From NCBI GenBank assembly GCA_018397035.1, contig JAGTQV010000001.1, positions 20,755 through 74,718 of the forward strand: 53,964 nt of DNA, read 5' to 3'. A program made the translations under genes and the position numbers. The notes below the pieces were generated by a model. That model saw only the letters and a list, made by a program, of their open reading frames with translations, searched no databases and was not told where the DNA came from. The stretch is from Candidatus Bathyarchaeota archaeon. GTDB taxonomy: Archaea; Thermoproteota; Bathyarchaeia; 40CM-2-53-6; RBG-13-38-9. This document shows positions 1 through 53,964 of this stretch, in pieces. Numbering within the stretch: the stretch's first letter is position 1; each line of letters opens with the position of its first letter.

Positions 1-114
1 AGAGGAGTTAGATCACACCGCTCCCAAGTTCTGTATTTTCAGAAATGATAACTTGTATCATGGGGAGTTATGGAGGGGCTTAATCTAACCCTCCACTGAA
101 GTTATTATTCTTTG

Positions 115-1113
115 TTCTTCTCCATACTCCCAGCTGCATCTTGGCCGCCACTTATCAACGTACTTAGGGTATTTGTACCTCTCAATATCTTGGTCCGTTG
201 GATACTCGAAGCTGGCCCACCACTACAGAATGATAGTCTTCATCCAAGATGCATTCTTCTCAACTATCCAGTCCTACCTCAACTGGATCTCCCTGCATCT
301 TCGCCCAGTTGTCATAGTGCATCGGAATCAAGACTTCGACTTAAGCCTCTGCAACCCTGAAGCAATCGTAAGATCTTATCTTATCGGTTACGCTAGGAGG
401 GTTTCCTCTAAAGCTGATACCGGTCACGTCGACTGTATGTTCAACACCGACCTTATAGAAGGGGTTGGAGTAGTGTGATTCGCCATCATGGAATATGCTT
501 CCGCTAGGTGTCTTTTTCAGGCAGCATACGGAGCCCTCATCCATCGTCTTCGCAAGGCTCTTTCCGCTGAAGAACAGAACTCTGTTCGCCGCCGCTGTGA
601 TTATCTCAGCATCACTGATCCTGACTAAGTCGCCCCATTTCACCTGTGCTATTCAGTCTTCAGGAACCCCGAAGTCCCTGAATTTCTCACAGCACCTCCT
701 CGGACCAACAAATCTCGCTTCCGTGTTTCTGCGATAGGAGCGATTGCATATGGATCGCAGTGGTCTGGATGGAAATGTGTTGAGAGAACAGCGTCACACT
801 CCTTTATTGCGAATGGGTCGATTACGTGTGGATTAAGTCTCAGCCAATCTATCCTTTCAGCACTTGACTGGTGGCAGACGCCGCAGCTGTCCTTCAAGCT
901 CGTGTAGAGTGAAGGACAACTGTATTGATCAATGATAATGCAGGCTTCCGGAGTCTCTAGGAAGTAGCCGCAGACGCCGAACCACCACATTACGAAAGTC
1001 TCAGGCTTCACTATCGTCTCCTCAATCTGCTTGCTGAGGCAGGTTTCCCACTCAGGGAATGCTGCCTTAAGCTAGGAGTCTCTGATCTTCTGCAGTATAC
1101 TTGAGGCTTCCAT
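115..1113 (-). pseudogene. Decayed UlaG-like MBL-fold lactonase
   Basis: Reading the minus strand gives a broken copy of the intact lactonase-like gene at 30936-32015. Matching blocks appear in order: SKQIEETIV then MWWFGVCGYF, NPHVIDPFAI, the metal motif THFHPDHCD, FVGP..CC..F..FGVPED, the KVG..HTVDVT and NPPSVTDK blocks, LIPMHYDNWA, and a C-terminal SFEYPTDQDIERYKYP. The frame is lost near 740, where the HPDHCD block and the FVGP block lie in different frames, and again in the last third. In-frame stops occur near 1070 (TAG), after the GVPED block near 650, and just before LIPMHYDNWA near 340 (TAA). The family hydrolyses sugar lactones such as ascorbate-6-phosphate lactone. This copy cannot make a full protein. 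I place the old start at the ATG at 1113. Confidence 0.85.
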
Positions 1114-1166
1114 AAGCAAGACCTATTTCTGTCTAGTGGGCAAGACCTTCCAGTGGTGCGCCAAAG

Positions 1167-2579
1167 ATGCTGCCTGCAGAAAGTGAGGCCGCTCTACAGA
1201 CGAGCAGGGAGAAGACTGCCGTCGCCTTAAGTTCTGTCTTGGCAGCGGTATTCCTTACAGTGATGAAACTCGTTGTTGGCGTGATAAGCAACAGTTTAGG
1301 CATGTTATCTGAAGCTGCACACTCCGGCCTAGATCTCGTGGCAGCAACAGTAACCTTCTTAGGGGTTCGGGTATCCGGTCGCCCTGCAGATCTGGAACAC
1401 ACATACGGCCATGGTAAGGTGGAGAACCTTTCTGCTTTGATTGAGACGATGTTGCTGTTATCGATTTGTGTGTGGATAGTGATTGAAGCTGCCGAGCGCT
1501 TACTCTTCAAGGCTGTTGTAGTCGAGGCTGGCATTCTAGCGTTCTTGACTATGGTGGTATCGATTATTGTTGACTTTTCACGTTCACGAGCACTGATGAA
1601 AGTGGCTAGGAGATATGATAGTCAAGCCCTCGAAGCTGATGCATTACATTTCAGCACCGACATTTGGTCTTCTATTGTTGTAGTATTCGGCCTGGTCCTC
1701 GTTAGTTTATCAAACTATCCAGGCTTGGAGTGGCTTATGAAGATGGATGCTCTTGCTGCTCTGGGAGTAGCCGGGATTGTAGTAACCGTCAGCCTTAGAC
1801 TCGGCTGCAAGGCGATTGCGAACCTGCTGGATACCATACCATCCGGACTGCACAGCAAAGTCGCGCAGGCGGTGTACGGTGTCCCTGGCGTATTTGATGT
1901 AAAGCAAGTTCGAGTTCGAAGAGTTGGACCGGAGGCTTTTGCGGATCTAACGTTGACGGTGGATCGTGAAGCCACGTTCAAGCAGGCACATAATATTGCA
2001 ACCCTTGCCGAAATGGCTGTACGTAAGATCCTGCCAGGAGCCGATGTTGTTGTCCATATGGAACCGACTCTGGAGACTAATGAGGCTTTACCGGCCATGG
2101 TAAGAAACTTTGCAGGCGAAATAGATGGTGTGAAGGAGGTACATGGTATTAGAGCTCTCAGTCTCAAAGATGGTTTGCACATCGCTTTTCACCTCCAAGT
2201 CGACAAGGGACTGAGTCTGAAGCATGCTCATGACATTACAGAGAGGCTGGAGGATGGAATTCGAGGAAGATTCAGTGAAGTTAAGCATGTATCTATCCAC
2301 TTGGAGCAGCACTGCGATGATGTTTTGAAGGTTGAAGTATTGAAAGACCCTCGTATCTTTCAGGATATTCGGAGAATAGTCTCTGGCCATGGTGAGGTTA
2401 GAGGCCTGAAAAACCCCAGAGTATACGTTGCTGAGGGTAGATTTCACATATTCTTGGAGTGTCTCCTCGATGAGGACCAGCCTGTGGAGACGGCCCATGC
2501 GGTGCTTAGCCACATCGAGGAGGAACTGAAGTCCTTGTTCCCTGACTCAATAGTAGAGATCCATTCAGAACCTGCCTGA
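1167..2579 (+). CDS. Cation diffusion facilitator (CDF) metal transporter
   Basis: The 470-residue protein has the CDF layout: six membrane segments within about residues 17-215, then a long cytoplasmic part. The divalent-metal site is visible as H52xxxD56 in TM2 (AAHSGLD) and H161xxxD165 in TM5 (ALHFSTD), with the family loop HTYGHGKVEN at 78-87. The family exports Zn, Mn, Fe or Co by proton exchange; the HxxxD/HxxxD form fits zinc or manganese, but the metal is not proven. The C-terminal ~250 residues look like repeated ferredoxin-like dimerization domains (repeats of the type VHGIRAL.. HI.FHL.VD...S...AH), so it is longer than the usual ~300-residue CDF. It stands alone between a pseudogene and the convergent ATP synthase F gene. 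Confidence 0.9.
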   Translation: MLPAESEAALQTSREKTAVALSSVLAAVFLTVMKLVVGVISNSLGMLSEAAHSGLDLVAATVTFLGVRVSGRPADLEHTYGHGKVENLSALIETMLLLSICVWIVIEAAERLLFKAVVVEAGILAFLTMVVSIIVDFSRSRALMKVARRYDSQALEADALHFSTDIWSSIVVVFGLVLVSLSNYPGLEWLMKMDALAALGVAGIVVTVSLRLGCKAIANLLDTIPSGLHSKVAQAVYGVPGVFDVKQVRVRRVGPEAFADLTLTVDREATFKQAHNIATLAEMAVRKILPGADVVVHMEPTLETNEALPAMVRNFAGEIDGVKEVHGIRALSLKDGLHIAFHLQVDKGLSLKHAHDITERLEDGIRGRFSEVKHVSIHLEQHCDDVLKVEVLKDPRIFQDIRRIVSGHGEVRGLKNPRVYVAEGRFHIFLECLLDEDQPVETAHAVLSHIEEELKSLFPDSIVEIHSEPA

Positions 2580-2601
2580 TTTCAGAGATGCTTCGGTGAT
2601 T

Positions 2602-2940
2602 CTAGAACTCTCTGGCTTCTTTCCCTATCTTTATCTCTATACCTACGGTCTTCTTTACGAGTTCGGCAAGCTGGTCTAGTGAAGGTTCTCTTCCTCCTTT
2701 ACCGAGAATAGTGATTATAAGGGGATACTCCCTGCTCTTCCTGAGGCTCTTGATGACCGGCTCCAACCAGACATTCACCTCTTCTGTAACGAAGATTAAC
2801 GAGACATCTTGGTTCTGGAGCAGTCTCGTCAGCTTCTCTTCAGCCTCTTTTCTGTCATTCACTGTGAAGCTGTTCCTTATTCCGGTTATTCTGAAGTAGG
2901 TGGCAGTCTCTTTGTCTGCAAGGATCCCTATCGTCGCCAC
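2602..2940 (-). CDS. atpF: A/V-type ATP synthase subunit F
   Basis: The 112-residue protein opens with the typical subunit F sequence: a beta strand and helix (ATIGILADKETATYFRITGI), an acidic Rossmann-like body with the strand VSLIFVTEEV, then LIITILGKGG and a basic/hydrophobic end. Subunit F is a small central-stalk subunit of archaeal A1Ao ATP synthase and binds the rotor D subunit. Usual length is about 100 residues. No other ATP synthase gene is present in 54 kb, so this gene is away from the usual atp operon. It lies 46 bp downstream of pyrI on the same strand and may be transcribed with it. Confidence 0.82.
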   Translation of the reverse strand: MATIGILADKETATYFRITGIRNSFTVNDRKEAEEKLTRLLQNQDVSLIFVTEEVNVWLEPVIKSLRKSREYPLIITILGKGGREPSLDQLAELVKKTVGIEIKIGKEAREF

Positions 2941-2986
2941 TTACGCCACCAGTCTAGGCCATATGAATAGTGTCTCTGTCTCCAAT

Positions 2987-3496
2987 TCATGAGGACCTGT
3001 AGAACTGGCCGAGTATGTCCCTCTTCTCCATTGCTCTATTGCAGTAGTGGCAACGGAGACGTATCGGTTCCACTTCTGTAACATGAAAGAGGGAGTCTAC
3101 CGGCTCCTTTTTGGATATGCAGGCTGGGTTGCTGCATCTCACTATGTCCCTGATGTCTCGGGGCAAGTTGACCGTCTTCTTCTCGACAACATCATACTCT
3201 TTAATGATGTTTATTGTCGCGTTTGGCGAGATTAGGGCTATCTTGTTAACGTCTTCAGGTCTAAGTTCCCAACCTTCGATCTTGACTATGTCTTTCTTTC
3301 CGATTAGCTTACTCGGAACATTCATCACAACCGCCACGGTGTTGCTCTCTTTTCCTGTGATATTGAGGATCTTCAGTACATCAAGAGCGTAGCCTGATGA
3401 TATGTGGTCTATAACCGTTCCGTTCCGTATCTTCTTTACGTAGAGCTCAGCTTTACTTGACCTCGACTTTTCACTCCTGAACGCCAAGTTGTGCAA
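2987..3496 (-). CDS. pyrI: Aspartate carbamoyltransferase regulatory chain
   Basis: The 169-residue chain carries the PyrI hallmarks: VKKIRNGTVIDHISSGYALDVL near the N terminus (allosteric nucleotide-binding domain), the ELRPEDVNKIALISPNATINII block, and a C-terminal zinc site with four cysteines (CSNPAC about 113-118 and CHYC about 149-152). It binds CTP/ATP and tunes the PyrB catalytic trimer in the first committed step of pyrimidine synthesis. About 18 residues precede the usual PyrI start, so translation may begin later than the ATG at 3496. Its partner pyrB is not adjacent: it is 1.4 kb away on the opposite strand, with metX between. Confidence 0.95.
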   Translation of the reverse strand: MHNLAFRSEKSRSSKAELYVKKIRNGTVIDHISSGYALDVLKILNITGKESNTVAVVMNVPSKLIGKKDIVKIEGWELRPEDVNKIALISPNATINIIKEYDVVEKKTVNLPRDIRDIVRCSNPACISKKEPVDSLFHVTEVEPIRLRCHYCNRAMEKRDILGQFYRSS

Positions 3497-3551
3497 GGAA
3501 GTATTTGATTCTGATCCTTTGAACTCGCTCTCCTAGTGAACTCAAGCGAAC

Positions 3552-4775
3552 CTAGCTTAACGGTTGGGTCCCAATCTGAAAGTCACCCAACTTCTCCTCT
3601 TGTGCGTGGGCTAGGTAGTATGAGATTATGCGAGACATCTTCTCACCCTCAACCAAGAACGCATCGTGACCATAGGTTGAAGGCATCTCGTAGTACACGA
3701 CTTCCTTGTTCGCTGCTCTTAAGGCCCTAACCAGCTCCTCAGACTCTGATGGTGGGTAAAGCCAGTCTGACGTGAACGATATGACGAGAAACTTTGATTT
3801 CGAGATTCTAAGCGCTGCTTCAAGTGATCCGAAGCCACTGGATATGTCAAAGTAATCTATCGCCTTAGAGATGTAGAGGTATGAGTTAGCGTCAAACCTC
3901 TTGGTGAAGGCCTCCCCTTTATGATGGATGTAACTCTCAACTTGGAATTCTGGTTCAAGACTGAAGCTGAGCTTCTGGTTCTGTTGCAGCCTCCTCCCGA
4001 ACTTCAGACGTAGAGTTGTGTCGCTGAGATATGTTATGTGCCCTATCATTCTCGCGATAGCTAAGCCGTCTACAGGAGGCTCTTTCCCGTAGTAGTCTCC
4101 ATGCCTCCAGTTAGGGTCACTCATGATAGCCCTGCGGCCTACTTCGTGGAAGGCAATGTTCTGTGGGGACTGCCTGGCTGCAGTAGCTATTGGAATGCAA
4201 AAGGCTGCGCTCTCTGGATATGTGACTGCCCACTGGAGGGCTTGCATGCCGGCCATCGATCCCCCTGCGACAGCTGTCAACTGTGAGATGCCCAGATGAT
4301 CGAGTAGCTCTTTCTGGGCCCTGACCATGTCTTTTATCGTGACCATCGGGAAGCGGAGGCCGTAAGGCTTCCCTGTCTTTGGATCTATTGAGCTGGGTCC
4401 AGTTGACCCGCTACAGCCACCTATCACATTGGCGCATATGATGAGGTATCTGTCGGTATCGAAAGCCTTCCCGGGGCCGACCATATTGTCCCACCAGCCT
4501 GGCTTAGGGTCTGTTCTGTGGTGTCTTCCAGCGACGTGGGCATCTCCTGAAAGGGCATGAAAGATGAGTATGGCGTTACTTCTTGTGGAGTTCAGTCTTC
4601 CATATGTCTCGTAGGCTAAAGTTATCGGGCCGAGTCTTCTTCCACTCTCAAGAGTCATCTCATCTGGTGGATGCGCAAAGGTGTAGTAACGAGTTTTGAC
4701 TATTCCAACTGATCCTGATTCCATTAAGTCTGCCTCGCATGGCTTACTCTTTTCTATGGAAATCTGGAGGTTCAT
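3552..4775 (-). CDS. metX: Homoserine O-acetyltransferase
   Basis: The alpha/beta-hydrolase fold protein of 407 residues transfers an acyl group from acyl-CoA to homoserine for methionine synthesis. The catalytic triad can be read: nucleophile serine in GGSMAGMQALQW, aspartate in SDWLYPP and histidine in YGHDAFLVE. The family substrate-side block ALSGDAHVAGRH and the GCSGSTGPSS loop are also present. An N-terminal tail of about 17 residues may be extra; a second ATG (MESGSVG) at 4724 would give the more usual length. Whether acetyl- or succinyl-CoA is used cannot be told here. It stands alone between pyrI and pyrB and is divergent from pyrB. Confidence 0.93.
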   Translation of the reverse strand: MNLQISIEKSKPCEADLMESGSVGIVKTRYYTFAHPPDEMTLESGRRLGPITLAYETYGRLNSTRSNAILIFHALSGDAHVAGRHHRTDPKPGWWDNMVGPGKAFDTDRYLIICANVIGGCSGSTGPSSIDPKTGKPYGLRFPMVTIKDMVRAQKELLDHLGISQLTAVAGGSMAGMQALQWAVTYPESAAFCIPIATAARQSPQNIAFHEVGRRAIMSDPNWRHGDYYGKEPPVDGLAIARMIGHITYLSDTTLRLKFGRRLQQNQKLSFSLEPEFQVESYIHHKGEAFTKRFDANSYLYISKAIDYFDISSGFGSLEAALRISKSKFLVISFTSDWLYPPSESEELVRALRAANKEVVYYEMPSTYGHDAFLVEGEKMSRIISYYLAHAQEEKLGDFQIGTQPLS

Positions 4776-4933
4776 CTGGATACTCAGTCCGGCTGTTAGC
4801 TTGGCTGGTTTGAAATCCAGTATTCCTGGTTTAAACTATTTTTGAGTAGAATATTCCAATAGGAATTTCCGTTTGCTATTTCTTACACCTCAGACAGTCT
4901 ATAACCTGAGAACAGGAGCGCGAGGTCTCACGG

Positions 4934-5857
4934 TTGAACCTTGAGGGAAGAGACATCATCTCGATAAGAGACTTCACACGGTCTGAACTCGACTATATGC
5001 TGGCCGTTGCAGATCAGATGGAACCCCTAGCTAGGAAAGGCTCAAACATGCTCAGCGGAAAGATAATGGCAACTCTCTTCTTTGAACCTAGCACAAGGAC
5101 GAAACTGAGTTTTGAGTCTGCGATGTACCGGCTAGGAGGGTCCAGTGTGGGATTTGCTGACCCGGGCTCCTCTTCAGTACAGAAGGGTGAGAACCTTTCA
5201 GATACCGTTAGAGTTGTAGAGAACTATGCAGATGTCCTGGTTGTTAGGCATCCCTTGGAGGGGGCTTCCCGCTTAGCAGGAGAAGTCGCTGAAGTCCCTG
5301 TAATAAACGCCGGCTCAGGAGCCGAGGAGCACCCAACACAGGCGATCCTCGACATATATACTATGAGGCGTGAGTTCGGCTCCATCGATGGTCTAAAGGT
5401 TGCGCTGGTCGGCGATCTCAGGTACGGCAGGACTGTCCACTCTCTCGCATACGCGCTGTCCCTCTACAGGAATATCAAACTGTTTCTTGTCTCTCCGGAA
5501 CTTCTTAGAATGCGAAGTGAAGTCTTGGAGGATATCAGTCGTGGTGTCGACTTTGAGGAAGAGAGTGATCTGAGAAAGATCTTGGGTGAAGTTGATGTCA
5601 TATACATGACTCGTATACAAAAGGAGAGGTTTGCGGATCCAGCTGAATATGAGGCTGTGAAAGGTTCCTACAGACTCACTCAAGATGAACTGAAGGGAGC
5701 AAAGAGAGAAGCGATAGTAATGCATCCCCTGCCAAGAGTTGATGAGATAGATCCTAGTGTCGACGCCACCCAACATGCCAAGTATTTCAAACAGGTCTGG
5801 TATGGCCTGCTGGTGAGGATGGCGATACTGGGACTTGTGATTGGCTCGATCAGGTAG
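4934..5857 (+). CDS. pyrB: Aspartate carbamoyltransferase catalytic chain
   Basis: The 307-residue enzyme joins carbamoyl phosphate and aspartate to make carbamoyl-aspartate. The carbamoyl-phosphate loop EPSTRTKLSFE sits near residues 51-61, followed by the HP block (VVRHPLEG), the EEHPTQAILD motif, LVGDLRYGRTVHSLAYAL and the late HPLPRVDEI motif that contacts substrate. Length matches the family. The start is a TTG at 4934, chosen because MNLEGRDIISIRDF is the family N terminus and no in-frame ATG lies just upstream. The gene ends 23 bp from the convergent NrdD-like gene. It is unlinked from pyrI, which is unusual for archaea where pyrB-pyrI is normally one operon. Confidence 0.95.
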   Translation: MNLEGRDIISIRDFTRSELDYMLAVADQMEPLARKGSNMLSGKIMATLFFEPSTRTKLSFESAMYRLGGSSVGFADPGSSSVQKGENLSDTVRVVENYADVLVVRHPLEGASRLAGEVAEVPVINAGSGAEEHPTQAILDIYTMRREFGSIDGLKVALVGDLRYGRTVHSLAYALSLYRNIKLFLVSPELLRMRSEVLEDISRGVDFEEESDLRKILGEVDVIYMTRIQKERFADPAEYEAVKGSYRLTQDELKGAKREAIVMHPLPRVDEIDPSVDATQHAKYFKQVWYGLLVRMAILGLVIGSIR

Positions 5858-5880
5858 AACCTATCTTGCTTCTGGGAAAC

Positions 5881-8151
5881 CTACCCTATAGAGTACAGTG
5901 TTCTGCTCTCGACATCTCTCCTTTTCGCCTCAGACCACAGTCCGAGGGGCGCATAAACTGCCGACGACCTTCCAAGCAAAGAAAGATCTGTTGAGCCGCA
6001 CCCTGGACAGGTTGACTTCGTGCCAAGAAAAGTCTTGTTACATCTTCCACAATGAGAGCAGGCAGTCGTGTAAGTGAAGAAGAGCAGTCTCTCACTCAAG
6101 ACCTGCTCTGTAAGGCTCAGCAGTCTTCTGGGATCTTGGCTTGTCGGAGCAAGACAGATAGAGGCGAGGTGTCCTCCAGGAGTGACTGCTTGAAACCTGC
6201 CTTCCAACAGTATCCTCTCCTGAAGACCTATCTTTGACGAGAGCGGTACAGTGAATAAGTCGGTGTAGTACGGATAGTCCCTTACTCCTTCCGTCACCGC
6301 TTGCCCTGGACCGAATCTTGCAACATCAAGCCTCGCAAGTCTGGAGGAGGCTTCGTCCTGTGGTCTCTGGGCCACGACAAGACGTAGACCCAACTTCTTG
6401 CACGCTAAGTCCACGAAGTCGCCTATTGATCTTGTTATCTTCAAGGCGAATTCGACAGCCTTCTCACTCTCGCTTATGGAAGAACCCATAAAAGCCCTAG
6501 CCGCTTCATCTAAGCCTAGAAGGCTTATCGCATAGGTCGCATTACGCTCAATGAAATAGGGCCGTCCAACGCCGCCATGCAAGAACGGCAGAAGAGACTG
6601 ACTCAGCCTTTCCTTCAGAGCTTCACTCTTCCGCTGAAAAGCCTCAGCCGTAAGGCTAAGTCTCGTCTCGAGTATGCTCTGGAATCTGTCAATCTTCCTA
6701 TGTGCTTCTTGAGCTATTCGGGGTAGATTCAGAAATATGCTGCCGGCATTTCCAGTCCTCATACAGTCATCCTCCCAGTTTCCAGTCCAAGAGTCGTCAA
6801 TCCTCAGGCCTGTCGCTGTGTAGACCGTCTTCTCCCCGCCCTCTAAGTTAGCGAAATACGGGAGGAAAGTCTTCGCGGCGAATTGGTGGATCTTTAACAT
6901 CAAGCTTTCAGACTTCCTAGTCCTCGATTGGAGGTCTCTGACTTTGAATATTAGACGTGGATTGAGGAGAAGCTTCTCCCCGGACGCTTCTATCGCAGCA
7001 TCTATTGAGGCCTCAAGTATATCATCCGCTGCCTCAGCGTAATCAGCATAGTTACCAGCGTATTGACCATCAGGTCCTACAGCCTTCGTATCCCTCAGGA
7101 AACCTGGGATAGCAAGCTCAAAACTTAAGGAGAGGCCGCTTCCAGGAACGTAGGAATAGACATCTTGGCGGATATTAGTGAAGAAGTGGTAAAGCTGCTC
7201 TTTCAACTGGTCTTTTGGAGTCTTAATCGCATACGGAGCCAGGAATACGTTGAACATGTCGAAACATTGCTCATTCGCAACTTCAGGTCTCGCGAGGTGG
7301 TAGACTTGCTCGGCCATCGCTAAGGCACCTTGAAATGTCTTCGGCGGCTTCTTGGTCGGCAGGCCGTTCTCCAAAAAGAACCTCAGGTCATGTATGATCT
7401 CACTAGGCTTGAGTATCCACTCTCCGATGTTGTCGATGTGCATATCTCCCGAGAGATGCGCGTCAGCAATGTTTCTAGGCAGGGAATTCAGGAGGACATA
7501 TTCCTCCATAACAGCTGCTCCAGCAGCCTCCTTAACAGCCTGGACATCAAGCATCTTTTCGCTTGAGTGTCTAAGTAGTTCTGAGACATCGTGCACAGGC
7601 ATACCTAGTCGCGTGAGTCTATGCCTGTAGTCCTCAAGCCTCTTCTCAATCAGTATTGCATTGATGAATTCCCTTATCAGGGGTGCAGTCAAGTAGCTGG
7701 TTCTCAGTCTAAGAAGACGTTCCTCAGCTTCTGCTGCGATCTCTTGAGCTAGCTCATACGGGACTCCTGCTTCGCTGATGAGTGAGTTAGCAATCTTCTC
7801 CCTCGCGAATTCTTCAAGAGATAGTCTAGACGTTCTTACGTAGAGCTTTCCCCTTTTCGCTGCAACATATTCCTCAAGGTCTCTCTCAAAGTTGACGATT
7901 ATCTCCCCGAGTTCTGTTATAGTGTACTTCTTTGTATTCTTGTCAAGTGTGACTAGGCGAGTTCCGGTGACGCTCTTCAAGTGATAGACGAATTTCCCGG
8001 CGTCTCTTATGGGGTCCAGTCCCAGAGCAGCCATTATCTCTGTGTATGGTAGGGGACCCCTAGATTTCAGGAGTTTTAGAATACGCAATCGTAGAGGTGA
8101 CGATGCGGCACCAAGAATGTCGACCCCATATTTCTCAAAGGACGCGGACAA
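5881..8151 (-). CDS. wHTH + ATP-cone + NrdD-like protein, radical site lost
   Basis: The 756-residue protein has three parts. Residues 1-90 form an ArsR-like winged helix (PLRLRILKLLKSRGPL, then GKFVYHLKSV). Residues 103-190 resemble an ATP-cone, the nucleotide-sensing domain of ribonucleotide reductases. Residues 195-756 follow class III reductase NrdD: GDMHIDNIGEW, DLRFFLENGL, FNVFLAPYA, RTGNAGSIFLNLPRIA and a C-terminal zinc site (Cys698, 701, 704, 715, 718). Family members end with a glycyl-radical motif of the form RVxGY; here it is RSSAVY, so Ala731 replaces the radical glycine. The segment KPSEIIHDLR (248-257) sits where I recall a catalytic cysteine, and none is present. It is probably not a working reductase; a dNTP-sensing regulator is an inference. 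The TTG start at 8151 follows an AAGGGG ribosome site. No nrdG is nearby. Confidence 0.8.
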   Translation of the reverse strand: MSASFEKYGVDILGAASSPLRLRILKLLKSRGPLPYTEIMAALGLDPIRDAGKFVYHLKSVTGTRLVTLDKNTKKYTITELGEIIVNFERDLEEYVAAKRGKLYVRTSRLSLEEFAREKIANSLISEAGVPYELAQEIAAEAEERLLRLRTSYLTAPLIREFINAILIEKRLEDYRHRLTRLGMPVHDVSELLRHSSEKMLDVQAVKEAAGAAVMEEYVLLNSLPRNIADAHLSGDMHIDNIGEWILKPSEIIHDLRFFLENGLPTKKPPKTFQGALAMAEQVYHLARPEVANEQCFDMFNVFLAPYAIKTPKDQLKEQLYHFFTNIRQDVYSYVPGSGLSLSFELAIPGFLRDTKAVGPDGQYAGNYADYAEAADDILEASIDAAIEASGEKLLLNPRLIFKVRDLQSRTRKSESLMLKIHQFAAKTFLPYFANLEGGEKTVYTATGLRIDDSWTGNWEDDCMRTGNAGSIFLNLPRIAQEAHRKIDRFQSILETRLSLTAEAFQRKSEALKERLSQSLLPFLHGGVGRPYFIERNATYAISLLGLDEAARAFMGSSISESEKAVEFALKITRSIGDFVDLACKKLGLRLVVAQRPQDEASSRLARLDVARFGPGQAVTEGVRDYPYYTDLFTVPLSSKIGLQERILLEGRFQAVTPGGHLASICLAPTSQDPRRLLSLTEQVLSERLLFFTYTTACSHCGRCNKTFLGTKSTCPGCGSTDLSLLGRSSAVYAPLGLWSEAKRRDVESRTLYSIG

Positions 8152-8202
8152 TACTTTGCCCCTTACAAGTCCATGTCTAGCTTCTGTTTAAAAGAATAGA
8201 CA

Positions 8203-8241
8203 GTTCATTTAAGTATAGTACATATTACTCAACTGAGTAAT
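8203..8241 (-). promoter_or_regulatory. Promoter and palindromic operator of the NrdD-like gene
   Basis: A perfect inverted repeat ATTACTCA-AC-TGAGTAAT occupies 8224-8241. On the minus strand it lies just upstream of an AT-rich TATA-like stretch (ACTATACTTAAATG, about 8203-8216), which is about 55 bp before the TTG start at 8151. A dyad next to the TATA/BRE position is a typical archaeal regulator site. Because the gene encodes its own winged helix, autoregulation is a reasonable inference. The rest of 8242-8440 shows no gene that I can support. Confidence 0.6.
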
Positions 8242-8442
8242 CTTAACATGAAATGCGTCATCTCGGCCTATACGACTTCAGGAACCGCCGTAAGGAAGCC
8301 GGCATCTGCATGCTGGTGTTCGAAGGTCCAGCGTACCTGAGAGGGAGATGTGAAGCACTGCACAAGCCTCCCAACATCGGAAACTCAGTCGAGTGAATTC
8401 TTCGACCAATAGTTGAACGCATTCACTATGCAGTGACAACGC

Positions 8443-8450
8443 CTTTAAAG
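8443..8450 (+). promoter_or_regulatory. TATA box of tRNA-Pro gene
   Basis: CTTTAAAG is placed 24-31 bp upstream of the tRNA 5' end at 8474, the normal archaeal TATA distance for a tRNA gene. Confidence 0.55.
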
Positions 8451-8513
8451 CAGGTCTGTCTAGTCTCTGAACTGGGGCGGTGGTCCAGTTTGGTCTAAGA
8501 TCCCGGTCTCGGG

Positions 8514-8526
8514 TCATCGAAGAGAG
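8514..8526 (+). other. tRNA intron 1, anticodon loop (37/38)
   Basis: A 13-nt insertion lies at the canonical archaeal intron site. CCGG (8503-8506) pairs CCGG (8529-8532) and TCTC (8507-8510) pairs GAGA (8522-8525), leaving short bulges at both junctions. This resembles a relaxed bulge-helix-bulge substrate for the splicing endonuclease. Confidence 0.7.
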
Positions 8527-8548
8527 AGCCGGAGATCGCGGGTTCAAA

Positions 8549-8572
8549 ATGGAGATGTAACCTTCATGAGTA
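8549..8572 (+). other. tRNA intron 2, T loop (about 59/60)
   Basis: A 24-nt insertion splits the T loop TTCAAA|T. Inside it ATGGAG (8549-8554) pairs CTTCAT (8562-8567) with one G-U, giving a hairpin that brings the splice junctions together. Without removal the T loop would be 31 nt, which is not a workable tRNA. Confidence 0.7.
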
Positions 8573-8631
8573 TCCCGCCCGCCCCACCACTAATCTTCGC
8601 CATCAGGATTAAACTAGATCAGGCTGAAGCC

Positions 8632-10014
8632 TTAATCGCGAAGCCGCTCCTTCTTCTCGATCGCTCTCGCAGCAACCACACCAGAGGCCGACGCTTGGAC
8701 TAATCCCCTAGTTATCCCTGCCCCATCACCAGTAGCAAAGAGATTCCGGATCCTCGTTTCAAGATCATTATTCAATTCCAACCTTGAAGAGTAGAACTTT
8801 ACTTCAACGCCGTAGAGTAGGGTATGCTTAGCGTAGACTCCTGGTGAAACTTTATCCATTGCTTGAAGCATCTCTTTGATATCCTCAAGATAACGGTAGG
8901 GCAGAATGAAACTTAAGTCGCCGGGTGTTGCGAACTTCAGCGTTGGAACAACTAAATTCCTAGCCATCCGCCCCTCAGTCGATCTCCTTCCAGCCTCAAG
9001 GTCGCCCAGTCTCTGAACTAGGATCCCGCCCCCCAAAAGGTTAGCGAGTCTAGCGATGTACTTCCCATAAGCAATAGGCTCCCTGAATGGCTCAGTAAAC
9101 TTGGTGCTGACCAGTACAGCGAAGTTACTGTTTCCAGTCTTCTTCTCAGCGTAGCTTTGACCATTCACAGTCACTATGTCATTGTAGGACTCTGTTATGA
9201 CTTCTCCTGAAGGGTTCATGCAGAAAGTCCTGACCATATCGTCGAATGACTTTGAATGATAAATGAACTTCGGCTCGTAAAGAGCTTCAGTCAGTTCCTC
9301 AAGAACCGCAGCAGGAACCTCAACGCGAACGCCTAAGTCGACAGGATTGTTCAGGGCCCTAAGACCGAGCATCTGGGCCTCTGTAGCAAGCCACTCAGCA
9401 CCGACTCTTCCAGGAGCAACGATCACGTATCGACTACTGATCTTCTCTCCATCTCTTGTCTCTACACCCTTTATCTCCCCATCCTTCACGATGAGGCTTT
9501 TCACCTCGGTTCCTGTCCGGATCTCGGCTCTGCCTTGGAGGAACTGCTTAGTCCTGCTGAGTATCTGCGAGCAATTCTCAGTCCCGAGATGCCGTATCTT
9601 GGATGGAATAAGCTTCAGTCCTGCAAGTGCAGCTTTCCTTTCTATCTTCTCTATCTTGCTTAGATCTGTACCGTACAGATGTTGGGGTGCACCGAATTTC
9701 ACGTAGACATTGTCAACGTAATCTATCAATCTGTTCAGTTCGGAGGCGTCTATGTATTCGGCAAGCCATCCACCCACCTCTGTTGAGAGTGTAAGTTTCC
9801 CATCACTGAAGGCGCCTGCTCCACCCCAGCCTGTTAGGAGGTAGCATGGTTCACACCTGACGCAGCCTAGTCCTCGGTCGCTGGAGCATCTGCGGTCCTC
9901 CAGCTGTGGGCCCATATCAACCATCAGAATCTCGAGATCTGTTCTGCTCGCAAGTTCGAGTGCTGAGAATATGCCTGCGGGTCCACACCCAACTATTGTG
10001 ACATCATACTTCAA
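8632..10014 (-). CDS. FAD-dependent dehydrogenase (COG2509 type)
   Basis: The 460-residue flavoprotein starts with the dinucleotide-binding motif VGCGPAGIFSALELA and an acidic strand end (VDMG). The block GCVRCEPCYLLTGWGGAGAFSDGKL is characteristic of the uncharacterized COG2509 family. A second nucleotide-binding region (YVIVAPGRVGAEWL) and the C-terminal FATGDGAGITRGLVQASASGVVAARAI complete the FAD fold. The Cys cluster CxxCxxC near residues 51-57 may be redox active. The electron partner and substrate are not known. It lies 94 bp after purM on the same strand and may be read through from the purine operon, but no role in purine synthesis is implied. Confidence 0.85.
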   Translation of the reverse strand: MKYDVTIVGCGPAGIFSALELASRTDLEILMVDMGPQLEDRRCSSDRGLGCVRCEPCYLLTGWGGAGAFSDGKLTLSTEVGGWLAEYIDASELNRLIDYVDNVYVKFGAPQHLYGTDLSKIEKIERKAALAGLKLIPSKIRHLGTENCSQILSRTKQFLQGRAEIRTGTEVKSLIVKDGEIKGVETRDGEKISSRYVIVAPGRVGAEWLATEAQMLGLRALNNPVDLGVRVEVPAAVLEELTEALYEPKFIYHSKSFDDMVRTFCMNPSGEVITESYNDIVTVNGQSYAEKKTGNSNFAVLVSTKFTEPFREPIAYGKYIARLANLLGGGILVQRLGDLEAGRRSTEGRMARNLVVPTLKFATPGDLSFILPYRYLEDIKEMLQAMDKVSPGVYAKHTLLYGVEVKFYSSRLELNNDLETRIRNLFATGDGAGITRGLVQASASGVVAARAIEKKERLRD

Positions 10015-10108
10015 GAAGTCTACCCCGAAGCCAGATGAATGGCTCCGCGTTCATGATATAAGCTTACCTTGCTGTGCTGAAGATAGAGGTTGTTCTCCTA
10101 TCAGAGAA

Positions 10109-11173
10109 CTAGAGTCTTAGAGTCTTTCCTTTAGTGTTTACTCTCACTCCAGGCTCATCTGTGACTCGCCCGACGACGTCAGCTTTGAGGTTGAAGTGTT
10201 GCATGCATGAAAGCACCTCTCCAACGCTTCCTTCAGAGGTCATAATGCACATTCCTACACCCATGTTGAAGGTTCTGTACATCTCATCGTCAGGAATCTT
10301 CCCCGCCTCCTGTATCAGTTCGAATACCGGACTTGGCCTAGGCATTTCGTCTAGGTGGAAGCCTACTCTCGCGTAGCGCTCGAACCGCCTGAGTTTGGTG
10401 AAGGCTCCACCAGTTATGTGCGCTACACCATGAATCTCCGAGGACTCCATAGCCTCAATGACAGGCTTGACATATATTCTTGTGGGTTCGAGAAGCGTCT
10501 CACCGACCGTCTTGCACAGTCCTGGAGGTTTCTCGTCAAGTTCGAACCCCTTCTCTTCAAGGAGGACCTTTCTCGCCAACGACAAACCATTACTGTGTAT
10601 TCCGCTACTCTCTAAACCCACGATCACGTCTCCTGGTTTAATCCTGTCCCCTCTCACTATACGGTCCATCTCCACCTCTCCAAGGCAGAAGGCTGCCAGA
10701 TCGAAGCCTCGGCCGGGTACCGCACCTCTAATCACATCCGGCATGATCGCTGTCTCGCCTCCCACAATGCTGATCTCCGACTCCTCGGCAGCCTCAACCA
10801 AGCCTCTCATTATTTCGGCGGTGACAGTCTCGTCCGGTTTCTCTAGGGCGAGGTAGTCGATCAGAGTTGTTGGTTTCGCTCCGACGCATATGAGGTCGTT
10901 TACACACATAGCTACGCAGTCTATGCCTATTGTGCTGAATCTGTTCATCATTTGGGCTACTAGGGCTTTAGTCCCGCAACCGTCGGAGTGTAGTGCTAAT
11001 GCTCTTCCTCCACCTACGTCAATGAGGGAGGCATAATGGCCGAATCCCATTATCACCTCAGCGAACTTGCCTGTCCTGAACCTGTATGTCTTGGTCACAA
11101 GCTCCTCGATCTCGGAGTGTAATCTTCTGATCTTCTCTTGATCCACTCCTGCCCTCGAGTAACTCCAGGACAA
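10109..11173 (-). CDS. purM: Phosphoribosylformylglycinamidine cyclo-ligase (AIR synthetase)
   Basis: The 354-residue enzyme closes FGAM to AIR with ATP, the fifth step of IMP synthesis. It has the PurM/PurL-family features: an early SHxGYxx-like block replaced here by FGHYASLIDVGGG, ALHSDGCGTKALVA, GIDCVAMCVNDLICVGAKP, the glycine-rich IVGGETAIMPDV, GLESSGIHSNGLSLAR and late HITGGAFTKL. Length is normal. It is the last clear member of the minus-strand purine operon, starting 2 bp after purE ends. Confidence 0.95.
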   Translation of the reverse strand: MSWSYSRAGVDQEKIRRLHSEIEELVTKTYRFRTGKFAEVIMGFGHYASLIDVGGGRALALHSDGCGTKALVAQMMNRFSTIGIDCVAMCVNDLICVGAKPTTLIDYLALEKPDETVTAEIMRGLVEAAEESEISIVGGETAIMPDVIRGAVPGRGFDLAAFCLGEVEMDRIVRGDRIKPGDVIVGLESSGIHSNGLSLARKVLLEEKGFELDEKPPGLCKTVGETLLEPTRIYVKPVIEAMESSEIHGVAHITGGAFTKLRRFERYARVGFHLDEMPRPSPVFELIQEAGKIPDDEMYRTFNMGVGMCIMTSEGSVGEVLSCMQHFNLKADVVGRVTDEPGVRVNTKGKTLRL

Positions 11174-11175
11174 GC

Positions 11176-11616
11176 CTACAGCTCCGTCAGCTTGGATTTG
11201 ATCTCTGGATCTACCATGGCCAGTATTCTCGCAGCGAGTAGGGCGGCGTTCTCGCCGTTGCCTACTCCGACGGTTGCTACGGGAACCCCTTTCGGCATCT
11301 GCATCATCGCCAGAAGAGCGTCTAGTCCTTCAAGGCTTACGTTGACTGGGACTCCTATCACCGGCTTAGATGTTCTTGATGATATGTATCCAGGCAACTG
11401 TGCAGAGAGGCCCGCTACAGCTATGAAGATGACTGCTCCTGTTGATCCTATGTATTCTTCGAGATCCTTTGGGTTTCTGTGCGCAGACAAAGTCTTCACT
11501 TCATAAGGGATCCCGAATCTGTCCAGTGTCTTGGTGACCTCCTCAGCCACTGGCCTATCACTCTCGCTCCCCATAACAACAGCCACAAGCTTACTCTGTT
11601 CTTTTCTCGGCGTCAT
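11176..11616 (-). CDS. purE: 5-(carboxyamino)imidazole ribonucleotide mutase
   Basis: The 146-residue protein carries the PurE signatures MGSESDRPVAEEV (residues 14-26), the LSAHRNP loop and the VGVGNGENAALLAARIL helix. It shifts the carboxyl group between N5-CAIR or AIR and CAIR in purine synthesis. Whether it works with PurK (class I) or directly with CO2 (class II) is not settled; no purK is in this window. Its start overlaps the purF stop by 4 bp, a sign of translational coupling. Confidence 0.94.
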   Translation of the reverse strand: MTPRKEQSKLVAVVMGSESDRPVAEEVTKTLDRFGIPYEVKTLSAHRNPKDLEEYIGSTGAVIFIAVAGLSAQLPGYISSRTSKPVIGVPVNVSLEGLDALLAMMQMPKGVPVATVGVGNGENAALLAARILAMVDPEIKSKLTEL

Positions 11617-13052
11617 ACTGGTATCTCAGCCTCCCATGCCCTAGTCGTCCCTATCCCGGACCTCTCCTTCAATGCCTCAAGGATCCTCTGCACGTACGGT
11701 GTCGGATACTCACCAGTCAAGCAGCCGAGGCAGAGATCCTCCTTTGGGAGACCGATAGCATCGACGAGTCCGTCTAGAGTCTGGTAGCCTAAAGAGTCAG
11801 ACCCTATCTTCTCCTTGATCGATTCGATATCCATCCTCGCCGCGATCAGTTCACCGTAACTTGCAATGTCTATTCCGTAGAAGCATGGGGAGATTATCGG
11901 TGGGCATGTGCTCATCATGTGGACTTTCTTGGCGCCTGCGTTCTTGACCATATTCACTATAGCCTTGCTTGTGGTGCCTCTGACTATGCTGTCGTCGATG
12001 ATGAGGACCTCTTTCCCGGTGACTACTGACTTGAGGGGGTTTATCTTTAGTTTCATCGCGGCGTCCCTATCTCTCTGACGGGGCATAATAAAGGTCCTGT
12101 GAATGTACCTGTTCTTTATGAGGCCTTCAGCTACAGGCGTTCCTGTCTGCCTGGAGTAACCTTCAGCCGCTGTTCTTGACGTGTCAGGCACAGGTATGAC
12201 GACGTCCGATTTGATACCGTAAGTCTTGGCCAGATTCACGCCAAGATTGAATCTGACATTATAGACGCTTCTACCCTCTATGATGGAGTCGACGCGACTG
12301 AAGTATACGTACTCAAACATGCAGTGGGCTCTGCGGTTGCAGGAATTATACCTGAACTCTTCAATCCCGTTCCTGCTTGCTACTAGTAGGGTACCAGGAT
12401 CTACATCTCCGACAAGTCTAATGTTATTGCCGTCTAGAGCAACGCTCTCAGAGGCAAAGGCTGTAGACCCCTCCGTCATCCCTTGGCAGAGAGGCCGAAA
12501 ACCGAGGGGATCTCTGGCGGCGATCAATTCACCCCTGCTGGTAAGTATGATGATTGAGTATCCACCCTCAAGTTGACTTGCCATACTCTCCATGGCGACC
12601 GCGTAGTCGCCACTCTCCTCATAGTATCTCCTGAAGAGCCTCAGCATGATCTCTGCATCACTGTTGGTTCTGAGTCTGAGACCTTCGTTCAGAAGCCTCT
12701 TCCTTACCGACATGTAGTTGGCAACATTGCCGTTGTGGGCGAATGCAAAGTGACTGTCCGTCATTGGTTGAGCGTTTGCAAGTGTTGAACTTCCTGTAGT
12801 TGAGTATCTGACATGACCGATCCCCACGTGACCTGAGAGCCTCCACAGTTTCGGCTTGAGATTCTGAGAGACTAGACCCCAAACCTTCCTTGTTGACAAT
12901 CTGCCATTCTTCAGTGTCGAGATACCTGCGGATTCCTGCCCTCTATGCTGAAGTGACATAAGCCCGCAGTAGATGCTGTGAACAATATCCTGTTCACGAC
13001 TACATACTCCAAAAACTCCACAAGAATCCTTCTTCGAACCGGTAACCTCCAT
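11613..13052 (-). CDS. purF: Amidophosphoribosyltransferase
   Basis: The 479-residue enzyme commits PRPP to purine synthesis. The N-terminal glutaminase domain has its nucleophile cysteine in KKDSCGVFGV at about residue 11, so the chain begins with a short propeptide as in other PurF. LMSLQHRGQESAGI and the GHVRYSTTGSS block follow. The C-terminal phosphoribosyltransferase domain has the PRPP loop VLIIDDSIVRGTTSKAI. Late cysteines (CPPIISPCFYG and LCLGCLTG) match iron-sulfur ligands of PurF. It starts 1 bp after purL ends and overlaps purE by 4 bp. Confidence 0.96.
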   Translation of the reverse strand: MEVTGSKKDSCGVFGVCSREQDIVHSIYCGLMSLQHRGQESAGISTLKNGRLSTRKVWGLVSQNLKPKLWRLSGHVGIGHVRYSTTGSSTLANAQPMTDSHFAFAHNGNVANYMSVRKRLLNEGLRLRTNSDAEIMLRLFRRYYEESGDYAVAMESMASQLEGGYSIIILTSRGELIAARDPLGFRPLCQGMTEGSTAFASESVALDGNNIRLVGDVDPGTLLVASRNGIEEFRYNSCNRRAHCMFEYVYFSRVDSIIEGRSVYNVRFNLGVNLAKTYGIKSDVVIPVPDTSRTAAEGYSRQTGTPVAEGLIKNRYIHRTFIMPRQRDRDAAMKLKINPLKSVVTGKEVLIIDDSIVRGTTSKAIVNMVKNAGAKKVHMMSTCPPIISPCFYGIDIASYGELIAARMDIESIKEKIGSDSLGYQTLDGLVDAIGLPKEDLCLGCLTGEYPTPYVQRILEALKERSGIGTTRAWEAEIPV

Positions 13053-13053
13053 T

Positions 13054-15273
13054 CTAGTTGACCTTCACAAGTTCAGGGATCGCTGTCTGCCAAGCATTCC
13101 TCAGGCGCTCAATCGGGCAGCATATCAATGTCTCGTTCTCCGTGACGACCTTGAAGTCTAAAGTTGAGACTTCACCTATCTTAGCCGCTGCAACACCTCT
13201 GCCTCTAACTAATGATAACAGTTTTCCAGCATGTTCCTCTGTGGTGGTCAGTATGAACCTGGCTGACGACTCGGAGAAGAGTACCTCATCCGGCTTCATG
13301 GAGGCCTTATGCGGGATTGCTCCCAAGTCTACTGTTAATCCCAGGTTTCCCTTGATAGCCATCTCGGCAAGCGCTACGGCGAGCCCGCCTTCAGAACAGT
13401 CATGAGCTGCTGTGACGTATCCACCTCTTATAGCTTCAATGACCGCTCTTATCGAGGATCTTTCTCTTGAGGCTACTGCCCGGGGAGGATTACTATGCTG
13501 GTTACCGGTCAGCCTACTGTACTGTGAGCCGCCGAGTTCACGAAATGTCTTCCCGATGAGGACTATCGATTCACCCGCCCTCTTAAGCGCCATACTGGTT
13601 ACAAGGTTCAGTCTCTCTATTAGGCCAAGCATCACGATTGCAGTTGAAGGCTTGACAGCCCTACCGGTTCTCTCATCTTCATTGTAGAAACTGACGTTCC
13701 CACCAACGCAGGGTATGTTCAGTCCTCTGAGCATGTACCCCATACCGTCTATAGCTTCCTTGAACTGCCAGTAGACTTCAGGCTTCTCCGGGTTGCCGAA
13801 GTTGCAGCAGTCAGTCATCGCGATAGGTACGGCACCTGTTGCAACTACGTTCCTCGCGGCTTCTGCGACCGCTAAAGCGTGGCCGTTATATGGGTCAAGA
13901 AAGCAGTATGAGCTATTACAGTCAACCTTGACAGCCACGGCTTTGTCAGCACCTATTACTCTCAGGACTGCTGCATCTGCATCCCCGGGTTTCAGTATAG
14001 TCCTGACCCCGACCTCATGGTCATATTGCCTGTAGACGTATTCCTTACATGCAATGTTAGGCATTGATAGCAGGTTGCATAGTGCCTGTGAAAGGTCGCT
14101 CATAGACTGTGCCTTCGCTCTCTTTTCTCTGGTTGTCTTCGGGCGCCTCGCAATCCTTCTTGGAATTGGCGAATTGGTTAATAGTTCCGAAGGAATGTCG
14201 ACTACGACCTCGCCTCGAAACTTCGCTACAATGCGACCGCTGGCAGTCACCTTCCCTATGACCGAGTAGGCGAGTCCCCACTTACGTAAGATCTTGAAGA
14301 CTTCTTCGCCTTCAGGGGCTACCGTGAAGAGGATCCTCTCCTGAGATTCCGACAGCAGAAGCTCATAAGGGCTCATCCCTTCTTCCCTGACATGAATCTT
14401 CTCGAGATCTACCTGTACGCCTGTCCCCCCTTTACTCGACATCTCTGACAAGGCACAGGTGAGGCCGCCGCCGCCGAGATCCTTTACAGCCGTGACCTTA
14501 CCTGTCCTCAAAGCCTCCAAGGTGGCTTCGATCACAAGTTTCTTGGTGAATGGATCCCCGATTTGAACAGCAGGCCTGTCCAGCTCTGATTCTTCAGTGA
14601 TCACTCTGGAGGCAAAGGTTACGCCGTGCACGCCGTCTCTGCCGGTGGCCCCTCCAACAAGAACGATTATGTCACCCGGATTATCCATCCTCCCTAGAGT
14701 TAGGGTCTCAGCCCTTCCTTGGCCGATACATGCCACGTTAACTATGCAGTTCGTCTCGAAGCTCTCATCAAACTCTATCTCGCCAGATACAGTCGGGATT
14801 CCTGTACAGTTACCGTAGTCAGCTATTCCTCTCACTACATTATTGAAGAGCCACCTGCTATGGCCGCTATCCAGACTGCCGAACCGCAAGGAGTCCAGTA
14901 ATCCTATGGGGCGGCAGTTCATACACAAGATATCTCTGATTATCCCCCCGATACCTGTCGCGGCTCCGTTGTAAGGTTCTATCGCTGAGGGGTGGTTGTG
15001 GCTTTCAATCTTGAATGCGATGACGTCTCCGTCACCTATATCGACCACACCTGAATCATATCCCGGCCCAACAATGACTCTCTTCCCTGACTTCGGAAGC
15101 TTCTGCAGTAGTCGCCTACTACTCTTGTATGAACAGTGTTCGGACCACATGACATCTATCATGCCTAACTCTACTTCATTAGGCTCTCTGCCTAGCCTCT
15201 TCCTTGCCTCTATCAATTCATCGAACGTCAGGTTGACCTTGAGTCTCGTGGCTTCCAACCTAGGAATGTTCAC
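13054..15273 (-). CDS. purL: FGAM synthase, large subunit
   Basis: The 739-residue protein is the small-form PurL used with PurQ and PurS. Visible motifs are MWSEHCSYKSSRRLL, FKIESHNHPSAIEPYNGAATGIGGIIRDI, GATGRDGVHG, VKDLGGGGLTCALSEM, LLSESQERIL, GGNVSFYNE and the late AHDCSEGGLAVALAEMA. It uses ATP and ammonia to turn FGAR into FGAM, the ammonia coming from PurQ. Its start codon overlaps the purQ stop by 4 bp. Length and order match the archaeal operon. Confidence 0.96.
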   Translation of the reverse strand: MNIPRLEATRLKVNLTFDELIEARKRLGREPNEVELGMIDVMWSEHCSYKSSRRLLQKLPKSGKRVIVGPGYDSGVVDIGDGDVIAFKIESHNHPSAIEPYNGAATGIGGIIRDILCMNCRPIGLLDSLRFGSLDSGHSRWLFNNVVRGIADYGNCTGIPTVSGEIEFDESFETNCIVNVACIGQGRAETLTLGRMDNPGDIIVLVGGATGRDGVHGVTFASRVITEESELDRPAVQIGDPFTKKLVIEATLEALRTGKVTAVKDLGGGGLTCALSEMSSKGGTGVQVDLEKIHVREEGMSPYELLLSESQERILFTVAPEGEEVFKILRKWGLAYSVIGKVTASGRIVAKFRGEVVVDIPSELLTNSPIPRRIARRPKTTREKRAKAQSMSDLSQALCNLLSMPNIACKEYVYRQYDHEVGVRTILKPGDADAAVLRVIGADKAVAVKVDCNSSYCFLDPYNGHALAVAEAARNVVATGAVPIAMTDCCNFGNPEKPEVYWQFKEAIDGMGYMLRGLNIPCVGGNVSFYNEDERTGRAVKPSTAIVMLGLIERLNLVTSMALKRAGESIVLIGKTFRELGGSQYSRLTGNQHSNPPRAVASRERSSIRAVIEAIRGGYVTAAHDCSEGGLAVALAEMAIKGNLGLTVDLGAIPHKASMKPDEVLFSESSARFILTTTEEHAGKLLSLVRGRGVAAAKIGEVSTLDFKVVTENETLICCPIERLRNAWQTAIPELVKVN

Positions 15274-15959
15274 CCTCTCAGAGCAGCCAAGATGCGGAGT
15301 CCATCGGAATTCGAGAATGGACTGAGTATCGGTTCAGAGGCACGTTCAGGATGCGGCATGAGGCCAACAACATTTCTGTCCTCATTACAGATCCCTGCCA
15401 CGCAATCCATGGAACCGTTTGGATTCGAGTCTTCACTCGGTACGGACTGGTTGTTGACGTAACGAAAGACTACCTGACCGTTTTCATCAAGCTCCTTGAG
15501 GCCTTCAGGATCATTAACGTACCTTCCCTCAGCATGAGCGATCGGCATATCAAGAACAGCCCCCTTCTGAATGGCCCTTGTAAAGACTGTGTCACTGGTC
15601 TCGACTCTTACCTTGACCCACTTGCAAACGAAGGCCAAGCATTCATTCCTGAGGAGTGCCCCTGGCAAGAGCCCTGACTCTATCAGGATCTGAAATCCGT
15701 TACAGATCCCGATGACCGGTTTTCCTTCCTTTGCCATCACTCTCACCTGCTCCATTGCAGGACTATGAGCAGCAATTGTCCCTGCCCTAAGATAGTCACC
15801 GTAAGAGAAGCCGCCCGGCAAGACAACTGAATCGTACTCCTCACCTGCAAAGTCTCTGTGCCAAACGAGATCTGCTTCTAATTTGAGGACATCCTTTAGG
15901 ACATGGAAAACATCTAGGTCACAGTTGGATCCTGGAAACCTTACTACTGCGGTCTTCAC
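15270..15959 (-). CDS. purQ: FGAM synthase, glutaminase subunit
   Basis: The 229-residue class I glutamine amidotransferase shows FPGSNCDLDV, VLPGGFSYGDYLRAG, the nucleophile in VIGICNGFQILIESGLLPGAL and the late catalytic GLMPHPERASEP. It frees ammonia from glutamine for PurL. Start and stop overlap purS and purL by 4 bp each (ATGA type), so the three subunits are translationally coupled. Confidence 0.96.
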   Translation of the reverse strand: MKTAVVRFPGSNCDLDVFHVLKDVLKLEADLVWHRDFAGEEYDSVVLPGGFSYGDYLRAGTIAAHSPAMEQVRVMAKEGKPVIGICNGFQILIESGLLPGALLRNECLAFVCKWVKVRVETSDTVFTRAIQKGAVLDMPIAHAEGRYVNDPEGLKELDENGQVVFRYVNNQSVPSEDSNPNGSMDCVAGICNEDRNVVGLMPHPERASEPILSPFSNSDGLRILAALRG

Positions 15960-16222
15960 TCCGTTTCGCCCCTGACGCGAATAGTGCAGTTGTGAACGAC
16001 TGGATTGAATAATCTTAGAGTATTCGACATCTTGTTGACTATTCGTTCTGCCTCCTCACTGTCTGTTGCCTGAACATGCAGTCTCAGATACTTACCTGCT
16101 CTGATACTCTTAACCTCAGAGAATCCACCTCTGCTAACGAGTTCCCTAGCTATCGTTTCGCCTTCTGGATCTCTTGCCATTTTCTTGTTCTCGATAATTA
16201 CTTCCACAGTGAATATGGGCAT
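15956..16222 (-). CDS. purS: FGAM synthase, PurS subunit
   Basis: The small subunit bridges PurL and PurQ. The body FTVEVIIENKKMARDPEGETIARELVSRGGF and the late strand block match PurS. I chose the ATG at 16222 (about 88 residues), which follows an AGAGG-like site on the minus strand. An upstream in-frame ATG at 16258 would add 12 residues with no family match. It is the first gene of the purine operon. Confidence 0.9.
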   Translation of the reverse strand: MPIFTVEVIIENKKMARDPEGETIARELVSRGGFSEVKSIRAGKYLRLHVQATDSEEAERIVNKMSNTLRLFNPVVHNCTIRVRGETE

Positions 16223-16338
16223 ATCAAGTGGCCTCTGGTCTTCTGAGTGTACTGTCACACTGACTGTGGGTGAGTTTGATCAAAGACTACCATTATCGTG
16301 TGCTCCTACAGATGGATTCCGCAACTTCCCTATTATTG

Positions 16339-16350
16339 TTTTGTACAAAA
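16339..16350. promoter_or_regulatory. Palindrome upstream of the purine operon
   Basis: TTTTGTACAAAA is a perfect 12-bp palindrome in the 125-bp gap before purS. It lies about 117 bp upstream of the chosen purS start. It could be an operator, but no second copy was seen and no regulator is assigned. Confidence 0.3.
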
Positions 16351-16383
16351 AAGCGTATACAAGATGCAGCAGAATTTACATGA

Positions 16384-17232
16384 TTATGTGAATTTGCCCG
16401 TCATGGAGATATCGGATAGTCTCCCTAAGTAGACTCCGTCAAGCAGATAGGCTTCAGCATCCATAAGCTGGATCCCATTAGATCTAAGCAGGGGGCCTGT
16501 ATAGGCCTTGCCGAGACGTGCCCCACCTTCAAATCGGTTAAGGACTTGGCCGCTGAGGAGACTGTTGAAAGAGGGGATGAATATACAGTGCGGGTTGCTC
16601 AAGGTTACATTGAAGTACCGTTTCATAGCATCCCCGGCATCGCCCTCCAACTTCCTCCCCAAGTGGCTAAGGAGTTTTCTAGCAAGTACCTCCCCATCTG
16701 AACTTGCCCTCAACCATACTTGGTGAGTCGTTGAGAAGCCGGCAGCATCTAACAGCCTAATCATGGGGTGTAGATGCCCCAGTATGATCGTGTCACATCC
16801 CAAGATCTCCGGCCTAGGCCAAGCGTGGCCGTGAATCAGCCCAACCTTATGATCAATAGTCAAACCGTGGACGGGGAACATCTTTACTCGCTCAGGAATC
16901 AACGCTTCCAAGTTTCCATCATGATTCCCGGGGATCACGTATATCTCCTCCACGAACTCGAGGAGTTCCTGAAAGAAGGAGGGGACGTCCCCCCACTCTC
17001 TTAACCCAACCCTCGCTACTTCATGCTTAACGTCTCCGAGGATGATAAGGCGGGCGGAGTCTGTCTCCTTGATGATAAGCCTAAGTCTTTCAGCATACTT
17101 TGGAGCCTGTGAAGGTATGTGCAGACCCTGCTCAGCAAGCGAGGCTTCCCACCCAATGTGCAAGTCGCTGATGATGAGACTTCTATCAGCGCCTTTGAGG
17201 AGGAGTGCAGGATAGGGAATTACAGGATTCAC
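16384..17232 (-). CDS. Archaeal metallophosphoesterase (COG1407 type)
   Basis: The 282-residue protein has the calcineurin-like metal motifs in order: ISDLHIGWE (about 21-29), ILGDVKHE (64-71), IPGNHDGNLE, LIHGHAWP and LGHLHPMI. These ligate two metal ions in phosphoesterases and nucleases. Archaeal relatives are often encoded with Lhr-type helicases; here an Lhr gene is about 9 kb away. The substrate is unknown. The start is a GTG at 17232, divergent from the SWIM gene. Confidence 0.88.
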   Translation of the reverse strand: MNPVIPYPALLLKGADRSLIISDLHIGWEASLAEQGLHIPSQAPKYAERLRLIIKETDSARLIILGDVKHEVARVGLREWGDVPSFFQELLEFVEEIYVIPGNHDGNLEALIPERVKMFPVHGLTIDHKVGLIHGHAWPRPEILGCDTIILGHLHPMIRLLDAAGFSTTHQVWLRASSDGEVLARKLLSHLGRKLEGDAGDAMKRYFNVTLSNPHCIFIPSFNSLLSGQVLNRFEGGARLGKAYTGPLLRSNGIQLMDAEAYLLDGVYLGRLSDISMTGKFT

Positions 17233-17341
17233 AATTAGGAAGGCCGTTCTCCTCCGCAGTGAAGGTTAAGTGTACACAGGAACTCATAAGTTGTGTGTGA
17301 AGCGAGTCTGGAACAAGCATAGTATATTGAAGTGGGGAGTC

Positions 17342-17758
17342 ATGAGGCGCTGTGACCGTGACGAGGCGAGGCTTATCGCACAGATATGTAAGCAGTTGAA
17401 CCGGACAGAATTTCAGGTGAGAAAGCTTGCCAAGAAGCTTGAAGATCACTTTGGGGAGAGAGCTGCCAGAGCCCTCAGACTCGTTGAGGAGGGTGCCGTT
17501 AAACGTTGTCTATTCAAACCTAGCGGCCGCGTTATCTGGGAAGTGAAAGGGAGGAAGGCGACTTATCAAGTCATGTCAAAGACTAACTACTGCAGCTGCG
17601 ATGATTACTATTTCAGGGTCATGAATTCAAGTAAACAGTTATGCTATCACATAATCGCTCAGAGAGTAGCGGCCGCCCTTGGCAGATTCAGGGATGTCGA
17701 GTATGCTGACAAAGACTACGGCAAGATCACGCGTAAATGGAAGAAGAGCATCAGATAG
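17342..17758 (+). CDS. SWIM zinc-finger protein
   Basis: The SWIM motif CxCx(n)CxH is visible as YCSCDDYYF...QLCYHIIAQ. The N-terminal half is charged and helical. SWIM domains bind DNA or protein; small archaeal SWIM proteins have been proposed as partners of RadA paralogs, but that is not shown here. The ATG at 17342 (MRRCDRDEARL) follows GGGGAG and gives 138 residues. An upstream ATG at 17270 adds 24 residues that look unlike coding sequence of this family. The gene overlaps or abuts the small membrane protein downstream. Confidence 0.78.
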   Translation: MRRCDRDEARLIAQICKQLNRTEFQVRKLAKKLEDHFGERAARALRLVEEGAVKRCLFKPSGRVIWEVKGRKATYQVMSKTNYCSCDDYYFRVMNSSKQLCYHIIAQRVAAALGRFRDVEYADKDYGKITRKWKKSIR

Positions 17759-17919
17759 CAAGCCTTTTGAGTGGGGTCAGTGAGGTCTGGATTGGAGATT
17801 TGACAGTGAGCACCGACGAGTACTATGAGTTACTCCAGCTAGGAATAATATCTCTCGGAATACTAGCGACGATCTTAGCGTTCCTGTTTGTTGGCTACGA
17901 GAAGAGCGGCGGGAAGTAG
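17737..17919 (+). CDS. Small single-pass membrane protein
   Basis: The 60-residue frame ends with one clear membrane segment (LGIISLGILATILAFLFVGY) and a basic tail (EKSGGK). The ATG at 17737 overlaps the SWIM gene by 22 bp. A GTG at 17806 preceded by GGAG at 8 bp would give a 38-residue form (MSTDEYYELL...) and may be the real start. I do not recognise a family. Confidence 0.5.
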   Translation: MEEEHQIASLLSGVSEVWIGDLTVSTDEYYELLQLGIISLGILATILAFLFVGYEKSGGK

Positions 17920-17948
17920 TCTCCGGCAGTCCAGCCAATCAGACTAGT

Positions 17949-20588
17949 TCATTTAATGGCTGCTGAAATCGCTGGATTAAGATTCTTGAACTTGGAGATG
18001 TACTCTACCCTTTCCTTTTTGAGAGATTGAACATAGTAGGAGACTTGCTCTGGAGAGTAGTATCTGCTGAGATCGAACTTCTTCATGTCCACGCCTGGAA
18101 CACTGGCAGGTATCTTTACGCCGAAGTAGGCGTCATCAGTCCACTCAATCTCGCCTCGAGCTATACCCCTTATCACAGCTGCCATCTCGGGAATCTCCAC
18201 CCTGACCACCTTCTGTTTAACTATCTTGGATCCGTCTTCAGCCCTGAGTATTATCTCGCCCACTCCACCAGTATTAAGCTGGTAGAACTGTATCTTGTCT
18301 TCATGCCGCTTCACGAACTCGTAGAAGCGATTGCCCTCCTCAGCCTCATCACCAATTATGAACGGGTTTGTACCTACCTCACGAACAGACTCACCTGCCC
18401 TTCTGGGGTCGCTGCCAGAGGTTTCGACTGACTCCCCCAGCATGAAGGCGGCTGCAGCCTGTTCAGCCGTAAGCTTAGAAGCGATCGGGACTACTGTGTT
18501 TCTGCGCGTTATGAATATTATTATCAGCCCATCCATTTCATTTACTGGAGGCAGGTTCACTGTGGGGCTTCGATACTCCCCGAAGTCATCCCTCTGCATT
18601 ATCCCCCTCGCATTTCCCGTCAGAGTCTCGTCACCAAAGTACACGTTACCTAAGTAGTCTACCATCACGTTTTCGAAGATCGCGTCCGGCTTTGTGATGG
18701 CGTTATAGATCAGCGGCTGTATCTCCGGCGTCACCCCTTCAGTCTTCAGGTAGAAGCCTTTCTCGGTCCCGAACGCTGAGCAGTCCGGACGCAGGAAGAC
18801 AACATCATCCTGAATTATCTCAATCCTCTCCCCCTCGGCGGTCAAGCCGTGATTATGACAGGTATGCGTCGTTTTGCCGGTGGCAGTAAGGCCGAAGATC
18901 AGCATGCCGTAACGCCGTACCTTACCATCTCGGCATCTGGCACGCAGGATCTTGGCGCCGGCATGCAAACCGAGCATTCCATGTTGCTTCGCCATCCACA
19001 TCGCCATACGCAGAAAGCCTTTCTTTGCTTCTCCATAGTAGTCGGTTCCAAGGACGTAGGTCACCCCGACTTCAGGGAAGACGAGTATCTGCCTGTCTTT
19101 CTCCTGCCATTCAGGGATGTACACCAGTTGAAGGATAGGTTCGCTCGGTCTAGATCTAGGGGGGAAGAGAGTTTGACTCACCATGTAGGCTAAGCGAACC
19201 ATCTCCTTCCTTTGGACGGATACGTACAGCGTGCAGTGAGGGGTGAATACTGGGTTATCGCCCATGGTACGCTCTACAGCCACAAGGGGGGCCAGCTCAA
19301 GGTACTTATGGACCTCCTTCACAGTTTGAGGGAGATTCCTAAGTATCTCCCTCTGACGTGGATTCAGGTTTCTCTGTTGCACCTTAGAACTACCGACATA
19401 TACCGTCAGGTTAGCGCTCCTGTTCTTCACTGTAGATGTGAAGTTGTAGTTGCCGAAGGTTGTCTTTGTACCATGCTCCTCAGCCATAGCTCTTACTTGT
19501 TTCTCATCGAGAAAGTTGACGTTCGACCGTGATCTCAGTGAATCCACGACCGACTTTATCTCTTGGAGATTCACCAGCGGCGCAGTTATCTCTGCTGCCT
19601 TGCTTGGACTTGGCTCCAGATACTCCCTGAATAAGACTATTTCATGTAATCTCCTCTGAACTTCAAAGATGGGTTTTGCCGTGTTTATGCTATAGCAAGC
19701 GACGAACTGAAGTATCTCCTTCAAGAAACTCATAAACTGCTCCCTCTTTTCCTCATTGGCTGCTGAGAGATCCAGCCCTGAAGCTAGGCTGCCAAGGAGA
19801 GCTAGAGCCTCTTGGTTGCTTAGACGCTTATCAATCGTCGAATTCTCCTCGTCAGGTTGCAGGAAGAATATCAACTTTATTCTAGTCGTATCAACGAACT
19901 TCTCGCTCCCACCTATCCACCAGGGATCTAGCATGAAATGATCATCTTCACGCTGACACCTGCGGAGCAGTTCTTGCAGTCGCGGGCTTATTTTGGAAAG
20001 CTCTGTCTTAAGATAGAATTTGCGCTCGCAGGCCTGCGTCGAGAGCCGTCCCTTCTCTCCACCCAGCTGCTCAACAGCGAACAAGTCGTTCGAGTGTATC
20101 CGCGCACGCTCCAGATCCAAGAGAAGGAAGGCATGGGTGGATTTCCCGCTGCCACTGCGGCCTGTTATCATTATCCCTTCACCGTTTACGTCGACCAAGG
20201 CGCCCCGCAGGAGGCTCACACGCTTCTGATCTAACGATACGTCCATCACTATCCTAAGTCCGAGATCCCTCACCGCTTCGTAGCTTTCAGGATTGAAGGC
20301 GACCCCGGTCTTCGTTTCGGAATGGTAGTAGACACCTGTCTCAACCCTTTGCGCTTGACTTATCGCATAAACGATGCCGTGCGGCCTCAGATTGTGATCG
20401 TAAGCTGCAGGGTACCAGTTCTCTTTCCAGAAAGAATCTAGTTTCGCATCGTTCGTGCGAAGCTGAACAACTATCCCGTTTATATTGACGTTCCAGACGT
20501 AGAGCGAGTCGTAACCTAGGTAACGTTCTGCCTGTTTGGTCAGTTCCTTTATTCTTCTCAGTTGGACTTCACTGATTGTCTGCGGCAA
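17949..20588 (-). CDS. pckA: ATP-type PEP carboxykinase fused to a second HPrK-like kinase domain
   Basis: The 879-residue protein has two P-loop kinase domains. The C-terminal domain (about 430-879) follows ATP-dependent PckA: YYGEAKKG with substrate lysine (about 522), metal histidine in LHAGAKI (542), P-loop GLTATGKTT (566-574), kinase-2 pair DD (594-595), GFYLKTEGV, FENVMVDYLGN, arginine in NARG (661) and LNTGGVGE. These sites fit conversion of oxaloacetate to PEP. The N-terminal domain (about 120-330) has its own P-loop GRSGSGKST (143-151), SNDLF in place of the DD strand, and KFYLKTELSKISPRLQEL, which repeats the C-terminal FYLKTE block. It looks like an internal duplication of the HPr kinase/PEPCK fold. 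Usual PckA length is about 530-540, so some 340 residues are extra. Confidence 0.85.
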   Translation of the reverse strand: MPQTISEVQLRRIKELTKQAERYLGYDSLYVWNVNINGIVVQLRTNDAKLDSFWKENWYPAAYDHNLRPHGIVYAISQAQRVETGVYYHSETKTGVAFNPESYEAVRDLGLRIVMDVSLDQKRVSLLRGALVDVNGEGIMITGRSGSGKSTHAFLLLDLERARIHSNDLFAVEQLGGEKGRLSTQACERKFYLKTELSKISPRLQELLRRCQREDDHFMLDPWWIGGSEKFVDTTRIKLIFFLQPDEENSTIDKRLSNQEALALLGSLASGLDLSAANEEKREQFMSFLKEILQFVACYSINTAKPIFEVQRRLHEIVLFREYLEPSPSKAAEITAPLVNLQEIKSVVDSLRSRSNVNFLDEKQVRAMAEEHGTKTTFGNYNFTSTVKNRSANLTVYVGSSKVQQRNLNPRQREILRNLPQTVKEVHKYLELAPLVAVERTMGDNPVFTPHCTLYVSVQRKEMVRLAYMVSQTLFPPRSRPSEPILQLVYIPEWQEKDRQILVFPEVGVTYVLGTDYYGEAKKGFLRMAMWMAKQHGMLGLHAGAKILRARCRDGKVRRYGMLIFGLTATGKTTHTCHNHGLTAEGERIEIIQDDVVFLRPDCSAFGTEKGFYLKTEGVTPEIQPLIYNAITKPDAIFENVMVDYLGNVYFGDETLTGNARGIMQRDDFGEYRSPTVNLPPVNEMDGLIIIFITRRNTVVPIASKLTAEQAAAAFMLGESVETSGSDPRRAGESVREVGTNPFIIGDEAEEGNRFYEFVKRHEDKIQFYQLNTGGVGEIILRAEDGSKIVKQKVVRVEIPEMAAVIRGIARGEIEWTDDAYFGVKIPASVPGVDMKKFDLSRYYSPEQVSYYVQSLKKERVEYISKFKNLNPAISAAIK

Positions 20589-20782
20589 CGTCTTCCCTTC
20601 ACACGCTGGCGTAGAGTGCCTCCAAGCCTGAACATAGCCCGCTCTTATTCGGAAATGTAGCTAGTAAACTTTTCCAGCGACACAACCCGAGGTGAACATC
20701 TCTAACCCTCCCATCCATAGATCTTTGAGTTTCATCCTGAGACTATCATTTTGGAAGAGGGGATAGTGAATTCCAAAGAGAC

Positions 20783-21640
20783 TCACATCGCGAATTCGCG
20801 AATTCTCCTGAGATTCGCTTCATCAGCACCAGGCATGTCGATTGGGGTCTCTAGTATGATGGGGAGTCTGCGGAGTGCCTCAGTGTGCAGGATCGCTCTG
20901 AATCCCTCTTCACCTATGTAACCTAGACCGATATGTTCATGCCTGTCAATCCTTGAGGCCAGCTCGCCCTTAGAATCGTTCGCATGAACGAGCGCGATCA
21001 AGTTTAGCCCTAAGGAATTTTCAAGTTGGGATACTGTAGCCTCAACAGATCTGAGATCTCTTAGGTCGTACCCATATGCAAAGGCGTGGCAAGTATCGAA
21101 ACAGACCGCTACACGTGACTTGCAGACCCGATCAATTATCTCCTGCAAGTCTCTAAATGATGAGCCTATACTGTTTCCTGTTCCTGCCGTATTCTCAAGG
21201 AGGATGGTGGCCCTGCTCTCTGAACTGTCTAACGCAGTATTTATCGCCTCAGTGACACGCTCAATTCCGAGCTTCCGACCTTTTCCGAGGTGACTGCCGA
21301 GGTGGACTACGATGTATGAGATGTCAAGTGCTTTGCACCTATCAAGTTCCTGAATCAGGGCTCTGACAGATCTTCTGTGGATAGTCTTGTTAGGAGAGGA
21401 TAGATTTGCTAAGTATGGCAGATGAGCAAATATAGGAGTCATCCCTGTCAGACGGACTTTGCGCCGAAATTCAGTGGCATCATCTCTGCGGAGCCTTCTA
21501 GACCTCCAAGATCGTGGATTGCGTGTGAATATCTGAAAAGTGTCACAGGACCTCGCTACGGCTCGGTCCACAGCCCTATCGATCTTTCCCGCTATCGAAA
21601 CGTGCAGTCCACACCTGATAGGTGTGTCATCGTTTTCCAC
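20783..21640 (-). CDS. nfo: Endonuclease IV
   Basis: The TIM-barrel AP endonuclease shows its metal ligands: GLHVSIAGKI, FAHLPYLANLSSPN, YIVVHLGSHLG, LLENTAGTGNSIG, VCFDTCHAFAYGYD, LVHANDSKGE with RIDRHEHIGLGYIGEEGF, and the last glutamate in ILETPI. It cuts 5' of abasic sites in base excision repair. I chose a GTG at 21640, just after AAGG, because it gives an N terminus that matches the family. The longer frame from 21754 adds 38 residues with no match. Confidence 0.9.
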   Translation of the reverse strand: MENDDTPIRCGLHVSIAGKIDRAVDRAVARSCDTFQIFTRNPRSWRSRRLRRDDATEFRRKVRLTGMTPIFAHLPYLANLSSPNKTIHRRSVRALIQELDRCKALDISYIVVHLGSHLGKGRKLGIERVTEAINTALDSSESRATILLENTAGTGNSIGSSFRDLQEIIDRVCKSRVAVCFDTCHAFAYGYDLRDLRSVEATVSQLENSLGLNLIALVHANDSKGELASRIDRHEHIGLGYIGEEGFRAILHTEALRRLPIILETPIDMPGADEANLRRIREFAM

Positions 21641-21815
21641 AAGGCATCCTTGCCGACAAGGGATACAGACGAGTTCTGATGTTGAGTGCTCGTCTCCACG
21701 TTTATTCAGACCATAAACATTCTTCTTGAGTATTCTGAGGTCTTCACCGTTCACTGTTGGAACTCCAAACTTAGGTTTCTTTCGCCTTCACCTTACCTCG
21801 AATGTTCACGACCTA

Positions 21816-22199
21816 TCATGAAGGGCAAGCTATCGCATCAACTTCTATCAGAAGCTCTGGAAGCGGGAGCTTGACACCAACAGTAACTCTTGCTGGAGGA
21901 TCAGTTGGGAAATACATCTTGAAGACTTCATTCATCACTTTGAAATCCTCCAAATTCGTCAGGTACACTGTGGTTTTGACTACGTCCTTCATGGAGGATC
22001 CTGCGGCTTCAAGAACGGCTTTAATGTTTTCCATGACCTGTGTCGCCTGTTCTCTTATTCCTCCCTCTACCACTTTGCCGGTACGGGGATCGAACGCGAC
22101 GAAACCTGACACGTATATCACACCGCCGGCTTTGATGGCTTGTGAGTAGGGAGCTATAGGTATCGGCGCCTTCTCCGTTCTGATAACAATCTTTTCCAT
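21816..22199 (-). CDS. RidA family enamine/imine deaminase
   Basis: The 127-residue protein has the family N terminus KAPIPIAPYSQAIKAG, YVSGFVAFDPRTGKVV, the VLEAAGSSMKDVVKTTVYLTNLEDF stretch and the signature PARVTVGVKLPLPELLIEVDAIA, with the arginine that binds carboxylates. RidA enzymes clear reactive 2-aminoacrylate and related imines. The ATG at 22199 was chosen over one 30 bp upstream because MEKIVIRTEKAP is the family start. Confidence 0.93.
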   Translation of the reverse strand: MEKIVIRTEKAPIPIAPYSQAIKAGGVIYVSGFVAFDPRTGKVVEGGIREQATQVMENIKAVLEAAGSSMKDVVKTTVYLTNLEDFKVMNEVFKMYFPTDPPARVTVGVKLPLPELLIEVDAIACPS

Positions 22200-22232
22200 A
22201 CGTCCACCAAGTACGTATTGGCAAGGCACATA

Positions 22233-22240
22233 CTATTTAT
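22233..22240 (-). promoter_or_regulatory. TATA box of ridA
   Basis: On the minus strand ATAAATAG lies about 34-41 bp upstream of the RidA ATG, a normal position for an archaeal TATA element with a short leader. Confidence 0.5.
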
Positions 22241-22508
22241 GTCTTAGTTGCCAGATATGTGGCGCGACTCGAGAAGGGAAGCTTTGAAAGTCACACCCAC
22301 GAAGACTGGAGGTCTGGATTGATCATATCCGTAAGCACCCTTCACTCCAGCCCATTGATCATGCCACAGACTCGCACTTCATTTCCACCCTTGAATTCAA
22401 CCATGATCCCCCTCTCCTCAGTTTGCCCAGAACCAATACGACTTTCGTTTCTTGACGAGAATACGAGCGTGGTGCATTCTGCGACTCATACGGCAGACCT
22501 GTAACAGG
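22241..22508. other. Gap with no supported gene
   Basis: Between the ridA promoter and the next gene on the same strand I find only short frames without codon-like composition or recognisable motifs. Confidence 0.5.
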
Positions 22509-22709
22509 TTAACAGTTCCGGCCGCTCTTTCTCTTCACCGTTACAGTAGCGCCTTCCCAGCCGTCAACACCTCTAAGGGAGTCTATCATTCCGGCAACGA
22601 CGCTGGAGACAAACTTCTGGACAAATCTGTTCAGCGGTATGTCTCTTCCGTCGATAGTTATCGCAACCACGATATCTTCTGTACCCATCCATCTCACCGC
22701 AAACAACAT
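22509..22709 (-). CDS. Small conserved-looking archaeal protein
   Basis: The 66-residue product (MLFAVRWMGTEDIVV...) has alternating hydrophobic strands and an amphipathic helix (LNRFVQKFVSSVVAGMIDSLRGV), ending in VTVKRK. It looks like a true folded domain rather than a shadow frame; I recall similar small proteins in related archaea but cannot name one. An upstream minus-strand ACTTATACC about 25 bp before the ATG at 22709 suggests a leaderless transcript. A longer frame reaching 22871 would overlap nth and seems wrong. Function unknown. Confidence 0.6.
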   Translation of the reverse strand: MLFAVRWMGTEDIVVAITIDGRDIPLNRFVQKFVSSVVAGMIDSLRGVDGWEGATVTVKRKSGRNC

Positions 22710-22820
22710 GCCTCCAACGAATATCTTCAAGGTATAAGTTGTTCGCTCTGCAGGGAATGGCCGTTTGAAGAGTTCAGAAGTAGAACTCAGATGATTCGTG
22801 GTACGTGGTGAGGGCCGGAG

Positions 22821-23528
22821 TTGCCATGTAGTTTTGCAAAGATCTTCAGGCTCATCAAGGCCATGAACCACCCTACTGAACAGCCAGCAGGTCAGAGTAC
22901 TTTAAGTGAAGGCTTGAATCATGACCCCTTCAAGATTCTGATAACAACGATACTGTCCCAGCGGACAAGGGATGAGAATACACGGAGGGCTTCAGCCCAA
23001 CTCTTCTCGATGTATCCAGATGTAGAGAGTCTAGCCAACGCAGACGAAAAGACGGTGAAGAGACTAATTCGACCTTCAGGTTTCTATCACACAAAGGCGA
23101 AGTCAGTTATCTCCATTGCACAAATACTGTTAAGAGAGTATGGTGGACATGTACCTTCAGAACTCGATAAGCTGCTTGAACTTCCTTCAGTCGGACGCAA
23201 GACCGCTAACTGTGTTTTGGCATATGGGTTCCGTATACCCGCGATTCCAGTGGATACACACGTACACAGAATAGCAAATCGCCTATCGATCGTCAAGTCA
23301 AGGGAGCCTAGAGAGACAGAGAGGCAGCTCCGTGAAAAGGTCAAGAGGAACTACTGGTTAGACCTCAATGAGGAGTTTGTAAGATTCGGCCAAAGAGTCT
23401 GCAGGCCTGTTAGACCAAGATGCCTAGTGTGTACTCTGAAGTCATGTTGCAATTGGTACCGGACCAATTGTAGAGTTGAAGGAAGCTTTGGCGTGAGGGG
23501 GGCAACTAGGTCCGGTGTTCAAAAATAA
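22821..23528 (+). CDS. nth: Endonuclease III
   Basis: The 235-residue DNA glycosylase/AP lyase has the helix-hairpin-helix LPSVGRKTANCVLAYGF with the catalytic lysine, the catalytic aspartate in PVDTHVHRIANRL, and a 4Fe-4S cysteine set CRPVRPRCLVCTLKSCC. SQRTRDENT near residue 46 is the family N-terminal motif. It removes oxidised pyrimidines. The start is a TTG at 22821. The last ~20 residues after the cluster are extra, and the stop overlaps the convergent RPA gene by 10 bp. Confidence 0.93.
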   Translation: MPCSFAKIFRLIKAMNHPTEQPAGQSTLSEGLNHDPFKILITTILSQRTRDENTRRASAQLFSMYPDVESLANADEKTVKRLIRPSGFYHTKAKSVISIAQILLREYGGHVPSELDKLLELPSVGRKTANCVLAYGFRIPAIPVDTHVHRIANRLSIVKSREPRETERQLREKVKRNYWLDLNEEFVRFGQRVCRPVRPRCLVCTLKSCCNWYRTNCRVEGSFGVRGATRSGVQK

Positions 23529-25066
23529 TTGCTGAGTAAATCTCCTTCATTAGAGATTCTTCCAGTTCCCCCAAGAATTTCCATAGTCGTTAGACTGGTG
23601 GATGACATAACCAGCTCTCTCTGCATGTTGAGTCGAGGCTGTATGCCAACAAACCTGACTTTCGTCCCAGCCCTTAACCCCATAGCTCTCTCTGCAAGTT
23701 CCCTCCACAACATGAGCCGAGCCACAGCGCTCCCGTCATCCAACACTACCGTTGCTACCTTTGCGCTCTCGCCACCTCTAACCTGAACAGTGCCAACTTC
23801 AGCATCTCTGATGAGAGTCCCTTCGATGATTACGGGACGTGAGAGATCTAAGAGCTGGCCGATAAGTGTTCTATTCGGGTATACAAGCACTGAGTCGACT
23901 GATTCAGGGTTTACCGTCAGCTTACCGGAGTTCCCCAAGCTGATAAAGACCTCCCCGGCTTTCTCTCTTACTTGGCCGCCCTCAATCATGAGTATATCAC
24001 CTTCACGCACCGCATCTGCAAGCTCTAGCTTCTCGTCCCAGAGATAGAGCCTGATGAGGCCGGTGTTGTCTCCTGCAAGAAGAGGCCTATATCGGCTAGT
24101 TTGGCCACTCGTCTTTCTGTACTCCCTCACGCCGCCTACAGTTATGGCCTTGACCAATAGTGTGAGATCCTTGTCGTTAGGCTTGATGCTTGAAATAGGG
24201 CGATGCTTATGTATGCCCAGCTTCAAGTAGGATGGCTTCTCCTTAAGTATCGAAGCAATACTATCGGCTGTGATGTGTACCTCGAGGCTTCCAGATAGAT
24301 CTGCCTTCACTTTTCCACCTATTATCTGGAGAGTATCACCCTCCCTGAGTCTGGACAGTTCCTGCGCTCTGCCGTCCCAAGCTACAACACTTACAGCGAC
24401 TTCTTGATCCCTTATAGTAGCTCGCAGCACGACCCCTTCACGCTGCTCCTTGGCGAAAGATGTAATCTTTGGTGGGGAATCGATTATTCCGGCTACATTC
24501 ACTTCATCGCCTAACCTGAGACTGTCGAGTCGCGTGAGGAAGTTCTGGAGGTCTGGGTATTCTTGTTTGTACTGGTCTGAAGCGATCACAGTAATCTCTG
24601 ATCTCTCGTTGCAATTGAGTTCGACAGACCCAAGCCGACCTGAACGAGTGTATCCGTGTGTCAGCCGGACTACTTGTCCTTCAAGACTACTTCCCGCAAG
24701 ATTATCAGCTTGGTCGTCCCAGAGGAGACACTTCACTGTTCCAGTCTTGTCAGCCAAGATGAGCCTGAGCAACTTCCCCAAGGTGCCGTTCCGCCGACGG
24801 AACTCTCGAACGGGCGACTGGGCAATGACTCTGCCCTTCACCGTTACGTCGCTGAGATTACAGACTAGGTCAGCGATCTTAATCTCACTAAAGGATCTAC
24901 CGTTAACCCTAACCTCTAAGTCCTGAGCAACAAGTCTTGCAGCACCTTCATCAGACAGCAAACCATGAGCATCTGCTTTCTTCTTCTCAATCAAGTCTTG
25001 TAGGTCATTCTGCGTAAGGTCTTGCCTCTGTTCCAGTATCTTTCTAGTTATCTCCTCTAGATTCAT
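23519..25066 (-). CDS. Replication protein A, multi-OB-fold
   Basis: The ~515-residue protein is built of repeated OB folds: VTVKGRVIAQSPVREFRR...KCLLWDD, a second with VNVAGIIDSPPKITSF...VVAWDG, a third with YRPLLAGDNTGLIRLYLWDE, and a fourth near the C terminus (VARLMLWRELAERA). Each has the typical strand pattern ending in LxLWD. It coats single-stranded DNA in replication and repair. No zinc finger is seen. I chose the ATG at 25066 (MNLEEITRKIL), which leaves 16 bp after the upstream gene; an ATG at 25108 would overlap it by 26 bp. Confidence 0.9.
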   Translation of the reverse strand: MNLEEITRKILEQRQDLTQNDLQDLIEKKKADAHGLLSDEGAARLVAQDLEVRVNGRSFSEIKIADLVCNLSDVTVKGRVIAQSPVREFRRRNGTLGKLLRLILADKTGTVKCLLWDDQADNLAGSSLEGQVVRLTHGYTRSGRLGSVELNCNERSEITVIASDQYKQEYPDLQNFLTRLDSLRLGDEVNVAGIIDSPPKITSFAKEQREGVVLRATIRDQEVAVSVVAWDGRAQELSRLREGDTLQIIGGKVKADLSGSLEVHITADSIASILKEKPSYLKLGIHKHRPISSIKPNDKDLTLLVKAITVGGVREYRKTSGQTSRYRPLLAGDNTGLIRLYLWDEKLELADAVREGDILMIEGGQVREKAGEVFISLGNSGKLTVNPESVDSVLVYPNRTLIGQLLDLSRPVIIEGTLIRDAEVGTVQVRGGESAKVATVVLDDGSAVARLMLWRELAERAMGLRAGTKVRFVGIQPRLNMQRELVMSSTSLTTMEILGGTGRISNEGDLLSNYF

Positions 25067-25082
25067 GGTGGTGAGCCTGACG

Positions 25083-26156
25083 CTACCTGAAAGCCTTCCA
25101 GTATTCACTGAGGGCTGCCTTAACCTGCATGATCCGCTCCTTTATCGCTTGATTCTCTTTCTGTTCTGGTGTGGTTCTCGGCTCGAAGATCTTTAGGTTT
25201 AACCCTGACTGAGCGACTAATATGCCTGCTATGATTCTCGGAAGGGCTTCCAAGTTGTATCCTCCCTCCAGAGCCATCGCTAACCTCCCACTACAATGCC
25301 TGTCCGCTATACGCATCACCAGCTTTGTGATGCAGAAGTATTCATCGACTGAGAAATGCAGATTTGCGATTGGATCAGCAAAGTAGGCATCTTGCCCAGC
25401 AGAGACAGCAATTATTTCAGGCTTAAACTCGTCGGCTAGAGGTTCGATCAATTCTTTAACTATCTCTCTGTAGACTTCTCCTGAGGTGCCTGGTGGCAGC
25501 GGCAGGTTCACGTTGTAACCCTCACCTTCCCCTTCACCTATCTCATCTATAGTGCCTGTTCCAGGGTACAGGGGCATCTGGTGTGTAGAGAAGTATAGAA
25601 CCGTTGGATCCGAGTAGAATATGTTTTGTGTCCCGTTGCCGTGGTGAACATCCCAATCTATGATCATGAAGCGTTTCATCCTGTATCTGGTTCTGAGGTG
25701 TTCAACCATAAGAGCTATGTTGTTAAAGTAGCAGAAGCCTCCGCCAAAATCTCTTCCGGCATGATGGCCTGGAGGCCGGATAAGCGCAAAGGAGTTCTTC
25801 ACCTTACCTTCAGCGACTACTCCACCGGCCAGCATCGCGCCCCCAGCACTCAATCTAGCGATATCATAGGTGCTTGGAGGAACTGGTGTGTCGAGAGTCA
25901 GCATTCCACCTCGTCCGCTGAGCCTCCTTATTCTCTCAATGTATTGAATTGTATGAACTAACCTTAACTCTTCGACAGTTGCAGGTTCCGGTTTGAAGAG
26001 GTGAACATCTGGATCTTCCAGAAGGCCTACCTCGCTCAGATACTGTATCGTTCCGGTGATCCGCTCAGGCCTTTCAGGATGAGCTGGACCTAAACTGTGC
26101 TTAGCATAGTCTGGATGGTATATCAGTCCAGTCGTCAGCGCTCGGTCATCTCTCAA
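25083..26156 (-). CDS. Histone deacetylase family hydrolase
   Basis: The 357-residue zinc hydrolase has the class II-like HDAC motifs: HPERPERI, LIRPPGHHAGRDFGGGFCYFNNIAL with the two catalytic histidines, IIDWDVHHGNGTQ with zinc ligands, STHQMPLYPGTG, VSAGQDAYFADP and the catalytic tyrosine region ALEGGYNLEAL. Archaeal members may act on acetylated proteins such as Alba or on acetylpolyamines; which one is not shown. It is followed by RPA and preceded by Lhr on the same strand, so it may share their transcript. Confidence 0.92.
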   Translation of the reverse strand: MRDDRALTTGLIYHPDYAKHSLGPAHPERPERITGTIQYLSEVGLLEDPDVHLFKPEPATVEELRLVHTIQYIERIRRLSGRGGMLTLDTPVPPSTYDIARLSAGGAMLAGGVVAEGKVKNSFALIRPPGHHAGRDFGGGFCYFNNIALMVEHLRTRYRMKRFMIIDWDVHHGNGTQNIFYSDPTVLYFSTHQMPLYPGTGTIDEIGEGEGEGYNVNLPLPPGTSGEVYREIVKELIEPLADEFKPEIIAVSAGQDAYFADPIANLHFSVDEYFCITKLVMRIADRHCSGRLAMALEGGYNLEALPRIIAGILVAQSGLNLKIFEPRTTPEQKENQAIKERIMQVKAALSEYWKAFR

Positions 26157-26216
26157 TACGTTCTAGATATTTCATAGAGTTGACGTAGCTGTTAGCTAAC
26201 ATGGAGCGGAGACCAC

Positions 26217-29120
26217 TCAGTCCCAAAACAGTCGAGTTCGCTGGTATTCTCTCTCGGCCTTCAGTATTTCTGCGTAGAACTCCATTTCACTCCTGACGCG
26301 TCGCCTTAGGATGCGGGCTGCTGTCCTTGGTCCAACTCCTCTCGCAGCCATGGCTAATACAGCTTTTCTTCCAGCTGTCTGCACTAAGCTGGCAGACCTC
26401 CAAGCGGTGTTCCATATTTCCTGCTCCTCATCTGTCAGCATTCTGTGATTCTTCTTCTTGAGTACTATTGGTAGCAGTCGATTATCTCCATGGTAAGCAA
26501 CCGCAACCAAAGTCGATCTACATTTCGGGCAGCGGATCGTCTCAGTCAGTGTCCCCACAGCTCTCACACTCTCCCAATCTCCGTTGAATATGCAGATCAA
26601 CCTAACGTTAGTGGACATCAGTCGCTCCTTCACTATCTCCGCTAATGTTATTGTAGGCAATGCCGGCCTTATGAGGTCGTGTGGAACTATCTTATCGATC
26701 ATTGGTAGCGCAAATGGCGAGCAGCCTGCTCCCTTCTGGTCGACTACAGCTACCTTAATCTCGTCGGCGGCGATCTTCTGGATAACCCATACTGCACCTT
26801 CGATGTCCAGCTTCTCCAAGTATATCTCACGATGAGTTTCAGAGTTTATTGGAGTATTCTGAAAGACTTCCACAAGAAGTTTGGCCTTTCTTAGGCTATA
26901 GTCGGCCTTCGCCTCCACAGCCCCGAATCTCTTTGCTACATGCCAGTGCCTCCAAGCGAATAGCTCAGTACCCTCGACACTAGCTTCGACAACCCCCCTT
27001 ACCTCTCTTGGTTTAAGTTTGAGAAGTTCGTCTGCAACCAAATTCGGCTCTAGCCTAATCGGTGCCACGAAGGCTATTCTGTAAGTGTCAACTTGGCTCA
27101 GGATCTTCACTCCAAGTCTCGCCTGTAACAGAGTGGACAGGACTAACCCCAGTGTTTCGTTAACCAAGTTTCCGAAGCATGAATGTACAATGAGGCAATT
27201 CTCGAAACGTTCCACAACAATCTGGCTGTCTGTCGGTAGAGGGTAGTTGCGGCTGTGCTCCTTAACGGTCTCGACCACCCTCTTCACTGAGATAGGGTCG
27301 AGATCCCTAGCGAGGTCAGGTGATGCGTTGTCCGCTGCCTCTGAGTAGAAGGCTCTAAGCCTCCCCACTTCTAGGGCAACCTCAAGACTTATCGGTATTA
27401 TCTCTCCTTCCCAGCTCGGTATAGCATTCAGGGTGGGCGTCACAGCCTCAACCTCAATGCTAAGTCCTTCATCATCAACGCTTATCACCCGCCAAGTGTG
27501 GCCGTGCATGATGAACTCAGTTCCTGGGCGGCACCTCTTGGCAACGAACTCTTGGTCGAGTGTACCGAGTCGTTTCTTCAAGTTGAAGTCAAAGACTGTG
27601 TATTTCTTGACGTCTGGTATTACTGAGAGATTCTCGTAGTAGTACTGTCTTGCACGCGGGAACCTGGGTGATATGGTTACGTCTCTGAGTCGGATTATCC
27701 CTTCTTGACGTAGTCGATCAAGCACGCTGGAGAAGGTTGTAAGTTCAAGGTTCCTGTAGGGGTATGCTCCCTTCACAATTTTGTAAGCCTCATCTATGGA
27801 GATCTCTCTCGTGTCCAGAGCCAGACCGACTGTTTGATGGGCTAGAACATCAAGTGCTTCTTCGTGCATCTTGACCTCTGGGAACTGTTCTCTCTTTGCA
27901 TGGTTCAGGAGTACAGCTGACTCAAGTATGTCGTCGGCCCATGTTGTGATTATGTGTCCCCGGGGTTGAGCCCCTATCTTGTGTCCGCTTCTGCCGATTC
28001 TGTGGACAAGTCTTGTCGCCTCTCTCGGTGACATGTACTGAATGACGAGGTCCACTGTCCCGACATCTATTCCAAGCTCAAGAGATGACGTACATATGAC
28101 GCCGTCGATTCTCCCGGCCTGAAAGTCAGCCTCGACCTCTTCCCTTACCTCTCTGGAGAGCGAGCCGTGATGGACCCTGAGCTTGCTCCTGCAGCCTATC
28201 GCGTTAATCTGCGACCCGAGGGCCTCGGCGTGCTCCCGCGTATTCGTGAATATTAGAGTAGAGCGCTGTTTTGATGCGAGCTCACATGTTCTTCTAGCGC
28301 GACTCACTGCTGCTGGAGGTATACCGAGCCGTTTAGCTTCCTCACGATCATTCTGATCTGGACTGAGAGATTCGATCCTGACGTCTAAGCTCCTAAGCTC
28401 AGCCGACTTGAGCACCTTAGCCTCCTTACTTGCGGAGCCTGTAAGGAACTTCGCGATCTTCTCAGCCTCACCCACAGTTGCTGAGAGCCCAATACGCTGG
28501 AAGTCCCGCCCCACAAGTCTCCTCAGCCTTTCTAGGGCAAGTGAGAGCTGAGTACCCCTCTTGACAGATGCAAGTTCGTGGATTTCATCAATTATCAACC
28601 ATTTTATGTGTTTCAGGTGTTCTCTCATCTTTCTGCCTGGAAGTATAGCTTGAAGAGTCTCAGGTGTAGTTATCAGCATGTCTGGTGGTGATCTTGCTTG
28701 TTTAGCACGTACGCCGGCTGGGGTGTCTCCGTGTCTGACTTGGATTTCTATGTCAAGCCCAACTCCGATCTCGTATAGTCGTCTGAGTAGATCGCGGTTG
28801 AGAGCCCTCAGAGGTGTGACATAGAGTATACCGATTCCCTCAGTTTTCTCTCTTGCCTTGAGGGAAGTGAAGAGGTCGAAGACTGGAAGAATGGCGGCGA
28901 GAGTCTTGCCTGTTCCAGTCGGTGCTATTAGAAGGACATTCTGACCTTCTAATATTGCAGGTATTGCAAGCTCTTGGATTGTACTAGATTCTACAATGCC
29001 TTGTCTACTGATCTGTTGCCGAATAGGCTCCTGAAGAAGCTCGAAAGCGCCTTCAGCCATCCCATACTGTCTCCAGCTAGGGAGGATTAAATATTCTTGG
29101 TTACCGGTGACTATCGGCAA
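26217..29120 (-). CDS. lhr: Lhr-type ATP-dependent helicase
   Basis: The 967-residue superfamily 2 helicase shows motif I APTGTGKT (65-72), Ia TPLRALNRDL, II DEIH, III SATVG, IV LIFTNTREHAEAL, V SSLELGIDVGTVDLVIQY and VI HRIGRSGH. The long region after about residue 420 matches the Lhr core extension (FVAKRCRPGTEFIMHGHTWRVI). Late cysteines CPKCRST form a knuckle near residue 850. Lhr enzymes unwind RNA:DNA and branched DNA. A second ATG (MAEGAFELL, residue 21) may be the true start. No intein is present. Confidence 0.93.
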   Translation of the reverse strand: MPIVTGNQEYLILPSWRQYGMAEGAFELLQEPIRQQISRQGIVESSTIQELAIPAILEGQNVLLIAPTGTGKTLAAILPVFDLFTSLKAREKTEGIGILYVTPLRALNRDLLRRLYEIGVGLDIEIQVRHGDTPAGVRAKQARSPPDMLITTPETLQAILPGRKMREHLKHIKWLIIDEIHELASVKRGTQLSLALERLRRLVGRDFQRIGLSATVGEAEKIAKFLTGSASKEAKVLKSAELRSLDVRIESLSPDQNDREEAKRLGIPPAAVSRARRTCELASKQRSTLIFTNTREHAEALGSQINAIGCRSKLRVHHGSLSREVREEVEADFQAGRIDGVICTSSLELGIDVGTVDLVIQYMSPREATRLVHRIGRSGHKIGAQPRGHIITTWADDILESAVLLNHAKREQFPEVKMHEEALDVLAHQTVGLALDTREISIDEAYKIVKGAYPYRNLELTTFSSVLDRLRQEGIIRLRDVTISPRFPRARQYYYENLSVIPDVKKYTVFDFNLKKRLGTLDQEFVAKRCRPGTEFIMHGHTWRVISVDDEGLSIEVEAVTPTLNAIPSWEGEIIPISLEVALEVGRLRAFYSEAADNASPDLARDLDPISVKRVVETVKEHSRNYPLPTDSQIVVERFENCLIVHSCFGNLVNETLGLVLSTLLQARLGVKILSQVDTYRIAFVAPIRLEPNLVADELLKLKPREVRGVVEASVEGTELFAWRHWHVAKRFGAVEAKADYSLRKAKLLVEVFQNTPINSETHREIYLEKLDIEGAVWVIQKIAADEIKVAVVDQKGAGCSPFALPMIDKIVPHDLIRPALPTITLAEIVKERLMSTNVRLICIFNGDWESVRAVGTLTETIRCPKCRSTLVAVAYHGDNRLLPIVLKKKNHRMLTDEEQEIWNTAWRSASLVQTAGRKAVLAMAARGVGPRTAARILRRRVRSEMEFYAEILKAEREYQRTRLFWD

Positions 29121-29218
29121 CCTAACTGAATAAAGATTCTACGTCTGTCCCGCTCCTAGTTAGATGATTTGGTGCGAGTCGATGACTAGCAAAATTAACC
29201 CCTTCGAGGAAGTGAAAA

Positions 29219-29680
29219 GTGGGTTACTGGGCTGCAAAGATCCTGACTCATCTCGGTTGCATTCTTGTCGCGGCTAGTGACTCGAAGTGAGCTGCGATAT
29301 CCTTGTTCCGGCTGCCCTTGAATTCCATAGTAACCTCTAATGCCCTGAATATCAAGGCGAAGATCGCTTGCGAGGGGGCTAATGGCCCTACGACCGTTGA
29401 GGCTGAACAAATACTCCATGAACGTGGCGTGCTGGTGTGCCGGACATTGTTGCCAATGGCGGAGGCGTGACCGTCAGCTACTTCGAATAGATGCAGAATC
29501 TTAACAGGACACGCTGGACAGAGAAAGAAGTCTACAGTAGGCTGGAGTCGATTATGCTCAAAGCCTTTTCTGATGTTTGTGAAGTTTCAGCTAACACCGG
29601 TATGAGCATGAGGAACGCTGCCTACGCCTTATCTCTTGAAAGACTCGCAGACGCACCTATGAAACTTGGACTGTTTCCCC
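29219..29680 (+). pseudogene. Glutamate dehydrogenase remnant
   Basis: Only the C-terminal part survives, in pieces. GYWAAKILTHLGC..LVAASDSK lies at 29219 onward; it is joined by an apparent deletion of about 50 codons to LEVSCDILVPAALEFHSNL, then GANGPTTVEAEQILHERGVLV, VPDIVANGGGVTVSYFE (stop TAG where tryptophan is normal) and NRTRWTEKEVYSRLESIML..AFSDV...MRNAAYALSLERLADA. Frames change at least twice. The family interconverts glutamate and 2-oxoglutarate. The N-terminal two thirds are missing. Confidence 0.85.
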
Positions 29681-29794
29681 AGCTTCATCTACTCACTCTG
29701 CCTCCATCTAAGACGAGTAAACCGGATTGCTTCCCACTAATCAGAAACATTTACAAAAAGTCATCTATTTTTGTAGAAATCTCAACTTAAATTA

Positions 29795-30210
29795 ACATTT
29801 TTCTGAAGTTTTTACTCGGCTCCCAACTACCGTAGACTGAAGCTTGCGGGGGCTCGTTTTCTGTTTCAGTTCTTTGTATGCCTGGTGGTCTAGGGTTTTT
29901 CTAGTGTTTGCGTTGGCGTGCTCGATGTGCCAGGTTATTGCTTCGCTCGTGGTTGAGCCTATTCTGCCGCTCTTGCAAGCGATCACAAATAGGTGGCACT
30001 ATTCAGCCCAAACTCCACCGCATGCAATACCACCCCCACCTCCTTAGCTGTCCGCCTGAAGCTTCGCATACAGGCCTCCTTCACCTCCACGTCCTTGAAC
30101 GCCTCACGTCCATGTTTTGGCGTGGACTGCAGTTGCAGGTTCGCCTCTCCAATGCTATGCAGTCCCCTAACGAGTTCGAATCCAAGAAAATCTACTAGCC
30201 TCTTAGAGTA
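29795..30210 (-). pseudogene. Degenerate unidentified ORF
   Basis: On the minus strand about 70 codons (LVDFLGFELVRGLHS...REAFKDVEVKEACMRSFRRTAKEVGVVLH) and then, in another frame, about 60 codons (RIGSTTSEAITWHIEHANANTRKTL) read like protein, with a stop and shift between them near 29990. I cannot assign a family. A decayed mobile-element protein is possible. The rest of 29681-30361 shows nothing I can support. Confidence 0.35.
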
Positions 30211-30361
30211 CCTACGGTATTACTGTTCGTTTACTCAGTGAGCCAGTAAAGTGATTGCTGAGCCTACTCCTATTTCAACCTCAAGACCAGAAGAGACCTT
30301 GCATCCTAGAACTAAACTCCGAGGGGTTCACTCGAAAACTGGAGGAACGTGAAGGCTAACT

Positions 30362-30775
30362 CTACCGGACTATCAGAACAGGACATGAAGCATGGTGACT
30401 AACACTATTGCTGACGCTCCCTAGAAGGAAGCGCTTAGCCCTGCTTAAGCCACGACTACCGATGACTATGAGATCAACGCCTTCCTCTCTTGCCACGTTG
30501 ATTATCGTATCTGCAACCTGCCCAGTCTCGAGCCTTGTAGAAGATCTAACTCCCAGAGAATCAGTTATCTTCCTCATGTTCTCAAGCACCTTCCTTCCAG
30601 ATTCCTCAAGCGGCCGGTAGTCAATAATTCCAGCTTCAACGCCCAGTATGATCGGGGGTGGAACAACGGTAAGCAGTAGCAGTTCTGAGCCAAACTTCTC
30701 GCTGATACTGCATGCATACCTAACAGCGTTCTCTGAACTTTTGGATCCATCAACAGGGACAAGTAACCTCTTGAT
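30362..30775 (-). CDS. Universal stress protein (UspA family)
   Basis: The 137-residue protein begins IKRLLVPVDGSKSSENAVRYA and ends with the ATP-binding signature VIGSRGLSRAKRFLLGSVSNSV followed by HHASCPVLIVR, the classic UspA G-x2-G-x9-G(S) form. It likely binds ATP and acts in stress response; no partner is known. The ATG at 30775 is chosen over one 66 bp upstream because it fits the family start. It is divergent from the lactonase gene. Confidence 0.92.
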   Translation of the reverse strand: MKRLLVPVDGSKSSENAVRYACSISEKFGSELLLLTVVPPPIILGVEAGIIDYRPLEESGRKVLENMRKITDSLGVRSSTRLETGQVADTIINVAREEGVDLIVIGSRGLSRAKRFLLGSVSNSVSHHASCPVLIVR

Positions 30776-30935
30776 CATGCTCGAACCGATATAGAATGGC
30801 CGGCCGACGAATAAAAGCTTCCGTCTAGCTTCTTGCAGCACGGATCTGTTAGGCCCCTATGGTAACTGAGTCTTCCGAACATACGGGGTGAACCATAAGC
30901 ATTTTATTTGTACCTCCTCTACTCGCTACTCAGTG

Positions 30936-32015
30936 ATGTCTGGTATGAAGAGGTATGACATAGGAATAATGTTTGCAAATGATGAAGAGCAGGAGAGACC
31001 TATAGATCGTGAGACATGGCTTCGTGAGTGCTTTCCAGAATGGGGAACCTATCTCAACAGACAAATAGAAGCTGAGAAGGTTGAGAAGAACAAACTCGTC
31101 CTCTGGTGGTTTGGCGCCTGCGCATTCTACATAAAGACGCCGGGTGACGCAAACATCCTGATAGACAACTACAGTGGTCCCTCACTTTACATTACCTATG
31201 AGGGGGGAGGGGGTCCAGTGCGTATGAACGGCGCTGAGCGGCAAGAGTGGATGCGTTGCAATCCACACGTCGTTGATCCATGGGCTTTCACCAAAGTAGA
31301 TGCATTACTATCTACACATCCTCATAACGACCATTGCGACATCTATACAGTGAAGCCGCTTATTAAGAACACAAAATGTGTGTTCATAGGCCCACCTGCT
31401 TCATGTAGGATGTTTGCGATGTATGGGGTTCCAGAGAACAGGATCGTGCAGATGAAGCCAAACGATAGACATAAGATCAAAGATACGACGATAAAGGCTA
31501 CGAGGTCGACAGACTTCTGTGCACTAAGGGGCGGAGAAGTGAGGCCAGGGAAGTCGATAGATGAAGTGGGACTGAACTACCTTGTGGAAACTCCGGCTGG
31601 CAATGTGTACCACACTGGAGATTCGTCATACCATGACTACTACTATAGAGTTGGGAGGGAGAATAAGGTTGACATAGCTTTAGTCAATTGCGGTGACAGC
31701 CCACCTAGCTTTACCGACAAAATGTCATTCGCTGATGCCGCGAGAGTCGCCAACCAGCTACGGGCTAAAGTGCTTATTCCAATGCACTATGACAACTGGG
31801 CAATAACGGAGGGGGATCCAGCTGAACTAGAGGCCATAGTCAAAATGAAGTACCCGAATCTAAAGACCTTCATCATGAAGTGGGGCGGTCGCTTCGAGTG
31901 GCCGACAGACGCAGATAAAGGTCGATACGTGTATCCGAGGCAAGAGGAGAGGGCTCGACCAGAACTCTCCTGGGAGTATGGAGACAAACCACGCGTCAAG
32001 CTGGTTGTGGAGTAA
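30936..32015 (+). CDS. UlaG-like MBL-fold lactonase
   Basis: The metallo-beta-lactamase fold protein of about 359 residues resembles L-ascorbate-6-phosphate lactonase. The metal motif is THPHNDHCD, preceded by LWWFGACAFYIKT and ILIDNYSGPSLY, with later YHTGDSSYHDYYY and LIPMHYDNWAIT carrying further ligands. Its true substrate is unknown; no other ula genes are near. The ATG at 30936 was picked because an AT-rich ATTTTATTT lies about 30 bp upstream, fitting a short leader; an ATG at 30888 is also in frame. A dead paralog lies at 115-1113. Confidence 0.88.
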   Translation: MSGMKRYDIGIMFANDEEQERPIDRETWLRECFPEWGTYLNRQIEAEKVEKNKLVLWWFGACAFYIKTPGDANILIDNYSGPSLYITYEGGGGPVRMNGAERQEWMRCNPHVVDPWAFTKVDALLSTHPHNDHCDIYTVKPLIKNTKCVFIGPPASCRMFAMYGVPENRIVQMKPNDRHKIKDTTIKATRSTDFCALRGGEVRPGKSIDEVGLNYLVETPAGNVYHTGDSSYHDYYYRVGRENKVDIALVNCGDSPPSFTDKMSFADAARVANQLRAKVLIPMHYDNWAITEGDPAELEAIVKMKYPNLKTFIMKWGGRFEWPTDADKGRYVYPRQEERARPELSWEYGDKPRVKLVVE

Positions 32016-32028
32016 AGACACAACCAGC
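32000..32028 (+). terminator. Stem-loop at the lactonase stop
   Basis: GCTGGTTGTG (32000-32009) pairs perfectly with CACAACCAGC (32019-32028). The TAA stop sits in the 9-nt loop. Only a pyrimidine-rich stretch follows, so it may terminate transcription or protect the 3' end. Confidence 0.5.
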
Positions 32029-32240
32029 CTCACTTCTTACCTAGAGTCATCTTAACGCATTCGTGTAAATTTTCGCTTAAAGCCACGAAAATCCATAGGG
32101 AAAATTTTAAAGTAAATAATCATATTCGGTTCGATATCTGCCTGGGACAGACACATTGTTCACTCAAAATTTGCAGAATCTTGTAAATTTAAGTGTGGAT
32201 GTCGCGTATAATTGAATACGAAAAGTGCTGTTGCTAAGCA

Positions 32241-32708
32241 TTGAGTCTAGAAGAGTACCTTCAAAAGAATAATGTCTGGCACCGGTTTCTTCGGAAGAGC
32301 GAGACCATACATACAGCAGATGCGGCCGAAGCTGCAGGTATACCGCTGAATAGGGTAACGAAGAACCTCATCTCAATTACGGACGATGGTGAGTATATTC
32401 TGTTGATAGTCCCGGGAGACAGGAAGGTTGATCTGGATGCTGCTGCCGCCGCAGTCAACACAAAGACTATAAGACTTGTTCCTTTCAGCAAGGCTGAAGG
32501 GATAAGCGGCTACCCTCCTGGAGGCACCCCCTCGATCGGACACAGAACCAGATTGCGAACCATCATGGAGAAAGGGTTACTTCAGTATGATACCGTATAT
32601 TGCGGCGGAGGTTCTAGGGATAAGCTACTTGAATTGAGAGTCCAAGACATTATCAAACTGAATGTTGCGATAGTCGCAGACATCGTAGAAAAGGAAAAAG
32701 CTGTCTGA
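32241..32708 (+). CDS. YbaK/ProX-type aminoacyl-tRNA deacylase
   Basis: The 155-residue protein shows the YbaK-fold pattern: HTADAAEAAGIPLNRVTKNLISI, YILLIVPGDRKVDLDAAAAAV, PFSKAEGISGYPPGGTPSIGH with the family GxxPPxG-like loop, and YCGGGSRDKLLELRVQDI. These enzymes hydrolyse mischarged tRNAs (for example Ala or Cys on tRNA-Pro); the exact substrate is not known. The start is a TTG at 32241. It is followed closely by a tRNA-Ser gene. Confidence 0.9.
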   Translation: MSLEEYLQKNNVWHRFLRKSETIHTADAAEAAGIPLNRVTKNLISITDDGEYILLIVPGDRKVDLDAAAAAVNTKTIRLVPFSKAEGISGYPPGGTPSIGHRTRLRTIMEKGLLQYDTVYCGGGSRDKLLELRVQDIIKLNVAIVADIVEKEKAV

Positions 32709-32711
32709 AAA

Positions 32712-32720
32712 GTTTTAACG
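32712..32720 (+). promoter_or_regulatory. TATA box of tRNA-Ser gene
   Basis: GTTTTAACG lies 24-32 bp before the tRNA 5' end and just after the deacylase stop, the expected TATA position. Confidence 0.45.
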
Positions 32721-32743
32721 CGGACTATACTGCACTTTCATAT

Positions 32744-32855
32744 GCCGGGGTGGCAGAGCGGCAAAGATTCGGGCCAATGCGCCGGACTCGAGAACATCAA
32801 CCAAGACATCCGGTTCTCCTCTGGGAGAGCAGGGGTTCAAGTCCCCTCCCCGGCG
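32744..32855 (+). tRNA. tRNA-Ser (CGA) with intron(s)
   Basis: Acceptor GCCGGGG (32744-32750) pairs CCCCGGC (32848-32854), with G73 as usual for serine. The anticodon stem CCGGA (32782-32786) pairs TCCGG (32809-32813); the loop C-T-CGA-G gives anticodon CGA at 32789-32791. The long variable arm (TCTCC with GGGAGA) and T stem AGGGG/CCCCT are clear. A 15-nt insertion at 37/38 (about 32793-32807) must be removed. The D loop is about 22 nt, roughly 12 nt longer than usual, so a second small intron near 32763-32774 is possible. With both removed the tRNA is about 85 nt. CCA is not encoded. Confidence 0.85.
32793..32807 (+). other. tRNA-Ser intron at 37/38
   Basis: The 15-nt A-rich insertion separates G37 from A38. 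Its removal restores the 7-nt loop CTCGAGA closed by a perfect 5-bp stem. Confidence 0.75.
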
Positions 32856-33292
32856 CCTCACTCACCGTATACTGGTTTATGGTCTCTTTTGGCTTTACGC
32901 TTTCTGTACAAAATGGCAGGTAATTATGTCTCCAAATTGACAAATTTGTGTCAATTAGCGAGTGTAACTCTGGAAGGCTAGGCTGCATTATCGTAATAGA
33001 CGTATGATAAGTGCGGTGGATCAGAGGTTCCATCAGGCCAAAGAAGCTATGGTGCCGGAAGATTATGTAAATTCCAGAGCATGGTCCGCTCAGCCTACAC
33101 AACCAACGTTCACGGCGCCAAGCAACCAGAAGTTGAGCCTCTGCTTTTGGAGCATTATAGCATCGAGAACCTGGAGCGCACAGAGGTAACGCTCCACCTC
33201 CACTATACACGGGGATGTCAAAGTGAAGATATTTCTGGCAGCCTCAAGAAAGATAAGACGAGATTCCTAATATTTGGAAGAAGAGAGCGACT
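32856..33292. other. 437-bp gap before the DP1 gene
   Basis: Two overlapping plus-strand frames (33004-33189 and 33081-33308) have no recognisable domain, and neither carries a convincing start. A T-rich stretch after the tRNA (near 32878-32890) may end its transcript. I see no gene I can support; a long leader or a decayed gene is possible. Confidence 0.4.
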
Positions 33293-34834
33293 GTGTCGGC
33301 AAAGCTGAAACAGGCCGTAGAGAGCATAACGCATGCCGGCTATCAACTTGAGGCGGAGGCCTTCGAGCTCCTCCAAATCCTACAGAATGAGCAAAGCTTC
33401 AATTCCATCATATCTGAGTCTCTGAGACAGGCTGAGGAACAACAGCCGAAAGCCGTGGTTATCACACGGGAAATCGTTGAGAAGGCTCTCGCTAGAGTTG
33501 TTCGTGCAAAGGAAGTCTCCGTGGCGGCATCAACGAAGAGGGCAGTAACGCCTCTCGCCAAGGACGTCAGCAGCGAACTGGCGATCTTCCGAGACACAGA
33601 GGACTTCTCAAGCGGAACGATAGACGACTTCAACAAACACTTCAAAGACAGATTTGTGAAGCTCTCAAACATCCTTCATGAAAGATTGGATTTCAGGGAG
33701 GCCCGCCCCATCGCGTATGCCCTAGAGGCGAAGCAGGGTGAGAAAGTGAAGATGACTGCCATTGTAATTGGAAAGCGTGAGCGCTCTAATCAATTATCTC
33801 TGGAGATCGAGGACTTTGAAAGTGCCGCAACAGTCATGGTGTTCCCTCAGAGGAATAGAGATATCTATGAGACCGCGAGGAAGATCCTGCTGGATCAGGT
33901 GGTGGGAATAGAGGCGGTACGCGGCAGAGGCGACCTCTTCATTGCAGAGCGAATAGTCATGCCTGACGTGCCGGAGAAACGTGCTGCTGGCACAGAATGG
34001 CCGATAAATGCAGTACTGCTGTCTGACATTCATGCAGGGAGCAGAACTTTCTGCGCTGATGCCTTCGAGAGGCTTATCATGTGGTTAAACGGTAAGATTG
34101 GGAATGCGAGACAGACAGACGCGGCCTTCAGAACTAAGTACGTCTTGATAGCTGGAGACCTGGTTGATGGCGTTGGGGTCTACCCTCACCAAGAAGGGGA
34201 TTTGGTTATCACTGATGTATATGAACAGTACAGACTCGTAGCTAGATACATCGAGCAAATACCAGACTATATTGAAGTGGTAGTGATTCCAGGAAACCAT
34301 GATGCCGTGAGACAGGCGCTGCCTCAGCCTCCAATACCAAGAGAATTTGCTGAACCGGTATATGAGGCAAGAAGGATAGTAAGCTTAGGAAATCCGTCTG
34401 AGATCGGACTTCATGGGATTCACTTCTTATTATACCATGGAAGGAGCTTGGACGACGTCATAGCGAGGGTTCCTAACCTCAGCATGAGGGCGCCTGAGAA
34501 GGCGATGGAATATCTCCTAAGATGCAGACACCTAGCCCCGGAGTACGGTGGCAGAACATCGCTGGCACCCGAGAGCAAGGATCGGCTCATTATCAGTAAA
34601 CCTCCAGACGTTTTTCAAGCTGGACACATACACATCGCGAAAAGTTCAGTGTATAGGGGCATCGTAGTAGTAAACTGTGGGAGCTGGCAAAATCAGACTG
34701 AATATCAAAGAAGAATGGGTGTAGAGCCTACACCTGGACTTATGCCGCTCCTGAACCTACAGACGATGGAACTAAGCATGGTAGATTTCATCTCTAACGT
34801 GAGCACCTTCTCTCAGAAACAAGGAACCTCCTGA
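33293..34834 (+). CDS. polB: DNA polymerase D small subunit (DP1)
   Basis: The 513-residue protein has an N-terminal helical region, a middle OB fold (about 150-225, VKMTAIVIGKRE..LEIED) and a C-terminal phosphoesterase domain with LLSDIHAGSRTF, IAGDLVDGVGVYP, VIPGNHDAVRQALPQPPI, LLYHGRSLDD and QAGHIHIAKSS. The metal residues of the Mre11-like 3'-5' proofreading site are all kept. It pairs with DP2 (46595-50032) to form PolD. The start is a GTG at 33293. Its last 41 bp overlap the 3' end of the convergent cdc6 gene. Confidence 0.95.
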   Translation: MSAKLKQAVESITHAGYQLEAEAFELLQILQNEQSFNSIISESLRQAEEQQPKAVVITREIVEKALARVVRAKEVSVAASTKRAVTPLAKDVSSELAIFRDTEDFSSGTIDDFNKHFKDRFVKLSNILHERLDFREARPIAYALEAKQGEKVKMTAIVIGKRERSNQLSLEIEDFESAATVMVFPQRNRDIYETARKILLDQVVGIEAVRGRGDLFIAERIVMPDVPEKRAAGTEWPINAVLLSDIHAGSRTFCADAFERLIMWLNGKIGNARQTDAAFRTKYVLIAGDLVDGVGVYPHQEGDLVITDVYEQYRLVARYIEQIPDYIEVVVIPGNHDAVRQALPQPPIPREFAEPVYEARRIVSLGNPSEIGLHGIHFLLYHGRSLDDVIARVPNLSMRAPEKAMEYLLRCRHLAPEYGGRTSLAPESKDRLIISKPPDVFQAGHIHIAKSSVYRGIVVVNCGSWQNQTEYQRRMGVEPTPGLMPLLNLQTMELSMVDFISNVSTFSQKQGTS

Positions 34835-36068
34835 GTGTCTGAGGCACATAGCTCAACAGAGACTTCGCCAAGCCGTCCTCAGATAAGGTCTCGACGATGT
34901 CCCGTTCTGAGACGCCCAGTCGCACTTTCTTAGTTCTGCCGTACCTTCCAAAGTTCACAACTCGAGCATTCACTACCCCCATCATGTCGAGTTCACTTAT
35001 GAGGCCGCTGACCCTGCGTTGAGTCAGCGGATCGATCTTGCTCTCCCTGCAGAGTTCTTGGTAGACAGCATAGACATCTCCTGTCACAGCGTCAGTCGAC
35101 GAAAGACTGGCGAGGAAGAATACGCTCAGCAGTACCAGTTTCGAGTGAAGAGGCAACGACGCTAGGACTTCAGCTATCCGGTCGTGCTCCACTTTCCGCT
35201 GCGCCGCTCTGACATGCACCTCTTCAACCACACTCAAACCGTCTCTCTCAGCCAACTCACCCGCAATGCGGAGGAGGTCAAGAGCTCTCCTGGCATCCCC
35301 ATGTTCGCCAGCGGCAAGTGCAGCACAGAGTCTGGCAGCAGAGTCTCTGAGGCTACCTTCACAGAACGCCACCTTAGCCCTAGCCTGAAGAATATTGTAG
35401 AGCTCATCCGCCAAGTACGGCTTGAAGATAACCTCTTCTTCACCTAAACAACTGAGGACGCGCGGGTCTAGGAGCTCTTTAAAGTGCAGGTTGTTGGATA
35501 CGCCGACTAAAGCGACCCAGCCGTTGCTGAGAATCTCGTTTACCCTGGTGAGCTCGTACAGCAGGGAATTCTCTCCGCGACTCTTCACTAACGTGTCGAT
35601 CTCGTCTAGGACAATGAGGAGGCAGGCGTCCATCTTGTCTATTCCGTCTCTGAACCTGTCGAAGAGCTCTCCGATAGCTAATCCTGTAAAAGGAGCTTGA
35701 ATTCCAATGGAACGACATGCTTCCGCTAAGACGCGGTAGTTAGTTCCTGCAAGCTTACAATTTATGTATGTAAATCTTACTCGTGCACCTAGTTCGTCCG
35801 CTTTTCTCTCTAAGGCGTCGAGGACATGCCGGAGAACCGCCGTCTTGCCCGTTCCAGTCTTCCCGTAGACGAAGATGTTTGAGGGTTTAGACAAGGTTAT
35901 GGCGGGTGCCAGCATTCTTCCAAGTCGATCGAGCTCGTTTTGACGGTGGGGGAGCTCTTTCGGAACGTAATCATGCCTGAGGGCCTCTCTATCGCGGAAG
36001 ATCTTGCTTCCGCGCAAGAACTCCTCAAAGATGCCTTCGAGAGCCTCAGGACTAGGCAAGAACACCAC
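34794..36068 (-). CDS. cdc6: Orc1/Cdc6 replication initiator
   Basis: The 424-residue AAA+ protein has Walker A VYGKTGTGKTAVL (about 68-80), Walker B LLIVLDEIDTL, sensor 1 ALVGVSNNL and sensor 2 with GDARRALDLLR. A C-terminal winged helix (about 330-400, TQRRVSGLISELDMMGVVNARVV) binds origin repeats. It recognises ORB elements and loads the MCM helicase. The candidate origin lies about 3 kb upstream, beyond ppdK. The gene overlaps the DP1 gene tail to tail by 41 bp. Confidence 0.95.
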   Translation of the reverse strand: MVFLPSPEALEGIFEEFLRGSKIFRDREALRHDYVPKELPHRQNELDRLGRMLAPAITLSKPSNIFVYGKTGTGKTAVLRHVLDALERKADELGARVRFTYINCKLAGTNYRVLAEACRSIGIQAPFTGLAIGELFDRFRDGIDKMDACLLIVLDEIDTLVKSRGENSLLYELTRVNEILSNGWVALVGVSNNLHFKELLDPRVLSCLGEEEVIFKPYLADELYNILQARAKVAFCEGSLRDSAARLCAALAAGEHGDARRALDLLRIAGELAERDGLSVVEEVHVRAAQRKVEHDRIAEVLASLPLHSKLVLLSVFFLASLSSTDAVTGDVYAVYQELCRESKIDPLTQRRVSGLISELDMMGVVNARVVNFGRYGRTKKVRLGVSERDIVETLSEDGLAKSLLSYVPQTLRRFLVSERRCSR

Positions 36069-36124
36069 TGACAGCTCTGCAACTTCCCAGATGAATATTA
36101 AGAATTTCTGTACATCAGGCCAGA

Positions 36125-36142
36125 TGGAAAACGGTGGAAAAC
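36125..36142. repeat. TGGAAAAC direct repeat upstream of cdc6
   Basis: TGGAAAACGGTGGAAAAC contains two copies of TGGAAAAC; the second reads CGGTGGAAAAC, close to the ORB core CAGTGGAAAC. It lies in the 191-bp divergent gap between cdc6 and ppdK and might be a minor initiator site. Confidence 0.35.
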
Positions 36143-36190
36143 TAGATCTGTTCAGATTGACTCATAATACACAATCATCCTAGAGGAACT

Positions 36191-36250
36191 GATTATATAT
36201 TGCAATTCTATTTAGGCTAGGCCCGACCAAAGACTGTACCAGACGGAGGA
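36191..36250 (+). promoter_or_regulatory. Promoter and ribosome site of ppdK
   Basis: GATTATATAT (36191-36200) is a strong TATA-like box about 60 bp before the ATG at 36260. GGAGGA (36245-36250) sits 9 bp before the ATG and is among the clearest ribosome sites in the window. Confidence 0.6.
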
Positions 36251-36259
36251 AACTGTGGA

Positions 36260-38896
36260 ATGAGAATCTACGACTTCGAGGTGGGCGATGGAAAGAACAA
36301 GAGACTGCTGGGTGGAAAGGGGGCTGGGCTGTGTGAGATGACCAAGATAGGATTGCCTGTCCCGCCTGGCTTCGTCATTACAACTGAGGTTTGCACTCAA
36401 TACTATGAGCAGGACAGAAGGTTGCCCCAAGGCTTGATGGAAGAAGTCAAACAGCATATGTCTTCGATTGAAAAGAAGACTGGAAAGAAGTTCGGTGACC
36501 CTCAGAACCCATTATTAGTGTCAGTGCGGTCAGGGGCAGCACTCTCCATGCCCGGCATGATGGATACCATCCTGAATTTGGGGCTTAACGACGACACTGT
36601 AATGGGACTCATCAAGCAAACTGGTGATGAGAGGTTCGCATACGATTGCTACAGACGATTCATACAGCTGTTCTCTAGGATTGCTATGCAGGCTGACGGA
36701 GAGAAATTTGATAAGAGATTTGAGGACTACAAGAAGAGATATAATGCAAGATTCGATACAGATCTACCTGCAGCTGCGCTAAAGGAGATAGTGAAGGATT
36801 TTAAGAGGCTGTGCAGAGAAGAGACTGGAGTGCCGTTTCCTGAGGATCCCTATCGGCAGCTGGAGATGGCTATTGAAGCGGTGTTCAGATCATGGATGGG
36901 GAAGAGAGCCGTTGACTACCGCAAGTTCAACAAGATAACACCTGATATGGCCAGTGGGACTGCTGTCAACATTCAAGCCATGGTTTTCGGAAACATGGGA
37001 GCAGATTCAGCAACTGGTGTCGCCTTTACTAGAGATCCAGGTACAGGTGAGAACGTTTTCTACGGTGAATACCTTACGAACGCTCAAGGTGAAGATGTTG
37101 TTGCAGGAGTAAGGACACCAAAGCCCATAAGTGAAATGAGTAGAGAATTTCCAGAAAACTATGTTGAGCTGTGTAGAGTTCGGGAGATACTTGAAAGACA
37201 CTACAAGGAAGTCCAAGACTTTGAATTCACAATCGAGAAAGGAAAGCTGTATCTCCTCCAAACAAGAAACGGCAAGATGAATGCTGTAGCAACAATCAAG
37301 ACATCTGTAGACATGTGTCGTGAGGGGATAATCACAAAGGACGAGGCACTTTTAAGGATTAAGCCGGAACAGATAGAGCAGCTTCTTCACAAGACGATAG
37401 ACCCGAACTTCCCAGCGAAGCCCGTCGCAGCCGGCCTGGCAGCCTCACCAGGCGCCGCTTCAGGAAAAGTAGTTTTTGACGCAGATGCAGCTGCAGACCT
37501 TGGCTCAAAGGGCGAGAGCGTGATTCTTGTAAGAGAGGAGACTAAGCCGGAGGACATTCATGGATTCTTCGCCGCTCAGGGAGTCCTAACCTCAAGAGGT
37601 GGAAAGACCTCGCATGCAGCAGTAGTCGCCAGAGGAATGGGTAAACCTTGTGTCTGCGGATGTGAACACATAAAGATAGACAACCACCTGCGCACCTTCT
37701 CTGTAGGCGGAACCACGGTCAGGGAAGGGGATCTCATCACAATCGATGGAAGCACTGGCGCGGTCTACCTAGGCAAGGCGCCGACTGTTGAGCCGACACT
37801 GCCAAGAGAGCTTGAACAGATACTCCAATGGGCTGATGAAAAGAGGACTCTCGGGGTTAGAGCTAACGCTGATACTCCAGAAGACGCAAAGAAGGCAAGA
37901 GACTTTGGGGCAGAGGGAATTGGCCTATGCAGAACAGAAAGGATGTTCAACGCGACAGACAGGCTTCCAATAGTTCAAAAGATGATTCTTGCCGAGACAA
38001 GTGAAGAGAGAAGAGCCTTCTTGGAAAAGTTGCTTTCAATGCAGAGAGACGACTTCATAGAGATCTTTAAAGCAATGAACGGGCTACCAGTTACAGTTCG
38101 CCTTCTAGATCCGCCGTTGCATGAGTTCTTACCTTCTATAGAGGGCCTCCTGCGTGAGATTGCAGATATGAAGGCTCAAGGTCTTGATGTTACTGCGAAG
38201 GAGGAGCTCTTCAGAAAAGCTAGAGCTTTGGTCGAGGTTAACCCAATGATGGGTCACAGAGGAGTGCGACTCGGCATAACCAACCCTGAGATCTACGAGA
38301 TGCAGACTAGGGCCATAATAGAAGCTGCAGCCGATTTGCTCAAGCAAGGTTATGATGTGAGGCCAGAGATAATGATCCCTCAAGTCTCAATAGCCTCGGA
38401 GCTTGAGTTCATAAAGCGGAGATTGGAGAATGTTGCCCGACAAGTCATGGAGGAGAAAGGAGTCAGAGTTAACTACAGTTTCGGAACTATGATAGAGGTT
38501 GTCCGCAGTTGTTTGACTGCAGATAAGATAGCTACGTTCGCGGAGTTCTTCTCGTTCGGGACTAATGACTTGACGCAAGGAACATTTTCTTTCTCGAGAG
38601 AGGATGCTGAGAACAAGTTTCTGCCACGATATTTAGAGAATGGAATATTGCGATTCAACCCCTTCGAGACTATAGATAAAGAAGGAGTCGGTAGATTGAT
38701 GAGAATAGCTATACAAGATGGCAGGAAGAGTAGACCTAACTTGAAGGTTGGAATCTGCGGTGAACATGGAGGGGATCCTGACTCGGTCAGGTTCTGCAGT
38801 ATGATCGGGTTAGACTATGTCTCATGTTCAGTGTACAGGGTGCCAGTCGCAAGGCTGGCGGCTGCACAAGAAGTCAGTGTAGTCTCTGACATATAG
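36260..38896 (+). CDS. ppdK: Pyruvate, phosphate dikinase
   Basis: The 878-residue enzyme interconverts pyruvate, ATP and Pi with PEP, AMP and PPi. The N-terminal ATP-grasp domain has LLGGKGAGLCEM, VSVRSGAALSMPGMMDT and TLLQT-like LYLLQTRNGKM. The phospho-histidine is in the swivelling domain LTSRGGKTSHAAVVARGMGKPC. The C-terminal PEP/pyruvate barrel shows GLCRTERMF, NPMMGHRGVRLG, SFGTNDLTQGTFSFSRED and ICGEHGGDPDSV. Length is normal. With PckA in the same window it supports PEP formation in gluconeogenesis. It stands as a single gene with its own promoter. Confidence 0.97.
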   Translation: MRIYDFEVGDGKNKRLLGGKGAGLCEMTKIGLPVPPGFVITTEVCTQYYEQDRRLPQGLMEEVKQHMSSIEKKTGKKFGDPQNPLLVSVRSGAALSMPGMMDTILNLGLNDDTVMGLIKQTGDERFAYDCYRRFIQLFSRIAMQADGEKFDKRFEDYKKRYNARFDTDLPAAALKEIVKDFKRLCREETGVPFPEDPYRQLEMAIEAVFRSWMGKRAVDYRKFNKITPDMASGTAVNIQAMVFGNMGADSATGVAFTRDPGTGENVFYGEYLTNAQGEDVVAGVRTPKPISEMSREFPENYVELCRVREILERHYKEVQDFEFTIEKGKLYLLQTRNGKMNAVATIKTSVDMCREGIITKDEALLRIKPEQIEQLLHKTIDPNFPAKPVAAGLAASPGAASGKVVFDADAAADLGSKGESVILVREETKPEDIHGFFAAQGVLTSRGGKTSHAAVVARGMGKPCVCGCEHIKIDNHLRTFSVGGTTVREGDLITIDGSTGAVYLGKAPTVEPTLPRELEQILQWADEKRTLGVRANADTPEDAKKARDFGAEGIGLCRTERMFNATDRLPIVQKMILAETSEERRAFLEKLLSMQRDDFIEIFKAMNGLPVTVRLLDPPLHEFLPSIEGLLREIADMKAQGLDVTAKEELFRKARALVEVNPMMGHRGVRLGITNPEIYEMQTRAIIEAAADLLKQGYDVRPEIMIPQVSIASELEFIKRRLENVARQVMEEKGVRVNYSFGTMIEVVRSCLTADKIATFAEFFSFGTNDLTQGTFSFSREDAENKFLPRYLENGILRFNPFETIDKEGVGRLMRIAIQDGRKSRPNLKVGICGEHGGDPDSVRFCSMIGLDYVSCSVYRVPVARLAAAQEVSVVSDI

Positions 38897-38936
38897 AAGG
38901 TTGCGACGCCCACCCCTTCTCTTCCTGTGGAGACTC

Positions 38937-38971
38937 AAACTCTGCAAAGAGTTTATGTTTGATCTTTTTTT
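38937..38971 (+). terminator. Intrinsic-like terminator after ppdK
   Basis: AAACTCT-GCAA-AGAGTTT forms a perfect 7-bp hairpin (38937-38954), followed shortly by a run of seven T (about 38965-38971). It separates ppdK from the candidate origin. Confidence 0.6.
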
Positions 38972-39090
38972 GGAAAGAACTCTCCGTTTGATAATCCCTA
39001 AACAAATTATAAATGCCTTCCAGTCAAGAAAATGCTACCTGCAACTACAAGCGTAAAGACAAGCTCTGCCGAGACGCAACTCATTTCAGC

Positions 39091-39113
39091 GCTTCCAGTG
39101 GAAACGATGGGGG
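39091..39113 (+). promoter_or_regulatory. ORB element 1
   Basis: This element is 16 identical bases plus a matching G-run with ORB2 in inverse orientation; its G-run points inward toward the AT-leaning spacer. Confidence 0.75.
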
Positions 39114-39192
39114 ACAGGCCTGTGAACATCAATGAAAATGGTGCACACGCCGAAACTTACTTATGATTTCTATTCTTCAAATTCTTTTCCTG

Positions 39193-39341
39193 TTCACTAT
39201 CAGTGAAAGTCTCTGAAACCCCATTATTTCCACTGGAAGCATCCATTTTTCTCTTGGAAGTCCTAAAGAGGTATTCACTGTGTGAAGGCTTAACGGGAAG
39301 ACAAATAAGAGAGTTCACAACTATACGATTCACTTGTGAAT
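39193..39341. repeat. Three TTCAC...GTGAA palindromes
   Basis: Perfect dyads occur at 39193-39207 (TTCACTATCAGTGAA), 39274-39286 (TTCACTGTGTGAA) and 39328-39341 (ATTCACTTGTGAAT). They differ from the ORB dyad. The last two lie 78 and 23 bp before the TTG start of the winged-helix gene at 39364, so they could be its operators or additional origin-binding sites. Confidence 0.65.
39219..39240 (-). promoter_or_regulatory. ORB element 2
   Basis: Inverse copy of ORB1 sharing GCTTCCAGTGGAAA and ATGGGG. The C-run on the plus strand (CCCCAT) marks its inward end. Confidence 0.75.
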
Positions 39342-39363
39342 ATCGCCTCTTCGGTGCTCTTGC

Positions 39364-39759
39364 TTGGCTACACACCGTGTCAAGATCGAGTTCTACGACA
39401 AAGAAGGGATAAGGCATACTGTGGCCATCGAGGGTCACGTAACAAGAGAGAAGGTTGGAAGGATACTCGACTATATTGAGTTGATGGGTGGTACGAACGG
39501 CGGGCCTTTCAGCAGGATGGCCCAGAGGCCGACGCGCAGTAGGTTTGAGAGAACGTTAACAATAGTGCTTTCTCACTTTCCAGATAAGCCATTCACTTCT
39601 AAGGAAGTGCAGCAGACATACAGGTCTATCTACGGCGAGGATGTTCCGCTTAGCACTATATCAACGTACCTTTCTAGGCTTGTAGGAAGAGGGGTTTTGT
39701 CTCGAACAGGTACATCTTTCGAATGGAAGTATGTCGTCAGATCTGTCGGCTTTCAGTGA
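39364..39759 (+). CDS. Origin-adjacent winged-helix protein
   Basis: The 131-residue protein begins with basic beta strands (HRVKIEFYDKEGIRHTVAIEGHV), has a linker with GGTNGGPFSRM, and then a winged helix at about 62-125 (FPDKPFTSKEVQQTY...LSTISTYLSRLVGRGVLSRTG). The helix STISTYLSRLV is a likely recognition helix. The TTG start at 39364 is the first plausible codon; no ribosome site is evident. No family name is assigned. Its place directly beside the ORB elements suggests an origin or local regulator role, by position only. Confidence 0.75.
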   Translation: MATHRVKIEFYDKEGIRHTVAIEGHVTREKVGRILDYIELMGGTNGGPFSRMAQRPTRSRFERTLTIVLSHFPDKPFTSKEVQQTYRSIYGEDVPLSTISTYLSRLVGRGVLSRTGTSFEWKYVVRSVGFQ

Positions 39760-39772
39760 TTTATATTCACTG
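39754..39772. terminator. Hairpin between convergent genes
   Basis: CAGTGA and TCACTG form a 6-bp stem around a T/A-rich loop and include the stop codon of the winged-helix gene. It may end transcription from either side. Confidence 0.35.
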
Positions 39773-39783
39773 ATAAGATGCTC

Positions 39784-40272
39784 CTATCTGGATCCCTTTC
39801 CTCCTAAGAAAGCCATTAGGACTTCAGATAGTTCACGTGATACTGAATCTTCAAATTCTCTAAGTTCGTTCGCCGATATTTTTCTTCTCTCTTCACTATA
39901 TAACTTTAGGCGATTGCCAACCTCTAGGAATGGCTCCAGCTGGGGAGTTTCGAGAAGCCCAGTGTAACCTAGTAGAAAGACTGTGTAGATTGCCTCTGCA
40001 ATGTTCACTCTGGCTTGGGCTAGGGTTCTGTCGAAGGAGCCGCGGCTGACTGTGTCTCGGTCTGTTCTCAGTTTCGGCCTTTCAATGGATTTCTTCCTGT
40101 TAGGAAGCAGTTCGTCAGAAAGAAAGTCTATAAGAAGAGTTTCGAACTGTTTTTGAGTCAAACCACAGTTTTTGAGAAGGACCTTCACTATTGAGTCCTG
40201 AAGAGTCTCTTTTAGCATTTTTCTTACTGATTTCAGGTGTTCCAAGCCATCATCAGACTTTTCCTCAGTCAT
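39784..40272 (-). CDS. Hypothetical helical archaeal protein
   Basis: The 162-residue product is mostly helical and charged. Its middle SRGSFDRTLAQARVNIAEAIYTVFLLGYTGLL looks like a conserved block, preceded by an acidic/basic N-terminal helix pair and followed by EVGNRLKLYSEERRKISANEL. I cannot name a family. A short DNA-binding region with basic residues (NRKKSIERPKLRTDRD) is possible. Its start codon lies inside a perfect palindrome, which suggests self-control. It is convergent with the origin-adjacent winged-helix gene. Confidence 0.65.
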   Translation of the reverse strand: MTEEKSDDGLEHLKSVRKMLKETLQDSIVKVLLKNCGLTQKQFETLLIDFLSDELLPNRKKSIERPKLRTDRDTVSRGSFDRTLAQARVNIAEAIYTVFLLGYTGLLETPQLEPFLEVGNRLKLYSEERRKISANELREFEDSVSRELSEVLMAFLGGKGSR

Positions 40273-40293
40273 GCATACAATATCGTATGCATG
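40270..40293. promoter_or_regulatory. Palindrome over the start codon
   Basis: CATGCATAC-AATATC-GTATGCATG is a perfect 9-bp inverted repeat with a 6-bp spacer. The minus-strand start codon of the gene at 39784-40272 is its first three bases, so a bound protein or RNA hairpin would block start of translation or transcription. The rest of 40294-40449 shows no gene. Confidence 0.55.
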
Positions 40294-40449
40294 AGCATTA
40301 AATGTTTGATGTGAGACACCTCAACTCTATTGATACATGGGATGACCTATGAAAGTAGAGATTGCTTCTGGGGGTAATTAATCAGAAGCTGCAAACCCCT
40401 CCAATGTTGCATTAGGGAAATAGCAAGAAAAGAGTCAATCAGAGGAGTC

Positions 40450-41199
40450 AGAGTCGGTGACTTCTATCCCTGAGGGTGTCAATGACCTCAGGCCGGAGGT
40501 CCTTAAGAGTCGTAATGAGACGCCTCCTCTTTCCAGGCTCATCCAAATCAAGGCTTGTAGAGACCACCTCTTCGTCATAGTGCCTTTAGCAGGACTTCAC
40601 CGTTTGAGTTAACGAGGTGACTTCCTCCCCAGAAACGCAATCCATCCTCGATCCCTACCCTGTTAACGAAGGCCAAGATGATCCCGTTCTCGAGGGCCCT
40701 AGCTCTAGTCAATATCTCGAAGTATTCTCTTCTTGTTGAGGGGGAAACGGCAATGCAGAAGATAACCTCAGAACCCTCGAGTGTGAGAATCCTGTAGATC
40801 TCTGGGAAGTAGATGTCATAGCAGATTGTCAGGCCGATCCTACACTTCTTGACTTCAAAAGTCTTTGCTTCGTTGCCAGGTCGGAAGAGTGATCATTATT
40901 GCTGAATTGTATAATGTGCCCTTCACTGCGCCTTGAACCGGCATCCCAAAGATTATCGTCAGGTCGTTTTGCTCTGCGACTCGTCGAAGGGTTCTGACTG
41001 ACGGTCCATCCATCGGTTCCGCCAACTGGTAGAAGAAGTCTCGGCAGACATAACCCGTCAATGATAGTTCAGGAGAGACTACGAATTCAGTGTTTCTTAC
41101 CTTTGCCTCCTTCGCTATCTTCTGCATCATATCAATGTTGTATGACTTATCACCATTCTTGGGTGAGATCTGCGCAAAGGTGACGTTGAGGCTTCTCAT
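40450..41199 (-). pseudogene. Carbon-nitrogen hydrolase (nitrilase family), frameshifted
   Basis: The minus strand begins well (NVTFAQISPKNGDKSYN, then EFVVSPELSLTGYVCRDFF with the catalytic glutamate) through NSAIMITL near 40890. About 25 codons, including the region of the catalytic lysine, are then missing and the frame shifts to PGNEAKTFEVKKCRIGLTICYDIYFPEI with the catalytic cysteine. A second shift near 40580 leads to DEEVVSTSLDLDEPGKRRRL...LRDRSHRL and a stop. It lies after a broken nadE and may have been its glutaminase partner. Confidence 0.82.
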
Positions 41200-41308
41200 C
41201 TTCCCAAGCCTTTAACAAGTAAGTTTGGATAAGGACATAATACACGCTTGGCCTCCATATTCGCGATAGAAAATGCGGAGGATCCGACTCAACTTTGACA
41301 TATATCAG

Positions 41309-42249
41309 TCAAGCCTCTAGATTGGTTGAGTTAGGGATGTAGGGCAGCCTGAAGTCGTGGCCCACCGTCCTGAGGGACAGTTTAGGGGTGAGCGGCGGCC
41401 GCCTCTTATGCTCAGCAGACCTCCACCTACCATATATTTCACGGATGAACTCCTCAGAGGTGTTGAGTGCCTGAGCAATCTCTTCAGTCTTCCACCAGTG
41501 CTCTATACCCCAAAGGATCGGGTCTAAGAGATCATAGTCAGCACCTAGCTCATCCTTTGCGCTCTGGTCAGGCCAGAGATCGGGCGACGGAGCCTTACAT
41601 ATGATCTTTTGCGGTATCTGCAACACAGCTGCAATCTGCCGTACAGTTGTCTTATAGAGGTCTGCGAGCGGCTCTATATCGCACGCCCCATCGCCGTATT
41701 TCGTGTAGTCTTCGGGGATAAATCTCGATGAAACTTATCCTATCCGAGCATCATTTCACTCTTATCTGTAGTGCCGACGACGAGGCGCTTCATAGTGTTC
41801 GAGTAGTAGTAGAGGGTGACTGCACGGACTCGTGCCTTCAAGTTACCGATTGCAACCTTGTTCTTGGGATCAAAAGCTTCCAGATTTCCAGCAAAAGCCT
41901 TTATCATCGGGGTTACGTCAACTACTCTGAATTCCACATTGAAATTCTTTGCAACATCCTCTGCGTCCCTCATGTTCTCTCTGTTGCAGGTTTCCTCTTC
42001 AGGCATGCACAGCCCAAGAACCTTTCTAGAGTCGTCGAAAGCCCTCCCGCAAAGAGCGGCTGCAACGCTTGAGTCAAGTCCGCCAGACATTCCAACAACC
42101 ACCCCCTGTGCAGCAGCCTTTTTGACATAAGCTCTGAGGAAGTCCTCTATGTGATCAATCGCTTCACTAGGGTTCCTCAACTCCAAGAGGTCTCGACTTA
42201 ACCGCACAAACCATCCCCATATCCAAGCACTACATCTGAATGAAACCAC
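41309..42249 (-). pseudogene. nadE: NAD synthetase, frameshifted
   Basis: The first part reads well: VVVGMSGGLDSSVAAALCGRA with the ATP pyrophosphatase loop SGGLDSS, then KARVRAVTLYYYSN and VVGTTDKSEMMLG. About 35 bases starting with a TAG stop follow, after which the other frame continues TKYGDGACDIEPLADLYKTTVRQIAAVLQIP...WPDQSAKDELGADYDLLDPIL to 41309. The enzyme makes NAD from deamido-NAD and is normally essential, so another copy or a salvage route should exist. A start at GTG 42207 is also possible. Confidence 0.8.
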
Positions 42250-42351
42250 TTAAGGCTTAACTAAGCCAGCTCCTTAACAGCCCGAGATATCTTAATACTA
42301 GGTCATACTAGGTCTAAACGTATAACCTGCAGTGTACTGAGGAATCAGGAT

Positions 42352-43158
42352 TTGCTCGAGATATATCAGAAAATTACTGAACTTATAGATCGCGGCGAGA
42401 CCTTCGCCGTGGCGACGATAATTAGGGCAGAGGGCTCCACTCCACGTGGTGTGGGAACGAAGATGATAATTATGCGTGACCAGACGACCTATGGCACGAT
42501 CGGTGGCGGCTGCCTTGAGTCAGCAGCCATTTCTGAGGCTCTGAAAGCCCTTGAGGAGCAGAAGCCCCGTATCGTCAGCTACACTCTGGAAGAGGAGGAG
42601 AAGGGCGGAGTTGGAATGAGGTGCGGGGGGAAACTTGAACTATCCATTGAGTTGGTCCAGCCGGAGCGAGTGTTGATGATAATCGGTAGCGGACACATAG
42701 CCTCGGCGTTGACGAGACTGGGCAAACTTGTGGGCTTCAAGGTCGTAGTCCTCGATCCGTTTGCCTCAAAGGAGGAGTTTCCTGAAGCCGACCTTGTTCT
42801 AGCGAAGCCTGTTGACTCTGGAGTTGCTGAGGTGAAGATCACATCCCAAACCTACGTAGTGATAGTGACGAGACATCAGTATGACGAAGCGGCCTTAAGG
42901 GAGGTTATCAATTCTGAAGCCACCTACATAGGAATGGTTGGAAGCAAGAACCGCGTCGAGATGGCTTTCGACACTCTTAAGAAGGAAGGCGTAGCGGAGA
43001 GCAGTCTCAAAAGGGTATATGCGCCGATCGGGCTAGACATCGGTGCTGAAACACCTGGAGAGATCGCGACAAGCATAATAGCTGAGATTATTAAACATCA
43101 TCGTGGAGGGACAGGCAGAAACCTAGCCCTTTATAGGAGTTGCAGTTCAGTCCAGTAA
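42352..43158 (+). CDS. XdhC/CoxI family protein
   Basis: The 268-residue protein has the XdhC N-terminal domain (VATIIRAEGSTPRGVGTKMIIM, GTIGGGCLE) and the C-terminal Rossmann domain (LMIIGSGHIASALTRLGKLVGFKVVVLDP, then YIGMVGSKNRVEM and PIGLDIGAETPGEIATSI). Such proteins insert the molybdenum cofactor into, or sulfurate it for, xanthine dehydrogenase and CO dehydrogenase-type enzymes. No molybdoenzyme gene is near. The start is a TTG at 42352. Confidence 0.92.
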   Translation: MLEIYQKITELIDRGETFAVATIIRAEGSTPRGVGTKMIIMRDQTTYGTIGGGCLESAAISEALKALEEQKPRIVSYTLEEEEKGGVGMRCGGKLELSIELVQPERVLMIIGSGHIASALTRLGKLVGFKVVVLDPFASKEEFPEADLVLAKPVDSGVAEVKITSQTYVVIVTRHQYDEAALREVINSEATYIGMVGSKNRVEMAFDTLKKEGVAESSLKRVYAPIGLDIGAETPGEIATSIIAEIIKHHRGGTGRNLALYRSCSSVQ

Positions 43159-43175
43159 AAGGTTGGGTGTACTGA

Positions 43176-43424
43176 ATGGGCAGAAGGAGACGGAGAGTAG
43201 TAAAGATCGTTAAGAAGAAGCTACCGTCAATCTTCACCTGCCCGGTCTGCGGTGAAGAGTCCGTCAAGGTTATTCTCAAGAGCGGTTCAGGAAAGGCCTC
43301 TATCCAGTGTGGCTCATGCATGATGAGGGAGGAGCTTACCGTGCCCCGCTCAGCCACTATGGTAGATGCGTATTGCATATTCACTGACAAACTCCACGCT
43401 CATGCAAAGTCTACTGAAAGTTGA
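43176..43424 (+). CDS. Elf1-like transcription elongation factor
   Basis: The 82-residue protein has the basic N terminus MGRRRRRVVKIVKKKLPSIFTCPVCGEESV and the zinc ribbon formed by CPVC and CGSC. It matches archaeal Elf1, which binds RNA polymerase during elongation. It begins 17 bp after xdhC, so they may share a transcript, although their functions differ. Confidence 0.85.
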   Translation: MGRRRRRVVKIVKKKLPSIFTCPVCGEESVKVILKSGSGKASIQCGSCMMREELTVPRSATMVDAYCIFTDKLHAHAKSTES

Positions 43425-43495
43425 AGGCCTCAACGACCCTCTTCTTAACATAAACTAGTCAAGGACTCCACAGATCCATAGCTTGGGGAGCTGCA

Positions 43496-43747
43496 TTGCT
43501 GATAGGTCTGCAGGAACTCCTTCTAATCACTATAGTCATGATAATGTTGGTACTACCTGAGTTCTCCAGAGGCCACAAGAAAAGCTTCGGCTACCGTGTG
43601 AAACTCTATACGATAGTAGCCTTACTGCTAGTGTCACTAGCTATAATGTCTAGGTTTATCTTGAGGCTCTTCTCGATCATAGTGATTCTGCTCCTTTTGC
43701 TCGCGGTTACAGCGCTAATGCTGTTGAAGAGCCTCACGAAGAGATGA
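43496..43747 (+). CDS. Small membrane protein, TatA-like N terminus
   Basis: The 83-residue protein has a first hydrophobic helix (LIGLQELLLITIVMIMLVLPEF) followed by a short basic turn, then two more membrane segments (IVALLLVSLAIMS and LFSIIVILLLLLAVTALMLL). The start resembles the TatA helix and hinge, but TatA has only one membrane segment, so this is not a confident assignment. The start is a TTG at 43496. Confidence 0.5.
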   Translation: MLIGLQELLLITIVMIMLVLPEFSRGHKKSFGYRVKLYTIVALLLVSLAIMSRFILRLFSIIVILLLLLAVTALMLLKSLTKR

Positions 43748-43849
43748 GCGACGGATAACTAGGACGAATCTCCTCGTTCTCATCTGTTTTTTGCGTGCAC
43801 TCGTCTGCGATCAGAACCCTCACTAAGATACATTCACACTCATTGCAGC

Positions 43850-44273
43850 AAAGCTCTTGGCAGGTAGAGTCTGGATCCCAGTAGCAACTCTTTTCATACA
43901 TGCGCACCGATCCGTCTGTTAGGGAATACGCTGTTCCTCTACGTTTTCTGAAACACTTTAGAGCGCTTGGCTGACGGCGATACCGCAACAAACATTCTCA
44001 GCATACCGTTCTGCCATTTTGACATGTCTCTGGTTGGGGGCTTACGCAGCTATATTTGCGGTCGCAGCGGCAGTCATGTTGATTAAGCTGCTGCAGTTCT
44101 CTCGGCTCTTTCTTCTTCCAGTCGGGCTCGCGGCTATACTGTACTTTCCCTTCAACGTTTTCGCTGTCTACTGCAGCTTCTCAGGCAACCTCGCCTATTT
44201 CTCCCATATCACCGGATTCCTGCTGGGGTTCCATTCGGTGTGGCTTGGAGTCCAAACTGGGTGCGGAACATGA
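43850..44273 (+). pseudogene. Rhomboid-like protease remnant
   Basis: Fragments of the family pattern appear: LAGRVWIPVATLFIHAH (first loop and HA), then after frame changes WLGAYAAIFAVAAAVMLIKLL in place of the active GASGAIF block, and FSHITGFLLGF, the last membrane segment with its histidine. The catalytic serine position is tyrosine and the N-terminal half is out of frame. No clean start exists for the whole. Confidence 0.45.
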
Positions 44274-44277
44274 TTAT

Positions 44278-44309
44278 AACAGTAGGACCGTTTAACAGTA
44301 GGACCGTTC
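44278..44309. repeat. Two-copy 16-bp tandem repeat
   Basis: AACAGTAGGACCGTTT is followed directly by AACAGTAGGACCGTTC, differing only in the last base. It lies just after the rhomboid remnant in a non-coding stretch. Confidence 0.7.
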
Positions 44310-44412
44310 ACAGTGTTCATTTTGGTCGTAGCCTTCATAGCACCTGTCGACCTCTGCACCATCTATGCAAGACCGCTAGACTTCAGCAGCGTACACCAAT
44401 ATTCTAGAGATT

Positions 44413-44754
44413 CTATGTGAAGCGTCCGACCAGCGCCAAGATCCCGCCTAACAATACCAGCGTCCCACCTATCCCTCCAGCCACCACTCCAAGAGCTATC
44501 AAGACGACCGCCCATGCAGTCATGTCTATTCTTCGAGAGGCAAGGAGGGCGATGAAGCCGCACACAATATTGATCGCCATGTCTCCGCTCATGCCGGCTA
44601 CAAGTGGGAAGAGGTACCTAGACGGGACTAACATGTAGAACGGCACCACGAAATCCGATATTTCAAGTAACAGGAGTATGTTGATGATTATCAAGACGAG
44701 CGCACCTACCACACTGAGTGCAAAGGCGAACTCAAAGATGCTGACGCGCGCCAT
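44413..44754 (-). CDS. Four-helix membrane protein of unknown function
   Basis: The 113-residue product has four hydrophobic stretches: EFAFALSVVGALVLIIINILLLL, YLFPLVAGMSGDMAINIVCGFIALL, WAVVLIALGVVAGG and TLVLLGGILALVG. The glycine-rich last helices resemble DUF4064-type small membrane proteins, a weak resemblance only. It is downstream of tatD on the same strand, 17 bp away. Confidence 0.65.
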   Translation of the reverse strand: MARVSIFEFAFALSVVGALVLIIINILLLLEISDFVVPFYMLVPSRYLFPLVAGMSGDMAINIVCGFIALLASRRIDMTAWAVVLIALGVVAGGIGGTLVLLGGILALVGRFT

Positions 44755-44771
44755 AAACCAACTCTACCCCT

Positions 44772-45506
44772 CTAGAATTGCAAACCGAAAAGTTTGCATG
44801 CGTTGCTTGTAGTAATCTCCGCTAGCCGTTTAACGGTCAGGTTCTTGATTTCTGCGACGGCATCCGCAACCCTGATGACGTGACTGGGTTCACTGGTGAC
44901 TCCACGATACTTGACAGGAGTGTCTGTCTCCAGCAAGATAGACTCCACCGCTGCTCTCTCAATCGCTTCTCTATGCTTCATGCTGTACTCGATGGCGGGC
45001 GTGGCGGAAACTAGGTAGCCGCAATCGAGAATCTTCTCTAACGTCTCTAAAGGTCCAGTGTACCAGTGAAAGACCCCCCTTCTGATCTCTTTGTCAAGAA
45101 CGCAAGATAGCACCTCGTCCCAAGCATATCGCGAATGCAGTGAAACCGGCTTATCATGTCTCTCAGCTACCTCCAGCATCTTCTTGAAGACGGCTTTCTG
45201 TAAGTCCTTATCGACCCTATAAGAGTAGTCTAACCCAATCTCACCAATGGCTGCACAGGCATCCGCGTTCTCATCAATAAATCTAAGGGCCTCATCTGAG
45301 GCTGCTTCAGCCTCCGCCGGATGTATACCGATGGCTGGATAGATAAAGTCAGGGTGTTCCTGTGCAATCTCTAGGATCTTTGTATTGACTGCTAGACTCG
45401 CGCCGACAGCGACCACAGCTGTGACTCCCTTGATTCTGGCTCTCTCTATGGCTCCGTCTAGATCAATCAACTCATCCACATGGGCATGTGTGTCGACCAA
45501 TCTCAT
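44772..45506 (-). CDS. TatD family metal-dependent hydrolase
   Basis: The 244-residue barrel has the TatD metal sites: LVDTHAHVDE, AIGEIGLDYSY, VSLHSRYAWDEV, VFHWYTGP and LLETDTPVKY. Family members are 3'-5' DNases acting in DNA repair or turnover. Its start overlaps the upstream gene by 4 bp, so the two are translationally coupled. Confidence 0.9.
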   Translation of the reverse strand: MRLVDTHAHVDELIDLDGAIERARIKGVTAVVAVGASLAVNTKILEIAQEHPDFIYPAIGIHPAEAEAASDEALRFIDENADACAAIGEIGLDYSYRVDKDLQKAVFKKMLEVAERHDKPVSLHSRYAWDEVLSCVLDKEIRRGVFHWYTGPLETLEKILDCGYLVSATPAIEYSMKHREAIERAAVESILLETDTPVKYRGVTSEPSHVIRVADAVAEIKNLTVKRLAEITTSNACKLFGLQF

Positions 45507-46525
45507 TTTGGCTGGCCTCTCAAGATATTGAGGGCTGCAGACAAGTCTTGACGGAGCTCATCTTCAGACCCGACACCTATCATACATGCTGGAAGAGCCA
45601 AGTCCCTGTAAACGTATTCCAGTGCTTGTTGCGGATGTATTCTTCCGCCTGCGAACGGTTTGATCGCTATTACTGGCTTACCCGACTTCCTTATAGATGC
45701 TTCACAAGCCTCCTTTGTTGGGAACATCATCACTCCGATCTTGTTAACTGGGGTAACATACCCGTCGAAAGCGATCTTTGACCGTTCTAGGATCGGCATT
45801 GTGGTCCCTGCGTGGTGGCTTCCCAGCAGACATCTGTACCGGCACCTACGTAGTAGTTCGACCATGTTATCCAAAAGGTCCAAGCGGCCTCCAATTGCGA
45901 GAAGATCGGTTTCCGATCCAAGCTCGATGAAGGTAACGTTCATCGAGCTCAATGTTGCCAGTGCACCGACAATTTTTCTGTAGTCGATCTCGATCCTAGC
46001 GAGTTCATTTGAGTATGGCTTAGAATGCTTCAGTTGTTCAGGAAACTTGGATTCCCACCCCTCCCTTGCTTGGAGAATGGGATCCCTCAGGTACCTCCTC
46101 AAAACATCATCCTCACCATATGCCTTCTCAACTTGGTAGTAGGTGAGCCAGCGCCTATAGTCATCGATCGGCTTCTCGTCAATGAGGAGTGGGATTCTCA
46201 GGCAGACAATTAGAGCTAACTCCAACCCAGTCTCTCTCGATGCCTCCCTCACCGCTTCCAAGTATTGTAGAGCTCGGTCCCCCTCATCAGGGGTGGGCGC
46301 ACTTACAACAGTTATGCCTTGTTCTAATGCCTCAGTCAGGATAGTTACTATGTTCCCAATCTTGGAGAACCGTCTTGAGTATTCAGCGTTCTTCACTTTA
46401 CCTTGATACGATTCGCCGACGAAGGGTAGATGACCAAGGATCAATCTTGGGACTTCAGTTTCACCTATCTTAGTTGTGGGTATCACCCGGTCTGTGACCG
46501 CAGATCCTATTCGCAGACTTCTCAC
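45503..46525 (-). CDS. Aldo/keto reductase-like TIM-barrel protein
   Basis: The 340-residue protein starts with TKIGETEVPRLILGHLPFVGES and ends with VIAIKPFAGGRI..QQALEYVYRDLALPACMIGVGSEDEL, both resembling aldo/keto reductases. The middle is divergent (TFIELGSETDLLAIGGRLDLLD, LLGSHHAGTT) and I do not see the usual catalytic tyrosine/lysine set, so activity is doubtful. It is coupled to tatD by a 4-bp overlap. The start is a GTG at 46525, with a shared divergent promoter gap toward the PolD large subunit. Confidence 0.65.
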   Translation of the reverse strand: MRSLRIGSAVTDRVIPTTKIGETEVPRLILGHLPFVGESYQGKVKNAEYSRRFSKIGNIVTILTEALEQGITVVSAPTPDEGDRALQYLEAVREASRETGLELALIVCLRIPLLIDEKPIDDYRRWLTYYQVEKAYGEDDVLRRYLRDPILQAREGWESKFPEQLKHSKPYSNELARIEIDYRKIVGALATLSSMNVTFIELGSETDLLAIGGRLDLLDNMVELLRRCRYRCLLGSHHAGTTMPILERSKIAFDGYVTPVNKIGVMMFPTKEACEASIRKSGKPVIAIKPFAGGRIHPQQALEYVYRDLALPACMIGVGSEDELRQDLSAALNILRGQPK

Positions 46526-46594
46526 CCGGTGTGGGTCAGATGTTCACAATGAGCCGGCTGGAGATAAACTTAGTATCTAGGATGGAGAACACTC

Positions 46595-49500
46595 ATGCGG
46601 AGCTTGAGAGGTTCTTCTTTGAGCACTGTTCCAGCCTGGTATCAGGACTACATGCGTCGGCTGGGCGATCAATTTGAGGCCGTCTTCTCGCTTGCTCAGA
46701 AGGCTCGGTCCTTAGGTTTAGATCCGTCACCCGTAGTAGAGGCTGTAGTGGCTTCCGACTTGGCTGAACGTGTTGAGAAGTCTGTGGGTCCGCTTGGTAT
46801 CTCCTCCAGGATAAGGGAGCTGATGCAGAAGATGCCTTGGGAGGAGGTGGCCTTCAAAGTGGCTGAGGAGATAGCTCAGACCTTCAGTAAGGTAGGAGAG
46901 GAGGCGGCTGCGGACCAGGCTATCAGAACGGCTCTCGCGATATTGGGTGAGGGTGTGACGGTAGCTCCTGTGCAAGGAATCTCGAGCGTCAGGGTGAAGA
47001 TGAATCACGATAACTCCAGATATCTTGCGATCTACTTTGCTGGACCGATCCGCTCAGCCGGCGGCACTGAGATGGCGCTTATTCTGGTGGTTGCAGATTA
47101 CATTCAACAGCTTATGGGTCTCAGCCGATACAGGGCGACAGAGATAGAGGCCAGAAGGTTTGTGGAGGAGCTGCGGCTCTACGAAAGGGAAGTTTCACGT
47201 TTCCAGTTCAAAGTCTCTGACCAAGAGCTGTACAATGTTGTGATGAACCTTCCTGTGGAGGTCAACGGGGTCCAAACGGATCAGGTGGAGGTTGCATCAT
47301 TCAGAAACCTGCCAAGGATTGAGACGAACGGAGTTAGGGGTGGAGCGCTACGCGTCGTAAACGACGGCTTATTGGGGCGCGCCCAGAAGGTTATCAAGAT
47401 AGTTGATAAACTAGGTATCAGTGGCTGGAGTTGGCTGAGGGATCTCGCCCCTCGCGCCACAGAGGCCGAAGAGGTCCGTGACTTCATGTACCTTGAAGAC
47501 GTTGTTGGTGGCAGACCGATCTTCTCAATGCCGGCGACAGATGGAGGATTCAGGCTCCGGTACGGTAGGTCGAGAAACACAGGGCTTGCAGCCCTCGGTA
47601 TCCACCCATCGACTATGCATATCCTCCGCGATTTCATAGCTACAGGAACTCAGCTCCGGATAGAGAAGCCTGGGAAAGCTGGCATAGTCGCTCCGGTTGA
47701 GTCTATTGAACCCCCGATAGTCCGATTGACCGACGGTTCAGTTCACAGAGTGGATGACCCCAAGTTCGCAAAGAAGGTTGCGGACTCCGTCACTGAAGTA
47801 CTATTTCTCGGCGATATTCTCATCTCATTCGGTGAGTTTATCGAGAACAATAAGCCGCTCGCCCCATCAGGCTTTGTGGAGGAATGGTGGGGTGCACTTC
47901 TGGAACAGGTGATCGAGAGCAGGTATCGTACGGTTGAGAACGCCTCCGGAGAGGTCTACATCGACCCTGTGAGAATCAGATCTCTCATTAAGAATCCACT
48001 TGCCACCGTACCGACTCCAGATGAAGCGTTGAGATTATCAAAAGGCCTCGGGATCCCGCTCCACCCCAGATACACTTACCGCTGGAACAACCTCAAGCCT
48101 GAGGAGATCAATCAACTGAGAGTAGGGATTCTCAACTCTCTCGTCACGTCGAATGCGTCTGGGAGGATGGTTCTGAGAAACCTTGACAGCAGAACAAAGG
48201 CCTTACTTGAGAGGTTATGGGTGCCGCATGAGGTTGCAGGTGAGGAGGTTACAATTCCAGAAGGGAAAATATTGTGCGTCTGTCTAGGTCTGGACGGTGA
48301 GTGGAGACCGCCGAACGGAGATCTATCAGGCCTAGACTACGTCTCTAAAGCATCCGGCGTAACCCTTCAGGAGAAGGCCGTGACCTTCATAGGAGCTAGA
48401 ATGGGGAGGCCTGAGAAGGCGAGGAGGAGGGAGATGAAGCCTGCGGTCAACTGTCTCTTTCCAGTCGGCTTGGCAGGCGGAGCTAGGAGGAATATTGTTG
48501 AAGCAGCAAGAAATAACACAATCGTGTCTGTCGATATAGAGAAGCGAGAATGCCCTTCATGTCACCAACTTACACATACAAATAAATGTTTGAGTTGCAA
48601 CACAGAGACGATCCTGAAACGGTCATGCCCCAGGTGCGGGGCCTCTCTTGAAGAACTAGTCTGCCCACTATGCGGAGTTTCAGCAGTCACACACGAGAAA
48701 CGGCCGGTGAACATCAGACTACTGCTTGAGTCAGCCGCCAAGAAACTGGGTATAACACCACCTGAAGTCGTCAGGTGTGTACGCGGCATGACCAGCGACG
48801 CGAAGAAGCCTGAACCGCTCGAGAAGGGGCTTCTACGCGCCAGATATGGTCTATCAGTGTTCAAGGACGGAACGACGAGGTTTGATGCTACAAATGCCCC
48901 GCTGACACATTTCAAGCCAGTTGAGGTCGGTCTGTCTCTTGAAAAGGCTGTTGAACTCGGTTATGAACGAGACTCTCACGGCAACCCTCTGGTCAGCGCA
49001 GACCAGATGTGTACGCTGAATATACAGGACATCGTGATCCCAGAAGACTGCGCCGACTACTTCATCAATGTCAGTTGGTTCTTGGACGAGCTTTTGAAGA
49101 AACTCTACGGCCTTACACCCTACTATAACATCAAGAAGAGGGAAGACTTGATCGGTCACTTAGCAGTTGGATTATCACCTCATACTTCCGTAGGTGTCTT
49201 GGGAAGGATAATAGGGTTTACGAAAGCCAGCGTCTGCCTCGCGCACCCCTTCTGGCACGCTGCGAAGAGACGTGACTGCGATGGTGACGAAGACGCGATA
49301 ATGCTGTTGCTGGATGTTCTCCTGAACTTCTCCAAATCCTTCTTGCCTAGCAGGATCGGTGGATTGATGGATGCGCCGCTCTTGCTGTCGGTCTTTGTCA
49401 ACCCGAACGAAGTTGCAAGACAAGCCTTCAACATAGAGGTTGTCGATAGGCTCCCGCTACGGTTCTTCGATGAAGCAGGAAGACATTCAGAGCCTAAGAG

Positions 49501-50032
49501 CGTAACTGAAATAGTTCCCACAATAGTGAGTCGACTCGATAGAGAGGACATGTACGGGCCGGTAGGCTTCACTCATAACATAGAAGACATCAACAGCGGG
49601 AACTTGGAGAGCTCGTATAAACGTCTCCCGTCGATGTTGACCAAAATCCAAGAGCAGCTCAAACTGGCGGGCATCGTAAAAGCCGTTGCGTCACAGGAGG
49701 TTGCAAGGAAAGTCGTCGCAACCCACCTGATGCGTGATCTCGTAGGCAATCTGAAGGCTTTTTCCTCTCAGAGATTCAGGTGTTCAAGGTGTAATACTAG
49801 GTATCGGAGGATCCCTCTCCGCGGCGTCTGCCAACGATGCAACAGCAAGTTGAACCTGACTGTACACCGCGGCGCCATAGAGAAGTACCTTGGAATAGCA
49901 GAGAGGCTCGTCAAGGACTACAAGATAGGCATCTACTACGAGCAATGGTTGAGGATGATCTCAGAGGAGATAAACTCACTATTCAGGGAAAAGGGAGAAG
50001 AGAAACAGCCTGAACTCATAGATTTCATGTAG
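46595..50032 (+). CDS. polC: DNA polymerase D large subunit (DP2)
   Basis: The 1145-residue catalytic subunit of PolD shows AGPIRSAGGTEMALILVVADYIQ (about 148-170), YEREVSRFQ, the active-site block HAAKRRDCDGDEDAIMLLLDVLLNFSKSFLPSRIGG with catalytic aspartates, and NVSWFLDELLKKLYG. Cysteine clusters CPSCHQ..CLSC / CPRCG..CPLCG (about 650-690) and a later CSRCNTRYRRIPL..CQRC form zinc modules. No intein is inserted, unlike many euryarchaeal DP2. It works with DP1 (33293-34834). Length matches the family. Confidence 0.97.
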   Translation: MRSLRGSSLSTVPAWYQDYMRRLGDQFEAVFSLAQKARSLGLDPSPVVEAVVASDLAERVEKSVGPLGISSRIRELMQKMPWEEVAFKVAEEIAQTFSKVGEEAAADQAIRTALAILGEGVTVAPVQGISSVRVKMNHDNSRYLAIYFAGPIRSAGGTEMALILVVADYIQQLMGLSRYRATEIEARRFVEELRLYEREVSRFQFKVSDQELYNVVMNLPVEVNGVQTDQVEVASFRNLPRIETNGVRGGALRVVNDGLLGRAQKVIKIVDKLGISGWSWLRDLAPRATEAEEVRDFMYLEDVVGGRPIFSMPATDGGFRLRYGRSRNTGLAALGIHPSTMHILRDFIATGTQLRIEKPGKAGIVAPVESIEPPIVRLTDGSVHRVDDPKFAKKVADSVTEVLFLGDILISFGEFIENNKPLAPSGFVEEWWGALLEQVIESRYRTVENASGEVYIDPVRIRSLIKNPLATVPTPDEALRLSKGLGIPLHPRYTYRWNNLKPEEINQLRVGILNSLVTSNASGRMVLRNLDSRTKALLERLWVPHEVAGEEVTIPEGKILCVCLGLDGEWRPPNGDLSGLDYVSKASGVTLQEKAVTFIGARMGRPEKARRREMKPAVNCLFPVGLAGGARRNIVEAARNNTIVSVDIEKRECPSCHQLTHTNKCLSCNTETILKRSCPRCGASLEELVCPLCGVSAVTHEKRPVNIRLLLESAAKKLGITPPEVVRCVRGMTSDAKKPEPLEKGLLRARYGLSVFKDGTTRFDATNAPLTHFKPVEVGLSLEKAVELGYERDSHGNPLVSADQMCTLNIQDIVIPEDCADYFINVSWFLDELLKKLYGLTPYYNIKKREDLIGHLAVGLSPHTSVGVLGRIIGFTKASVCLAHPFWHAAKRRDCDGDEDAIMLLLDVLLNFSKSFLPSRIGGLMDAPLLLSVFVNPNEVARQAFNIEVVDRLPLRFFDEAGRHSEPKSVTEIVPTIVSRLDREDMYGPVGFTHNIEDINSGNLESSYKRLPSMLTKIQEQLKLAGIVKAVASQEVARKVVATHLMRDLVGNLKAFSSQRFRCSRCNTRYRRIPLRGVCQRCNSKLNLTVHRGAIEKYLGIAERLVKDYKIGIYYEQWLRMISEEINSLFREKGEEKQPELIDFM

Positions 50033-50043
50033 TGTAGGAGCAG

Positions 50044-50313
50044 ATGCCCTTCCGCAGAGTTCACCCCAAAGCCTACCTGACCACTAAGAGAAACGTCAGT
50101 AAAGGTCTTCAAGCACGTACAAAGATACTGGAAACAATCGAGAAAGGGGCAGCTCAAGCGGGCAAGGTCTCTGTCGAGACAGGCCTCTCTTACAGTGTGG
50201 TCACGTACCATCTTAGAATGATGAGGGATGAAGGGGTAGTGGAGCCCTCTGGTGGGAAGCGGCCTCTTACGTGGACGATTACCAGGTTCGGTCAGCAGTC
50301 CTTAGCCCTCTAA
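50044..50313 (+). CDS. Small winged-helix DNA-binding protein
   Basis: The 89-residue product has an ArsR-like fold: LQARTKILETIEKGAAQAGKVSVETG, recognition helix LSYSVVTYHLRMMRDEGVVE, and a wing RPLTWTITRFG. It starts 11 bp after the DP2 stop and is probably co-transcribed. Its target is unknown; control of the polymerase gene is a guess from position. After it, 50314-50460 is AT-rich with no gene. Confidence 0.8.
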   Translation: MPFRRVHPKAYLTTKRNVSKGLQARTKILETIEKGAAQAGKVSVETGLSYSVVTYHLRMMRDEGVVEPSGGKRPLTWTITRFGQQSLAL

Positions 50314-50460
50314 TTGCGTTATCCATGTTAATTTCACGCCGGACCTTTGATCAGAATCCATAGATTATTCACTAAAATTATGAATTACGATTTCTTGGAT
50401 AGACAAGAAAATGTGGATTATTGACCGTTTTCTCATTAGAATATGCCGTGAATATTAAGT

Positions 50461-51552
50461 TTAGGCTAGCCTGGCAGGAACAGTCTCATACTTTGCAGTG
50501 CAGGGGGGCCCCTCAGTCATATGGAGCTTCTTCCGGTCAAGCTGCATGATAACAGAGGTTATCGTCTCGAACTGATCGTCAGGGTGAGCCCGTGGATCCG
50601 GATGTCTACAGATAGAGTTTGGATAGTCAAAGTGATCACTGGTTACAAGCCGGATGGTCTCGGCGTTCAGTCTCCTCCTCCTCAGTAGAAGCCGCCTCAT
50701 TCGGTTCCACCTTATATGAGAATCTGGGAACACGGTCTTTCCTAAGTCTTTCACGCCGAGGTTCCCGAGGAAATTGTTTGAGTGAGTGATTATTCCGTCT
50801 TGAGGATGCAGGACCTCGATATCATCCGGTATAACCTCAAGGTCTATCGCCTCTCCTCCAGAGTGAGCTATCATGTAGTTTATCGAGGCCGATCTCCTAG
50901 CTTTCGCTACGGCGTGGACTGCGTCCCTTATAGATTTCGAGTTCAGGATCTCACGTGCCACAACTGATACAAGCGGGACGCCGGGGGCAATCCGGTCTTT
51001 GTCAGATAGCAAGGCGTTGATGCAGAGCCCTAGACCTGAAGAGTTCAGTCCTTTATGAGCTACATTACCCGCTTCGACATGAGTCAAGATGTCCGGCTTA
51101 CCACCAGACTGCTTTATAAAGAGAAGTATGCAGGACTCTCGGAATCTGCTTCTGAAGTCCCAGTTCTCGCCCAAGATCACTCCGTCACATGAAGCTGCGT
51201 CTGGTGTAGCTGCGAAAGATGTACATTCCCTGTTAACTCTTCCAGAAAGGGGTGAGATCGCAAATTCATACCTAGCGTTGAGCGCAACTACCTCCTCGAT
51301 GGGCCTCCCTGCTCCAGAAGCTACTCCCTCGATCTCATCCATGATATCGCTGTCGTACTCCTCGATCATGGCAGCCCACTTAGAAGCATCTGCTGTGACA
51401 TCTTTCCAGTCAAGTCCTGAGAAACGTTTGAACTGAAGCTTGTATGTCTCTATATTCTTCTGAATCAAGTCCTTGGCGAGTGAGCCGTACTGGAAGCCCC
51501 TCTCCCTCGGTTCACCCTCAACCATGATCGTTCTGGTCGATCGTAGCACCAT
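50461..51552 (-). CDS. C45-family acyltransferase/peptidase
   Basis: The 363-residue protein follows the acyl-CoA:6-aminopenicillanate acyltransferase family: EGEPRERGFQYG near the start, EIEGVASGAGRPIEEVVALNARYE, then the predicted autocatalytic nucleophile in NRECTSFAATPDA (Cys about 109), LGENWDFR, HVEAGNVAHKGLNSSGLGLCINAL and HSNNFL. Members self-cleave and then hydrolyse or transfer acyl groups; the natural substrate is unknown. Confidence 0.88.
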   Translation of the reverse strand: MVLRSTRTIMVEGEPRERGFQYGSLAKDLIQKNIETYKLQFKRFSGLDWKDVTADASKWAAMIEEYDSDIMDEIEGVASGAGRPIEEVVALNARYEFAISPLSGRVNRECTSFAATPDAASCDGVILGENWDFRSRFRESCILLFIKQSGGKPDILTHVEAGNVAHKGLNSSGLGLCINALLSDKDRIAPGVPLVSVVAREILNSKSIRDAVHAVAKARRSASINYMIAHSGGEAIDLEVIPDDIEVLHPQDGIITHSNNFLGNLGVKDLGKTVFPDSHIRWNRMRRLLLRRRRLNAETIRLVTSDHFDYPNSICRHPDPRAHPDDQFETITSVIMQLDRKKLHMTEGPPCTAKYETVPARLA

Positions 51553-51656
51553 GACTCGTACTCACACTGCTCTATCGCCTAACCTATCCATCAGTCTGAA
51601 TAGTTAAACTATCGGTTTTCACGTGTACAGGAATCTAAGTTTAAAAGGGTCTGACA

Positions 51657-51674
51657 CCACCTAATCTCTGGTGG
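51657..51674 (+). promoter_or_regulatory. Leader stem-loop of the Sec61-beta gene
   Basis: CCACC and GGTGG (51657-51661 and 51670-51674) form a 5-bp stem just before the TTG start at 51685. TTTAAAAG at about 51640 is the likely TATA element. A role in translation control is only a guess. Confidence 0.35.
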
Positions 51675-51684
51675 CGCTTACAAC

Positions 51685-51861
51685 TTGAGTGACCGTCAGA
51701 AGAGAAGGCGACGAGAAGCGCCGATGCCTGCTGCTAGTGCAGGCCTGTTACGCTTCTTTGAGGAAGAGACAGAGGGCGTGAAGTTGAGGCCTGAGCTCGT
51801 CATCATGCTTGCAATAGGGCTGATAGCCGCAAGCCTCATCGCATACGTATCCTTCAAGTAA
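51685..51861 (+). CDS. Preprotein translocase subunit Sec61-beta
   Basis: The 58-residue protein has a basic N terminus (RQKRRRREAPMP), the family block SAGLLRFFEEETEGVKLRPELV and one C-terminal membrane anchor (IMLAIGLIAASLIAYVSF). It is the beta subunit of the SecYE channel. The TTG start at 51685 includes the basic region; an internal ATG at 51724 would drop it. It is short and starts with TTG, so automatic callers may miss it. Confidence 0.88.
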   Translation: MSDRQKRRRREAPMPAASAGLLRFFEEETEGVKLRPELVIMLAIGLIAASLIAYVSFK

Positions 51862-51867
51862 AGAGAC

Positions 51868-52860
51868 TCAATGGAAGCTGCAGAGAGTCTTCTGCGGAAG
51901 AACCGGCAGCGGTCTGCTCACTATCCCCAGCTTTCTTCTGACATAGTCAGCGAAGACGCCCATGTAGCCTGTGAAGACATATACTGTCTTAGCTCTACAG
52001 TCCCTGATGAACTGCAGCAGCTGACTGAAGTCGGCGTGGCTGCTTAACGGAAAGGCAGCGAGCCCCTTCGCATTCATTCTCAAAGCCCAACCTGTCGTCA
52101 CGGCTCTAGCGTACTCTTCACCGTTAAACGTGCTTGAGTCCGCAGTCAGGTAGACGGAAGGAGATCCATCACGTGTCGCGCTGAGTTCTCTGTGTCTCAT
52201 CCGACAGCCGCTGGCTGAGTAGACCTCACTGATCCTTGAGATTCTCTGGTCCGTAGTAACATCCAAGTTAGTGAATGTGTTGAATAGCCTGATGAGCTCC
52301 TGAGCTTTTCCGGCTGCGTAGACTTTGAATGATGGCAGGATTCCCTGAGCGATTCTGCTCAATGTCCACGTAACTATGCTGTTGTATATAGACTCCCTAT
52401 CGGGAAAGATGTATGACGGCTCTCCATAGGTTGCTTCCATGACGAGGACATCGCACTCCGCTCTCTCAGCTTTCACCGTTGTAAGCGTATCAGTGTAGTT
52501 GATGTCACCTGTGTATAGAATAGTCATATCCGGCAAGGCCACTAGGAACTGAGTCGAGCCTAACATGTGTCCAGCGTTTATCGGGGTGATCTCAGCGTCA
52601 CCTACATGTACGGGCTTATTGAACTCGATATCAAAGAAGTTCTCGACAGGCTTTCCGTGGATGCTCTCGAATATTCTCCTTGTCTGCTGGGTCGAGTACT
52701 TAGGCGGCTTACTCTTCAGCCCAATAAAGTGGTCTGCATGCGCGTGGGAGATGAAGACGGAGCAGTTCCGCCCGCATAGGCACGTCGAGTCAGGGTCAAA
52801 GACTAGCCGGCCGTCCCTTGTCAGTATTGTGAACCCTCCAGCCCAGCCAAGCTCAGGCAT
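51868..52860 (-). CDS. Beta-CASP metallo-beta-lactamase nuclease
   Basis: The 330-residue protein has the MBL motifs SHAHADHFIG, a GHMLGS block, YTGDINYTDT and VMEATYGEP, followed by a beta-CASP-like part with the late histidine SSHADFSQLL. Together these mark mRNA 3'-end processing or SNM1-type nucleases; DNA or RNA as the substrate is unresolved. It is convergent with sec61-beta. Confidence 0.85.
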   Translation of the reverse strand: MPELGWAGGFTILTRDGRLVFDPDSTCLCGRNCSVFISHAHADHFIGLKSKPPKYSTQQTRRIFESIHGKPVENFFDIEFNKPVHVGDAEITPINAGHMLGSTQFLVALPDMTILYTGDINYTDTLTTVKAERAECDVLVMEATYGEPSYIFPDRESIYNSIVTWTLSRIAQGILPSFKVYAAGKAQELIRLFNTFTNLDVTTDQRISRISEVYSASGCRMRHRELSATRDGSPSVYLTADSSTFNGEEYARAVTTGWALRMNAKGLAAFPLSSHADFSQLLQFIRDCRAKTVYVFTGYMGVFADYVRRKLGIVSRPLPVLPQKTLCSFH

Positions 52861-52981
52861 GAACCGTTTCCCAGCGAAGCTTCGTTATGGGGAGTAGGTA
52901 AATAACTATCTTTCATTTTCCATATCTATTCGTCTGATTGGCGAATATTGCAGGAAGCTTAATCTTGTTAAATCCGCCATA

Positions 52982-53329
52982 TTGGCAGGAGTGAGGGTGA
53001 CCGCGGGAGCCATAGCCATGATGTACAAAGGCAATATGGTTCGCGTAGGAAAGAAGCCGGTCCTGAGCTACGTCGTCGCCTGTGTCACACTCTTCAACTC
53101 GGGTAAGAGGGAGATAATGGTGAGGGCTAGAGGAAGATCAATTCCGAAGGCGATAGAAGCCGTTGGGATGTTGAGGAGATCCTTCCTGAAGGAGCTCGTC
53201 GTCAAGTCTGTTAACATAGGATCAGAGGATATCAAACGTTACGACGGTCGAGGAGCCAGTGTCTCAACGATAGAGATAACTCTTACCAAGAGAGAAGAGG
53301 AGAATACATCAGGTATGATAGAGCTCTAA
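52982..53329 (+). CDS. Alba nucleic-acid-binding protein
   Basis: The 115-residue protein has the Alba core: VRVGKKPVLSYVVACVTLFNSGKREIMVRARGRSIPKAIEAVGMLRRSF and the strand VKSVNIGSEDI. It packages DNA and RNA in many archaea and is regulated by acetylation of a lysine near GKKP; the HDAC-family protein in this window could be relevant, but that is inference. The start is a TTG at 52982. Confidence 0.93.
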   Translation: MAGVRVTAGAIAMMYKGNMVRVGKKPVLSYVVACVTLFNSGKREIMVRARGRSIPKAIEAVGMLRRSFLKELVVKSVNIGSEDIKRYDGRGASVSTIEITLTKREEENTSGMIEL

Positions 53330-53365
53330 CTCCACCACACGTTCCCCCTCTTCTGTGAAGAGAAT

Positions 53366-53964
53366 ATGAGCCACCCAAAGATAGTCGCCTCGCCTCCCGG
53401 ACCGAAGGCTCGCGAACTCCTCAAAAGGGATGAGAAGCTAACATCCACCTCACTCCGCAGATTTTATCCTCTCGTAGTAGAGTCTGGCAGAGACTGTATG
53501 GTTCGTGATGTTGACGGAAACGAGTATATAGACTTCAACGCCGGCCTCTCATGCCTTAACGTGGGGCACTGTCACCCTACAGTTGTAAGCTCTGTGAAGG
53601 AGCAGCTTGAGAAGTTCACTCACTACTCAGGGTCAAGATTCTACTATGACCTACCAGTCAGGCTTGCTGAGCAGCTCTGTGCAGTCACTCCTGGCAAATA
53701 TGAGAAGAGGGTCTTCTTCAGCAACTCTGGTACAGAAGCTGTTGAAGCCGCTATCAAAATACTGCGTTACCATTACAGGAGACCAAGTTTTCTAGCCTAC
53801 ACTAATGCTTCTCACGGTGAGACTCTCGGGGCCCTCAGCCTGTCAGCTCAGAGACTGGTCCAGAGAAGGTACTTTGCGCCGATGATGCCAGGTGTAGTTC
53901 ACATCCCCTACCCTCACTGTTACAGGTGTCCACTCAACCTCACCTTCCCTGAATGCAGTCTCAA
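53366..53964 (+). CDS. Class III aminotransferase (partial, runs off the window)
   Basis: The first 199 residues are present and the gene continues past 53964. The PLP-fold N-terminal features VRDVDGNEYIDFNAGLSCLNVGHCHP, RVFFSNSGTEAVEAAIKI and the HGETLGALSLS block match 4-aminobutyrate/ornithine-type aminotransferases. The catalytic lysine lies beyond the window. It starts at the ATG at 53366. A cysteine pair in YPHCYRCPL may bind metal. The substrate is not settled. Confidence 0.85.
   Translation, partial: MSHPKIVASPPGPKARELLKRDEKLTSTSLRRFYPLVVESGRDCMVRDVDGNEYIDFNAGLSCLNVGHCHPTVVSSVKEQLEKFTHYSGSRFYYDLPVRLAEQLCAVTPGKYEKRVFFSNSGTEAVEAAIKILRYHYRRPSFLAYTNASHGETLGALSLSAQRLVQRRYFAPMMPGVVHIPYPHCYRCPLNLTFPECSL

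Follow-up and report, generated by a model that had tools for sequence, protein, structure and literature searches.

A winged-helix protein with a catalytically dead class III reductase body as a likely regulator of ribonucleotide reductase genes in archaea

Results

Domain architecture of gene A

The stretch of DNA analyzed here (the window; 53,964 nucleotides of Candidatus Bathyarchaeota archaeon, G000:C45:20755-74718, where G codes denote sampled genomes and f codes their taxonomic families) contains a gene whose product combines a winged helix, an ATP-cone and a body resembling the class III ribonucleotide reductase (RNR) NrdD. In the following, A designates the family of this protein, B an intact class III type having an ATP-cone with VRTS and an RITGYY loop, and D intact class III relatives with an RVVGY loop. 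The features of the gene and its promoter are:

5881-8151, minus strand: gene A, winged helix, ATP-cone and catalytically dead NrdD body; 756 amino acids, TTG start
7882-8118, minus strand: winged helix-turn-helix, residues 12-90; PF24038 in 24/24 members, profile match to 6j05
7582-7848, minus strand: ATP-cone, residues 102-190; PF03477 in 24/24 members, highest conservation within the family (mean identity 0.63)
5893-7524, minus strand: NrdD body, residues 210-753; PF13597, 232 bits
7399-7401, minus strand: Glu251 at the C79-type cysteine position; cysteine in 0/96 A and 30/30 other NrdD sequences
6805-6807, minus strand: Leu449 at the thiyl-radical cysteine position; cysteine in 12/96 A and 30/30 other NrdD sequences
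5998-6051, minus strand: zinc site C701, C704, C715, C718; invariant in 24 aligned members
5959-5961, minus strand: Ala731 at the glycyl-radical position; RSSAVY aligned with R[IV]xGY of intact NrdD
8186-8203, minus strand: candidate operator CTGTCTATTCTTTTAAAC in the A promoter; 18 bp, no binding data

In Pfam searches, the winged helix of the window protein matched PF24038 (DUF7347) with 30 bits, above the cut-off, and HTH_20 and HTH_5 more weakly; the ATP-cone PF03477 was matched at residues 104-175 with 22 bits, below the cut-off. PF24038, PF03477 and PF13597 were each matched in all 24 aligned A members, HTH_5 in 14 of them. A profile built from these 24 members and compared to the PDB retrieved NrdD structures and the ArsR structure 6j05 (E=0.0028). 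The window protein scored 246.9 bits against the NrdD equivalog TIGR02487, below the cut-off of 326.35, and TIGR00244, the NrdR model comprising zinc ribbon and ATP-cone, gave no match to A. AlphaFold predictions for A reached a mean pLDDT of only 49 and 51, with alignments of three or four sequences. A first-pass annotation had described the product of 5881-8151 as an ArsR-like winged helix fused to an ATP-cone and a full NrdD-like body; the coordinates held, with the strand, which it had not given, being minus, and so did the architecture, by Pfam in 24/24 members.

Elsewhere in the window, positions 17949-20588 (minus strand) encode an 879-residue PEP-carboxykinase-like protein with the P-loop segments GRSGSGKSTH and GLTATGKTTH, noted by eye only.

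Catalytic residues of the NrdD body

Residues at the catalytic positions were counted in 96 distinct A members and 30 other NrdD sequences. The cysteine of the C79 type, present in each of the latter, occurs in no A member; in the window protein its site is covered by the segment KPSEII, the aligned residue being Glu251 with Ser250 as its neighbor. The thiyl cysteine is retained in 12 A members only. Across family A the loop of the radical glycine is missing or altered, and many members in f11, f20 and f25 stop before or within it. The first-pass annotation had read alanine for the radical glycine (RSSAVY in place of RVxGY), KPSEII at a catalytic cysteine, and an intact zinc site arguing against decay. 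All three claims held, with Ala731 and Glu251 identified by alignment, the four zinc-site cysteines kept and the architecture conserved; the third loss, Leu449, was absent from its list. The case that would have refuted its proposal, orthologs with an intact RVxGY motif and a nearby nrdG, was sought and not found; the absence of the C79 cysteine from all 96 clade members stands on the same side, and in the searched genomes no lone A gene was accompanied by an NrdG-like activase. By model, residue and domain tests we infer from sequence alone that A is neither a functional NrdD nor an NrdR.

A proteins of the f3 lineage (e.g., L020 and L026) carry a glycine in the radical-glycine column (KYAGR, RYSGR) and several of them also a cysteine in the thiyl column; the C79 cysteine is absent. 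Reversion, chance or another role are all possible.

Distribution and constraint of family A

Of 300 genomes sampled from the phylum, 132 contain a match to A at E<=1e-60. A quick tree, some branches of which are long, placed A in a single, fully supported clade whose sister group is the intact B type. The tested f25 genomes, which we infer to be Nitrosopumilaceae-like, and G276 of f57 carry archaeal amoA and therefore represent ammonia oxidizers; A is thus present in amoA-bearing genomes. Mean pairwise identity within A was highest in the ATP-cone (0.63), followed by the winged helix (0.49) and the body (0.32). Both intact types, by contrast, have a body more conserved than the cone (0.56 vs 0.50 in B, 0.66 vs 0.55 in D). 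The constraint on A, as displayed by this identity pattern, is the reverse of that on real NrdD, selection having shifted off the catalytic body and onto the sensor and DNA-binding head. With an open frame and an architecture conserved across dozens of genomes, A represents a family rather than a decaying copy, and a chance frame or decay was ruled out on the same grounds. One stop inside the A match occurs in each of two genomes.

Contig JAUQYT010000156.1 (L031), titled Njordarchaeum guaymaensis, encodes an A protein at 73% identity, and its neighbors, pyrB, an FAD oxidoreductase, purM, purE, purF and purL, are those of the window family. The contig is likely misbinned or mistitled.

NrdR exceeded the cut-off in 2 of 34 A-carrying genomes tested, both in f11, and A thus mostly stands where NrdR is absent. 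The two f11 loci with a true NrdR in addition to A are L264 (G042:C8) and L265 (G165), the NrdR of G042 adjoining nrdD. NrdG gave no match above the cut-off in 24 genomes, the model being poor for archaeal activases. Weak radical-SAM matches adjoin the intact nrdD in G017, G019, G042 and G058, and none was found near A in f1.

Genes neighboring A

In nine families the gene immediately 3' of A encodes an RNR, which is either class II (nrdJ) or class III (nrdD). Among the loci read, nrdD follows directly on the same strand in f7, f16, f20, f21 and f43, and nrdJ in f9, f25 and f57, with gaps of 134-878 nt between A and the RNR frame; in f22 the order A then nrdD was deduced from search coordinates. 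The A-nrdJ order was present in all nine f25 genomes read, and A lies before nrdJ in amoA-bearing genomes. In several families A does not adjoin any RNR gene. The sole NRDD match in G000 and G003 is A itself, and both genomes possess nrdJ. The nrdD frames at L074:5931-9242 and L073:278-3427 are unusually built, with 1050-1104 amino acids and NRDD matches in separate pieces, possibly due to inteins or large inserts.

In about half of 76 loci, belonging to many families, pyrB and/or pyrI are located downstream of A, and their orientation is almost always convergent, either relative to A or between the two genes; in the window, this aspartate carbamoyltransferase region spans 2987-5857. Since pyrB is convergent, it lacks A's promoter. 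In G038, G058, G112, G159 and G292 nrdD is placed between A and pyrB, and purine genes occur near A in the window and three relatives. The A-pyrBI order is old and has no explanation so far. An ancestral order A-nrdD-pyrBI, inferred here, is possible; if nrdD was subsequently lost in lineages using nrdJ, the arrangement in the window would follow.

Promoter elements shared by A and RNR genes

An element near-identical to the 18-bp candidate operator is located 5' of nrdJ at G000:C45:85559-85576, outside the window, and in f1 the A promoter (window 8186-8203) shares the pattern YTGTYTAWWCTYTTAAWC with that of nrdJ. All nine exact matches of the f1 pattern in nine f1 genomes lie upstream of A (five) or nrdJ (four). 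With a matrix derived from A sites only, nrdJ of G000, G005, G001 and G008 scored highest among ~220 upstream regions, the only exceptions being divergent genes on the same intergenic stretch; in G003 and G007 nrdJ did not rank with this matrix. Across 61 genomes the 17-mer ACTTTAATTTTTTAAAC has four exact occurrences. Two of them precede A, in G009 and G038 (families f2 and f7), and two precede nrdD, in G049 and G058 (f16). ACTCTAATTTTTTWA of f5 has three occurrences, two ahead of A, in G012 and G017, and one ahead of nrdD, again in G017. A near-unique element common to A and an RNR gene is therewith present in three lineages. The shared patterns were spotted by eye and written down after some sites had been seen, and only then tested. 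Mismatch-tolerant matches remained at the control level, and it is the specificity of exact matches that is informative.

No element general to all lineages could be established, as the shared elements differ between lineages. A single RNR-promoter consensus was rejected: with a matrix trained on nrdD, nrdJ promoters showed no general enrichment over 1465 background promoters. The elements near TATA boxes may possibly be read by a different factor. The first-pass annotation had pointed to an upstream dyad for a test of DNA binding; the analysis gave no support to this dyad as the operator. The dyad ATTACTCAACTGAGTAAT exists at 8224-8241, but no copy with <=2 mismatches was found in any relative's locus, and its near-matches in the genome equal the control count. 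We infer, without binding data, that the 18-bp element at 8186-8203 is the likelier operator. GATCYAA repeats were likewise dismissed as an A operator of ammonia oxidizers, being strong in L252 and L253 and weak or absent in other related genomes.

Further candidate motifs were observed in single promoters. GATCYAA clusters lie just 5' of A at L252:2573-2660 and L253:3697-3820, with seven and four sites in 200 nt, respectively, and in L013 (G016) the A promoter contains the dyad CCACTCTAAAAAATTAGAGTGG, whose half-site ACTCTAA resembles the f5 element.

Discussion

The domain make-up of A, the loss of its catalytic residues, its inverted conservation, its linkage to RNR genes and the promoter elements shared with them are shown by the data presented here. 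The kept sensor, the DNA-binding head and the adjacency or shared promoter signals together indicate that A probably switches an RNR gene. We therefore consider it likely that A is a DNA-binding regulator of RNR genes that arose from a class III reductase and lacks the catalytic residues, i.e., an archaeal analogue of NrdR, its DNA and nucleotide binding being inferred. The winged helix would bind a site in the promoter of A itself and also at nrdJ or nrdD, depending on which RNR the genome uses. The ATP-cone is predicted to sense ATP versus dATP and to set the oligomeric state, and the dead NrdD body would serve as a dimerization scaffold and perhaps, at the old specificity site, as a second dNTP sensor. 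Repression at high dATP appears the likeliest sign of regulation, solely by analogy with bacterial NrdR; this sign and the oligomer switch are as much inferred as the binding of DNA and nucleotides. The first-pass annotation had already suggested a 'dNTP-sensing transcription regulator made from a dead reductase'. All tests that could be run support this proposal, with nucleotide and DNA binding remaining inferences, and RNR genes as targets are supported by evidence beyond its reach, the downstream RNR genes and the shared promoter elements.

Several points speak against a regulator: there are no binding data, the elements are lineage-specific, several families have no RNR gene adjacent to A, f3 members possess the glycine and partially the thiyl cysteine, and NrdR occurs alongside A in two f11 genomes. 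A conserved pyrBI neighbor may also point to a wider nucleotide regulon. A bolder reading would have a single early conversion, in a major archaeal phylum including the ammonia oxidizers, of an RNR into a regulator of class II and class III RNR genes that reads dNTPs by cone and dead body and has replaced NrdR; the present evidence leaves us undecided between accepting and rejecting it.

Other explanations have to be weighed against the regulator. A might be a pseudo-subunit: it would pair with an active RNR by way of the ATP-cone or of the NrdD dimer face and modulate the activity of that enzyme, with the winged helix providing a protein contact and A having no role in transcription control. 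The position directly upstream of an RNR gene in nine families and the retention of a full NrdD body would fit. However, A persists where class II NrdJ, a much less similar protein, is the only RNR, the winged helix is better conserved than the body, and promoter elements are common to A and RNR genes, which renders a pseudo-subunit unlikely. We regard it as similarly improbable that A controls nucleotide biosynthesis broadly, with pyrBI and perhaps pur genes in its regulon and RNR as one target among them. This would be in line with the location of pyrB/pyrI 3' of A, seen in many families and in roughly half of the loci read, and with the nearby purine genes in the window and three relatives, but exact elements were found only upstream of A and RNR genes.

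There is even less support for A as a catalyst of another kind that works with the barrel but no glycyl radical. The protein has retained its fold and zinc site, and the f3 lineage some radical-site residues; yet no part of A changes faster than the barrel, no member has the C79 cysteine and many have lost the glycine loop, making this very unlikely. Finally, a decaying nrdD copy could account for the lost active-site residues and for the single stop inside the match in two genomes, but this is practically excluded by the full-length architecture and the strong constraint on winged helix and ATP-cone across the phylum.

In bacteria, transcriptional control of RNR is known through NrdR, which is described as an ATP/dATP switch that binds boxes at RNR promoters and as rare in archaea (PMC9110341, PMC12176259). 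If A indeed regulates RNR genes, it would fill the place of the missing RNR regulator in a large archaeal phylum to which ammonia oxidizers central to the nitrogen cycle belong, and would provide a clear case in which the allosteric machinery of an essential enzyme has outlived catalysis to become a gene switch. Because of their NRDD domain, A genes may easily receive the name 'anaerobic ribonucleotide reductase', which would imply the wrong physiology for aerobes. In the open-access literature searched, which excluded most subscription papers and bioRxiv, no NrdD pseudoenzyme or HTH-NrdD fusion was described, and the words 'inactive', 'winged' and 'DNA-binding' occur nowhere in a large RNR phylogeny (PMC9531940). 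As most subscription papers and bioRxiv preprints were omitted, the novelty of A is provisional.

Compared to known systems, A draws on three. Its N-terminal 90 residues resemble archaeal ArsR-like regulators (PF24038 DUF7347, HTH_20, HTH_5); where these carry a metal site or a short dimer helix, A carries an ATP-cone and an RNR-derived body. With class III NrdD it shares the ATP-cone, the ten-stranded barrel family PF13597 and the C-terminal zinc site, its closest relatives being the archaeal ATP-cone NrdD of the sister clade, with a VRTS cone and an RITGYY loop. In contrast to NrdD, A has an N-terminal winged helix, lacks the C79 cysteine and mostly also the thiyl cysteine and the radical glycine, and scores 247 bits, below the equivalog cut-off of 326 bits. 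NrdR uses a zinc ribbon where the DNA-binding part of A is an N-terminal winged helix, and has no counterpart to the 550-residue NrdD body; kinship between the two is limited to the ATP-cone. Like NrdR, however, A joins a DNA-binding part to an ATP-cone, is associated with more than one class of RNR genes and has candidate sites near the transcription start, with autoregulation being inferred.
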